NCBI GenBank assembly: GCA_017883235.1
Contig: JADGNY010000004.1
Coordinates: forward strand, 78,161-126,419
Direction: 5' to 3'
Length of the DNA stretch: 48,259 nucleotides
Origin: Thermoanaerobaculia bacterium
Lineage (GTDB): Bacteria > Acidobacteriota > Thermoanaerobaculia > Gp7-AA8
Part shown: one piece after another, positions 1 through 48,259 of the stretch
How positions within the stretch are numbered: the first letter of the stretch is position 1
How the letters are laid out: the number at the start of each line of letters is the position of its first letter
Position numbers and translations under genes: made by a program
Notes under the pieces: generated by a model
What the model saw: the letters and a program-made list of their open reading frames with translations, nothing else
Database searches by the model: none
What the model was told of the DNA's origin: nothing

Positions 1-200
1 TCTTCCCGGCAATCGACATCAACAAGTCCGGCACGCGCAAAGAGGAGCTCCTTCTCGAGCGCAACGAGCTCAATCGGATCTGGGTGCTGCGCAAAGTCTT
101 CTCGCCGCTTTCGACGGTCGAGTCGATGGAGCTTCTCGTCGAGAAGCTCGAGAAGACCCGGACGAATTCGGAGTTCCTGAACTCGATGTCGTCGATGTGA
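1..200 (+). CDS. rho: Transcription termination factor Rho, C-terminal end (partial)
   Basis: Last 65 codons of Rho, the hexameric RNA-dependent helicase that ends transcription; the window starts inside the gene, and the frame opens at base 3. The residues read FPAIDINKSGTRKEELLL, then ELNRIWVLRKV, then a Glu/Lys-rich tail ending NSMSSM. This is the conserved end of the RecA-type motor domain of Rho, where a Ser-Gly-Thr-Arg motif is followed by the W-x-L-R-K helix. The stop codon TGA is at 198-200. The N-terminal RNA-binding domain and the Walker motifs lie outside the window, so intactness cannot be judged. The next gene starts at the stop codon or 15 bp after it. Confidence 0.93.
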   Translation, partial: FPAIDINKSGTRKEELLLERNELNRIWVLRKVFSPLSTVESMELLVEKLEKTRTNSEFLNSMSSM

Positions 201-214
201 GGCTCTGTAACGCA

Positions 215-616
215 ATGTCCCCGCGCACCGCTCTTCGGATCTGCGTGATTCTGCTGCTGGCGATTCCTGCGCTCGCGCGCAACCGCGACGTCTCCGGTCA
301 CTACGAGCGCAACGGAGAAAATGATCAGGCCTCGCTCGACGTGACCATGCTTCCCGGCGATCGTGTCAAGGTCAGCGGCGTTGCGCTCTGGAACACGAAG
401 AACGAGAAGTACGGCCCGAACATCGGCGAGCTCGAGTTCGAGGCGCCGGTGAAAGACGACGTCGTCACCTGGAGCGATCCGGACGGCTACAGCGTCGTGA
501 TCCGCTTATCCCGCAAAGCCGCCGATGTAACAGAGCACGCCGTCGCCGGACACTTCGGGATGAACGTGACGTTTGCGGGGCACTACGCGAGGACGGCTGC
601 CAGGCCGACAGATTAG
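215..616 (+). CDS. Hypothetical small secreted protein
   Basis: I do not recognise a family. From ATG 215 the product is 133 residues and opens with a plain signal peptide (charged MSPRTALR, hydrophobic core, predicted cleavage after ALA near residue 20). A GTG at 197 overlapping the rho stop would add six residues in front; the ATG gives a better signal peptide. The mature part is about 110 residues, rich in charged and beta-prone stretches, with no cysteines and no visible catalytic motif. It follows rho closely and may be co-transcribed with it. It is probably a periplasmic or exported beta-sandwich protein of unknown role. Confidence 0.6.
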   Translation: MSPRTALRICVILLLAIPALARNRDVSGHYERNGENDQASLDVTMLPGDRVKVSGVALWNTKNEKYGPNIGELEFEAPVKDDVVTWSDPDGYSVVIRLSRKAADVTEHAVAGHFGMNVTFAGHYARTAARPTD

Positions 617-686
617 GGGAAGCGGTAGGCGCTTGTGCATGCGAAACGGCGCTCGGCAGCAGGCCCGCGGGTAGAATGCGGGTGCA

Positions 687-989
687 ATGTCAGCGCACAT
701 TCAGCTCGACCCGGCTTTCGTCGCCGAATTCTGCAAGCGAAACCAGATTCGCAAACTGGCTCTCTTCGGGTCGGTGCTGACGGATCGTTTTCGTCCTGAG
801 AGCGATATCGACATGCTCGTCGAGTTCGAGGACCGCGCCCGCGTAGGACTGTTCGATCTCGCCAGAATGGAGATCGAGCTGACTGAGAAGCTCGGACGCA
901 AGGTCGATTTAAGGACGCCCAAGGATCTCAGCCGTTACTTCCGCGACGAAGTGGTCCGTGATGCGGAGGTTCAATATTCAGGAGAGTGA
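687..989 (+). CDS. mntA: MntA-type nucleotidyltransferase antitoxin
   Basis: A 100-residue minimal nucleotidyltransferase. The family signature GSX10DXD is present exactly: GS near residue 28, ten residues, then DID, followed by MLVEF. In characterised MntA/HepT pairs the antitoxin transfers AMP groups to the HEPN toxin partner and blocks its RNase activity. The next gene is a HepT homologue that starts inside the last 30 bases of this one, which is the usual coupling. A TAGAAT hexamer at 672-677 ends nine bases before the ATG and no Shine-Dalgarno is visible, so translation may be leaderless. This gene is intact, unlike its partner. Confidence 0.85.
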
Positions 990-1318
990 CGCGATCCGCC
1001 TTCGGCACATCCTCGATGCGGCTGATGCGATCGAACGTTTCCTTGCGAACCGGTCTCGTGAAGATTTTGAGCGCGACGATCTCTTCTTCTGGGGCATCGT
1101 CAAGTTGATCGAGAACGCTGGTGAGGCCGCCGTTAATTAAGCTGTCGGCAGCCGCGCGCGACCAACTGCCGGATGTGCCATGGCCGATCGTCATAGCGAC
1201 CCGGAATCGGCTTGTGCACGCATACATGGATCTCGATCGCGATCTGGTATGGGAGACGGCCACGACGAGTATGCCGCAACTCGCTCGGGTGCTTCGTCGA
1301 TATCTGAGCATCTCCTGA
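961..1318 (+). pseudogene. hepT: HepT-family HEPN toxin (DUF86), frameshifted
   Basis: Two overlapping frames together make one DUF86/HEPN protein of about 118 residues. The first runs from ATG 961 (or GTG 958) to TAA 1138-1140 and reaches GEAAVN. The second continues with KLSAAARDQLPDVPW and the catalytic RNRLVHAY, matching the HepT R-x4-H-x-Y motif, to TGA 1316-1318. The break falls at GTTAATTAAG, a tandem TTAA. Removing one TTAA restores GEAAVKLS, the usual spacing of the family. The gene is therefore probably inactivated by a 4-bp duplication, unless ribosomal frameshifting or a sequencing error is involved. The R, H and Y of the active motif are all still present. Confidence 0.82.
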
Positions 1319-1365
1319 GAACCGCGAAGCCGGGAGATTAGGGCTCGCTCGAAGAGGTCGTCCAA

Positions 1366-1393
1366 CAAAAAGGCGGCCCGATGGGCCGCCTTT
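1366..1393 (-). terminator. Rho-independent terminator of the rcnB-like gene
   Basis: A perfect 11-bp stem (AAAGGCGGCCC / GGGCCGCCTTT) with a three-base loop. Read on the minus strand the stem is followed by TTTTTG, which suits termination of the minus-strand gene ending at 1417. The hepT remnant ends 48 bp to the left, so the hairpin may also block read-through from that side, though the plus-strand T-run is short. Confidence 0.75.
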
Positions 1394-1416
1394 CGTATCT
1401 GAACGACGCGGAAGCG

Positions 1417-1803
1417 TCACAGATGAATGTGAATCACGTCGCGGACGACGTTTCTACCATCGACGAGAACCACGTGTCCGCCGACGGTTACGTAGCGGTG
1501 ATCTCGCGGCGCAGGCGGAAGGTGTCGGCGAAGATCAGAGGGCACGGCATACGTTCTGTTTCTCAAGTTGCGGTCGAGCGGGCGGCCTGCTTGCAACCGG
1601 GCCTCCTGCTCCGACGAGAGCCTGTCCTGCGACCTGAGGCCCCTCGGTGCGTTGCTTTGGTGTTGTTTGTACCAGTCCTGCGTAACCTGGCGGTCGTGAT
1701 CATTGAACTGCGCGCTGTCGTGTCTGTTGTCCTGAGCGATACCGGCCGTGGCAACGAAGAGCGCGACGACGCACGCTGCGGAACGGATGTATGTTTTGAT
1801 CAA
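1417..1803 (-). CDS. RcnB-like periplasmic protein
   Basis: A 128-residue exported protein with a clear signal peptide (MIKTYIRSAACVVALFVATAGIAQ). The mature part resembles the RcnB family: a W-Y pair in a basic/glutamine-rich stretch, a middle segment of Arg/Leu/Gln repeats, then LPPAPRDHRYVTVGGHVVLVDG and a closing V-x-D-V-I segment. RcnB in enterobacteria is a small periplasmic protein that tunes Ni/Co efflux; most homologues are uncharacterised, and no rcnA-type exporter is nearby, so a metal role is not supported here. It is transcribed away from the lipoprotein gene at 1907 across a 103-bp gap that should hold both promoters. Confidence 0.7.
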   Translation of the reverse strand: MIKTYIRSAACVVALFVATAGIAQDNRHDSAQFNDHDRQVTQDWYKQHQSNAPRGLRSQDRLSSEQEARLQAGRPLDRNLRNRTYAVPSDLRRHLPPAPRDHRYVTVGGHVVLVDGRNVVRDVIHIHL

Positions 1804-1906
1804 AGTGTAGCCTCCGCCAACTCACTACGCATAAACCGAGCCACGGAGAGCCCTGATGAAGCGGCTCAGCTTCGGACCACGCCGCGCTGGAGTACGATGC
1901 GTGACA

Positions 1907-2782
1907 ATGAGAAAGACCTTCGCGGCACTGCTCCTCACGGGCCTGGTTCTTACCGGCTGCAAAAAGAAAGAAGAGGCACCTGTCCCTCAGCCTGCCCCGC
2001 CAGCACCAGCCGTGACGACGTCGAGCGCCGCGCCCGCGGCAAGGGCTGTCAAGCCGGTTCCGAACGTGTCCCTTGCCGCCGATGCTCCGATTCCCGGCAA
2101 CGGCCTCGCCCTTTGGTTGACCGGCGATGACGCAATGAAATCTGCCGCCGGTGGCAAGCTCGCATCCTGGACGAACCCACTCGTGCCGAATGTCTCCGCA
2201 TCGTCGAGTGAAAAAAACGCCCAGCCGACCGTCGCGGCCGGTGCCATCAACGGCCACGCCGCCGTGCGCTTCGACGGCGAGGCGAACATGCTGATGACCA
2301 ACATCGATATCAGCCCCGCGTCGTGGCCTGACGTCACGGTCATCACGGTGTTCAACAGCGCCACCGAGGTGAAGAACCCCCTGCGCAGCGTGTATGGCGA
2401 CGACAACGGCGACTACGACCGTTCAGCCGGCCTGGACGATCGCAGCGGCGACGAAAAGAGCTATGTGATTTTCGCCGGCGACCGCGGCGTGGCCGGCTAC
2501 TTCGCGCTGAAAGCGAATCAGGCCTATCTCTCGACCGATCAATACACCGCCACAGAGTTCAACGGCTGGATCGACGGAAAACCGGCCCTGACGAAGATCG
2601 AGACCCACTGGGGCGAGGCACTTCCGAACATGTACATCGGCGGCACCGGAACGAGCTTCAATCAGTTCTGGAAGGGCGACATCGCCGAGATGATCGTCTA
2701 CGCCCGCGTCCTCACCGACGCCGAGCGAGCGAAGGTCGAGGATTACCTGGCGAAGAAGTATGGAGTGACGTTGGCGCGTTGA
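1907..2782 (+). CDS. Lipoprotein with LamG/concanavalin-like domain
   Basis: A 291-residue putative lipoprotein. From ATG 1907 it opens MRKTFAALLLTGLVLTGC, a type II signal peptide with lipobox LTGC, then a Lys/Glu and Pro/Ala-rich linker of about 40 residues typical of surface-tethered proteins. Residues about 60-285 look like a LamG/concanavalin A-like jelly roll: it begins LALWLTGDD, has the FDGEANMLMTN segment, and ends with IAEMIVYARVLTDAER followed by VEDYLAKKYG, a frequent closing motif of this fold. The in-frame start at 1856 would add 17 residues before the signal peptide and is unlikely. Probable role is carbohydrate or surface binding; no catalytic residues are recognisable. Confidence 0.75.
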   Translation: MRKTFAALLLTGLVLTGCKKKEEAPVPQPAPPAPAVTTSSAAPAARAVKPVPNVSLAADAPIPGNGLALWLTGDDAMKSAAGGKLASWTNPLVPNVSASSSEKNAQPTVAAGAINGHAAVRFDGEANMLMTNIDISPASWPDVTVITVFNSATEVKNPLRSVYGDDNGDYDRSAGLDDRSGDEKSYVIFAGDRGVAGYFALKANQAYLSTDQYTATEFNGWIDGKPALTKIETHWGEALPNMYIGGTGTSFNQFWKGDIAEMIVYARVLTDAERAKVEDYLAKKYGVTLAR

Positions 2783-2825
2783 CGGCGATTCCGCCGGTTG
2801 GCATAACATCCTGCTTGAAGGCGCG

Positions 2826-3092
2826 ATGGAGAAGAAAACGCGAATCTCGGCAGTCGTGTCGCGGGCTACAAGGGACCTGCTGGAGAGACACGTTCGCGCC
2901 ACCGGAGTCAGGAAAGGGTATTTGGTCGAGCAGGCCCTTCGTCATCATCTGCAGGCGCTGGAATTACCAGCCCACGTCATCGTCCACTCGAAACTGGTTG
3001 TAACGAGGCGGTCTGGCGAGGCGATCCTGAAGCAAATGAAATCTGGAAGGGCCACCAAGGCTCTGCGAGATCTGATGGGCGATGGAGATTAG
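2826..3092 (+). CDS. Ribbon-helix-helix (CopG-like) protein
   Basis: An 88-residue protein. The first 50 residues fit a ribbon-helix-helix DNA-binding domain: a short beta strand (TRISAVVS), a helix (RATRDLLERHVRATG), then a second helix that opens KGYLVEQALRHHLQ. The C-terminal 38 residues carry a basic stretch and ALRDLMGDGD. RHH proteins of this size are often antitoxins that repress their own operon, but no toxin gene follows. The 110 bp downstream hold only an ATG overlapping the stop (3082) whose frame runs into sequence antisense to the kinase gene. Whether it is an orphan antitoxin or a stand-alone regulator cannot be told. Confidence 0.65.
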   Translation: MEKKTRISAVVSRATRDLLERHVRATGVRKGYLVEQALRHHLQALELPAHVIVHSKLVVTRRSGEAILKQMKSGRATKALRDLMGDGD

Positions 3093-3200
3093 GCCCAATG
3101 GCGTCAGGTCATTGAGATTAGGCCCCATTTCCCAGACGCGCGGGCGCGTGTTGACCTGCATGGTGTACGCGACTTTTACTCCGATCGATTGCCCGAACGC

Positions 3201-4145
3201 TCACGCTCCCGCACGCGTAGGACGTGGATTCGTCGCCGCACGGATGGCCATCTGCGCGGCCCCTTCGACGGGCGTGTGTACCGGTGGCGCGATGCGCGCA
3301 CGCGGCGCCTCGGCAAGAACTCCGTTGCGCATCGGGGCCAGAAGCGTTTCGCCGGCGTTGAAGGCTCCGCCGACGTAGGCGACCGGGAACTCGGATGATG
3401 TGAGTCCGAGTCTCTGCGCCACCGCCAGGACCGCCCTGGCCAGCTCGCCGCCGGACCGCGCCACGATCTCGGCGGCCTGGGCATCGCCGTTTTCGGCGGC
3501 ATCGATGACGAGTTTGCCGAGGCGGGCGATGTCGTCGGCGTGCGTCGTCTGCGCGTAGACAAAGCGCGGGAGGTCGGAGGGCTTCATGTCGTAGTCGCGC
3601 CTCAGGAGCTCGGTCATCAGCGTCGCCGGGCCGCGTCCGTCGTAGGCGCGCAGGATCGCGGCAAGGCCGGCGCGGGCGATGGCGTAGCCGCTCCCCTCGT
3701 CGCCGACGATCGGCCCCCAACCTCCGGCGCGCGCTTCCTCGCCGGCGGCGTTGCGGCCGACGACGACCGAGCCGGTGCCTGCGATGACGACCACGCCGGG
3801 ACCGAAGCCGATGGCGCCGGTGAGAGCGATGCGGGCGTCGTTGTCGACGGTGAAATTACCGCGCGGAAAGAAGACGCTCAGCGAATCGACGACTTCCTGG
3901 CGATGCGCTGGATGGTCCGATCCGGCGATCCCGCAGTACGTCCAGATGATCTCGCGGCTGGCCACATCGGCTTTGACGAGCGCCTTGTTGACCGCGCGCT
4001 CGATGTTGCGGGCAGCCGTCTCGATCCCGACGCGCAGGTGGTTGGACGGACCGGCGATGCCATCGCCAAGCGGACGGCCAGTGTCGTCCGTGACAAGCGC
4101 TGCCGTTTTCGACGCGCCGCCGTCGACGCCGAGGTAGTACGCCAT
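3201..4145 (-). CDS. BadF/BadG/BcrA/BcrD-family kinase (N-acetylglucosamine kinase-like)
   Basis: A 314-residue ASKHA-fold protein, full length for the family. The phosphate-1 loop is at the N-terminus (YYLGVDGGASKTAALV), the second acidic strand is FTVDNDARIA near residue 100, and the phosphate-2 loop is VVVIAGTGSVVVG. A GGWGPIVGDEGSGYAI segment follows, typical of N-acetylglucosamine kinases and related BadF-domain enzymes. The likely reaction is ATP-dependent phosphorylation of an amino sugar, for example GlcNAc recovered from cell wall. Benzoyl-CoA reductase activators share the fold, but their partner genes are absent. It stands alone on the minus strand with no sugar transporter next to it. 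Confidence 0.82.
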   Translation of the reverse strand: MAYYLGVDGGASKTAALVTDDTGRPLGDGIAGPSNHLRVGIETAARNIERAVNKALVKADVASREIIWTYCGIAGSDHPAHRQEVVDSLSVFFPRGNFTVDNDARIALTGAIGFGPGVVVIAGTGSVVVGRNAAGEEARAGGWGPIVGDEGSGYAIARAGLAAILRAYDGRGPATLMTELLRRDYDMKPSDLPRFVYAQTTHADDIARLGKLVIDAAENGDAQAAEIVARSGGELARAVLAVAQRLGLTSSEFPVAYVGGAFNAGETLLAPMRNGVLAEAPRARIAPPVHTPVEGAAQMAIRAATNPRPTRAGA

Positions 4146-4189
4146 GCGAACACTCTTTTACCGCAAGTGTGGTGCCGGACGTGAGGTTA

Positions 4190-4332
4190 CGCGGTTGCGC
4201 GGTCTCGCGGTTGTGGTTGCTGAGTTGCTGGGGTTGCTGGGTGCCGAGTCACAGCCCGCAGCCCTTTACGTCGCAACCAAGCAACCTTGCAACTCAGCAA
4301 CTCAAACACCGCGAGACCCCGCAACCGCGCGA
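4190..4332. repeat. Imperfect inverted repeat upstream of a lipoprotein gene
   Basis: Two arms of about 50 bases, 4190-4240 and 4273-4332, can pair. The left arm is a GT-rich run of GCGGTTGCG, GGTCTCGCGG and TTGCTGAGTTGC; the right arm carries the complements in reverse order with a few mismatches and small bulges. It sits between the kinase start (4145) and the lipoprotein start (4381) and would form a long hairpin in the leader of the latter. Confidence 0.75.
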
Positions 4333-4380
4333 CCGCGCCGGGACTGTTCCTTGCAGAGTCTGCCACTTGAAGGAGACGTC

Positions 4381-4863
4381 ATGAAATCGAATCGAGTTTT
4401 GACGATTGCGGCGCTGGCGATCGTCGCGGCAGCCCTCATCGCGGCGGCCGGCTGCAAGTACGGCGGTATGGCCTTTACCAAACGTGGACAGCTTTTGAAG
4501 ATCAACATCGAACATCCCGTCGACCTGCCGGATCAGGGCGAGGGCGATATCGGCATCGTGCTCGGCAACCGCGGCGTGCGATACGTGAAGGACGTTCTGG
4601 TCGATGTCGAGCTTCCGCCGCAACTGGTGGTGCTCGATGAAAAACACGAACGCGGCGTGACGATGAGCCACGACCCCGGCTCCAACTCGTATCACTACAC
4701 GCTGAGCAACCTGCAGCCGGCGGAGGATTCGACGATTCACTACCGGATCCGCACGTCGTTCGGCACGATGACGGACAGCGGCAGCATCCGAGCGACGGCG
4801 TGGCAACGTGACCTGACCGGCGACCGGCTGGTGGAGACGGCCTCGATCAAGCTCCGGCCCTAG
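4381..4863 (+). CDS. Putative lipoprotein with DUF11-like beta domain
   Basis: A 160-residue protein with a type II signal peptide: MKSNRVLTIAALAIVAAA followed by LIAAAGC, Cys near residue 25. AAGGAG stands seven bases before ATG 4381, fixing the start; longer in-frame starts upstream read through the inverted repeat and are rejected. The mature part resembles the DUF11/NEW3 type of Ig-like domain: it contains IGIVLGNRGVRYVKDVLVDVELP, then YHYTLSNLQPAEDSTIHYRIRT, the pattern of repeat domains in surface proteins. Only one such domain is present. It is probably anchored in the outer membrane; function unknown. Confidence 0.7.
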   Translation: MKSNRVLTIAALAIVAAALIAAAGCKYGGMAFTKRGQLLKINIEHPVDLPDQGEGDIGIVLGNRGVRYVKDVLVDVELPPQLVVLDEKHERGVTMSHDPGSNSYHYTLSNLQPAEDSTIHYRIRTSFGTMTDSGSIRATAWQRDLTGDRLVETASIKLRP

Positions 4864-5018
4864 CCGGCACGGCCGGCGGCGTTGGTTGCCCAAGGCTCCG
4901 CCGGCAGTGGTGCAAGAACGTTTCTACGGCGCAGGCTCCTAGGAGTCTGCGCGGCATAACGATGAAAGCGAAGATGGTGGCCGAGCCTTAGGCAACCAGC
5001 GCAGCCGGCCGTGCCGGC
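4862..5018. repeat. Palindromic repeat of the GCCGGCACGGCCGGC family (two facing copies)
   Basis: Arms 4862-4905 and 4979-5018 are near-perfect reverse complements; each holds GCCGGCACGGCCGGC, then GTTGGTTGCC (or its variant) and AAGGCTC. Between them is a second, smaller palindrome at 4930-4953 centred on CTCCTAGGAG. The left arm begins at the second base of the lipoprotein stop codon. A single copy of the same unit sits after dnaN at 20438-20477. No gene fits in this 180-bp gap. Confidence 0.85.
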
Positions 5019-5041
5019 CGTAGCTCTGCTAATGTCTGCAG

Positions 5042-5842
5042 ATGGACCTTGATGAATCGGCAACGGCGGCGGGAGCAGGACACGAGATCCACATCCCGCC
5101 GAAACCGCGAAAATCGCTCGAAGACCGCAAACTCCTCGACCGGCCGAGCCGGAACGAATTGCTTCAAAGTGAATCGTGGCGCGTACTGCGGATCACGAGC
5201 GAGTTCGTCGCCGGATTCGATCATCTGGCCGAGGTCTATCCGGCGGTGTCCATCTTCGGTTCGGCGCGAACGCAGCTTGCCAATGAGTATTACGACGCCG
5301 CGGTGAAGACGGCCGAACTGATCGGCAAGGCCGGCTTCGCCGTCATCACCGGCGGCGGCCTCGGCATCATGGAAGCGGCGAACAAAGGGGCACGCCAGGC
5401 GGGGGCGCTGTCAATCGGCTGCAACATCGAGCTGCCGTTCGAGCAGAAGATCAACCAGTTCGTCGACAAGGCCATGACCTTCCGCTACTTCTTCGTCCGC
5501 AAGACGATGTTCGTGAAGTATTCGGAGGCCTTCATCACCTTCCCCGGCGGCTTCGGCACACTCGACGAGTTGATGGGCGCACTGACGCTGATCGAAACGA
5601 AGAAGATCACGAATTTTCCGGTGATCCTGTACGGCAGCGAGTACTGGGGCGGACTCCTCGACTGGTTGCGCAAGACGGTACTGGCCGCGAACAACATCAC
5701 GAAGGAGGACGTCGACAGCCTCCATCTCGTCGATGACCCGAAGCGCGTCTGCGAGATCGTCTGCGCGTTTCACGATCAGGCGCTGATCACAAACGCGGAT
5801 GAGGATGAGCGGACGCCGCCGCTGGTGACGAGCGAGGATTAG
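5042..5842 (+). CDS. LOG-family Rossmann protein (TIGR00730 type)
   Basis: A 266-residue member of the LOG/lysine-decarboxylase-like family. The nucleotide-binding strand is VSIFGSARTQLANEYY, followed by GKAGFAVITGGGLGIMEAAN and the diagnostic PGGFGTLDEL (PGGxGTxxE). Family members studied release free bases from nucleoside 5'-monophosphates (phosphoribohydrolase); lysine decarboxylase activity is not expected. An unusual N-terminal extension of about 60 charged residues precedes the fold, as in longer bacterial homologues that have YIFVRKxMFxKYS-like segments (here YFFVRKTMFVKYSEAF). It stands alone between two palindromic elements. Confidence 0.85.
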   Translation: MDLDESATAAGAGHEIHIPPKPRKSLEDRKLLDRPSRNELLQSESWRVLRITSEFVAGFDHLAEVYPAVSIFGSARTQLANEYYDAAVKTAELIGKAGFAVITGGGLGIMEAANKGARQAGALSIGCNIELPFEQKINQFVDKAMTFRYFFVRKTMFVKYSEAFITFPGGFGTLDELMGALTLIETKKITNFPVILYGSEYWGGLLDWLRKTVLAANNITKEDVDSLHLVDDPKRVCEIVCAFHDQALITNADEDERTPPLVTSED

Positions 5843-5923
5843 CGGCTTCGCCGCGTTGTCGGTTGATTGCGCTTCGCGCTTCTCCAAACCGACACCTGAT
5901 AACCGACAACGCCGCGAAGCGGC
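5841..5923. repeat. Inverted repeat of the GCTTCGCCGCGTTGTCGGTTG family
   Basis: Left arm 5841-5865 (GCGGCTTCGCCGCGTTGTCG then GTTG) and right arm 5900-5923 pair with few mismatches. The element begins within the TAG stop codon of the LOG-family gene. A longer version of the same sequence lies after gcvPB at 36049-36235. Confidence 0.8.
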
Positions 5924-5963
5924 AGTGATCTTGCAGTTATTTGCATTGCAAGGAGAGCCCTCA

Positions 5964-6101
5964 ATGCGTATCCAGGAAACGGATCAGATCCTCAAAGAGG
6001 CGCGTTATGCACGGCACTACCATGCGTTGCAGGAACGCGAGCGCGGCGGCCTGTGGCAGCGTGCTTGGCGATCGCTGACCGGCATCTTCAAACGTTCGTA
6101 G
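5964..6101 (+). CDS. Small basic protein of 45 residues
   Basis: A short gene supported by a good ribosome site: AAGGAG eight bases before ATG 5964. The product is one predicted amphipathic region (MRIQETDQILKEARYARHYH onward), rich in Arg, Glu and aromatic residues, ending in WRSLTGIFKRS. I recognise no family. Its last 14 bases overlap the 3' end of the oppositely directed CNNM gene. The coding call rests on the ribosome site and the absence of rare features; a longer frame starting at 5856 runs through the palindrome and is unlikely. Confidence 0.55.
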   Translation: MRIQETDQILKEARYARHYHALQERERGGLWQRAWRSLTGIFKRS

Positions 6102-7413
6102 ACTCTTCGATCTCTTCCGTCGGCGGCATCTCCGTCTGCACGATCACCCAACGCACGCGGAAACGCTCGGCATCCAGCACTTCGATCGAGAGATCGCCGA
6201 GCTGCGTCCGGTCGCCCGGGACGACTTCGCGTCCGAGCCGGGCCGCGACATAACCTCCGAGGGTCTCCTCTGCCGGCTCTCCGACGTCGACTTTGAGCCG
6301 GTCCGCCAGATCCTCGATGAGGTAGTCGCCGCGCACGCGATACCGTCCGTTGCCGAGCGGCTCGATCTCGGGCCGTTCGCGGTCAAACTCGTCCTGGATC
6401 TGCCCGAACAACTCCTCGGTGATGTTCTCCAGCGACACAATCCCCGAGGCGCCGCCGTACTCGTCGAGGACGATGGCCATGTGCGTCTTATGCTCGATGA
6501 ACTGCGAGAGCAGCGCGTCGACCGTCGAGTTCTCCGGGACAAACAGGACGTCGCGCTTGAGCTCCATCAGCGTCCGCCCGGGTCCGCGCAGTTGCGCGAG
6601 GAAAAGATCCTTGACGTGGATCAGGCCGATGGTCTGATCGAGCGTTCCGTCGCAGAGCGGGTAGCGGGTATGGCGCGTCGTGCGGATGATCTCGAGGTTT
6701 TCCTCGATCGACTTCAGCGTGGAGAGGACCGAGACGTCGGTACGCGGCACCATGATCTGCCGCGCCGTCCGTTTCGAGAACTGGAAGACGCCTTCGATGA
6801 TCTCGCGGTTTTCCTCGGAGAGGATGCCGGCCTTCTCGGAGTGGGCCAGGATGAGGCGAAGCTCTTCCTGTGAATGCGCCATCTCGTTGCTGCTGGCCGG
6901 CTTGATACCGATGAGACGCAGCACCGCGTTCGTGGTCCGGTTCAACATCCAGATGATCGGGTACATCACGACGTAGAAGGCGCGGAGGAAATGGGCCGAC
7001 CAGAGCGCCGTGCCGAGGGTCTTGTCGATGGCCAGATACTTCGGTCCGAGCTCGCCGAAGATGATGTGGAGTGACGAGATCAGGACGAACGCGATCGAAG
7101 CGGCGATGGTGTGCGATACGGGGACGCTGTACACGCCGAGAAACGCCAGGCGCGGCTGGATGAGACTCTCGAAAGCCGGCTCGCCGACCCAGCCGAGTGC
7201 GAGAGATGCCAGCGTCACTCCGAGCTGCGTGGCGGAGAGGTAGCTGTCGAGTTTCTTGATGATGCGCCGCGCCATGCGCGCGCGCGTGCTCCCCTCGGCC
7301 GCCATTTCCGCGAGCTGCGTCGGGCGAACCTTGATGATCGCGAATTCAGCGGCGACGAAGAATCCGTTCGCGATGATGAACAGCAGGGCGAGCAGCAGAT
7401 ACCAGGTAGGCAT
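6088..7413 (-). CDS. CNNM/CBS-domain membrane protein (HlyC/CorC family)
   Basis: A 441-residue hemolysin-like/CNNM transporter. N-terminal CNNM (DUF21) domain with about four membrane segments (MPTWYLLLALLFIIANGFFV, then SATQLGVTLASLALGWVG, IAASIAFVLISSLHIIFGEL, and a segment near residue 140); then two CBS domains around residues 210-330 (RQIMVPRTDVSVLSTL and HMAIVLDEYGGASGIVSLE); then the CorC_HlyC domain ending near PTEE. Relatives move Mg2+ or other divalent cations out of the cell; the hemolysin name is historical. ATG 7413 is preferred; a GTG two codons earlier is possible. It is a single-gene unit pointing toward the LOG gene. Confidence 0.9.
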   Translation of the reverse strand: MPTWYLLLALLFIIANGFFVAAEFAIIKVRPTQLAEMAAEGSTRARMARRIIKKLDSYLSATQLGVTLASLALGWVGEPAFESLIQPRLAFLGVYSVPVSHTIAASIAFVLISSLHIIFGELGPKYLAIDKTLGTALWSAHFLRAFYVVMYPIIWMLNRTTNAVLRLIGIKPASSNEMAHSQEELRLILAHSEKAGILSEENREIIEGVFQFSKRTARQIMVPRTDVSVLSTLKSIEENLEIIRTTRHTRYPLCDGTLDQTIGLIHVKDLFLAQLRGPGRTLMELKRDVLFVPENSTVDALLSQFIEHKTHMAIVLDEYGGASGIVSLENITEELFGQIQDEFDRERPEIEPLGNGRYRVRGDYLIEDLADRLKVDVGEPAEETLGGYVAARLGREVVPGDRTQLGDLSIEVLDAERFRVRWVIVQTEMPPTEEIEESTNV

Positions 7414-7649
7414 TCTCACCGAGCGCGAAGAACTGCCGCGCTACCAGATGGGTCGATGTCCATGGGGCGGGCGGTATTGTATGACACGTGCCCTGCCATC
7501 CTTGGGCCACCGGCACCGGGACGATGCAGATCAGGTTTCACACGGAAGCCGGCCCGTAAAAGAAGCAATTTGGCAACGCGGAAGAAAAATCTGTTCCGCG
7601 CGGTGTCCGGCGTCAACCAGACCTGCGTGGCGCAGGTCTAATCGTCGCT
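7414..7649. other. Gene-free stretch upstream of the CNNM gene
   Basis: No reading frame here shows family similarity or a good ribosome site. It should contain the promoter of the minus-strand CNNM gene. A small hairpin (ACCTGCG-TGG-CGCAGGT) lies at 7621-7637. Otherwise I see nothing. Confidence 0.5.
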
Positions 7650-8087
7650 GAACACGCTTACCCTCGTTTCTCGCCCCGGCACTCGTCGTTCGAACCTCGT
7701 TTTGCCTCGTCCCTGAGGCGCGCCGCTCTTACCATGGTAAGAGCGCCTGCTCGGTTTTGATGCTCGCGCGCTTCTTTCTGACCCCGCGTTGCTTCATTTC
7801 GAACATCGCATGCTTTGTTTTTGAGCATGCATGCTCCATTTGAAAGCATCTATGCTATATTTGAAAGCATCCGTATCTCATTGTGATACCTGTTCTCCTA
7901 CCATGGTAAGAAAGCTACCTTCATTTCGGCCCTCGCCTGCTTCAATTCGGCTCTCGACTGCTTCATTTTGAGGCTGGCACGCTACATTTCGATCCTTTCG
8001 AGCTTCGTTTCGATGCTCGCGCGCTTCATTTCGACCCTCGCGTGCTTCGTTTCGATGCTCGGGCTCTTACCATGGTATGAGTGTACG
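7650..8087. repeat. 169-bp higher-order array: TACCATGGTA palindromes plus seven 21-bp units per module
   Basis: Three palindromes share the core TACCATGGTA at 7730-7739, 7899-7908 and 8068-8077, exactly 169 bp apart. The first extends to a perfect 22-bp palindrome (7724-7745). Between palindromes lie seven units of exactly 21 bp (7750-7896 and 7919-8065), consensus CTTCATTTCGA, two variable bases, CTCGCG, then two or three variable bases. Units near 8003-8065 are the best conserved; those at 7834-7896 have drifted; more degenerate ones extend left to about 7650. On the minus strand a unit would encode a heptad such as ARVEMKR, but the frame shifts by one base per module and stops interrupt it. 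Confidence 0.85.
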
Positions 8088-8192
8088 TTTGCCGGAGATC
8101 GTTCGAAGCATCGACGGCTCACGAAGGTGGGTGATCGCGAGTGCAAGGCAGGGCGCCCCGCGCCGGACACCAAGTCCTTCGACTCTCCCTCT

Positions 8193-8576
8193 TCAAGCCT
8201 TCGCGGCGATGTTCGTCACGGTCGCCGGCTTCTTGTCGCCCATCACGCAGTTGCCCTGGAAGATGGCTCCTTCTTCGATGATCAACGCCGGCGTTTCAAT
8301 GTCGCTGTAGACCTTGCCGTTCCGGTGGATCTCGACCCGCTGCGCGGCGACGATCTTGCCGACGATCGTTCCGCTGATGGCGATCCGGCCGACATGGACG
8401 TCGCCTTCGATGTGCGCGCTCTCGCCGACGATCAGCTCGTTCTTCGACATGATCTTGCCGTTGAAGCGGCCGTCGATGCGCATCGTGTCTTCGAACTCCA
8501 GCTCGCCGCGAAACGATGAGCCGCGATCGAGAAAGCCATTCAGTTCACCGCTCTTGTTCTTCATCTCTGCTCCCAT
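8193..8576 (-). CDS. Bactofilin
   Basis: A bactofilin, the beta-helical polymer-forming cytoskeletal protein. The DUF583 core runs from FLDRGSSFRGELEFEDTMRI through GRFNGKIMSKNELIVGESAHI and VHVGRIAISGTIVGKIVAAQRVEI to VYSDIETPALIIEEGAIFQG. From ATG 8576, with AGGAGA seven bases upstream, the product is 127 residues and soluble. The same frame extends to an ATG at 8660 whose extra 28 residues are one membrane segment (MLIAVAAAVIVAAIVFVFVF); that start has only a distant GGGGAG. Both forms may exist. It lies four bases after parB if the longer start is used, so parA-parB-bactofilin look like one unit; in Myxococcus, bactofilins position ParABS, a relevant precedent. Confidence 0.85.
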   Translation of the reverse strand: MGAEMKNKSGELNGFLDRGSSFRGELEFEDTMRIDGRFNGKIMSKNELIVGESAHIEGDVHVGRIAISGTIVGKIVAAQRVEIHRNGKVYSDIETPALIIEEGAIFQGNCVMGDKKPATVTNIAAKA

Positions 8577-8664
8577 GCCTTTCTCCTGGCGGCCGCGAAC
8601 GAATACGAACACGAACACGATCGCGGCGACGATAACCGCTGCCGCAACCGCGATAAGCATTCCG

Positions 8665-9528
8665 CTAACGGCGTCTCCCCATCAGTTCGTCGACGACACG
8701 AATCAATTCATCTTCGCTGCCATACCGGATGTGGATCACGCCGCCGCGCCGCCTGCGGTCGATCTCCACTTTTGTGCGTAAAGTCCTTTGAAGCTTGTCT
8801 TCCGCATCGCGCGTGAAGACATCTTTTTCTTTCTCTTTCTTCTCCGTCGTCTTGGGCGAGCTCTCGGAAGCGAGCATCTCCGTCTGACGGACATTGAGAT
8901 TCTTCCGGACGACCCGGTCGGCCAACTGCTCCTGCTTCTTCGGCGACTCGATGGCCAGCAAGGCACGTGCGTGTCCCATGGAGAGCTGTCCGGAAGCGAG
9001 TAACTTCTTCACCGGGTCGGGCAGCTTGAGTAGACGCAGGAAGTTGGCGACGGTCGAACGTTCCTTCCCCACCCGCTTGGAGATCTCCTCCTGCGTGAGC
9101 TGGAAGTCGTCGTGAAGCTGGTGGTAGGCGAGCGCTTCTTCGATCGGGTTCAGATCCTCGCGCTGGATGTTCTCGATCAGTGCGATCTGCAGGGCATCGC
9201 CTTCCTGCATCATCTCTTTGATGAGGGCAGGAACGGTGGTCAGACCGGCCTTCTGTGCGGCGCGGAAACGACGCTCGCCGGCGATGAGCTTGTACTTGTC
9301 GCCTGCGCGCGTGACGACGAGCGGCTGCACGATCCCATGCTCGCGAACGCTGCGCGCCAACTCTTCAATCGATGCTTCGTTGAACGTCTTGCGTGGCTGG
9401 TAGGGATTCGGCTGGATCTGCGAGATGGGAATCTCGGCGAGACCGGGAGTGGCATGAGCTTCGAGCGCTTCCGGCCGCTGCGGAATGAGAGCGACGAGAC
9501 CACGTCCGAGCACTTTCTTGTGGTTCAT
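8665..9528 (-). CDS. parB: Chromosome partitioning protein ParB
   Basis: A 287-residue ParB/Spo0J, the CTP-dependent clamp that loads at parS and spreads. The N-terminal domain has LAEIPISQIQPNPYQPRKTF and the CTP-binding box GERRFRAAQKAG; next come ENIQREDLNPIEEALAYHQL and the helix-turn-helix LTQEEISKRVGKERSTVANF; a lysine-rich linker (near residue 215) leads to the C-terminal dimerisation domain ending MGRRR. The start ATG overlaps the parA stop by one base (TGATG), indicating translational coupling. Two parS-like sites occur within 4 kb in the same operon, at 10305 and 12735. Confidence 0.95.
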   Translation of the reverse strand: MNHKKVLGRGLVALIPQRPEALEAHATPGLAEIPISQIQPNPYQPRKTFNEASIEELARSVREHGIVQPLVVTRAGDKYKLIAGERRFRAAQKAGLTTVPALIKEMMQEGDALQIALIENIQREDLNPIEEALAYHQLHDDFQLTQEEISKRVGKERSTVANFLRLLKLPDPVKKLLASGQLSMGHARALLAIESPKKQEQLADRVVRKNLNVRQTEMLASESSPKTTEKKEKEKDVFTRDAEDKLQRTLRTKVEIDRRRRGGVIHIRYGSEDELIRVVDELMGRRR

Positions 9529-10295
9529 CAGATCACGTTCTCCGCGCGCTGAATGAATTCCCTGGCCAGACTTACGTACGCTTCGCTTCCACGCGAACGG
9601 ATATCGTAGAGAATAATCGGTTTGCCGAACGACGGCGCTTCGCTGAGACGGATGTTCCGTGGGATGACCGTCTTGTAGACTTTTTCGCCGAAGTGGTTGC
9701 GCACCTCCTCGGCCACCTGGCGAGCAAGATTGACCCGCTCGTCGTACATCGTCAGGACGATCCCTTCGATCTCCAGTTCGGCGTTGACGGCGCTGCGGAC
9801 GCGGTCGATGGTTGCCAGCAGTTGCGAGACCCCTTCGAGCGCGAAGTACTCGGCTTGAAGCGGGACGAGGACGGAGTTGGCCGCGGTCAGACCGTTGACG
9901 GTCAGCAGCCCGAGTGACGGCGGCGAGTCGATGAGGATGTAGTCGTATTCGGCCGCGATCGGTTCGAGGACCCGTTTGAGGTAGTACTCGCGGCCGATGG
10001 CGTCGCGCAATTCGACCTCGGCACCAACAAGATCGGTCGACGACGGCGCCAGATACAGCGTCGGGATCTCGGTTGGCCGGATGATGTCCCGAAGCGGCAT
10101 GTTCTCGATGAGGACGTCGTACATCGACGGATCAGCCTCGGTTACACCGATGCCCGAGGAGGCATTCGATTGAGGATCGAGATCGACCAGCAGGACGCGC
10201 CGCTCGCAGGCGGCGACGGATGCGCCGAGGTTGATCGCGGTCGTCGTCTTGCCGACACCGCCCTTTTGATTCGCCAGAGCGACGATCTTCGTCAT
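9528..10295 (-). CDS. parA: Chromosome partitioning ATPase ParA (Soj)
   Basis: A 255-residue ParA/Soj ATPase. The deviant Walker A motif is near the N-terminus (NQKGGVGKTTTAINLGA), followed by LLVDLDPQSNASSGIG and the Walker B region YDYILIDSPPSLGLLTVNG. It has no N-terminal helix-turn-helix, so it is the chromosomal, DNA-gradient type rather than the plasmid type that represses its own gene. ATP-bound dimers coat the nucleoid and are released by ParB, moving the origins apart. It is coupled to rsmG upstream and to parB downstream by one-base overlaps. Confidence 0.95.
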   Translation of the reverse strand: MTKIVALANQKGGVGKTTTAINLGASVAACERRVLLVDLDPQSNASSGIGVTEADPSMYDVLIENMPLRDIIRPTEIPTLYLAPSSTDLVGAEVELRDAIGREYYLKRVLEPIAAEYDYILIDSPPSLGLLTVNGLTAANSVLVPLQAEYFALEGVSQLLATIDRVRSAVNAELEIEGIVLTMYDERVNLARQVAEEVRNHFGEKVYKTVIPRNIRLSEAPSFGKPIILYDIRSRGSEAYVSLAREFIQRAENVI

Positions 10296-10858
10296 CAGTT
10301 TGACTGTTCCACGTGGAACGTGAGAGTCACGAGATAATTCGAGGTTCCGCGGGGAAGTGGAAAGGCTTCGCCCGCTTCAAAACCAGCGATCGAAGCGACT
10401 GCCGGCGAGCTTTGAAAGAGTGCGATGCGCCCGCCCGGCTCCATCCACGCCGTCAGCGACGGTACCCATTCTTCGGGAGCTCCGACGGCACGCGATGTAA
10501 CCAGAGAAAAGCGAACGTCGGGCGGGAACCTGGTCACGGCGCGCGCCAATCTATCACCGTAAACCACTGCGTTCAATTCGCAGGCACGGACGATGTGTTT
10601 CAGAAAGGCCCACTTTTTCATGTCCGCTTCGACGAGGTGAAACCGGGCTTCGGGCGAAACGATGGCCATCGGAATGGCCGGAAGTCCTCCCCCGCTCCCG
10701 AAGTCGAGCACGTTGCCGCGCGGCTCGAGAAGGCCTGCCGCGGTGATGGCTTCGGCAACATGATCATCCAGGTTCGCCTTTGCTTCGGGCCCGATGAGGT
10801 TGATCCGCTCGTTCCAGCGAAGGAGCTCTCGCTTGTACGTCTCCAGCCGCGCGTTCAT
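10295..10858 (-). CDS. rsmG: 16S rRNA (guanine527-N7)-methyltransferase RsmG
   Basis: A 187-residue SAM-dependent methyltransferase, formerly GidB, that methylates G527 of 16S rRNA; loss gives low-level streptomycin resistance in other bacteria. The start MNARLETYKRELLRWNERIN is the normal family N-terminus and the SAM-binding motif is LDFGSGGGLPAIPMAI. It overlaps mnmG by four bases (ATGA) and parA by one. The last codons (TFHVEQSN) are written in a perfect GTTCCACGTGGAAC palindrome, a parS-like site, so the end of the protein may be shaped by DNA-level selection. Confidence 0.93.
   Translation of the reverse strand: MNARLETYKRELLRWNERINLIGPEAKANLDDHVAEAITAAGLLEPRGNVLDFGSGGGLPAIPMAIVSPEARFHLVEADMKKWAFLKHIVRACELNAVVYGDRLARAVTRFPPDVRFSLVTSRAVGAPEEWVPSLTAWMEPGGRIALFQSSPAVASIAGFEAGEAFPLPRGTSNYLVTLTFHVEQSN
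10305..10320. promoter_or_regulatory. parS-like ParB-binding site inside rsmG
   Basis: TGTTCCACGTGGAACG; the inner 14 bases are a perfect palindrome. It differs from the common parS (TGTTTCACGTGAAACA) at the symmetric pair flanking the CACGTG core and at the last base, changes seen in functional parS sites of other phyla. It lies about 10 bp upstream of the parA start. Confidence 0.75.
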
Positions 10859-12735
10859 ACCGTCTGCACGACGCCGCGCCGGAGATGCATCCGTACGATC
10901 GAGATCGCTGCCGGCGTCACACCGGGGATGCGGCTGGCCTGCCCCAGCGAGACAGGACGGACGAAACTCAGCTTCTCGACCATCTCACGAGAGAGTCCGG
11001 GAAGGCGGTATGACATGTCCGCCGGGATCCGCAGCCCTTCCTCATCCGCCTGCCGTGACGCTTCGCGCTGCTGACGCTCGATGTAGCCGGCGTAGCGAAG
11101 CTGACTGACGACGCCGTCCGATTCCTCGCCGCTCAATGCTCGAAAGGCGTCCGCGACATCGGGCAGGACGGGTTCGCAGACGTTGGTGAAGCGCTCGATA
11201 TCGAAGTCGGCGCGCTGCATGAGCCGGGCGATGGTTGCTTTCTCGTTGAGCGATACATTTGCGGAGCCGAGCCAGATCAGGGTCTCGCGGTCCGGCGTGA
11301 CGCTGGCCGATTCGGCAGCGTCCCTCGCTCGCTGCATCCGCGCGACGCGGGCTTCGACGCGCCGCTTTCTCCCGTCATCGAGAATTCCGAGCCGTGCAGC
11401 GATCGGCGAAAGGCGCTCGTAAACCGAGTCGCAGCCGAGCAGGAGGCGGTGCTCCGCGCGCGAGGTGAACATCCGGTACGGCTCTTCGGTGCCTTGCGTG
11501 ACGAGGTCGTCGATCATTACCGCGGCGTAGGCCTGATCGCGCCGGAGAATGACCGGCGCGCCGCCGCGTATCGTCTGCAGCGCGTTGATCCCAGCCAGCA
11601 GTCCCTGCGCGGCGGCTTCTTCGTAACCGGAGGTGCCGTTGATCTGCCCGGCCAGGAAGAGGCCGTCGATGCCGCGAGCCTGCAACGTCGGATCGAGCTG
11701 CTCGGGATTGCTGAAATCGTATTCGACCGCATATCCGTAGCGGGCGATGACCGCGTTTTCGAAACCCGGAAGCGAGCGGACCACCCCATCCTGAACGTCG
11801 GGAGGCAATGAGGTTGAGATGCCGTTGAGGTAAAGCCACGGATGCTCGAGGCCCTCCGGCTCGACGAAAACCTGATGGCGCTCCTTTTCCGCGAATCGGA
11901 CGACCTTGTCTTCGATCGACGGGCAATAGCGCGGACCGGTGGCGTGGATCTGTCCGGAGTACATCGGCGCACGATGGAGATTGGCGCGGATCAATTCATG
12001 GGCAAAAGAACCAGTGTAGGTGAGATGACAGAGAACCTGCGGCAAGGCGAGCCGGTCGGTGAGAATGGAGAACGGCCGCGGTTCCGCATCGCCGGGTGCT
12101 TCCTCCAGTTTGGAGAAGTCGACGGAGGTGCGATCGACGCGCGGCGGGGTTCCCGTCTTCAGCCGGCCTAATTTCAGGCCGAGATCGCGAAGAGAGTCCG
12201 AAAGCGTTTCCGCGGCCGGCTCGCCGAAACGGCCGCCGACGGTCTTCTGCTCTCCGGAGTGCATCAACGCGCGAAGAAAGGTCCCGGTGGTGACGATCAC
12301 GGCGTGGGCACCAAGCCGCGTGCCGTCTTTCAGCACCACTCCCCGAACGCCCGCGCCGTCGCGCAGAAGCGAGGAGACGGAGGCCTCGACGATCGTTACA
12401 TTCGGCTCCTCTTCGAGGATCTTCCGGACTGCCGCGGCGTAAAGGTCGCGGTCACACTGGGCGCGGGGACCCTGGACGGCGGGACCCTTGGAGCGGTTCA
12501 GCAGCTTGAATTGGATGCCGGCGCGGTCTGTCGCCTCCCCCATCAAGCCACCTAGGGCGTCGATTTCCTTGACCAGATTCCCTTTGGCGAGCCCGCCGAT
12601 GGCTGGATTGCACGACATGCGGCCGATCGCAGCCCGCAGCATCGTCACCAGAGCCACACGCACACCGCCGCGTGCGCAGACGCGAGCCGCTTCCGCGCCG
12701 GCGTGGCCCCCGCCGATGACAATGACATCGAACAT
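10855..12735 (-). CDS. mnmG: tRNA uridine-34 cmnm5 modification enzyme MnmG
   Basis: A 626-residue FAD enzyme, formerly GidA. With MnmE it installs the carboxymethylaminomethyl group on wobble U34 of certain tRNAs. The dinucleotide fold is at the extreme N-terminus (VIVIGGGHAGAEAARVCARG), then MSCNPAIGGLAKGNLVKEID, and GLFLAGQINGTSGYEEAAAQG, all hallmark segments; the C-terminal helical domain ends LRRGVVQTV. Length is normal. ATG 12735 overlaps the first base of a parS-like palindrome. It sits between mnmE and rsmG, the classic origin order. Confidence 0.96.
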   Translation of the reverse strand: MFDVIVIGGGHAGAEAARVCARGGVRVALVTMLRAAIGRMSCNPAIGGLAKGNLVKEIDALGGLMGEATDRAGIQFKLLNRSKGPAVQGPRAQCDRDLYAAAVRKILEEEPNVTIVEASVSSLLRDGAGVRGVVLKDGTRLGAHAVIVTTGTFLRALMHSGEQKTVGGRFGEPAAETLSDSLRDLGLKLGRLKTGTPPRVDRTSVDFSKLEEAPGDAEPRPFSILTDRLALPQVLCHLTYTGSFAHELIRANLHRAPMYSGQIHATGPRYCPSIEDKVVRFAEKERHQVFVEPEGLEHPWLYLNGISTSLPPDVQDGVVRSLPGFENAVIARYGYAVEYDFSNPEQLDPTLQARGIDGLFLAGQINGTSGYEEAAAQGLLAGINALQTIRGGAPVILRRDQAYAAVMIDDLVTQGTEEPYRMFTSRAEHRLLLGCDSVYERLSPIAARLGILDDGRKRRVEARVARMQRARDAAESASVTPDRETLIWLGSANVSLNEKATIARLMQRADFDIERFTNVCEPVLPDVADAFRALSGEESDGVVSQLRYAGYIERQQREASRQADEEGLRIPADMSYRLPGLSREMVEKLSFVRPVSLGQASRIPGVTPAAISIVRMHLRRGVVQTV

Positions 12736-12750
12736 GTTTCACGTGGAACA
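12735..12750. promoter_or_regulatory. parS-like site at the mnmG start
   Basis: TGTTTCACGTGGAACA, one base from the consensus TGTTTCACGTGAAACA. It occupies half of the 30-bp gap between mnmE and mnmG and abuts the mnmG start codon, so ParB binding could also affect mnmG expression. Confidence 0.85.
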
Positions 12751-12765
12751 GTGACGCCGGAGCGC

Positions 12766-14091
12766 TCACTTCCCGATGCAGAACTTCGAGAAGATCTCCG
12801 AGAACACTTCGTCGCGCGTGATGGCGCCGGTAAGCAGGCCGAGCGCTGTCGAGGCTCGATGAAGATCGACCAGGACGATCTGTTCCTCGAATCCGGCATC
12901 GAGCGCGCCGAGCGCCGTCGTGAGCGCTTCCCTGCAGCCGAGGACGGCTTGGCGCTGCCGCTCGTTGACCAGACTGCCTTCCGGCGCAGCAAACTCATCG
13001 CGAACCAGAGCATCGAGCCTGCTCAGCAGTTCATCGATGCCGCGTTCGGCCGCGACACTGATGCCGAGCTCACCAGAAGGTGCTGGAGCAAGGTCAGTTT
13101 TAGTGTAAATAATAATCGCATCCGGGAAAGCGGCGTGCTCATCATCGTCGGTCAGACCAACAGTTGCATCGACAAGATAGAGGATGATGTCCGCGTTTCC
13201 GGCTGCCTCGCGCGCGCGCGCAACGCCGATCTCCTCCACGATATCGCCGCTGCTTCGAAGACCGGCGGTATCCGCGATCGTCACCGGCAGCCCTCCGATC
13301 TCAATCGTCTCGCGCACGATGTCCCGCGTCGTTCCCGGAATCGGTGTGACGATGGCCCGGTCGCTACCGACGAGCCGGTTGAGCAGCGTCGACTTGCCGG
13401 CATTCGGACGTCCGAGGATCACTGCCGTAAGGCCGGAGATGGTGGCCTTCCCCCGGCGATAGGTTTGCACGAGCGCATCGGTGTCGGCGATGGCCCCTTC
13501 GACTTGGAGACGCGCGTCGGCGGGGGTGATGAACTCATAACCCTCTTCTGAGAAATCGAGCGCGGCCTCGAGACGGGAGATCACGTGAAGCAGCGATTCA
13601 CGAATGGCCATGGCGCGGCGGCTCAATTCTCCTTGCAGATTTCCGAGTGACAGTTTGGCCTGCAGCGCCGTGCGAGAATGGATCAGATCGGCGATCGACT
13701 CGGCCTGCACCAGGTCGAGCTTTCCGTTCAGCACGGCCCGCTCCGTAAACTCGCCCGGCTCGGCCAACCGCGCCCCCAACTCCACCACAGCGGCGATGAC
13801 GCGCTCAACCAGGAGCGGACTGCCATGCAGCGTGAGCTCGACGAGATCGTTGCCGGTGAATGAGTGTGGCGATGCGTAGCGGACGGCAATACATTCATCG
13901 AGCACGAAGCCGTTATGCATCAATCGAGCGAACGTCGCGATGCGAGCGTCCGGGGCGATGCCTCCGAGCGTCTCCAGAATCGGCGCGCTTCGGGGTCCAT
14001 CGATACGGACGATCGCGAGCGCTCCCCTGCCGAGGGGGGTGGCGGGAGCGACGATGGTGTCGAGTTCTGATTGCCCGGTTGCCACACGCAA
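12766..14091 (-). CDS. mnmE: tRNA modification GTPase MnmE
   Basis: A 441-residue potassium-activated GTPase that works with MnmG. N-terminal folate-binding domain (DTIVAPATPLGRGALAIVRI), helical domain, then the G domain from about residue 215: G1 GRPNAGKSTLLN, G2 TRDIV, G3 DTAGLR, G4 YTKTD. The last motif has Thr where NKxD is usual. The C-terminus ends CIGK, the conserved cysteine motif. There is no ATG; a TTG directly after the jag stop (14091) or a GTG two codons on must serve as the start, suggesting translation coupled to jag. Confidence 0.95.
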   Translation of the reverse strand: MRVATGQSELDTIVAPATPLGRGALAIVRIDGPRSAPILETLGGIAPDARIATFARLMHNGFVLDECIAVRYASPHSFTGNDLVELTLHGSPLLVERVIAAVVELGARLAEPGEFTERAVLNGKLDLVQAESIADLIHSRTALQAKLSLGNLQGELSRRAMAIRESLLHVISRLEAALDFSEEGYEFITPADARLQVEGAIADTDALVQTYRRGKATISGLTAVILGRPNAGKSTLLNRLVGSDRAIVTPIPGTTRDIVRETIEIGGLPVTIADTAGLRSSGDIVEEIGVARAREAAGNADIILYLVDATVGLTDDDEHAAFPDAIIIYTKTDLAPAPSGELGISVAAERGIDELLSRLDALVRDEFAAPEGSLVNERQRQAVLGCREALTTALGALDAGFEEQIVLVDLHRASTALGLLTGAITRDEVFSEIFSKFCIGK

Positions 14092-14955
14092 CTACTCCGG
14101 CGCGTCGCCTCGCATGACGATGGCCACCCTTTTGTAGAAGCCGTCGCCGCGCGACTCCGTGGTCACGTCCGCGTCTTCCTGCAGCGCGAGGTGAACGAGG
14201 CGGCGCTCGATCGGGGTCATGGCCGGGAGGAGCTGCTCGCGGCCGGTGCCGCGGACGCGGTCGGCCAGCTCGCGGGCCTTCTCGGCGAGTTGCTCGGCGC
14301 GGCGCTCCTTGAAGGCCTCGCAATTCAGCTCGATTTCCTTCTCAACCTTGCGGCCGGCGAGAGCCTTGTTGCCGAGAACCTGAATGGCATCGAGAAGCTC
14401 GCCGTGCTGCTCGGTCAGCAGCCGGGCATCGCCTCCGAACAGGCGCACGATGATCTGCGTCTCGTTCTCCTCGGTGCGGATCTCGAGTTGCAGCTTTGCC
14501 AGCTCGATCACCTGCGCATACCAGGCGCGCACGACGCCGGCTTGTTCGGACTCCGGCCCCTGTTCGGGGATCTCGCCGGCGAAGCGTTCGAAGTCGCCGG
14601 TCTGAAAGTCGTCCTCATGTTCGCGCCGCGGTCCGCGCGCGCGGTTGCCGCCGGCCGAACGGCCGCCACGATCGCGGCCATCGCCACGTCCGCGGTCGCG
14701 GCCTCCGCGTCCACGCCCTCCACCGCCGGCGTTCCGCGCCGCTCTTCCCGGAATGGGCGCCGCCGCCGGCGGCGCCGGTTGTGCCACCGCGGCTTCGTTG
14801 ACCTCGGCTTCGACGACGATGCGCTTGAAGCCGCCGAGAAAGCCTCGTTTTTCGAGGACGACGTGATACGTCAGTTGCACGCGCTCGACGCCGAACGCTT
14901 CCGACGCCATCGTCAATGCTTCGTCGAGATTCTTACCTTCGAATCGTTGAGCCAT
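14092..14955 (-). CDS. khpB: RNA-binding protein Jag/KhpB with an Arg-Gly-rich linker
   Basis: A 287-residue Jag/KhpB/EloR protein. The Jag_N domain is residues 1-50 (RFEGKNLDEALTMASEAFGV, then KRGFLGGFKR). A linker at about 65-115 is packed with RG and GG pairs (GGGGRGRGGRDRGRGDGRDR), far richer than usual. A KH-like part follows (GGDARLLTEQHGELLDAIQV), then the R3H domain near the end (ERRLVHLALQ, R-x3-H, then YKRVAIVMRG). Relatives bind RNA with KhpA and affect cell elongation. It is in the standard yidC-jag-mnmE order, 15 bp after yidC. Confidence 0.92.
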   Translation of the reverse strand: MAQRFEGKNLDEALTMASEAFGVERVQLTYHVVLEKRGFLGGFKRIVVEAEVNEAAVAQPAPPAAAPIPGRAARNAGGGGRGRGGRDRGRGDGRDRGGRSAGGNRARGPRREHEDDFQTGDFERFAGEIPEQGPESEQAGVVRAWYAQVIELAKLQLEIRTEENETQIIVRLFGGDARLLTEQHGELLDAIQVLGNKALAGRKVEKEIELNCEAFKERRAEQLAEKARELADRVRGTGREQLLPAMTPIERRLVHLALQEDADVTTESRGDGFYKRVAIVMRGDAPE

Positions 14956-14970
14956 GGTCGTTCCGCACGA

Positions 14971-16647
14971 TCACGCCGGGTTCGGGTCCGACGGGTGATC
15001 CTTCCAAAATTTGTTCATGATGAGCTGCTGGGCAATCGTCAGAAGGTTCTGCATCAGCCAGTAAAGCACGACGCCGGTCGGGAACTCCTTGAAAATCCAT
15101 CCCATCACCAACGGCATGATCAGGAACATCCGCTTCTGGGCCGGATCCGCCGTCGACGGCGTGATGGCCTGCTGGATGAACATCGTAATCGTCATCAGCG
15201 CCGGCGTGATGTAGTACGGATCCTTCATCGAGAGGTCGGTGATCCACAGCATGAACGGTGCCCCACGCAGCTCGATGGCGTGCGTGAGCAGACCGTAGAA
15301 CCCCCAGAGGATCGGGATCTGCAGCACGAACGGGAGACAGCCGCCCGCAGGATTGATTCCTTCCTGCTGATACAACTTCATCATCTCCGCGTTCATCTTC
15401 TGCTTCTGCTCGGGATCGGTCTTGGCCTTCTTGAAGCGTGCCTTGATCGACTCCATCTTCGGCTGAAGCTTCTGCATCTTCTTCATCGAGACGATCCACT
15501 TGTGCTGCAGCGGATAGAGCACGACTTTGATGATGATCGTCAGGACGATGATGGCGAAACCGTAGTTTTTCGTGAAGCGGTTCAGCCAGAGAAGAGCAGC
15601 CAGGAAGAACCGGGCGATGATGCCGAAGTAGCCCAACTGCAGCGTTTTCTCGAAGCCGTAGCGGTCGACGACCTTGGCCTCTTTCGGTCCGAAATAGGCG
15701 GCGCCGGAAACGACCCCATCCGGTGCGGCGTTGACGGCGGCGTACAGCTCGCGGCGTTTTTCGCTCTTGCCTCCGGCAGGGACGTCAATCGCTCGGATGA
15801 TCGCCCCGGACGACTTCTCCGGGCGCAGCACGGTGAGGAAGTAATTGTCCTCGACACCGACGTACTGCACCGAGGGGAAGATGCTGAGTGTGTCAGCCTT
15901 CTCGCGGCGAATGACCTTCAGGCTGTCGTCGTTCTGCATGACGCCATTGCCGGTGATGATGAACTGGTTGTCCTTCTCGTCAGGTCCAAGGGTCCGGATT
16001 CCCGGACCGATGGCGACGCGGTAGCCGATGGGCGGTGTTACGGAAACCGCGAAGTTGAAGAGATACTCGCCGTTGAAGCGAAAGGTCTTCGTGACGGCGT
16101 GGACGCCATCGGACCAGCGGTACTCGATGACGTGCGATCCCTTCTCATCGAACTCACGAACGGCGTAGAGCGCGCTGTTCGCAACGCGCGAGAAGTTCGC
16201 GTCTGTGGCTTCGATGGCGAAGGGGAAGTCGGTACGGTTCGGCTCGCGGTCTTTGACCAGCTCGACTTTGCTCTGATCGCTCTTCGAGCTCGGCTTGGCC
16301 TTGTAATTCGTGAGTTGAAACGAAATCAGCTCCGCCCCGCGGTTCGAGAACTTCGCGGCGAAGTCGTCGGTGATGACCTTCGTGATCGTTTGCGCGGATG
16401 CCGCGATCGGCTCGGCGGCAGGGACAGCGGCAGCCGGTTCGACCGTCGTTGTCGTCGTCGCTGTCGTCGTGGTCGACGTTGGAGGAGCGGCCGGAGCGGA
16501 AGCCGTCGTCGCGGTGGTCGCGGTTACCGCGGGCTTTTCCGGCACCGGCTTCTTCATCAGATCGGGAAAGAGCTTCGGAGCGACCGCCGCCCAAAGCCAG
16601 AGGAACCCGATCGAGATCAGTACTGCGACAAAGATTCGTTTTTCCAT
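14971..16647 (-). CDS. yidC: Membrane protein insertase YidC
   Basis: A 558-residue Gram-negative-type YidC: an N-terminal membrane segment (ILISIGFLWLWAAVAP-like, residues 7-27), a Thr/Ala/Pro linker, a large periplasmic domain (about 95-330), then the insertase core with five membrane segments, starting YFGIIARFFLAALLWLNRFT and including PAGGCLPFVLQIPILWGFYG. The 60KD_IMP core has the conserved basic loop after the second segment (MKKMQKLQPKMESIKARFKK). It inserts and folds inner-membrane proteins with or without SecYEG. The large periplasmic domain indicates a two-membrane cell. ATG 16647 follows the yidD stop by one base. Confidence 0.95.
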   Translation of the reverse strand: MEKRIFVAVLISIGFLWLWAAVAPKLFPDLMKKPVPEKPAVTATTATTASAPAAPPTSTTTTATTTTTVEPAAAVPAAEPIAASAQTITKVITDDFAAKFSNRGAELISFQLTNYKAKPSSKSDQSKVELVKDREPNRTDFPFAIEATDANFSRVANSALYAVREFDEKGSHVIEYRWSDGVHAVTKTFRFNGEYLFNFAVSVTPPIGYRVAIGPGIRTLGPDEKDNQFIITGNGVMQNDDSLKVIRREKADTLSIFPSVQYVGVEDNYFLTVLRPEKSSGAIIRAIDVPAGGKSEKRRELYAAVNAAPDGVVSGAAYFGPKEAKVVDRYGFEKTLQLGYFGIIARFFLAALLWLNRFTKNYGFAIIVLTIIIKVVLYPLQHKWIVSMKKMQKLQPKMESIKARFKKAKTDPEQKQKMNAEMMKLYQQEGINPAGGCLPFVLQIPILWGFYGLLTHAIELRGAPFMLWITDLSMKDPYYITPALMTITMFIQQAITPSTADPAQKRMFLIMPLVMGWIFKEFPTGVVLYWLMQNLLTIAQQLIMNKFWKDHPSDPNPA

Positions 16648-16648
16648 C

Positions 16649-16858
16649 TCAAGGGACCGGGTCCCAACCTCCAGGATTGAACGGGTGGCAGCGTGCGAGC
16701 CTGCGCAGGCCGAGCCAGACTCCGCGCAGTGTGCCGTGCTTTTCGATCGCCTGCATCATGTAAATCGAACAGGTGGGGTCGAAGCGACACATCGGCGGCA
16801 GCAATGGCGAGAGAAATCGTTTGTAAAAACGGAGCGGAACAAGAGCGATCGAACGCAT
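16649..16858 (-). CDS. yidD: Membrane protein insertion efficiency factor YidD
   Basis: A 69-residue YidD (DUF37). The pattern is complete: [34 protein letters not shown], then a [19 protein letters not shown] stretch. Three conserved cysteines are visible (CRF, CSI, CHP). It is a small amphipathic inner-membrane protein that helps YidC-dependent insertion. The gene starts three bases after the rnpA stop and ends one base before yidC. Confidence 0.95.
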
Positions 16859-16861
16859 GAC

Positions 16862-17260
16862 TCATCGGGAACCGGCGCTCTCTGATACGACGCGCTTCAA
16901 GGCGCGTTGCAAGTCGAGACTATAGTCCGGCCATTCAGCCTGCGCGGCGTTCGGCTTGATGTTCACAACGACGTCGATGGCACGGCTGTCGAGGCCGAGC
17001 GGCTCTCGCTGGCGGCGATAGATCTCCCGCGTCCACCGTTTGAGCCGGTTGCGCACGTTGGCTTTGCCGCTTTTCTTGGTCGCGGTGATGCCGACCCGCG
17101 AGTACGGCAAGCCGTTGGCGGCAAAAAAGAGCACGCTGTAGCGAGAAAAGAGTTTGCGGCCGGCCTCGTAGACGCGAAGGAATTCGCGACGTTTTGCCAA
17201 TCGTTTCTCTTTCGGCAGAGCCTCGGAGCTGGCGGAAAGTCCGCCGGCATCGGCTGACAA
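16862..17260 (-). CDS. rnpA: Ribonuclease P protein component
   Basis: The protein subunit of RNase P, which matures tRNA 5' ends with the catalytic RNA. The RNR signature is plain: GKANVRNRLKRWTREIYRR, preceded by SRYSVLFFAANGLPYSRVGI. The usual N-terminus (LPKEKRLAKRREFLRVYEAG) starts at residue 16; the frame has no ATG. A TTG at 17260, five bases after rpmH, gives 132 residues with a 15-residue extension; a start near LPKEK would need a CTG. The true start is uncertain. Confidence 0.93.
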   Translation of the reverse strand: MSADAGGLSASSEALPKEKRLAKRREFLRVYEAGRKLFSRYSVLFFAANGLPYSRVGITATKKSGKANVRNRLKRWTREIYRRQREPLGLDSRAIDVVVNIKPNAAQAEWPDYSLDLQRALKRVVSESAGSR

Positions 17261-17264
17261 AGGA

Positions 17265-17399
17265 CTAGACCGCCAGGCGCTTGCGGCCCTTACGGCGGCG
17301 GCGCGAAAGCACCGCCTGCCCGTCTTTGGTCCGCATCCGGACCAGAAAACCGTGCGTGCGCTTGCGGCGGCGGTTGTTCGGCTGAAATGTACGCTTCAT
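17265..17399 (-). CDS. rpmH: Ribosomal protein bL34
   Basis: A 44-residue bL34. The sequence begins [19 protein letters not shown] and continues [20 protein letters not shown], then KRLAV and a TAG stop at 17265-17267. It matches the family along its whole length. AAGG with a short spacer precedes ATG 17399. It is the first gene of the leftward operon rpmH-rnpA-yidD-yidC-jag-mnmE-mnmG-rsmG-parA-parB and has a strong promoter directly upstream. Confidence 0.98.
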
Positions 17400-17431
17400 G
17401 TTTTCCTTAACCTTCTGAAAAGAAAGCGGGG

Positions 17432-17460
17432 AGTATAGCGGCGGGTCGGAGGGTCGTCAA
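17432..17460 (-). promoter_or_regulatory. Sigma70-type promoter of rpmH
   Basis: Read on the minus strand: -35 TTGACG (17455-17460), a 17-base spacer, -10 TATACT (17432-17437), with the rpmH ATG 32 bp further on. This is the best sigma70-type match found in the window. Confidence 0.75.
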
Positions 17461-17518
17461 ACCAGCCAGCGACCGGGCGGAACGTGGGGTGGTAGTGGGC
17501 TATTCCGCGGCCTCGCGG

Positions 17519-17549
17519 TTGCCCCAGCCGAACGGCCGTGTGCTATATT
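17519..17549 (+). promoter_or_regulatory. Candidate dnaA promoter
   Basis: TTGCCC at 17519-17524 and an extended -10 TGCTATATT (hexamer TATATT 17544-17549) with a 19-base spacer. The spacing is long but the TG extension may compensate. The DnaA-box-like cluster at 17574-17604 would lie just downstream of the start, suited to autoregulation. Confidence 0.4.
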
Positions 17550-17573
17550 CGCCTCCCCTTTTTCAGGTCGGGA

Positions 17574-17604
17574 TTTTCCGCAGTTGTGGAAAAGCTGTGG
17601 ATTT
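17574..17604. promoter_or_regulatory. Cluster of three DnaA-box-like 9-mers upstream of dnaA
   Basis: TTTTCCGCA at 17574 (plus), TGTGGAAAA at 17585 (minus strand TTTTCCACA, matches TTWTNCACA) and TGTGGATTT at 17596 (minus strand AAATCCACA). Starts are exactly 11 bp apart, about one helical turn. Only the middle one fits the standard consensus fully. Confidence 0.6.
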
Positions 17605-17643
17605 TCAGAAGGATAGACCCCGCCCGGCAGTGAATCTGCGACG

Positions 17644-18954
17644 ATGAATCTATGGAAGCAAGTCCTCGATCGGCTCGAGCAAACCATTGACACGGCTCAG
17701 TATGAAACGTGGTTTGTGCCCACCCGTTTCCTCGCCCAGAAGGGCGACACGATCGATGTGAGTGTGCCGTCGCAGCGCTTCGTGAGCGAGATCCGTCAGA
17801 ACTACGCCCAGCAGATCCGCGCCATCCTCGACGAGCTTTCGACCGATCATCTCAACCTCCACCTCGTCGCCGACACCGAGACCGCCGGCGATGTCGTCCT
17901 CCCCTCCGGGCCACCCGCGGCCGTCGACCTGCCCACATCCATCTTCAATCCTGGATACCGTTTCGAGACCTTCGTCGTCGGCAAATCGAACGAGCTGGCA
18001 TTCGCCGCATCGAAATCGATCGCGGAAAACCCCGCCGGTTCCTTCAATCCCCTGTTCATCTACGGTGGTGCGGGGCTCGGCAAGACGCATCTGATCCAGG
18101 CAATCGGACAGCAGCTTCGAGACAATAAGCCCGGCGCAAAGGTTGTCTATATGTCAGCGGACGCGTTCATCAACGAACTCATCACCTCGATCCGTTACGA
18201 CCGGATGCAGCTCTTCCGCGACCGCTACCGCAAGGTCGACTCCCTCCTCCTCGACGACATTCAGTTCATGGCGGGCAAGGAGCGAACCCAGGAGGAGTTC
18301 TTCCACACCTTCAACGCGCTGTATGAAGCGCAGAAGCAAATCGTCTTCACGTCTGACGCGCCTCCGAAAGAGATCCCGACGCTCGAAGATCGCCTCCGTT
18401 CGCGCTTCGAGTGGGGCTTGATCGCCGACATCCAACCGCCTGACCTCGAGACAAAGGTGGCCATCCTCCGCAGAAAGGCAGAGGAGAAAAAGATCGATCT
18501 GCCGAACGACGCTGCTCTCTTCATTGCCGAGCGCGTGCGCACGAACATCCGCGAGCTAGAAGGTTTGCTCAACCGCGTGGTGGTCTACGCGTCGATGGCC
18601 GGCCGGCAGGAGATCTCACTCGAGCTGACCAAGGAAGCGCTCAAGGAACTGCTGTCGAAAGACAACAAGCCGATCACACCGCCGGAGATCGTTCGTGTCG
18701 TCGCCGCGCATTACGGCACCACGGTGACCAATCTCAAATCCAAATCGAACGCCCAAACCATCGCTTTCCCACGCCAGGTGGCGATGTACATGTGCAAGCA
18801 TCTGACGGACCTTTCGTACCCGGAGATCGGCCGCATCTTCAACAACAAGCATCACTCCACGGTGATGTACTCGGTTGAAAAGATCGACGAGAAGATGCAG
18901 AACGACCCTCAGTTCGCGCGCGTGCTCGAAGGGCTGATGAAGCAGTTCCGATGA
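17644..18954 (+). CDS. dnaA: Chromosomal replication initiator DnaA
   Basis: A 436-residue DnaA. Domain I opens MNLWKQVLDRLEQTIDTAQY; domain III (AAA+) starts at FNPGYRFETFVVGKSNELAF, with Walker A GGAGLGKTHL, Walker B SLLLDDIQFM and the sensor/arginine-finger region LRSRFEWGLIADIQPPDLET; domain IV ends with the DNA-binding signature NKHHSTVMYSVEKI. Its length and motifs are standard. ATG 17644 has no strong ribosome site. It faces away from rpmH, so replication and transcription run in the same direction on this arm. Confidence 0.97.
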   Translation: MNLWKQVLDRLEQTIDTAQYETWFVPTRFLAQKGDTIDVSVPSQRFVSEIRQNYAQQIRAILDELSTDHLNLHLVADTETAGDVVLPSGPPAAVDLPTSIFNPGYRFETFVVGKSNELAFAASKSIAENPAGSFNPLFIYGGAGLGKTHLIQAIGQQLRDNKPGAKVVYMSADAFINELITSIRYDRMQLFRDRYRKVDSLLLDDIQFMAGKERTQEEFFHTFNALYEAQKQIVFTSDAPPKEIPTLEDRLRSRFEWGLIADIQPPDLETKVAILRRKAEEKKIDLPNDAALFIAERVRTNIRELEGLLNRVVVYASMAGRQEISLELTKEALKELLSKDNKPITPPEIVRVVAAHYGTTVTNLKSKSNAQTIAFPRQVAMYMCKHLTDLSYPEIGRIFNNKHHSTVMYSVEKIDEKMQNDPQFARVLEGLMKQFR

Positions 18955-18968
18955 TGAGGTCCAACTTT

Positions 18969-19058
18969 ATCCTGAGGAGCGGAGCGACGAAGGATCTGCC
19001 GGCGAAGTCCACCAGCGTTCATGCTCGCCAGATCCTTCGTCGCTTTGCTCCTCAGGAT
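18969..19058. repeat. Long inverted repeat (CCTGAGGAGCGGAGCGACGA family)
   Basis: Arms 18969-18998 and 19029-19058, each 30 bp, pair with only two or three mismatches around a 30-base loop. The arm runs ATCCTGAGGAGC, GGAGCGACGAAGGATCTG; the second is its complement with a TTTGC variant. It starts 15 bp after the dnaA stop and could also act as a transcription barrier before dnaN. Confidence 0.88.
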
Positions 19059-19187
19059 TTGAAATCCACAGCCTCTGCGGAAAGGTCCGTCGAAATCCTG
19101 CGGACAAAAGCGGTCTCGTTTCGGGGCCACCGTCCGACTGCGGAAAACAGGAGAAATCTCCATCGATTTTCCACACGGAAACCCGCA

Positions 19188-19215
19188 GTTTCACCGAGGA
19201 AGGAACTGCTATACT
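19188..19215 (+). promoter_or_regulatory. Candidate dnaN promoter
   Basis: TATACT at 19210-19215 is a good -10; the only -35 candidate is GTTTCA (19188-19193, spacer 16), which is weak. Transcription from here would pass through the trinucleotide unwinding element before dnaN. Confidence 0.35.
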
Positions 19216-19307
19216 TTCGAAACCTTTGCAGCGTGATGCCGAGTTTTTCCGCACGCATCTACTACCACTACCACTAAGAATAAAGACTTTGTTCTGAAGG
19301 AAGAGAC

Positions 19308-20438
19308 ATGGAGCTGACCGTTGCAAAAACTGATCTTCAGAAAGAGCTGCAGCTCTGCCAGGGAGTCGTCGAAAAGCGCTCGACGATTCCGATCCTATCG
19401 AACGTGCTGCTCCGCGCCGAAGACGGCCGGCTGCAGATGGCCGCGACCGATCTCGACGTAACGATTCTCAGTTCCTGCCCCGCACGCATCACCACCCCGG
19501 GCGGCGTAACGATCGAGGCGAAACGGCTATTCGACATCGTCCGCTCACTTCCCGACGAGGACGTTCACATCACGCTGCAGGAGAACAACTCGCTCCTCAT
19601 CGATTCCGGAACAGCCAAGTTCCGTCTGCTTGGATTGCCCGCCGAGGACTATCCGACGCTGCCGACTGTCAACGTCACGGAGTCATACGACATCCCACTC
19701 GATGAGCTGAAGACCATGGTCGCAAAAGTAAAGTTTGCGATCACGCACGAGGAGACGCGTTTCCAACTCAACGGCGCCCTTCTCAAGGTGCTGCCGACAA
19801 AGATGGAGATGGTTGCCACCGATGGTCATCGCATGGCGCTGATCAACTTCCCGCAGGGCAGCAAAGGCAAAGGCAAAGTCAACGAGTTGACGATTCTCGT
19901 GCCCCGCAAGGCGATGGAAGAGATCATGCGTCTCGAGCCGGGCGAGGACGGCACGGTGCGTTTCGGTGTGTCAGAGAACCATCTCTTCTTCGAGGCTGCC
20001 GAGCGGCGTCTGCTCGCGCGAATGATCGACGTCAACTTCCCGAACTACATGGAAGTCATCGCCCGCGATAACGATCGCAGGGTGCTCGTCGATCGCGAGC
20101 GGCTGCTTGCGACGATCCGCCGTATCTCGCTCGTGGCGAACGAAAGGACGCGCGCCGTCCGGTTCGACTTTGCGCCGGGCAAACTGACGGTCTCGTCAAC
20201 GAACCCGGAGCTCGGTGATGCCCGCGAGACAGTTCCCATCGACTATGCCGGCAATCCCTTCTTCGTCGGTCTCAACGCCGCATACGTGACCGACTTTTTG
20301 AGCGCCGTCGACACGCAGCAGGTATCGCTCGATCTGAAGGACGAGAACAGCCAATGCATCGGTCGTCCATCGTCGAACGACGCCGACCTGGCGTACGAAT
20401 ATCTGTACGTGGTCATGCCGATGCGTTTGACGGCCTGA
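19308..20438 (+). CDS. dnaN: DNA polymerase III beta clamp
   Basis: A 376-residue sliding clamp. The three repeated clamp domains are visible: the first begins MELTVAKTDLQKELQLCQGV with KRSTIPILSNVLL; the second is near ALLKVLPTKMEMVATDGHRM; the third includes VDRERLLATIRRISLVANER and FFVGLNAAYVTDFL. It ends VVMPMRLTA, the conserved M-P-M-R-L tail lining the peptide-binding pocket. AGGAAG lies eight bases before the ATG. The stop codon is the first part of a dispersed palindromic repeat. recF follows 65 bp later. Confidence 0.97.
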   Translation: MELTVAKTDLQKELQLCQGVVEKRSTIPILSNVLLRAEDGRLQMAATDLDVTILSSCPARITTPGGVTIEAKRLFDIVRSLPDEDVHITLQENNSLLIDSGTAKFRLLGLPAEDYPTLPTVNVTESYDIPLDELKTMVAKVKFAITHEETRFQLNGALLKVLPTKMEMVATDGHRMALINFPQGSKGKGKVNELTILVPRKAMEEIMRLEPGEDGTVRFGVSENHLFFEAAERRLLARMIDVNFPNYMEVIARDNDRRVLVDRERLLATIRRISLVANERTRAVRFDFAPGKLTVSSTNPELGDARETVPIDYAGNPFFVGLNAAYVTDFLSAVDTQQVSLDLKDENSQCIGRPSSNDADLAYEYLYVVMPMRLTA

Positions 20439-20477
20439 GCCGGCACGGCCGGCAGCGTTGATTGCCCAAGGCTCGGC
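20438..20477 (+). repeat. Single copy of the GCCGGCACGGCCGGC repeat family
   Basis: Starts at the last base of the dnaN stop codon and reads AGCCGGCACGGCCGGC, then AGCGTTGATTGCCCAAGGCT and CGGCC. It is the same unit as 4862-4905, with about four differences. It fills most of the dnaN-recF gap. Confidence 0.88.
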
Positions 20478-20503
20478 CAACAGTGGCGTCTGAATAGACC
20501 TCC

Positions 20504-21574
20504 GTGATTCTCCGCAGCCTCACAAACCAACACTTCCGCAACCTCGCCTCCGAAGAGGTAACGTTTCACGATCAGGTCAACATCGTCGTCGGCCGCAACG
20601 GTCAGGGGAAGACCAACCTTCTCGAAGCAATCTACTTCCTGGCGACGACGAAGTCGTTCCGCACGGCGCGCGTGGCCAGCGTCTTTCAATTCGGATCGCC
20701 GAGTGTCTTCGTCTCCGGGCTGTTGCATCGCTTTGGTGTCGACAAGACGCTCTCGGTCGGATTGGAGACCGGTGAGGTAAGGCGTCGCGCGCTGCTGATC
20801 AACGGCGAGCGCGTAGCGCTGCCGGGGTATGTCAACACGATGAGCGTCTTCGCCTACTCGTCCGCGCGGCTGGATATTCTTCGCGGCGCGCCGGAAGAAC
20901 GGCGGCGTTTTCTCGATCGCGGCATCGCCAGTATCGACCCTGCCTATCTCGAAGCGGTCAGCCGCTACGGACGTGCTCTGCGGCAGCGCAACGCGCTCCT
21001 TGCGAGCGGTGACACGTCATCGCTCAATGCGTGGGATGCGGAGCTCGCCGCGGCGGCCGCTCCGCTCCAGGAAGGAAGGAGCGCGTACACCGAGGCGCTC
21101 ATCGGAGCGTTCGTGGAGATCGTTGCGGAGCACGGATACCACATCCGCAATCTCGCGGTCGGCTACCAGCCGAGCAGCGTGGACGCCCTTCCACACATAC
21201 GGCGCGAGGAGTTGCGGGCGCGGATGTCCCTTGTCGGGCCGCAGCGCGATCTACTCGAGTTTTCGGTGGACGGAAGGCCTGCCGCCGAGGTGTTGTCGGG
21301 AGGGGAGCAGAAGATGGTCGTCCTCTTCCTGAAATTCGCCAAACTGAATCTTTTCCGGCGTCGTTTTGACGAGCCTGCATTGTTTCTTCTCGACGACATC
21401 GATGCCGAGCTCGACCTCGAAATACTCGAACAACTGCTGCTCAAACTGCCGTCTCAGACGCAGGTTTTTGCAACCTCTGCAAAAGAACGGTTCCTGCGGA
21501 CGCTGGAAGCGGGACCGCATCGCCGCTTACTCATTGAAAATGGGCTGGTTACATCGATCTCCGATTTGCCGTGA
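20504..21574 (+). CDS. recF: DNA replication and repair protein RecF
   Basis: A 356-residue SMC-like ATPase that loads RecA at gaps. The GTG start at 20504 gives the standard N-terminus MILRSLTNQHFRNLASEEV. Walker A is GRNGQGKTNLLEAIYFL, the ABC signature is VLSGGEQKMVVLFLKFAKL and Walker B is ALFLLDDIDAELDLEIL; the closing segment QTQVFATSAKER is also typical. A CTCC/AGACC context gives a weak ribosome site. It lies in the canonical dnaN-recF-gyrB order. Confidence 0.95.
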   Translation: MILRSLTNQHFRNLASEEVTFHDQVNIVVGRNGQGKTNLLEAIYFLATTKSFRTARVASVFQFGSPSVFVSGLLHRFGVDKTLSVGLETGEVRRRALLINGERVALPGYVNTMSVFAYSSARLDILRGAPEERRRFLDRGIASIDPAYLEAVSRYGRALRQRNALLASGDTSSLNAWDAELAAAAAPLQEGRSAYTEALIGAFVEIVAEHGYHIRNLAVGYQPSSVDALPHIRREELRARMSLVGPQRDLLEFSVDGRPAAEVLSGGEQKMVVLFLKFAKLNLFRRRFDEPALFLLDDIDAELDLEILEQLLLKLPSQTQVFATSAKERFLRTLEAGPHRRLLIENGLVTSISDLP

Positions 21575-21701
21575 AACGTTCCGTGGAACGCAATATTCGC
21601 GGTACAATTCGGCGTTCTCAAACGCGGCGTGCACCTCGCGAAAATGGCTCGTCGGGAGACGCGCCAACCTACCGCACAACCCAACGCTGGAAAGCAATTG
21701 A

Positions 21702-24157
<2,456 letters not shown>

Positions 24158-24158
<1 letters not shown>

Positions 24159-26782
24159 TGAGCGACGACTTCGACTACACAACCCACAACGAGCAGCGAT
24201 TCCCCGTCAACATCGAAGACGAGATGCGCAAGTCGTATCTCGACTACGCGATGTCGGTCATCATCGGCCGCGCGTTGCCCGACGTCCGCGACGGTCTCAA
24301 GCCGGTGCATCGCCGCATCCTTTACGGCATGTACGAGCAGGGAAACACGGCCGGCAAGGCGTACAAGAAATCGGCTCGCATCGTGGGCGACGTGATGGGT
24401 AAGTATCACCCGCACGGCGACTCCGCGATCTATGACTCCGTCGTCCGCATGGCGCAGGACTTTTCGATGCGCTACCGGTTGGTCGATGGGCAGGGAAACT
24501 TCGGCTCCGTCGACGGCGACAATCCGGCGGCCATGCGTTACACCGAGGTCCGGCTCACGCGCCTCGCCGAAGAGCTCATGCGCGATGACATCGACAAGGA
24601 GACGGTTGATTTCATCCCGAACTACGACGGCACGGAGAGCGAGCCGTCGGTGTTGCCTGCCAAGTACCCGAACCTTCTTGTCAACGGCTCGTCGGGCATC
24701 GCTGTCGGCATGGCCACGAACATCCCGCCGCACAACCTCGGCGAGGTGATCGACGCCTGTCTCATGGTGATCGAGAACCCGCACGCGACCGTCAAAGAGC
24801 TGATGAGCGTGATGCCGGGGCCCGATTTTCCAACCGCCGGTTTCATCTTCGGCATCGAAGGGATCTACGAGGCGTACAACACCGGCCGCGGCATCATCCA
24901 GGTGCGCGCCCGCGCCGCCATCGAGGCCATGAAGAAAGGCGACCGCGAGCAGATCGTCGTGACGGAGATTCCGTACATGACGAACAAGAAGCGGCTGCTC
25001 GAAAAGATCGCCGAACTGGTTCACGACAAGAGGATCGAAGGCATCTCTGATCTGCGCGACGAATCCGATCGCGAGGGGATGCGCATCGTGATCGAGTTGA
25101 AGCGCGATGCCATCGCCGAGGTCGTGCTCAACAACCTCTATCGCAACACGCAGATGCAGACGACGTTCGGCATCATCTTCCTGGCCATCGTCAACAACCG
25201 GCCGGAGGTGATGGACCTCCCTACGCTGCTCCATCACTTCGTCGAGCACCGGAGAGAGATCGTCGTCCGCCGGACGCGCTTCGATCTACGCAAGGCCGAG
25301 GAGCGCGCCCATATCCTCGAAGGTCTCGTCAAAGCGCTCGACATCCTCGACGCCTTGATCGCGTTCATCCGCAGTAGCCGGACGCCGCCGGAGGCGAAGA
25401 GCGGCTTGATCGAGCGCTGGCAGTTCAGCGACGTGCAGGCACAGGCCATTCTCGATATGCGTTTGCAGCGCCTGACCGGCCTGGAGCGCGAGAAGATCAT
25501 CGCCGAGTACGAAGAGGTGCAGGCCACGATCCGCCGTCTACGCGAGATCCTGGGCTCCGAGACGCTGGTTCTCGGGATCATCAGCACTGAGCTGCGCGAG
25601 ATCAGGGAAGCCTACGGCGACGAGCGCCGCACGGAGATCGTCCCGCAGGCCAGCGACATCACTATCGAAGACATGATCGCCGACGAAGACATGGTCATCA
25701 CCGTGTCGCGCGGCGGTTACATCAAGCGTTCGCCGCTGTCGCTCTATCGTGCGCAGCGCCGCGGCGGCAAAGGCCGCATCGGCATGCAGACGAAGGAAGA
25801 GGACATCGTCGAGCATCTCTTCGTGGCCAGCGCACACTCGTATGTCCTGGTCTTCACCGATCGCGGACGGCTCTACTGGATCAAGGTGCATCAGATCCCC
25901 GAGGTTGCCTCCAACGCGCGCGGCAAGGCAATCGTGAACCTGTTGACCGTCGAACAGGGCGAGAGCGTGCGTGCCCTTCTGACCGTTCGCGACTTCAATG
26001 ACGCCAAGTACGTCGTCATGGTCACGCGCGCCGGCAAGATCAAGAAGACCGAGCTGACGGCGTTTTCGAACGTTCGCGCCAACGGCATCATCGCCATCGA
26101 CATCAACGAGGGCGATGACCTCTACGCCGTGCGCCTCTCCCAGGGCGACGACGAGATTTTCATCGGTACACATGACGGCATGGCCATTCGCTTCAACGAA
26201 AACGGCGTCCGTCCGATGGGCCGCGGCGCCGCCGGCGTGAAGGGGATCTCCCTCCGCGAAGGTGACTACGTAGTCGAGATGGACGTCCTCCCCGCTTCCG
26301 GCGAGGCTGCTCCCGAGCCGTTGGCCGAGGGCGAAGAGCCGGAGATCGTCGAGAGCGAGCCGGAAGGCGACGACGCCGAGATCATCGTTTCCGACGAGCG
26401 CGGCCAGGTGCTGACGATCACGGAAAAGGGCTTCGGCAAGCGCACTCCGGTCTCCGCCTATCGCCTGCAGTCGCGCGGCGGCATCGGTGTCACGAACATC
26501 AAGACCACCGATAAGAACGGCAAGGTGGCCGGCATTTCCTACGTCTTCGAGGACGATCAGGTGCTGTTGATCACCGAACAGGGGATGATCATCCGCACGA
26601 ACGTCGCCGACATCCGCTCGATCGGACGGAACACGCAGGGCGTTCGCGTCATCAATATCGACGAGAACGATCTCGTCGTCGCCGCCGTGAAGCTGGTCGA
26701 CAAAGACGAAGGGGATGAAGAAATCCCGGCCGGCGATTCGGACGTTGCCGGCGAATCTCCTGATGACGACACGATTCACTGA
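24158..26782 (+). CDS. gyrA: DNA gyrase subunit A
   Basis: An 874-residue GyrA. The breakage-reunion domain carries the catalytic Tyr128 in [18 protein letters not shown], and the quinolone-determining region reads [19 protein letters not shown], with Asp at the position (88) where Ser is typical of E. coli numbering 83 nearby. The C-terminal beta-pinwheel has the GyrA box QRRGGKG, which separates gyrase from topoisomerase IV, and repeated blades such as [14 protein letters not shown] and [13 protein letters not shown]. An acidic tail ([11 protein letters not shown]) closes it. It is translationally coupled to gyrB; the subunits form the A2B2 enzyme that adds negative supercoils. Confidence 0.97.
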
Positions 26783-26806
26783 GTCGATGGCGACGTACAA
26801 TCAGGC

Positions 26807-27091
26807 ATGCATAAAATCTCGCGCGAGCGCGTGACGCAGCTCGCGCGCGACCTTCTGGAAGCGATGACGCGCACGAAGGCGGTCGCGCTTCTGAAGGAAC
26901 GTGAAGTCGTCCGCCAGTCGATCGCCCACGCGCTGGCCGACGAGCTGAAGCGCGAGGAAGAGCGCGAAGAGAACGTCCGGCGACGCATCGCAACGATGAA
27001 AAAGCCGCCGGCCGCGCGCTCCCGTGAGTACGAGATGCTCTTCCACCAGTTGATGGAGGAGGAGTATCTCCGCGAGGGGCTCGATAACTGA
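26807..27091 (+). CDS. DUF507 family protein
   Basis: A 94-residue, highly charged, mostly helical protein matching DUF507: it starts MHKISRERVTQLARDLLEAM, has a middle run DELKREEEREENVRRRI and ends LFHQLMEEEYLREGLDN. The family is known from Acidobacteriota, Aquificota and delta-proteobacterial lineages; its function is not established. The gene is 24 bp after gyrA and may ride on the gyrBA transcript. It ends eight bases before the convergent yyaL-type gene. Confidence 0.82.
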   Translation: MHKISRERVTQLARDLLEAMTRTKAVALLKEREVVRQSIAHALADELKREEEREENVRRRIATMKKPPAARSREYEMLFHQLMEEEYLREGLDN

Positions 27092-27098
27092 TTCCGCG

Positions 27099-29102
27099 TT
27101 ACACCTGCAGCAACGCCCGCAATCGCTCCGGATCCGCTGTCGGTTCCACGCACATGTAAGCCTCGCAGACGTACGCGAGCACGCGGTCGGCAGGGCGGCT
27201 CTGCATCAGGGGCAGGTCGGCCGCGCCGTCTCCGGCGACGAGAACCCGATGCGGAAGATACTCTTCGCCTGCGATCCGGCGAAGTGCGCGGAATGCAGCA
27301 TCGTCGAGCGGACCCGTGATCGCGATCTCCTTCGGCTGTCCCGCGCGCCATTCGGCAACGCCGAGGAGAAGGCCGAAACCGGATGGATACCGCTCAGCCA
27401 GCGGCGCGATTGCTTCCAGTGTCTTCGTCGCCGCAACAACGTACCGTTCGTCTCCGAAGAGGAGAGCGAGCCGGAGAAGTACATCGGCGGCAACGGAGTT
27501 GCCTGAAGGCGTGGCGTTGTCGAAGAGGTCTTTCGGACGCGTGATCAGCGCTTCGTGATCGATCGGCGTGTCGAAGAATCCGCCGTTCTGCTCGTCCACA
27601 AACCGCTCGAGGATCTGATCAGCCAACTGGCGCGACGCATCGAGGTAGCGCCGCGCGTGCGTGGCCTCGTAGGCAAGCGCCAGTCCCCAGGCCACTCCGC
27701 TGTAGTCTTCGAGCAAACCGGGAATCTTCGGTGTACGCATCAAGCGTCCGTCGACGATGCGCGTCAGCAGAAAGTCGGCGTTGCGGCGGACGACGTCGCG
27801 ATAGCCATCGCGATCGAACGCGACCGCTGCTTCGGCGAATGCGGCCAGCATCCAGCCGTTCCATCCAGCCAGGACCTTTTCGTCGCGGGCCGGCCAGACG
27901 CGCTGCGCGCGGACGCCATACAGCTTGCACTTGCCACGCGACGAAATTTCGCCGAGCCGATCGAGGGACACGCCGAGATCGGCTGCCACCGCCGTGGGAT
28001 CGCGCGGCACGTTGAGGATGTTCTGTTCCTCCCAATTGCCCCGGTCGGTGATGTCGTAGAGCGCACAGAAGATCCGGCCTTCCTCCTCGCCGAGAATCGA
28101 CATCACCTCGGCGCGCGACCAGACGTAGAACTTCCCCTCTTCCCCCTCGCTATCGGCGTCCTGCGTCGCATAGAAGCCGCCCTCGGGCGAGGTCATCTCG
28201 CGCTCGACGTATCCGAGGATCTCGCTCACCACCCGCGCAAAGAACGGGTCCTTTTTCCACTGCCAGGCGCGCGTGTAGAGGCGCGCCAGGAGGGCGTTGT
28301 CGTACAACATCTTCTCGAAGTGCGGGACGAGCCAGCGGGCGTCGACGGAATATCGATGGAAGCCGCCGCCGATCTGGTCGTACATCCCGCCGTGCGCCAT
28401 CTTCGTCAGGGTGTTGGTGATGATGCCGTCGAGCTCCCGGTCGTTTTTTCTCCACGCCACCTGCATGAGGAAGTCGAGCGACATCGACGGCGGAAACTTC
28501 GGCGCGCCGCCGAAACCACCATTGACCGCGTCGTAACTCTGCGCGATGCGGGCAGCCGCCCGATCGAGCGCATCGCGTTCGAGTGCGCCACCCCCCTGGA
28601 ACTTGACCGTGCTCAGGCTTCGAATCACCTCGGCCGACGCCGCTTCGACGTCCGTCCGCCGCTCATGGTAGGTATGCGCCACGTGCTCGAGCACGCGCCG
28701 GAAGCCCGGCATGCCGTGCCGGTCGTCGGGCGGAAAGTAGGTCCCGGCGTAGAACGGGGCGCCGGCCGGCGTCAGGAACATTGACATCGGCCAGCCGCCA
28801 TGTCCGGTCATCATCTGCACCGCTTCCATGTAAATCGAGTCGACGTCCGGCCTCTCCTCGCGATCGACCTTGATCGACACAAAGTTTTCGTTCAGCACGG
28901 CGGCGATGTCGTCGTTCTCGAATGACTCCCGCTCCATGACGTGGCACCAGTGGCACGCCGAGTAGCCGATCGAGAGAAACACCGGCCTGTCCTCGGCACG
29001 CGCCCTGGCGAAGGCCTCGCCGCCCCAGGGATACCAGTCGACGGGGTTGTGAGCGTGCTGGAGGAGGTATGGGGAGGTTTCGTTCGCGAGGCGGTTGGTC
29101 AT
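27099..29102 (-). CDS. Thioredoxin-domain (DUF255/YyaL-type) protein
   Basis: A 667-residue YyaL/spermatogenesis-associated protein 20-like enzyme. The N-terminal DUF255 thioredoxin fold begins [20 protein letters not shown] with VDWYPW and the CxxC in [18 protein letters not shown] (Cys50, Cys53). The rest is an (alpha/alpha)6 barrel like that of N-acylglucosamine 2-epimerases (for example NPVDWYPW, then [20 protein letters not shown]). Substrates are not known. Length is typical. It is the last gene of a minus-strand run that begins with the graspetide precursor, but whether it shares a transcript is unclear. Confidence 0.88.
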
Positions 29103-29131
29103 GCTTTCAGAGTCTATGCCGACACAGGCCG

Positions 29132-30034
29132 CTACGCCTTCGGATGCGCCTTCCTGTAAACGGCGATCAACTGGAAGTCGTTGAGGTGCGTGTACTTCTG
29201 GGTCGTCGATAGCGAGACATGGCCGAGCAACTCCTGGATCCCGCGAAGGTCGGCGCCGGCGTTGAGCAGGTGTGTGGCGAAGGAGTGACGCATCGTGTGT
29301 GGTGAGATGCCGGCGCGCAATGAGGCCTTGCGCACGTAGCGGTCGAAGAGGCGCCGGACGCTGCGCGTCGTGATTCGCTCGCCTCGATAGTTCACGAACA
29401 GCGCCGGCTCCTCGATGTTCGACACAAGATCGCCGCGAGAGGCGAGCCAGGCTCGGATCGACTCTTCCGCTTTTGAACCGAACGGCACGATGCGCTGCTT
29501 TGAGCCCTTGCCCCGTACCTTCACCAGCCGCGCGCGCAGCTCGACATCCTCAATGTCGATGCCCACGAGCTCGCTGATGCGAAGCCCCGAGGCGTACATG
29601 ACCTCCAGAAAGGCGCGATCGCGGATGCCGAGCGTGGTCGAAGTGTCGGCCTGTTCGAGAAGCAACACCACGTCGGACGGCTGCATCACGGACGGAAGAT
29701 GCTTCTCCCGCTTCGGTGTGGCAACGCTGCGGGCTGGATTCATTTCGACCGCCTCTTCGCGCATCAGATACTTGAAAAACGACCGCAACGCCGAGAGTTG
29801 CCGTGCCGCCGACGACCGCGCCAGCTTGCGGTGCGCCAGGAACGCAAGGTAGGAACGGACGGTAAGGTGATCGACCTTCTTCAGGTCAAGCAGATCGCGG
29901 CCGAGCGTGAAGTAGTCGTTGCAGAGGAACGTGATGAACTGCTCGAGGTCCATCCGGTAGGCGGAGATGGTGTTGGGCGAGGCGTTCTTCTCGTAGGTGA
30001 GATAGTCGAGAAAGTCTCCGATTTCGTTCTGCAC
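29132..30034 (-). CDS. Tyrosine recombinase of the XerC/XerD type
   Basis: A 300-residue site-specific recombinase. N-terminal SAM-like core-binding domain ([20 protein letters not shown]), then the catalytic domain with all active residues: Arg in [12 protein letters not shown], Lys in [12 protein letters not shown], His-x-x-Arg in [14 protein letters not shown], His in [11 protein letters not shown] and Tyr in KYTHL. The chosen start is GTG 30034, seven bases after GGGAGG; the frame is open to 30103, overlapping the ATP-grasp gene. Chromosomal XerC/D resolve dimers at dif. The gene could instead be an element integrase, but no other mobile genes are near. Confidence 0.88.
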
Positions 30035-30065
30035 GCCCACCCTCCCGGAACCATGATATGCCCTC

Positions 30066-30932
30066 TCAGCGTAGCGCGCGAACGAGCGCGCGTGACACGG
30101 CACGGTCCGACGCGGCGTCGAAGGCCGCGAACATCGGGCCGGAGTTCACTTCGAGAAAGAGCATCCGCTTCGTCTTCGGGCATTGCTTGAAATCGGCGGC
30201 GGCGAACTCGAGGAAGAGTGTGTCGGTGAGTTTGCGCAGGCCGGCGACGAGATGGCGATCATTCTTCACGGGCTCGACGCGCGCCCTGCTGTCGGTGCGG
30301 TAGTCGAGCGTGCTGGCGACGACGTGGAACGAGACGAAGCGATCACCGGCGCGGTAGATCCGCAGCTCGGGTGGGACGAGCGTCTCCTGCACGATCGCTG
30401 GTGACGCGAGCGCGTTGTTACGACGGGGCGCCCCGGCGAGTGCAGTGTCCAGCGGCTGTGTGTATTCGCCGCCGGCAACCGGCTTCACGACGCGATCCCG
30501 CATCGCTTCGAGCGCGCTTGCGTCGTTCGAGATCACGGTCGCTGGGATGTCCAGTCCGGATTGACGTGCGAGGAGGAGCTGCTGGGGCTTGAGCAGGTGC
30601 GCCGCGTGATGGCGATTGAGCAGACGCACGTCACGATGCGCCATGGCCCACGACAGCACGGTCGTGTACCACGCATACGCACGCGCGGCCGAGGGAGTGC
30701 TGAAGACGTCGTGGCGGAGAAACACGGCGCGTGGCGCGACGATCTCGCCGTCGATCGTCAGGACGTCGTCGGCGAGATCCCAGGTCAGCACGGGATGCGT
30801 TTCGCTGCCTGCGAGGAGGCGCACGTGCGGCGTGCGCTGATGCTCGAGCTCCTGCAGCAGCGAGTGAATGTTCAAATCGGCGTCGCCGCCGGCGACGAGA
30901 ATCGGCTTAGAACGAGCCGAAAGGATTTCCAC
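30066..30932 (-). CDS. Graspetide-type ATP-grasp ligase (MvdC/MvdD/PsnB-like)
   Basis: A 288-residue ATP-grasp enzyme. The N-terminal pre-ATP-grasp part is followed by NRHHAAHLLKPQQLLLARQS and GLDIPATVISND, the layout of graspetide ligases. Nucleotide-binding Lys150 lies in RVVKPVAGG, the hinge is VQETLVPPELR with the family's P-x-x-E-x-R motif (187-191), and the metal-binding Glu261 and Asn263 are in FLEVNSGPMFAAFD. These enzymes activate Glu/Asp side chains with ATP and join them to Thr/Ser or Lys, making macrolactones or macrolactams. Its start (GTG 30932) lies inside the 3' end of the precursor gene, so the two are coupled. RimK-like roles are less likely given the partner. Confidence 0.85.
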   Translation of the reverse strand: MEILSARSKPILVAGGDADLNIHSLLQELEHQRTPHVRLLAGSETHPVLTWDLADDVLTIDGEIVAPRAVFLRHDVFSTPSAARAYAWYTTVLSWAMAHRDVRLLNRHHAAHLLKPQQLLLARQSGLDIPATVISNDASALEAMRDRVVKPVAGGEYTQPLDTALAGAPRRNNALASPAIVQETLVPPELRIYRAGDRFVSFHVVASTLDYRTDSRARVEPVKNDRHLVAGLRKLTDTLFLEFAAADFKQCPKTKRMLFLEVNSGPMFAAFDAASDRAVSRALVRALR

Positions 30933-31437
30933 CTCCGCTTTCGCCGCCGCGCCCTTCCTCTTCGCCGACGACGAGCGTGGTCAGCGTCTCATTCGGCTTC
31001 TTCTTCTTCGCGCCCGCTCGCGCGGCGGCGGTGCTGAGCGTCTGCAGCTTGTCCTCTTCGCCGATGGCCAGCGTGGTGATCGGCGGATGTTCGCCGCGCT
31101 TCGGAGTCGGATCCTCTTCGCCGATCGCCTCGGTGGTCGGACCTTCTTCGCCCACACGCATCGTGGTCGGGCCGCCCTCTTCGCCGAGGCGCTTGGTGGT
31201 CGGATCCTCCTCGCCGAGGCGCTTCGTCGTGCCGGGACTCTCCTCGCCGAGACGGAGTGTGGTGAAGATCGTGCCGCCGTTCTCCTCGCCTTCGATGAGC
31301 GTCGTGACCGGCACCTCCTCGCCAACGGCCAAGGTCGTGAGAATCGTTTCTTCGCCGATCACCATGGTGGTGATGCGATTGTTGCCGGCTGCCGCTGCTC
31401 GGGGGGACGCTTTCTTGCTCGCTTTCTTTGTCGCCAT
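30907..31437 (-). CDS. Graspetide precursor with ten TTxxxGEE core repeats
   Basis: A 176-residue peptide from ATG 31437, with AAGGAG eight bases upstream. A short Lys/Ala-rich leader (MATKKASKKASPRAAAAGNN) precedes repeats of TTxxxGEE at residues 23-30, 34-41, 45-52, 59-66, 70-77, 80-87, 91-98, 101-108, 121-128 and 153-160. A degenerate unit (TPKRGEH, 111-117) and a Lys-rich spacer interrupt the last ones. TTxxxxEE is the core of plesiocin, a group 2 graspetide in which Thr side chains are esterified to Glu. The ATP-grasp partner overlaps the 3' end. No cleavage protease or transporter gene is adjacent. Confidence 0.85.
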   Translation of the reverse strand: MATKKASKKASPRAAAAGNNRITTMVIGEETILTTLAVGEEVPVTTLIEGEENGGTIFTTLRLGEESPGTTKRLGEEDPTTKRLGEEGGPTTMRVGEEGPTTEAIGEEDPTPKRGEHPPITTLAIGEEDKLQTLSTAAARAGAKKKKPNETLTTLVVGEEEGRGGESGGGNPFGSF

Positions 31438-31497
31438 TTGGGACTCCTTACTGACGGAGTGTTGCATACGTGCCAGTTCCCTACCCGGAATGTGGCG

Positions 31498-31526
31498 TTG
31501 CGCTGCGGCACACCGCGTGCTAGGTT
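31498..31526 (+). promoter_or_regulatory. Candidate gcvT promoter
   Basis: TTGCGC (31498-31503), a 17-base spacer and TAGGTT (31521-31526), about 20 bp before the gcvT ATG. Both hexamers are imperfect. The 110-bp gap is shared with the graspetide precursor, which is transcribed the other way. Confidence 0.3.
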
Positions 31527-31547
31527 CCCACCCCCCGGAGGCTGTCC

Positions 31548-32645
31548 ATGTCAGACGAGGCTGCAACTCTCAAGAAGACCCCCCTCAACGCCGTCGAGCA
31601 CGAGCTCGGCGGGAAGATGGTTGATTTCGGGGGGTGGGAGCTGCCGGTGCACTTCAGCGGCATCATCGAGGAGCATGCGGCGGTCCGCGAGCATGTCGGG
31701 CTGTTCGATGTCTCGCACATGGGCGAGCTGACGGTCAAAGGGCCGGAGGCGTTGGCGCTTCTGCAGCGGGCCACGTGCAACGACGTCTCGAAGCTCGAGA
31801 ACGGCCGCGCGCAATACAACGGGCTGCTGTATCCGACGGCTGGATTCGTCGACGACATCGTCATCTACCAGAACGCGCCCGACGATTTCTTCATCGTCGT
31901 CAATGCATCGAACAGCGACAAGGACTACGAGTGGATCGCCGACGCGGCGAAAGGGATGGACGTCGACGTCCGCAACGTCAGCGCCGACTACGCCCAGCTC
32001 GCGCTGCAGGGTCCCGAGGCGGAGCGGCTCCTGCAGCCGATGACCGGCGTCGACCTCGCTTCGATGAAGTATTACCACTTCAGCACCGGGACCGTCGATG
32101 GCGTGCCGGCGATCGTTTCGCGAACCGGCTACACTGGCGAAGACGGGTTCGAGATCTATGTCGCGCCGTCCGAGGGGCCGCGCATCATGCGCAAGCTGAT
32201 CGGCGCCGGCGCGAAGCCGTGCGGCCTCGGCGCTCGCGACACGCTCCGGCTCGAAGCGAAGATGGCCCTCTATGGCAACGACATCGACGAGACCACCACG
32301 CCGCTCGAAGCCGGCCTCGGATGGATCGTCAAGGTCGAGAAGGGCGATTTTTTTGGCCGCGATGTGCTGCAGCGCGAGAAGGCTGAGGGACCGCGGCGGA
32401 GGCTGGTCGGATTCGAGATGGTCGACCGCGGAATCGCCCGCCATGGCTATCCGATCGTCGATGGCAGCGAGGAGATCGGTGTCGTCACCAGCGGTACGCA
32501 CTCGCCGACATTGAAAAAAGCGATCGGACTCGCATATCTTCCGCTCGACAAATCTGTGCCCGGCGCGGAATTCATGGTTCTCATCCGTGGAAAAGAGACG
32601 CGGGCCCGGGTCGTTCCCACGCCGTTCTATAAGCGCGCGAAGTGA
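31548..32645 (+). CDS. gcvT: Aminomethyltransferase (glycine cleavage T protein)
   Basis: A 365-residue GcvT. It accepts the aminomethyl group from lipoyl-H protein and passes the one-carbon unit to tetrahydrofolate, releasing ammonia. Family marks: HELGGKMVDFGGWELPVHFS-like N-terminus (here EHELGGKMVDFGGWELPV), DVSHMGELTVKG, GLLYPTAGFVDDIVIYQ, SRTGYTGEDGFEIYV and GLGARDTLRLEAKMALYGND, with the folate-contacting Asp and Arg in the last. The C-terminal domain ends SGTHSPTLKKAIGLAYL. GGAG stands eight bases before the ATG. It is the first gene of the gcvT-H-PA-PB operon. Confidence 0.96.
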   Translation: MSDEAATLKKTPLNAVEHELGGKMVDFGGWELPVHFSGIIEEHAAVREHVGLFDVSHMGELTVKGPEALALLQRATCNDVSKLENGRAQYNGLLYPTAGFVDDIVIYQNAPDDFFIVVNASNSDKDYEWIADAAKGMDVDVRNVSADYAQLALQGPEAERLLQPMTGVDLASMKYYHFSTGTVDGVPAIVSRTGYTGEDGFEIYVAPSEGPRIMRKLIGAGAKPCGLGARDTLRLEAKMALYGNDIDETTTPLEAGLGWIVKVEKGDFFGRDVLQREKAEGPRRRLVGFEMVDRGIARHGYPIVDGSEEIGVVTSGTHSPTLKKAIGLAYLPLDKSVPGAEFMVLIRGKETRARVVPTPFYKRAK

Positions 32646-32659
32646 CGAAGGAGCCAGCC

Positions 32660-33052
32660 ATGACACCCGAAGACAGCAGGTACGCCAAGAGCCACGAGTA
32701 CGTTCATCCCGAGGCGGGCGACACGGTCGTCATCGGTATCACCGACTACGCGCAGAAGGAGCTCGGCGATGTCGTCTTCGTCGAATTGCCGGCGGTCGGG
32801 ACGGAACTGGAGCTCGGCGACGAGTTCGGGAGCATCGAATCGGTCAAGGCCGTGTCCGAGCTTTTCTCGCCGGTCACGGGCGAGGTCATCGAGATCAACG
32901 AAGCGCTCACCGACAAGCCGGAGCTCGTCAACACCGACCCCTACGGCGACGGATGGATGATGAAGATGCGGCTGAGCGTCCCCGAGGAGGTCGACGAGAT
33001 GATGACCGCCGAGGAGTACGAGGAGTACGTCGAGAAGGAGTCGGGGCACTGA
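32660..33052 (+). CDS. gcvH: Glycine cleavage system H protein
   Basis: A 130-residue lipoyl carrier. The lipoylated lysine sits in GSIESVKAVSELFSPVTGEV; the N-terminus reads SRYAKSHEYVHPEAGDTVVI. AAGGAG places the start at ATG 32660; an upstream in-frame start at 32642 (MTKEP) is less likely. It shuttles the aminomethyl group between P, T and L proteins. It is 14 bp after gcvT. No lipoate ligase or L protein gene is in the window. Confidence 0.96.
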   Translation: MTPEDSRYAKSHEYVHPEAGDTVVIGITDYAQKELGDVVFVELPAVGTELELGDEFGSIESVKAVSELFSPVTGEVIEINEALTDKPELVNTDPYGDGWMMKMRLSVPEEVDEMMTAEEYEEYVEKESGH

Positions 33053-33066
33053 ACGGCTGAAAATCT

Positions 33067-33166
33067 GAATGTTCAATGTCGAATGTTCGATGTTGAATGT
33101 TCGGTATCGCACCACTCCGCTTTTCCATTCAACATTCAACACTGAACATTCAACATTGGACATTTC
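33067..33166. repeat. Inverted repeat of GAATGTTCAATGT units within the gcv operon
   Basis: Left arm 33067-33103 holds repeated GAATGTTC / GATGTTGAATGTTC words; right arm 33126-33166 holds the complements (CATTCAACATTCAACACTGA and so on). The arms pair over about 35 bases around a loop that includes ACCACTCCGC. It fills the gap between gcvH and gcvPA. Confidence 0.82.
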
Positions 33167-33175
33167 GCCTTTCCG

Positions 33176-34570
33176 ATGACCCTGCCCGACCCGCTAACCG
33201 ATCAACATCGCTACATCTCCAACGCCTCGCAGGACGTCCGCGAGATGCTCGACGTCATCGGCGTCGATTCGATCGACCGCCTCTTCGAGACGATTCCTGA
33301 CGACGTCAAGCTGACGGAGCTCCTCGACATCCCCGGCCCCTGGTCGGAGATCGAATCGCGGCGTTGGTTCCGCGCGCTGGCGGCGAAGAACAAGAGCGCG
33401 GCGGATCACGTCTCATTTCTCGGCGGTGGCGCCTACCTGCACTACCAGCCGGCCTGCATCGATCAACTGCTTTTGCGGGCGGAGTTTCTCACCTCCTACA
33501 CGCCCTACCAGCCCGAGGTCTCGCAGGGAACGCTGCAGTCGATCTTCGAATACCAGACGCACCAGTGTCTGCTGACTGGACTCGACGTCGCCAACGCCTC
33601 GCTGTACGACGGCTCCACGGCGCTCTGCGAAGCGGTGCTTCTTGCCGAGCGCGTCGTGCGCAAACGGAAAAAGGTCGTGATCGCGAAGTCGGTCCACCCG
33701 CAATACGCCGAGACCGTCCGCACGTACGTTCAGAACCTCGGATACGAGATCGTCGAAGTCGGCTGGACGAACGACGGACGGATCGATACAACAGCGTTGC
33801 TCGAAGCGTGTACGAGCGATGTCTTCGCCGTCGCCATCCAGTCGCCGAACTTCTTCGGCGTCATCGAAGACTACTACGCCGTAGCCGCGATCGCCGATGC
33901 CGCCGGCGCGGTGAAGATCGCCGTCATCGCCGAGGCGACGTCACTCGGAATCCTCACGCCGCCTGGTGCGCATGGTTTCGACATCGTCGTGGGCGAGGGA
34001 CAGGCATGGGGAGTGCCGACGCAGTACGGCGGACCGTTCGTCGGATTCATGGTCGTCAAGGACGCGCTGAAACGGCATATGCCGGGGCGCCTCGTCGGTG
34101 AGACCGTCGACGTCGATGGCCGCCGCGCCTACGTACTCACGCTCGCGACGCGCGAGCAGCACATTCGCAGGGGAAAGGCCACGTCGAACATCTGCACGAA
34201 CGAGGCTCTGATCGCGCTGGCCGCGAACATGTACCTCTCGCTGATGGGCAAAGAAGGTCTGCGCGAGGTCGGCCAGCAATGTGTGCAGAAGACGGCGTAT
34301 CTTCGCGCGCAACTGAACAGGATCAGTTCCGTGTCGCTGCCTTTCAGCGGACCGGTCTACAACGAGTTTGCGGTGCGTACGCCGTTTCCCGCCGCGGAGA
34401 TCCTGGCTGATCTGGAGCACGAGAAGATCCTCGGCGGGATTCCGCTGGGGCAGTTCTACGACGGGTTCGAGAACGACTTCCTGGTCGCGGTCACGGAGCT
34501 CCACACGCGTGAACATCTCGATCAATTCGTCGCCGTGCTGACGGCGGCGATTGCGAGGGAGCGGCGATGA
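33176..34570 (+). CDS. gcvPA: Glycine dehydrogenase (decarboxylating), subunit 1
   Basis: A 464-residue GcvPA, the N-terminal-half subunit of split P protein. It carries RYISNASQDVREMLD at the start, FLGGGAYLHYQPACIDQLLL, SYTPYQPEVSQGTLQSIFEY and the SLYDGSTALCEAVLLA segment, and later ATSNICTNEAL, all typical. It pairs with GcvPB to decarboxylate glycine using PLP. The 3' end overlaps gcvPB by four bases (ATGA). Upstream lies a 123-bp gap from gcvH filled by an inverted repeat. Confidence 0.95.
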   Translation: MTLPDPLTDQHRYISNASQDVREMLDVIGVDSIDRLFETIPDDVKLTELLDIPGPWSEIESRRWFRALAAKNKSAADHVSFLGGGAYLHYQPACIDQLLLRAEFLTSYTPYQPEVSQGTLQSIFEYQTHQCLLTGLDVANASLYDGSTALCEAVLLAERVVRKRKKVVIAKSVHPQYAETVRTYVQNLGYEIVEVGWTNDGRIDTTALLEACTSDVFAVAIQSPNFFGVIEDYYAVAAIADAAGAVKIAVIAEATSLGILTPPGAHGFDIVVGEGQAWGVPTQYGGPFVGFMVVKDALKRHMPGRLVGETVDVDGRRAYVLTLATREQHIRRGKATSNICTNEALIALAANMYLSLMGKEGLREVGQQCVQKTAYLRAQLNRISSVSLPFSGPVYNEFAVRTPFPAAEILADLEHEKILGGIPLGQFYDGFENDFLVAVTELHTREHLDQFVAVLTAAIARERR

Positions 34571-36033
34571 CGACGATACCCACTCCTTCGGAACGACTCC
34601 TGATCTTCGAGCACTCGAAGCGCGGACGGAAGGGCTACCGCCTTCCGGCGCTCGATGTCCCGGAGGCAAGCGATGCGCTGCCGGCCGCGCTGATGCGGAG
34701 TGAGATCGCGGACGAAGTCGAAGTCTCCGAGGTCGACGTCATCAGGCATTTCACGCGGCTGTCGAAGCTCAACGTCTCCATCGACGCGGGTCTCTATCCG
34801 CTCGGCTCGTGCACGATGAAGCACAACCCGCGGCTCAACGAAGAGATCGCGCGCACCCCGGGATTCGCGCTGTCGCATCCGCTGCAGCCCGATCATCAGG
34901 TGCAGGGCAACCTCTCGCTGCTCTGGCACATCGAGCAGACGCTGATGGAGATCCTCGGGATGCCGCGCGTCACGCTCCAGCCGGTGGCGGGAGCGCACGG
35001 CGAGCTCACCGGCATTCTCATGGTGCACAAAGCGCTGGCGAAGAGCGGGAATGCGCGCAAGTACATCCTGATCCCCGATTCCGCGCACGGCACGAACCCG
35101 GCCTCGGCGGCATTCGCCGGGTACGAGATCAAAGAGCTCAAGTCGAACAGCCGGGGGACGGTGGATATCGACACGCTTGCAGCCGCGGTGACCGAAGACG
35201 TCGCCGCGCTGATGATCACGGTGCCGAACACGCTCGGCGTTTTCGAGACCGACATCAAGCGATTCGCCGGCATCCTGCACGAGAAGGGTGCCTACCTCTA
35301 CTGCGATGGCGCCAACCTCAACTCGTTCGTCGGCATCGCCCGCCCCGGCGACATGGGGATCGACGTCATCCACTCGAATCTGCACAAGACGTTTTCGACG
35401 CCGCATGGCGGCGGCGGCCCGGGAGCGGGACCGGTCGGTGTTTCGCAGCGGCTCATTCCGTTTCTGCCGACGCCGACGGTCGAGCGCCGCGACGACGGGA
35501 CGTTCTACCTCGACCACGGTCATCCCGAATCGATCGGCCGCGTCCGCGCGTTCAACGGCAATTTCAACGTGCTGGTCCGCGCGCTGACCTATATGCGCTC
35601 GATGGGTCCGGACGGTCTGCGCCGGATCGCCCAGATCGCCGTGCTCAATGCGAACTACATTCGCGCCCGCCTTCGCGGCTCGTATCACCTGCCGTACGAC
35701 GCGCCGTCGCTTCACGAGGTCGTCTTCAGCGACAAGCTGCAGACCGCGAAAGATGTCCACACGCTCGACATCGCCAAGCGGCTGATGGATTACGGTTTCC
35801 ACCCGCCGACGATCTACTTTCCGTTGATCGTGGCCGGTGCGCTGATGATCGAGCCGACCGAGAGTGAGCCGAAGGAAGAGCTGGACGCCTTCTGCGACGC
35901 CATGATCGCCATCGCCCGCGAGTGCGAGGAGCGTCCGGAGCTGGTGCGCAGCGCGCCGCACACGACGCCGGTACGGAGGCTGGACGAGGCGCGGGCGGCG
36001 AGGCAGCCTGTACTGCGTTGGCGTCGCGGCTGA
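34567..36033 (+). CDS. gcvPB: Glycine dehydrogenase (decarboxylating), subunit 2
   Basis: A 488-residue GcvPB. The PLP-binding Lys lies in SNLHKTFSTPHGGGGPGAG. Other marks are YPLGSCTMKHNPRLNE, LQPVAGAHGELTGILMVHKA, PDSAHGTNPASAAFAGYEI and FHPPTIYFPLIVAGALMIEP. The N-terminus LLIFEHSKRGRKGYRLPALD is the usual one. It completes the split glycine decarboxylase with GcvPA. The stop codon lies in a small hairpin, and a long palindrome begins 15 bp later. Confidence 0.96.
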   Translation: MTTIPTPSERLLIFEHSKRGRKGYRLPALDVPEASDALPAALMRSEIADEVEVSEVDVIRHFTRLSKLNVSIDAGLYPLGSCTMKHNPRLNEEIARTPGFALSHPLQPDHQVQGNLSLLWHIEQTLMEILGMPRVTLQPVAGAHGELTGILMVHKALAKSGNARKYILIPDSAHGTNPASAAFAGYEIKELKSNSRGTVDIDTLAAAVTEDVAALMITVPNTLGVFETDIKRFAGILHEKGAYLYCDGANLNSFVGIARPGDMGIDVIHSNLHKTFSTPHGGGGPGAGPVGVSQRLIPFLPTPTVERRDDGTFYLDHGHPESIGRVRAFNGNFNVLVRALTYMRSMGPDGLRRIAQIAVLNANYIRARLRGSYHLPYDAPSLHEVVFSDKLQTAKDVHTLDIAKRLMDYGFHPPTIYFPLIVAGALMIEPTESEPKEELDAFCDAMIAIARECEERPELVRSAPHTTPVRRLDEARAARQPVLRWRRG

Positions 36034-36048
36034 CGCCGCTGCGCCAAC

Positions 36049-36235
36049 GCGTTGTCTGCGGCTTCGCCGCGTTGTCGGTTGTCTGCGCTGCGGCGCGTGG
36101 CCGCTCTTGATGATTGCTCGCGGAATCAACCACTACCAAACTCAGCCACCACCAAACTCAGCGTCCTTGATGACTGACCACGCGCGCCGCAGCGCGCAGA
36201 CAACCGACAACGCGGCGAAGCCGCAGACAACGCGC
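36049..36235. repeat. Long inverted repeat of the GCTTCGCCGCGTTGTCGGTTG family
   Basis: Arms 36049-36100 and 36178-36235 are nearly exact complements over more than 50 bases, including GCGTTGTCTGCGGCTTCGCC and GCGTTGTCGGTTGTCTGCGC. The 77-base centre has a direct repeat of ACCAAACTCAGC and a CTTGATGA word twice. The same family occurs as a shorter copy at 5841-5923. It fills the gap between gcvPB and the transporter gene. Confidence 0.9.
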
Positions 36236-36263
36236 GAAGCGCAGTAAAGTAAACTGACCCTCT

Positions 36264-38138
36264 GTGCGTCCCTACGACGACGATGAACCTGACGACTTAG
36301 ACAAGACGCTTTCCCTGCGCCGGCTGCCGGAGTCCGTGACGACGTTCTCCGACAAACGGACCACGCAGGACCGGCGCGGGCAGTCACAGTCGCGCATTCT
36401 TTTCACCACCGTCGTCGTCATCGCCATCCTCTACCTGGCGAAGCCGGTTTGCGTTCCGATCGCCTTGGCAATCCTCTTCGCCTTTCTGCTGACACCGATC
36501 GTCACGCTGCTCGAGCGGACTCTGCTTCGCCGCACCGGCGCGATCGTCCTTTCCCTCACGCTCATCGTGACCGGCATCGGGTTTGGCGGATGGTGGCTGT
36601 ACCAGCAGTTCAATGACGTCGCCAATCAGTTCGTCGAAGCCGCCACGGTCGGCAAGATCGAACAGAAGCTCCGGTTCCTGAACCTGAAGCTTCCCGGCGG
36701 AAAAACGTTCGCCCTGGTCGAGAGGACGATTCAGCGTGTCACCGACGCAACCGACAAGCAGGAGAAGGCCGACCTCAAAGTGCGGGTCATCCCGGACCGC
36801 AGGAGCTTCGCCGACCGCTACAAAACACTTGCGCCGACGATCGAGCTCGTCGCGGCCGCTTTTCTCGTCATCGTCCTGGTCTTTTTTCTGCTGCAGGACC
36901 GCGAACAGTTGCGGGACAAGATGCTGCGGCTGGCCGGCCGCGCCCATCTCACGGTCACCACGCAAGCCATCGGCGAGACCTCGGATCGCATCAGCCGCTA
37001 CCTGCTGACTATCGCGCTGCTCAACGTCTGTTTTGGCCTTCTCGTAGGATTCGGACTTTTTTTGCTGAAGGTACCAAACGCGCCGCTGTGGGGCGTGCTG
37101 GCCGGCCTGTTCCGATTCATCCCGTACGTCGGCGCGGTATTGAGCGCGGCGCTGCCGACGTTCCTCTCGATTGCGGTCTTTCCGAACTGGTACGTGCCAC
37201 TGGCGGTGATGGGCCTGTTCGTCCTGACCGATCAGCTCATCGGCGGATTCATCGAGCCGATCGTGGTCGGACATCGTGTCGGTGTCTCACCGATCGCGCT
37301 CCTCGTCTCCGCGATTTTCTGGGGATGGCTGTGGGGACCGGTGGGACTGCTGCTGGCGACTCCGATCTCGGTTTGCCTGACCGTCGGCGGCGAGTTCATC
37401 CCCGCGCTGCGCATCTTCTCGATCATGTTCGGCGCCGAGGATCCGCTCGAGGGGTACCTCAGCTTCTACAACCGTCTGCTCCTGCGCGACCGCACCGGAG
37501 CCATCGCCATCGCCGACCGGCACGCGGAGAGCGACACGATGGAGGAGATGTTTTCAGACCTCTTCATCCCGACGCTGACCTTCGCGCAGGAGGAGCTCGA
37601 CCGCAAACGGATCACGCCGGCGAACGATCACTTCATCAAGGATGTGATCCGCGAGCTGATCATCCGCTACGGCGACCGCAACGCCGGCGTTCCCGATCCC
37701 GAGCGCCACATCGTGGCCGTTTCCGTTGCCAGTGAGCGTCTCTCCCTCGGCACCCTGATGCTGACGCAACTGCTGCGCGAGGAAGGCTTCTCGATCGACT
37801 ACTTCACCGACCTCCCCGACCAGGAGCTTCTCTCCTTCATCGGCGAGGTAATGCCGGAGGCAGTCTTCGTCTCCTGTACGAACCAGGACCATCTGCAGGC
37901 AGGTCACGGATTGCTGCAACTTCTGGCCGCGACCTTCCATGAACTGACGATCGTCGCCGGCGGCTCGGCGTTCGCCCGCGACCGCACGAAAACGCTCTCC
38001 GCGGGCGCCACGTACGTTCCCACAACGCTCACCGAGGCAAAGGAAGACTTCCTGACCCGGCGCAAAGCGGCCCGGCGAAAGTCCTCCCGATCGATCACGT
38101 TCAGCGGAACGAGGTTCCGGGTTCCGCCGTCGGCGTAG
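36264..38138 (+). CDS. AI-2E/PerM-type membrane protein fused to a B12-binding-like domain
   Basis: A 624-residue fusion from GTG 36264. Residues about 45-375 are the AI-2E exporter (UPF0118/PerM) fold with about eight membrane segments: VVVIAILYLAKPVCVPIALA, then GVLAGLFRFIPYVGAVLSAA and the family motif LIGGFIEPIVVGHRVGVSP. Residues 385-600 are cytoplasmic: a helical cap (LFIPTLTFAQEELDRKRITP) followed by a Rossmann-like part (VAVSVASERLSLGTLMLTQL to ELTIVAGGSAF) resembling B12-binding domains of CarH-type regulators. The cobalamin-ligating His of the E/DxHxxG motif is replaced by Leu (ERLSLG). It stands alone; substrate unknown. Confidence 0.85.
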   Translation: MRPYDDDEPDDLDKTLSLRRLPESVTTFSDKRTTQDRRGQSQSRILFTTVVVIAILYLAKPVCVPIALAILFAFLLTPIVTLLERTLLRRTGAIVLSLTLIVTGIGFGGWWLYQQFNDVANQFVEAATVGKIEQKLRFLNLKLPGGKTFALVERTIQRVTDATDKQEKADLKVRVIPDRRSFADRYKTLAPTIELVAAAFLVIVLVFFLLQDREQLRDKMLRLAGRAHLTVTTQAIGETSDRISRYLLTIALLNVCFGLLVGFGLFLLKVPNAPLWGVLAGLFRFIPYVGAVLSAALPTFLSIAVFPNWYVPLAVMGLFVLTDQLIGGFIEPIVVGHRVGVSPIALLVSAIFWGWLWGPVGLLLATPISVCLTVGGEFIPALRIFSIMFGAEDPLEGYLSFYNRLLLRDRTGAIAIADRHAESDTMEEMFSDLFIPTLTFAQEELDRKRITPANDHFIKDVIRELIIRYGDRNAGVPDPERHIVAVSVASERLSLGTLMLTQLLREEGFSIDYFTDLPDQELLSFIGEVMPEAVFVSCTNQDHLQAGHGLLQLLAATFHELTIVAGGSAFARDRTKTLSAGATYVPTTLTEAKEDFLTRRKAARRKSSRSITFSGTRFRVPPSA

Positions 38139-38303
38139 CGTGCAGTCGCCGGGTTGCTTCCAAGAGTGCCCGCTTAACATCGAGTCCCTTCTTGCAAGTT
38201 CTTGCAAGAGGTGCCCGGACTCGAGTCCAGAGGTCAAGCGGCGCCATGGTCCGTTTGACAGATACGACGAGGAGTGGGTACGCTCCCGAGTAACGAGGTA
38301 TTT

Positions 38304-38837
38304 ATGGCAAGAAAGCTCGAGTTCGTGACGAACATCGCCATCCTGATCGTGGCGGCGCTCGCCAGTGTCGTGCTGGTCAAGAACTATCTCTCACAGAGAA
38401 CGACGAGAGACATGCCGCAGCGAATCGCCATTGGCACGAAGTTGTCGGTGCCGGGGATCGACTGGGGAGTTAACGGCAACACGCTCGTTCTCGCGCTCAG
38501 CACGAACTGCCATTATTGCACCGAGAGTTCGCCCTTCTACCGGCGTCTCTCGGCGGAGTTGCCGCGCCAGCGCGTTCATCTGACCGCCCTTCTGCCGGAG
38601 AACGTGGAAGAAGGCGCGAAGTATGTACGAAGTCTCGGCCTTCAGGTAAGCGACGTGAGGCAGGGTTCGTTTCAGGGATTGAAGATTCGAGGCACTCCAA
38701 CGTTGATGCTTGTCGACGAACGCGGTTTGGTTCGGTTCGTATGGGAAGGCAAGTTGTCCGCGGAGACTGAGCAGCAAGTGATCGACACCGTTCTTGCGAC
38801 GCCCCCTTCGGGTTTTCCAACACCTACAGGACCGTGA
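38304..38837 (+). CDS. Membrane-anchored thioredoxin-like protein
   Basis: A 177-residue protein with one N-terminal membrane segment (FVTNIAILIVAALASVVLV), then a thioredoxin-like fold facing the periplasm. The redox motif is STNCHYCTESSPFY (Cys69, Cys72) and the cis-proline strand is IRGTPTLMLVDERG. It resembles TlpA/ResA-type or vitamin K epoxide reductase-linked thiol proteins. ATG 38304 follows ACGAGG; an in-frame GTG at 38274 would add ten residues before the membrane segment. It is convergent with a six-cysteine secreted peptide at 39073-39303, a possible substrate, although that is speculation. Confidence 0.78.
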   Translation: MARKLEFVTNIAILIVAALASVVLVKNYLSQRTTRDMPQRIAIGTKLSVPGIDWGVNGNTLVLALSTNCHYCTESSPFYRRLSAELPRQRVHLTALLPENVEEGAKYVRSLGLQVSDVRQGSFQGLKIRGTPTLMLVDERGLVRFVWEGKLSAETEQQVIDTVLATPPSGFPTPTGP

Positions 38838-39072
38838 CCGCAGGTGGACGACCTAATCGTCGGTTGATTAAGGACTCGGCAGCCGTCCCACCTTCCACGC
38901 GCGAGGGACGAGGCTGGCAAGGGCATCTTCAAAAAAAGCGGCCACGTCGCTGTCCAGTCTCAGAGACCGTGTCGAGGACGGTGTTTAACCGTCCCCGGCT
39001 ACCAGTGGACGCGTATTCGCAACTTCCCGGAGCGACCAGACTTAGCGCCCCGGATCAGATTGGATGAGATAG

Positions 39073-39303
39073 TCACCACATAATGCAAAACCAGCTGCCA
39101 TTGCTGTTCGCGCAGCAGGTGACTGGTTGGGTGCAGCCGTTATCGACGTCCCAGGACCAGCAGCCGTCCTCACACTGCCACCCATCCGCCACCAGTGCAA
39201 CATCGGCAGCAGCCGGCGACGGGGCCAAGGCAGCCATGGTGAGGGCAAGGGTTATCACAAGGGTTAGAACGCGGTAACGTGAAAGGATCGACTTTGTCTT
39301 CAT
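39073..39303 (-). CDS. Small secreted six-cysteine peptide
   Basis: A 76-residue peptide with a long signal sequence (MKTKSILSRYRVLTLVITLA, then LTMAALAPSPAAA) and GGGAG six bases before ATG 39303. The predicted mature peptide is about 43 residues, DVALVADGWQCEDGCWSW and on, with six cysteines (one CC pair) and four tryptophans, ending WFCIMW. I recognise no family. Cysteine spacing suggests disulfide bridges. It may be a secreted effector, toxin-like peptide or modified natural product precursor; none of these is shown. No maturation enzyme is adjacent apart from the membrane thioredoxin-like gene. Confidence 0.6.
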   Translation of the reverse strand: MKTKSILSRYRVLTLVITLALTMAALAPSPAAADVALVADGWQCEDGCWSWDVDNGCTQPVTCCANSNGSWFCIMW

Positions 39304-39453
39304 GAGTTCTCCCTTACGGGTGGAAGTGTAGCCATTTGGTTCTGGCCTGTCAAATTTTCAGGTGTGTTACCGCAGCTACGGAATCACTCCAACAAAATCG
39401 ATGGCGCGAGCCGGCGACTTCCGTCAGCAAAACGCTCTTCTGTCCCTCTCGGC

Positions 39454-40062
39454 TTAGTGCGTTGCCCCTCGGTGACGTCTCAATCCGCAACCGGGGTCGG
39501 GCCACCGATAATGGAAGGCGTTCGACAATTGCGCGGAATCGCCGTTCGGATTCGTCACGGTGATCGTCTCGCTGGCGAGGCCGGATGACGGAGGCACCCT
39601 GGCGGAGATCGTGTGCGCATCGATGACCGTTACATCGGAGGAGTCGGCTGCGCCGAAGGCGACGACCGCACCCGCCGCAAAGCCATTTCCGGCGATCGTC
39701 ACGATAGGGCCGCCCTCGGTCGATGAGCCGGATGTTGATGATTCCCTTCTCACCCTTGGCGATCCTTTGATCCGGAGGAGCGATCGCATCGTCGTCGTCA
39801 ATGATCGTGCAATAACCGTCGCTTTCCCGGGCTGAACCGGAGGGTAGGGAACCAACTCGACCTGGAATGTCTCGTTGTCCTCTGGCAGGTCGTCGGCAAT
39901 GATCGGAACCGAGATCGTGCTGGATTGCTGTCCGGGATAAAAGAGAGCGGATCCACCGGACCACTGGTAGTCGAGGCCGTTTTTCGCGGTCTGGTCGTGG
40001 ATCTGGACTGGAACAGAAATGTAGTCATTAACAGGCGTAGAGAGGGTGATCGCGAAAACCGC
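39454..40062 (-). pseudogene. Remnant of a Calx-beta / IPT-TIG surface protein
   Basis: Three minus-strand frames together read a decayed extracellular protein. The first (about 40060-39815) gives a Calx-beta domain: FAITLSTPVNDYISVPVQI, then NGLDYQWSGGSALFYPGQQS and IIADDLPEDNETFQVELVP. The next frame continues TIIDDDDAIAPPDQRIAKGE, the normal end of a Calx-beta domain. The third gives an IPT/TIG domain, GGPIVTIAGNGFAAGAVVAF to ETITVTNPNGDSAQLSNAFH. No start codon or signal peptide joins them, and two frame changes separate them. It fills the 770-bp gap between the six-cysteine peptide and the HIT gene and is probably a fragment of a larger lost gene. Confidence 0.7.
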
Positions 40063-40079
40063 GGAATTCTTCGCAGCGC

Positions 40080-40433
40080 TTACCCGGGCGGCCAGCCGAA
40101 GTTGCGTCCGCCGAGAAGGTGGACGTGAATGTGAAACACCGTCTGACCCGCGGCTTCGCCGTGATTGACCACCAGCCGGTAGCCCTCGGAGTTGAGCTGA
40201 AGATTGCGCGCGATCTGAGAGGCGCGCACGATCGTCATGCCGACGACGTTCGCCTCCTCCTCGTCGAGATCATCCAGCGTCGAAATGTGCGTGCGCGGGA
40301 CGACCAGCACATGCGTCGGTGCCTGCGGGTTGATGTCGTTGAAGGCAACGACGATGTCGTCCTCGAATACGATCTTCGCGGTGATCTCGCCGCAGGCGAT
40401 GCGGCAAAAGAGGCAACGTTCATTTGTGGCCAT
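40080..40433 (-). CDS. HIT family hydrolase
   Basis: A 117-residue histidine triad protein of the HinT branch. The N-terminal CLFCRIACGEI motif is usual, FNDINPQAPTHVLVVPRTHI follows, and the triad is TVFHIHVHLLGGRNFGWPPG (His-x-His-x-His). HinT-like enzymes hydrolyse AMP-lysine and other nucleoside phosphoramidates. The start at ATG 40433 is chosen because the longer frame adds unrelated residues overlapping prmC. The 3' part of prmC overlaps its 5' end by 14 bases, so the two are co-transcribed. Confidence 0.94.
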   Translation of the reverse strand: MATNERCLFCRIACGEITAKIVFEDDIVVAFNDINPQAPTHVLVVPRTHISTLDDLDEEEANVVGMTIVRASQIARNLQLNSEGYRLVVNHGEAAGQTVFHIHVHLLGGRNFGWPPG

Positions 40434-41232
40434 GGCGCGATAGTACGACAACGCGCTCGATGCCGGCGAGGTCGTTGATGACTTCGATGATTTCGTAGCC
40501 GTTCGCGACATGGCGAACGTCATCAAGCTGACCGAACCCGATCTCCAGCATGACCACCGGTGCGCGCTTCGCTAGGAGAATCCGTTCGATCACTTCCGTT
40601 CCACGCGGCCCGGGTGTCAAGGCGTCGCGGGGCTCATGGTCGCGCACCTCGGCGGCCAGATTGATGTAGTCGTCCAGCGGGATGTAGGGTGGATTCGAGA
40701 CGATGAGATCGAACTCTCCGCGGATCGCGTCGAACAAGTCCGACGCAAAAAAACGAGCTCGTGACTCGTGCTCGCGCGCGTTGCGGGATGCGACGGCAAG
40801 CGCGGCGAAAGAGATGTCGATCGAGCTGACGTCGAGATCCGGCCGCTCGCGTTCCAGCGAGATGGCGATGCAGCCGCTACCGGATCCGATGTCGAGCACG
40901 CGTGCACCGCGCGGCGCGCGGGCGATGGCCGCCTCGACGAGCAATTCCGTTTCCGGACGTGGAATCAGCACGCGATCGTCGACGAAGAATCGACGGCCGA
41001 GGAACTCCGCATGTCCGCGGATGTACTGCAACGGCTCGCCGCGCATCCGGCGGGCCACAAGTCCTTCGAGCGCTGCCGGATCGATCTGTTCTTCGCCATG
41101 CGCGAAGAGCCATGCAGGCGACCGGGCGGAGACATCGGCCAGCAGCACGTCGACGTCGCGGGGATTCACGCCGCCGGCTTGCGCCGCTCCGCGGAGCCGC
41201 GCCCGAAGCGACGCAATGGTTTCACTCGGCAC
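40420..41232 (-). CDS. prmC: Release factor glutamine methyltransferase PrmC
   Basis: A 270-residue PrmC (HemK), which methylates the Gln of the GGQ motif in release factors. The catalytic NPPYIPLDD motif and the SAM loop VLDIGSGSGCIAISLE are present, as is the EPLQYIRGHAEFLGRRFFVD segment with VLIPRPETELLVE. The N-terminal helical domain spans residues 1-70. prfA, its common neighbour, is not upstream. It overlaps the HIT gene. Confidence 0.94.
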   Translation of the reverse strand: MPSETIASLRARLRGAAQAGGVNPRDVDVLLADVSARSPAWLFAHGEEQIDPAALEGLVARRMRGEPLQYIRGHAEFLGRRFFVDDRVLIPRPETELLVEAAIARAPRGARVLDIGSGSGCIAISLERERPDLDVSSIDISFAALAVASRNAREHESRARFFASDLFDAIRGEFDLIVSNPPYIPLDDYINLAAEVRDHEPRDALTPGPRGTEVIERILLAKRAPVVMLEIGFGQLDDVRHVANGYEIIEVINDLAGIERVVVLSRHGHK

Positions 41233-41292
41233 GCGCTACCCCGCATTTCTCACAGTCTGCTTGAACCACTTGCGACTCCCTTCGTCGAGAGT

Positions 41293-41495
41293 CCTTCTCC
41301 TCCCGCGGCTTCTTGCGGGGGGAGAAGGTGCCGAAGGCGGATGAGGGGGCGGTTCTCGCACTGAAGTTGAGTGTCTTCATGAGTTTCCCACGCCCGTTCA
41401 TGAAAATAGTTCACTGCTCGGCAAGAACCAACGCCCCCTCATCCGCCTGTCACCTTCTCCCCCAGCTGAAAAGCGCTGGGGGAGAAGGCTCTCGG
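41293..41495. repeat. Inverted repeat of the GGAGAAGGTG-GCGGATGAGG family
   Basis: Left arm 41293-41360 and right arm 41418-41495 pair over long stretches, including GGAGAAGGTG, GGCGGATGAGGGGGCG and GTTCTCGC. Each arm also forms its own hairpin (CTTCTCCTCCCGCGG..., and CTTCTCCCCCAGC..GCTGGGGGAGAAG). CCCTCATCCGCC-containing repeats are common in many bacterial genomes. It fills the 312-bp gap between prmC and the glycosyltransferase gene; no gene is seen. Confidence 0.82.
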
Positions 41496-41544
41496 CGAGT
41501 AACAGGGTGCCGACGATTCCAGTGAGAATGTGAGAAATGCGCGC

Positions 41545-44500
41545 TTACTGCGCCTCGCGTACCTGCAGGCCAGCTTCTTCGCCCAATACCTCGACCGTCC
41601 CTTTCCGCTCGAGCTTTCCCCATCCTGTGCGGATGCCCGAGATGGCGGTCTTGAGCGACTTGAGGACGACGGCGTACATGAGCTGGCGGTAAAGGAATCT
41701 CTGCCAGAACAGCCACACCAGGGGGCGTGGATCTTCATGATCGAGCTTATAGGCCACCAGCGATCCGACGAGCTCGACGACGAAGAAAAACGCATACATG
41801 AAACCGATCACGTACAGCGACGTGAGCGCGTTGGGCAGCGGCTGCCAATCGCCGACCAGGCGGCCGCGCATCCAGGCGCGGATGACGGTCCCGATCGACC
41901 AGATGATCTGCAAGTCGACGAGCGGTGACAGCACCTGGAACGCCACCTGGAACAGCCAGAGCGTGGGTAGCATCACGCGGCCGAAATAGCCGTAGCGGCC
42001 CAGGGCCCGTCGGTGTTTCCAGAGCGCCTGGAGGGTGCCGAAAGCCCAGCGGAAGCGCTGTTTGAAGAGTGACCGGATGCTATCCGGGGCTTCGGTGTGT
42101 CCGAGGGCATTGGACTCCGTTTCGACCCGCCACCCGATCCGGCGGATTCGCCACGTCAGATCCATATCTTCGGCCATCGTGTCGGTCGTGTAGCCGCCGG
42201 CGGCCAGGATGGCTTCGCGCCGCCATGCGCCGACCGCGCCCGGCACGACCGTCACGGCGTTGATCGTCGCGTAGGCACGCCGGTCGAGATTCTGGCTTGT
42301 GACGTATTCGATCGATTGCCAATGCGTCAGCGGATTGATGCGATTGCCGACTTTTACGTTTCCGGCTACCGCACCCACGAGCGGCTTGTCGAAATGACGA
42401 ACGAGTTTCTCGATCGTGTCGCGCGCAAAGACTGTGTCGGCGTCGAGAGCGATGATGATCTCTCCCGTGGCCAGTGCAATGCCGAGGTTGAGGGCGGATG
42501 CCTTGCCGCCGTTCGCCTGGGTGAGAAGCGTTACCGTGTCGCCGAAGTTTGCGCGAACCTGTCCGGAGGTGTCGTCGGCGGAGCCATCGTCGACGACGAT
42601 GATCTCCAGCGGCTCGTAACCGTTCGCCAGCACGGCACGGATCGTATTCACGATCACGGTTTCCTCGTTGTACGCGGCGATGACGACGCTCACGGCCGGC
42701 CGGTAGGAACCGTCGAACGACTCGTGGCGCTCGCGCCATTTGGCGATCAGCGCCAGGATGATCGAGAAGATCACGCGTGCCGTGCCGAGGATGATCGCTG
42801 TCACGAAAGCGATGCCGAGAAACAGCTCGAACAGATAGATCGCTTCGAAAACGATCCGGTCGCTGGCCAGCATCAGCGTGTCCGACGACTTGACCGGCGG
42901 ATTGACCGTGTCGCGGTCCGTATTGATGAGAGTTGAGACAGGGACGAATGTGTAGCCGCGCTTGTGGAGCTCATTGACGATGAGAGGAATCAGCTTCACC
43001 GTCTCGGTGCGGTCACCGCCTCCGTCGTGCAGGAGGATGCAACTGCCATGCTCTCCCTCCAGTTGCGCGAGGACCGTTCGCAGCATCTCGTCAGCGCCCC
43101 GGTGGTGGATCGATCCGTCGGGCATCCGTTCGGCGGTATTCCAGTCCTGGGAATCGATGTACTCCAGGACGGTGATGTAGTTGAGACCCGACGCGATTTT
43201 GATCGGCGTGACTTCAAAATTCGCCGTCGGCTCCGCGTCGGCGTTGTACGGAGGGCGGAAAAGAAGCGTCGAGCGATGGAGGATGCTCTCGAAGACGCGG
43301 CGTGTCGCGTTCAACTGAAGACGCGCTTCCGATTCCTTGATCTCGCCGATGTTTGGATGCGTGAACGTGTGGTTCCCGATCTCATGTCCCTCGGCCCAGA
43401 TGCGTTTGAGAAGACCGGGATAGCGCTCCGCGTTCTGGCCGATCATGAAGAACGTCGCCGGAACATGGAGCGCCTTCAGCTCATCGAGAATTTCGGCGGT
43501 GTAGGGATCGGCAGGCCCATCATCGATCGTCAACGCAATCATCTTCGGCTTGTAGCCCGTGCGGCTGATGACGTAGGACGTTGGGAACTTGTGGTAACTC
43601 TCGTCGAGGGCGAGGCCCGTCAGCGGATCGATCTCCAGCGTGCGCGATCCCGTCGTCGGATTTTGATCGACGTGTGCGATCTCCCCTTCGCCGATGAACT
43701 CGACGTCGAACGGAAAGGTGGGCGCTTCCAGTTCCGACATATTCGGCCGCTGGTTGAGATTGCCGCGATGAATGAATGACCAGATCGACGGATCGGACGA
43801 GCCGAGAACCCAGATGGCCATCCCGCGCACGCCATAGTTCTGCGCGATCAACCATTGATTCGCGGCCGTGACCGCGTCCAGCATCCAGACCTCATGCCAT
43901 TTCAGGTCGTCGTCCTGGTAACGAAACGTCGGATTGAGCGTCTCGTCATCGAAGTCGACGATATCCTCCGGCTTTTCCTTCTGCCGGTAGTCATGAGCGG
44001 TGACGAGCGCTCCCTGATACGTCATCGGCTCGGCCCAATCGCGGCCGTCCATCCAGTCGTAGGCGTAGTTGGCGATGCCGATGACGAGCTTCTCGCGCGG
44101 AACGCCATGCGCGGGGTCGACGGCGCGCCGCACGACGTCTCGGTACCACGAGACCGAAGCGATGGGACCGGGAGCACTGTTCTCCGAGTGCTCGTCATAG
44201 GCCATGACCACGACGAAATCGCAGACAGAGGAAACCGCACGCCAGTCGACCGTGCTCTTCGACTCGAGATCGATGCTGACGAGCAGATGCGGAGCCTGGG
44301 CGAACGCGTTTTTCATGCGGCCCAGGAAGGGAACCAGGAGAGGGTAGTCGTCCGGCTGGAGGTTCTCGAAATCGACGTTGATTCCCTGGAACTTGTACGC
44401 GATGCACCAGTTCCTCAATCCGGCGATCGCTTTTTGCTGCAACGTCGGATCGTGCAGAAAGACGTGGACGCGCTGCCGGTCGAAGACGCCGGAGCCGTTC

Positions 44501-45063
44501 GACGAAATCTGCGCGTTGCTGAAGACCGGCATCACGTTGAGGTTGTTCGCACGCGCGATTCTCAACACATCGATGTTGTGTGGCGTCAGGATCGGATCCC
44601 AGTCGTGAAAGTCGAGCGCTCCGGCATCCGGGCTGAGGTGGACCCAGACCGGAAGGAGGTGTGTCATCCGGTTGGCGTTTGCCGTCAGCGAATGGAGTCC
44701 GGTTTCCTGCCACGGCGCGTAGAACGCCGCGACGATGCTGTTTCCGGCCTCAATCGTACGGACAGGGCCTTTCGCCTCGCGCGTGCGCTGGTCCTTGTAG
44801 TCTTTTGCAATGCTGGCGAGGAGGCGCTCCCGATCACGTTTGAGAACGTACTGTGCCCGCGCCTGCCGGTGCGGCGGGAGGCGCCCGCCACGCTTGATGG
44901 CCTCCGTGATCCCGATGAAACCAGGCAACAGCGGAACGGTGAAGAGGCTGACCAGCCAGGCGCTGACAATCAGCACGGACACCAAGCCCAGCAGGGTGCC
45001 TATGCGTTTTACCCACCACCATCGGCGATGGCTCGGGTCGAAGAAGACGGCGCTGTCAGGCAT
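41545..45063 (-). CDS. GH18 / NodB deacetylase / family 2 glycosyltransferase fusion
   Basis: A 1,172-residue membrane protein with three enzyme domains. After a membrane segment (RIGTLLGLVSVLIVSAWLVS, residues about 20-45), residues 105-450 are a GH18-type domain with YKFQGINVDFENLQ (Asp and catalytic Glu as in YaaH-type hydrolases). Residues about 510-735 are a NodB deacetylase (ALTIDDGPADPY, HTFTHPN, FRPPYN and CILLHDGGGDR). A membrane segment leads to a GT2 domain at about 800-1090 (VVIAAYNEETV, VVDDGSADDT, ALDADTVF, AEDMDLTWR, FKQRFRWAFG) and further membrane segments. It probably makes and trims a beta-linked GlcNAc polymer. The frame stays open upstream to 45153, so the exact start is uncertain. 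Confidence 0.9.
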   Translation of the reverse strand: MPDSAVFFDPSHRRWWWVKRIGTLLGLVSVLIVSAWLVSLFTVPLLPGFIGITEAIKRGGRLPPHRQARAQYVLKRDRERLLASIAKDYKDQRTREAKGPVRTIEAGNSIVAAFYAPWQETGLHSLTANANRMTHLLPVWVHLSPDAGALDFHDWDPILTPHNIDVLRIARANNLNVMPVFSNAQISSNGSGVFDRQRVHVFLHDPTLQQKAIAGLRNWCIAYKFQGINVDFENLQPDDYPLLVPFLGRMKNAFAQAPHLLVSIDLESKSTVDWRAVSSVCDFVVVMAYDEHSENSAPGPIASVSWYRDVVRRAVDPAHGVPREKLVIGIANYAYDWMDGRDWAEPMTYQGALVTAHDYRQKEKPEDIVDFDDETLNPTFRYQDDDLKWHEVWMLDAVTAANQWLIAQNYGVRGMAIWVLGSSDPSIWSFIHRGNLNQRPNMSELEAPTFPFDVEFIGEGEIAHVDQNPTTGSRTLEIDPLTGLALDESYHKFPTSYVISRTGYKPKMIALTIDDGPADPYTAEILDELKALHVPATFFMIGQNAERYPGLLKRIWAEGHEIGNHTFTHPNIGEIKESEARLQLNATRRVFESILHRSTLLFRPPYNADAEPTANFEVTPIKIASGLNYITVLEYIDSQDWNTAERMPDGSIHHRGADEMLRTVLAQLEGEHGSCILLHDGGGDRTETVKLIPLIVNELHKRGYTFVPVSTLINTDRDTVNPPVKSSDTLMLASDRIVFEAIYLFELFLGIAFVTAIILGTARVIFSIILALIAKWRERHESFDGSYRPAVSVVIAAYNEETVIVNTIRAVLANGYEPLEIIVVDDGSADDTSGQVRANFGDTVTLLTQANGGKASALNLGIALATGEIIIALDADTVFARDTIEKLVRHFDKPLVGAVAGNVKVGNRINPLTHWQSIEYVTSQNLDRRAYATINAVTVVPGAVGAWRREAILAAGGYTTDTMAEDMDLTWRIRRIGWRVETESNALGHTEAPDSIRSLFKQRFRWAFGTLQALWKHRRALGRYGYFGRVMLPTLWLFQVAFQVLSPLVDLQIIWSIGTVIRAWMRGRLVGDWQPLPNALTSLYVIGFMYAFFFVVELVGSLVAYKLDHEDPRPLVWLFWQRFLYRQLMYAVVLKSLKTAISGIRTGWGKLERKGTVEVLGEEAGLQVREAQ

Positions 45064-45151
45064 GGTCGAGAATCGGACGATCATATCGAACCGGAGGCCG
45101 TCCGGAGGCATTCTGCGCAACCCGGGCCGTGTTACCCCGTAAGACCTCACC

Positions 45152-46123
45152 ATGAGTCAGACCGTCATCGAGGTTTCGAACCTCAAAAAAAAGTACCGGT
45201 CGTCGGTCGGGCGTTCGCTCATCACGGCCCTCGACGGCATCGACTTCTCGGTTCGTGAAGGCGAGTTGTTCGGTCTTCTCGGCCCGAACGGGGCCGGAAA
45301 AACGACCGCTGTCAAGATTCTTCTCGATCTCACCCGCCCTACCGCCGGCGAAGCGCGCCTCAACGGCCTGCCGGCGGGACACCCGGAAAGCCGTCGCCGC
45401 GTCGGCTACCTGCCGGAAGGTCACAAGATACCCAGCTATCTCACCGCGCGTCAGGCGCTCGGGATCTTCGGCAAGATGTCGGGCCTCGACAACGTCACCA
45501 TCAAGCGCCGCTCTCTGGAGCTGCTCGAGAAACTGCGCATCGCTCAGTGGATCGACGTCCGCGTCAAGAAGTACTCGAAGGGGATGACCCAGCGCCTCGG
45601 CCTGGCCATCGCCCTTCTGCACTCGCCGCATGTGCTGCTGCTCGACGAGCCTACAGACGGCGTTGATCCCGTCGGCCGCCGCGAGATTCGCGACATCCTG
45701 CGCACCGAGGCGGCGACGAACGGGACCGCGGTACTGCTGAACTCGCATTTGCTCTCGGAGATCGAACTGACCTGTGATCACGTGGCCGTGCTTCGCAACG
45801 GCAAGGTGGCCGCGGCCGGCAGTATCGAAGAGCTGACCCGCCGCGCTACGCAATACAAATTCGTTCCGGTGGTACCGGTCGACGACTCGCTCGTGGCGGC
45901 GTTCCGTGAAAGCGGAGCGGGCGTGGAGCGGGTGAACGGTCACATGCTCTTGACGGTCGATGACGTGACGCATCTCAACGCACTCGTCGACAAACTTCGC
46001 GCCAGTGGCGGCCTGCTGGCAGAGCTCTCGCCGGTCCGCTCCACCCTCGAAGACGTATTCGTCGATCTCGTCCGCGCCGTCGACCCGGGCGCACAGCAGT
46101 CGGTCGAAGGAGACGCGCGATGA
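45152..46123 (+). CDS. ABC transporter ATP-binding protein
   Basis: A 323-residue ATPase subunit. Walker A is LLGPNGAGKTTAVK, the Q-loop region reads VGYLPEGHKIPSYLTARQAL, the signature is KYSKGMTQRLGLAIALL and Walker B is HVLLLDEPTDGVDPVGR. About 90 residues of a C-terminal extension follow, common in ABC-2 exporters of the CcmA/NatA type. It is coupled to the permease gene by a four-base overlap. The product likely drives export or membrane remodelling; cargo unknown. Confidence 0.93.
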   Translation: MSQTVIEVSNLKKKYRSSVGRSLITALDGIDFSVREGELFGLLGPNGAGKTTAVKILLDLTRPTAGEARLNGLPAGHPESRRRVGYLPEGHKIPSYLTARQALGIFGKMSGLDNVTIKRRSLELLEKLRIAQWIDVRVKKYSKGMTQRLGLAIALLHSPHVLLLDEPTDGVDPVGRREIRDILRTEAATNGTAVLLNSHLLSEIELTCDHVAVLRNGKVAAAGSIEELTRRATQYKFVPVVPVDDSLVAAFRESGAGVERVNGHMLLTVDDVTHLNALVDKLRASGGLLAELSPVRSTLEDVFVDLVRAVDPGAQQSVEGDAR

Positions 46124-46968
46124 AAGTCCTGATGGCGAATATCGAAGATGTGATGCGCGAAGCCGCGGCGCGGTGGACGCTCGTCGCATACTTCTTCCTC
46201 TCCACGATCTTCATTCTGATCTTTGCATCGGCCATCAATCTCGACATCGTCGACGGCGCTCTGGCCGGCGCCAAGCTGTTCGGGAAGCAGGTCGAAGTCA
46301 GCGGCACGATGTCGATCGAGAAGCTGGTCATGGGTTTCGAGTCCGGCTTCTCGGGCGTGCTCTACGTCCTCTGCACCTTCCTGGCGATTTTCGCCACCGC
46401 CCACCTCGTGCCGCGTATGCAGGAGAAGGGAACGATCGATCTCTACCTCTCGAGGCCTGTGTCGCGGGTGAAATTGATCCTTTCGCGCTACCTGGCGGGG
46501 CTGATCCTCGCCGGCAGCAATGTCCTCTACCTCATCGGATCGATCTGGATGATCGTGGCGTGGAAGACGCATGTTCTCCATCCAAGGTTCTTCCTGGCCG
46601 GCGCCATCATCCTTTTTCTGATCGCGACCTTGCTGGCGTTCGCGTTCCTGATCGGCGTGGTCACCTCATCGACCGCGGTCTCGATCATGGCCACCTACGG
46701 CGTCTTTTTCTTCGGCGTGATGCTGGCCGGCCACGCGCGAATCGAGGCGGCGTTGTCGAAAGAGTGGCAGGCGATGGGGATCAAGCTCCTTTATTGGATC
46801 ATGCCGAAGACCGCGGAGCTGGCCACGGCGGTCGTCGGGTTTGTGGCCGGGCCACAGGTAAACAACGAAATACTCAAGGTGACGGCCGCGCCGTTCGTCA
46901 GCACGGCTATCTTCGGATTTGTCTGTCTCGCTCTCGCTTCCTGGTTGTTCCAACGAAAGGAGTTCTAA
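46120..46968 (+). CDS. ABC-2 type permease subunit
   Basis: A 282-residue membrane protein with about six hydrophobic segments: WTLVAYFFLSTIFILIFASA, GVLYVLCTFLAIFATAHLVP, YLAGLILAGSNVLYLIGSIW, FFLAGAIILFLIATLLAFAF, SIMATYGVFFFGVMLAG and IFGFVCLALASWLF. The LYLSRPVSRVKLILSRYLAG stretch is typical of ABC-2 membrane components, where a cytoplasmic loop follows the second segment. It starts within the ABC gene stop (ATGA) and ends two bases before the next gene, forming a three-gene operon. Confidence 0.88.
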   Translation: MKVLMANIEDVMREAAARWTLVAYFFLSTIFILIFASAINLDIVDGALAGAKLFGKQVEVSGTMSIEKLVMGFESGFSGVLYVLCTFLAIFATAHLVPRMQEKGTIDLYLSRPVSRVKLILSRYLAGLILAGSNVLYLIGSIWMIVAWKTHVLHPRFFLAGAIILFLIATLLAFAFLIGVVTSSTAVSIMATYGVFFFGVMLAGHARIEAALSKEWQAMGIKLLYWIMPKTAELATAVVGFVAGPQVNNEILKVTAAPFVSTAIFGFVCLALASWLFQRKEF

Positions 46969-47949
46969 ATGAAAAGGCAGTTTGTTGCATTGGCAATTCT
47001 CGCGCTGGCGCTCGCGCCGGCGGCATTCGCAAAAACCGACGCGATGTCGCTCATCCCGAACGATTCTGTTTCGGTCGGCGTCGTCCGTCTCGCGGACATG
47101 CGCAGCAGCCCGCTCTCCGCGGCCCTATTCGCGCAGACGGCTCACATCACCAATGACGCCGACTCGGCGAAGTTCCTCTCCGAGTCCGGCCTGCAGCCGA
47201 CCAAGGACGTCGACGTCGTGGTCTTCGCCACGTCGCCGCGCACGAACCTCGGCAGTGAGGCGGATTTCCTCATCGCCGCGGACGGCCGGTTCAACGTCGA
47301 TCGTCTCACCACCGCCCTCGTGGCACGTGGCGCGGTGAAGAAGTCGTCGGCGCACGGCGCCTACTTCGTGATGCCGGAGAAGAACGCGGAACACGGTCAT
47401 CCGGGCGTAGTGGCGTTCCCTGATTCGAGCCTTGCACTGATCGGCAGCGAGGCGGCAGTCATCGAAGCGCTGGCCAGCCGCGCCGCGGGCGGAACGACAT
47501 TCGCCACCACCAGCGGCCTCGGCCGCGACATGGTGCGTGTCGATCCGCATGCCACGGCCTTTGTGCTCGTCGATGTGCCGCGCGCGCAGCGCATCACCGG
47601 TGCCCCGAAGATCGGCGGCAGCAGCGCGCAGTCTCAGGCACTCGGTGCCGCGCTGAAGAACGTCTCCACGGTTGCGATCTGGGCCACCGACACCGGCGAT
47701 TCACTGAAGCTGAGCGCTCTCGGCCTCTCGACCGATGCCGAGACTCTCGGCCTCGTCGAAGATACGCTTCGCGGCGCCCTCTCGGCGATGCGTCTCGCGG
47801 TGCAGGATAAGTCGCCCGAGATGGTTTCGCTGCTGCGCAAGTTCACCGTCACCCGGACGGACAACTCGGTCTCGATCTCCGGCAGCGTCCCCGCGGAAAC
47901 GTTCAAGACCTGGGTTGCGAAGACACAGTCGCACGCAAGCACACGGTAA
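46969..47949 (+). CDS. Secreted protein of unknown function
   Basis: A 326-residue exported protein I do not recognise. Signal peptide MKRQFVALAILALALAPAAF-A, then residues 22-320 without cysteines. The start of the mature part (MSLIPNDSVSVGVVRLADM) and repeated VDVVVFATSP, LIGSEAAVIEAL and VLVDVPRAQRI segments suggest an alternating alpha/beta protein, like DUF3352-type proteins. The start codon follows the permease stop directly with AAAGGAG upstream. It is probably periplasmic and works with the ABC pair. Confidence 0.75.
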   Translation: MKRQFVALAILALALAPAAFAKTDAMSLIPNDSVSVGVVRLADMRSSPLSAALFAQTAHITNDADSAKFLSESGLQPTKDVDVVVFATSPRTNLGSEADFLIAADGRFNVDRLTTALVARGAVKKSSAHGAYFVMPEKNAEHGHPGVVAFPDSSLALIGSEAAVIEALASRAAGGTTFATTSGLGRDMVRVDPHATAFVLVDVPRAQRITGAPKIGGSSAQSQALGAALKNVSTVAIWATDTGDSLKLSALGLSTDAETLGLVEDTLRGALSAMRLAVQDKSPEMVSLLRKFTVTRTDNSVSISGSVPAETFKTWVAKTQSHASTR

Positions 47950-48259
47950 GAACAACTCAACAGACAGGGCCGGCGAGAGCTTCGCCGGCTCTACTTGCCG
48001 CCTTGCCGCCTTGCCGCGTTAGCGGCAACAAGAAGGTAGCCAGGGGTGCGAGCGTTTTTTGCGAGCACCCCTGGTGAAGAGGTGTCGTGGTTTGGTGCCG
48101 CGTCAGCGGCATTGGAGTAATCGGGGACTCCATCCAGTGCCGCTGACGCGGCACGATTTTAGATCGCATCGGGTTCCAGGGGTGCTCGCAAAAAACGCTC
48201 GCACCCCTGGCTGATATGGAGTGACCCTGTCAAGTTACGCTGCCCGTGGTTTTGCGCCT
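47950..48259. other. Gene-free end of the window
   Basis: No gene is seen. From 47967 to 47988 there is a GCCGGCGA-GAGC-TTCGCCGGC hairpin suited to ending the ABC operon transcript, then direct repeats of CCGCCTTG and the long palindrome at 48040-48210. The last 49 bases show nothing. Confidence 0.6.
48040..48210. repeat. Nested long palindrome with exact 35-bp outer arms
   Basis: The outer segments 48040-48074 and 48176-48210 are exact reverse complements over 35 bases; each begins CCAGGGGTGC and ends GCACCCCTGG and can itself fold with a T-rich or A-rich loop. Inside them GTGCCGCGTCAGCGGCA (48095-48111) pairs with 48138-48154. The centre is near 48121-48125. Confidence 0.92.

Follow-up and report, generated by a model that had tools for sequence, protein, structure and literature searches.

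Locus and gene layout

The window analysed here, a 48,259-nucleotide stretch of a Thermoanaerobaculia genome, carries a two-gene locus on its minus strand, in which a precursor gene (30907-31437) overlaps the gene for an ATP-grasp ligase (30066-30932). The original prediction, made from the letters of the DNA, had both genes right in their coordinates, strand and overlap. The features of the locus are these:

31443..31449, minus strand: ribosome binding site AAGGAGT of the precursor gene, read directly, five bases 5′ of the ATG
30907..31437, minus strand: precursor gene, ATG at 31437 and stop at 30907-30909, 176 aa with ten TTxxxGEE units
31372..31437, minus strand: N-terminus (residues 1-22), short, rich in Lys and Ala and lacking the leader motif usual in graspetides
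30958..31371, minus strand: core region, units 1-10 (residues 23-160), from the unit pattern count
31087..31107, minus strand: decayed unit TPKRGEH (residues 111-117), from a unit scan of the protein
30928..30957, minus strand: Gly-rich linker EGRGGESGGG (residues 161-170), read from the translation
30910..30927, minus strand: C-terminal tag NPFGSF (residues 171-176), putative recognition element for the ligase; a [P/A]FGxF end is found in 5 of 6 related precursors
30066..30932, minus strand: ATP-grasp ligase, 288 aa, GTG start, 26-base overlap with the precursor gene

The GTG taken as the ligase start (30932) lies 26 bases inside the precursor gene, and the choice of this start is not certain. 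Pfam places gyrA, DUF507, DUF255, XerC and glycine cleavage genes in the neighborhood (24-36 kb of the window). XerC lies directly behind the ligase, and the glycine cleavage operon is on the opposite strand, followed by DUF255, DUF507 and gyrA. Pfam and the list of open reading frames revealed no RiPP-type transporter or protease beside the gene pair in these 12 kb, nor any NHLM-type transporter, and no secretion system or recognisable export gene lies near the pair in the window. Neither the precursor nor the ligase matched a Pfam family at E 1.

Repeats of the precursor

The precursor contains exactly ten TTxxxGEE units, as first counted, beginning at residues 23, 34, 45, 59, 70, 80, 91, 101, 121 and 153. 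Shuffling the protein 20,000 times gave a mean of 0.012 units and a maximum of 2. A DNA pattern coding for TTxxxGEE has 14 matches in the 6.9 Mb genome, ten of them here and four scattered, and a reversed control pattern has three. The units follow one another in steps of 11, 11, 14, 11, 10, 11, 10, 20 and 32 residues. A spacing of 10 to 14 with a longer last gap had been predicted, and this describes every step except the 20, which equals two steps of 10 spanning a decayed unit. That decayed unit (TPKRGEH) is present where it had been noticed, as is the Lys-rich spacer before the tenth unit.

Thr-Thr is kept as strictly as Glu-Glu across all ten units, and the three residues between Thr-Thr and the Gly vary by unit (MVI, LAV, LIE, LRL, KRL twice, MRV, EAI, LAI and LVV). 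A search of the precursors against PDB sequences yielded nothing useful. The core motif of plesiocin is TTxxxxEE, so the units can be called plesiocin-type as far as the core goes. Plesiocin has four core repeats (PMC12291112), and the window precursor exceeds it with ten, as had been pointed out. Graspetide cores in general have Thr/Ser and Glu/Asp at a fixed spacing, encoded next to the ligase, and the window precursor conforms to this.

Family and ancestry of the ligase

The nearest solved relative of the ligase is PsnB, the plesiocin enzyme, in sequence (phmmer 3.3e-15; profile search over the full length, 1.1e-27) as well as in structure, which bears out its assignment as a graspetide-type ligase. 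In the profile search PsnB was followed by MdnB (5ig8), PruB (9bou), AMdnB (7m4s), CdnC (7mgv) and MdnC (5ig9), with RimK last at 0.0068, some 25 orders of magnitude behind PsnB. The AlphaFold model of the ligase has a pLDDT of 90.9, and complexes of PsnB with its precursor rank first in Foldseek (4.9e-19 against PsnB with a minimal precursor). NCBIfam TIGR04187 (ATP-grasp ribosomal peptide maturase) matches with an E of 1.7e-15, below the curated cut-off. K150, R191, D247, E261 and N263 are invariant among 16 aligned ligase sequences. The graspetide-type motif named in the original prediction is present in a shorter form than the P-x-x-E-x-R given there: it reads P-x-E-x-R (VPPELR), with R191 invariant and the E replaced by N in the phage enzymes described below and by D in PsnB.

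A RimK-type peptide ligase would form no rings but extend the Glu side chains of each GEE with added amino acids. Such enzymes share the fold, and VIA-align of the ligase model gave PsnB a Z of 22.9 (3.5 A, 269 residues), RimK 21.1 and LysX 20.8. With differences of about 2, fold alone separates PsnB and RimK poorly. The profile scores do separate them, and on these scores we rejected a RimK-type ligase; the grouping with RimK that would have spoken against the original prediction is not seen. The strict retention of Thr-Thr alongside Glu-Glu and the same Thr/Glu spacing in bacteria and phages also argue against an enzyme concerned with Glu only. We therefore hold amino acid addition to be very improbable, and the evidence supports a ligase of the graspetide macrocyclase type, closer to the macrocyclases than to RimK or LysX.

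A tree of 30 ligases, built by a careful method, unites the window ligase with four bacterial relatives (94/86) and this set in turn with nine phage ligases (100/99). Outside this clade, PsnB groups with two ligases of the same phylum as the window (L003 and L004; 100/99). Taken together, the bacterial, phage and PsnB sets are separate from the microviridin-type ligases and the others (91/87). A quick tree of 41 rows gave the same groups but united the three sets weakly. A tree in which the bacterial set is made to join PsnB is worse by 13.9 log units (AU p 0.094), so the grouping of the window ligase with PsnB is disfavoured, not rejected. The label plesiocin-type is accordingly not extended to membership in graspetide group 2.

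The PsnB-like ligases of L003 and L004 lie beside Cys-rich precursors (L003:768-1004, L004:804-1046) with an N-terminal leader MRELFIEELEEV..GG. Each precursor has a single core, TTMACCEE, and they are 47 and 46 residues long if the start is MRELF.

Bacterial relatives

A match to the ligase was found in 2 of 60 related genomes, the source genome included. The pair is absent from both same-genus genomes and from all 15 same-family genomes searched, and is thus accessory; a weak match in one same-family genome (G014) is of another ligase lineage. Within the phylum, 13 of 396 genomes match at E 0.001, this ligase type being limited to the source genome and one other (G058), after which the next best match is 3e-20. 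Within the class, 9 of 148 genomes match a five-row profile at 1e-5, and three score above 450 bits. Four genomes of one family of the class (f90; G464-G467) have two to five ligase-profile matches each, some of them partial (L023, L024, L026, L028, L029, L031-L038). Those placed in the tree fall outside the window ligase lineage, except L019.

A contig scan with a two-sequence alignment narrowed 183 pattern matches to four loci (L015-L018). The scan with the single ligase sequence gave 75 pattern matches and no relative among them, and tblastn found no match in plasmids or INPHARED phages. The four contigs, all from metagenome-assembled genomes by title, are labelled Acetobacteraceae (L015), Acidobacteria gp7 (L016), Gemmatimonadetes (L017) and Pyrinomonadaceae (L018, where the ligase is cut at the contig end). 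L016 is the same contig as L019, from a genome of the window's class (G464), and by this label the window is acidobacterial too. With the window and L002 there are six distinct bacterial loci, and in all six a TTxxxGEE protein lies directly upstream of the ligase. The number of exact units is 10 in the window, 23 in L002, 3 in L015, 10 in L016, 2 in L017 and 10 in L018. In L015 the units sit near the C-terminus of an RTX protein (PF00353; ORF ending at 4948), right before the ligase, and this protein is probably a secreted carrier. The L018 precursor (L018:4129-4950) begins with about 140 extra residues, Pfam-negative, followed by its ten units and an SPFGTF tail.

The gene that follows the ligase encodes an RTX/CAP protein in L015 and an EamA transporter in L017; L018 is cut. 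In L002 and L016, HopA1 and LxmK-like kinase genes overlap the end of the ligase gene by 4 bases (L094:4455-6593, minus strand, for the L002 locus, where the two are fused; L016:4499-6453), as in class V lanthipeptide pathways. Units of the form TTTxxGEE number 21 in L002 and 7 in L016, with none in the window, L015, L017 or L018. The third Thr of these units, present at two loci only, might be dehydrated, and the two loci are possible hybrids of graspetide and class V lanthipeptide systems. The HopA1 and kinase genes were rejected as part of the window system, where XerC adjoins the ligase instead. The only HopA1 match of the window genome lies on another contig, beside a kinase assigned by eye. 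There, a kinase, HopA1 and a LanC-like gene stand in a row (L096:3957-7322, contig C95; kinase and LanC by eye) and probably form a class V lanthipeptide cluster.

One decayed unit and a patchy distribution are what might be expected of a decaying or silent remnant. Both reading frames are intact, however, with a ribosome site, ten intact units and conserved active-site residues, and the pair has been kept on contigs labelled Acidobacteria, Gemmatimonadetes and Acetobacteraceae. This makes a remnant extremely improbable.

The C-terminal tail

The window precursor ends in the tail GGESGGGNPFGSF, which closes with GGGNPFGSF and was missed in the original prediction. Five of the six bacterial precursors end in a like manner, with NPFGSF, NPFGGF, GPFGRF, SPFGTF or SAFGEF, and in three of these five a Gly-rich stretch precedes the tail. 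Six loci carry the evidence for a tag, and by title four are from metagenome-assembled genomes. Of the ORFs in loci L001-L093 that are bounded by stops and at least 60 codons long, 4216 in number, only the five precursors have an FGxF end (the set includes overlapping loci, and three of the eight rows with this end are duplicates). The 6.9 Mb genome has a single coded PFGxF-stop, that of the precursor; a second match to the pattern reads TGG and is no stop. The sixth precursor, the RTX protein of L015 with its three units, ends in DHDFWSA, without FGxF.

The leader motif Phhx(1,2)h occurs in about half of graspetide precursors, and conserved leader residues often fall within the first 30 (PMC8939145). 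By eye, the motif is absent from the N-terminus of the window precursor. The original prediction had described a short Lys/Ala leader unlike the usual ones; the usual motif is indeed missing, and the arrangement is better read as no leader and a conserved C-terminal tag. The L017 precursor, MDTTKFFGEEEPPMTTHAEGEEDPWGGYEAVEASAFGEF, has 39 residues and begins MDTTKFFGEE, with AGGAG before its ATG. Only M-D precedes its first unit, which leaves no room for an N-terminal leader.

These observations bear on whether the pair is an ordinary plesiocin-type graspetide, in which the short N-terminal Lys/Ala stretch recruits the ligase and the C-terminal PFGxF is incidental or otherwise used. The core motif is like that of plesiocin, a start of M[A/P]xKK is common to 4 of the 6 bacterial precursors, and the AU test does not reject a grouping with PsnB. 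The precursor of L017, with no leader to offer, still ends in FGxF; that of L015 has no KK start; and outside the cores only FGxF was found in common at five loci. The shared M[A/P]xKK would allow for a minimal N-terminal signal, but we consider recruitment by an N-terminal leader quite unlikely. As the simplest reading, we propose that this bacterial ligase lineage naturally bears its recognition element at the C-terminus of the precursor.

Phage relatives

A profile-guided scan of IMG/VR gave 16 loci with relatives of the ligase. In L050:2559-5867 and L058:1-2719 the ligase, of which L058 contains only the end, is immediately followed by a large protein whose units include TTQAMGEE, TTMAVGEE, TTAAFGEE and others like them. 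A reverse scan with exact coded TTMAMGEE gave 23 contigs (L071-L093), some of them near-copies, and all 23 have two to eight units of the form [TS]T-3 residues-GE[EDNQ] in one ORF. Two of these 23 carry a ligase directly beside the unit protein (L077:3912-5899; L091:8361-10113, minus strand), which brings the phage contigs with this arrangement to four. L076 and L086 are parts of ligase records (G506 and G501). Of the seven ligase records of at least 17 kb, six contain a unit protein (G501, G504, G506, G507, G508 and G512), those of G507 and G508 being near-identical; none was found in G502, which was read almost whole. Further sister ligases or unit proteins lie on L065:7918-9195 and L066/L068. 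The Thr/Glu spacing is identical in bacterial and phage substrates.

In part the phage genes lie in the head module. In L063:535-1524 (minus strand) the core gene and the portal gene share 4 bases, and a terminase belongs to the same run; in L091 the core gene has two virion structural proteins as neighbours and a DNA-ejection protein a few genes further along. A graspetide-type modification of phage proteins, in part of the head module, is possible. If true, it would be a type of protein modification in phages for which we found no report in open-access literature text.

An FGxF end was found in no phage core protein, some of these ORFs being cut at contig ends. NPF is present within 7 of the 14 non-redundant core proteins of the phages, against 2.0 expected, a count reached by 3 of 2000 shuffles in a post-hoc comparison, and the other 7 lack it. 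PFG shows no enrichment in the same proteins (4 of 14 against 4.0 expected), and NPF is not among their 40 most enriched tripeptides. NPF as a motif joining the bacterial tail and the phage proteins is suggestive at most, and we did not retain it.

The phage substrates and the RTX protein of L015 have units without a C-terminal tag, and the units are embedded in large unrelated proteins. Both facts would suit a ligase that recognises the TTxxxGEE units themselves and needs no tag, with FGxF serving as a signal for secretion, anchoring or partner binding. The tag, however, resembles RPFG, which truncation mapping named the likely key recognition sequence of the fuscimiditide leader (PMC13003496, 2026), and the window has no secretion system near the pair for such a signal to serve. 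Recognition by the units alone is in our view unlikely.

Proposed mechanism

On balance, we favour a two-gene graspetide-type system as the probable explanation: the ligase would be recruited by the C-terminal tag of the precursor and would staple its units into a multi-headed chain. This reading starts from the two genes, the repeats, the family and fold of the ligase, the conserved tail and the lack of the usual leader motif. Ester formation, the pairing within units, tag binding and the activity of the product are what we infer from them.

The ligase would bind the NPFGSF tag at the tip of the flexible Gly-rich linker, and the linker would let any unit reach the active site. ATP-dependent phosphorylation would then activate the side chains of both Glu in each TTxxxGEE unit. 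Joining both Glu to both Thr would make up to two esters per unit, in a hairpin-like double ring, as in plesiocin, which is described with two esters per repeat unit (PMC12291112). The whole precursor could carry up to 20 esters, a change of about -360 Da, and some Thr/Glu pairs may stay unreacted. The tail would stand in for the N-terminal leader of other graspetides and leave the N-terminus free. Since no RiPP-type transporter or protease lies beside the pair, the product is probably a long multi-headed stapled chain and not a set of single released peptides.

The product would most likely act through its ring loops, as a protease inhibitor. The loop residues differ among units, as would be fitting for an inhibitor with several target proteases. 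The potency of plesiocin is reported to rise with the number of cyclised motifs (PMC13097080).

A broader reading, which we put forward tentatively and at somewhat less than even chance, is that this branch of ligases consists of protein staplers outside the scheme of leader, core and release, making ester hairpins in the repeats of whole proteins in both bacteria and phages. The bacterial enzymes would act mostly via the C-terminal P-F-G-x-F tag, once with an extra N-terminal domain, and on an RTX protein without the tag. In phages the substrate would be a protein from the module for head and packaging, and the window would be one bacterial member of the branch.

If recruitment through the tag is true, it would provide a compact handle by which stapled repeats could be added to one end of a protein whose N-terminus stays free. 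Mining by N-terminal leader motifs may overlook such precursors, among them the 39-residue protein of L017.

Comparison with known systems

The window pair resembles plesiocin and PsnB, of graspetide group 2, in having tandem TTxxxxEE units and one ATP-grasp ligase, PsnB being the nearest solved enzyme. The two systems differ in that plesiocin has the smaller set of repeats, while the window ligase joins the phage enzymes and its precursor has a C-terminal PFGxF tag in place of the usual N-terminal leader. An NHLM-type transporter, described as frequent in group 2 (PMC13097080), is not found beside the window pair.

Fuscimiditide (ThfA/ThfB) offers a parallel for the tag. Its leader, with R-P-F-G, can recruit the ligase from the C-terminal side: engineered as a C-terminal follower, it remains functional, with the rate roughly halved (PMC13003496). 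That construct is engineered, with a 67-residue leader and another core, whereas the window has a natural, predicted tag of six residues on a Gly linker. If the prediction is true, nature already has the engineering step published in 2026, a graspetide ligase recruited from the C-terminus, and achieves it via a six-residue tag.

In the updated RODEO survey (PMC13097080), graspetide groups 34 and 35 often have long precursors with repeating motifs, as here, and group 35 clusters hold only a synthetase and a precursor. On the main-text description of these groups, which is the basis of our comparison, they may include bacterial clusters of the window type. The multi-core microviridin AMdnA/AMdnC likewise has one ligase for several cores in one chain (PMC5934393). 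It differs in having three cores and an N-terminal leader, and its solved paralogue AMdnB is on another branch of the tree. A multi-core graspetide is already a known kind. A natural C-terminal recognition tag in graspetides has no report that we found in open-access literature text. As far as that literature shows, what would be new here is this predicted tag, the candidate leaderless precursor that carries it, and the putative phage branch of the same ligases.
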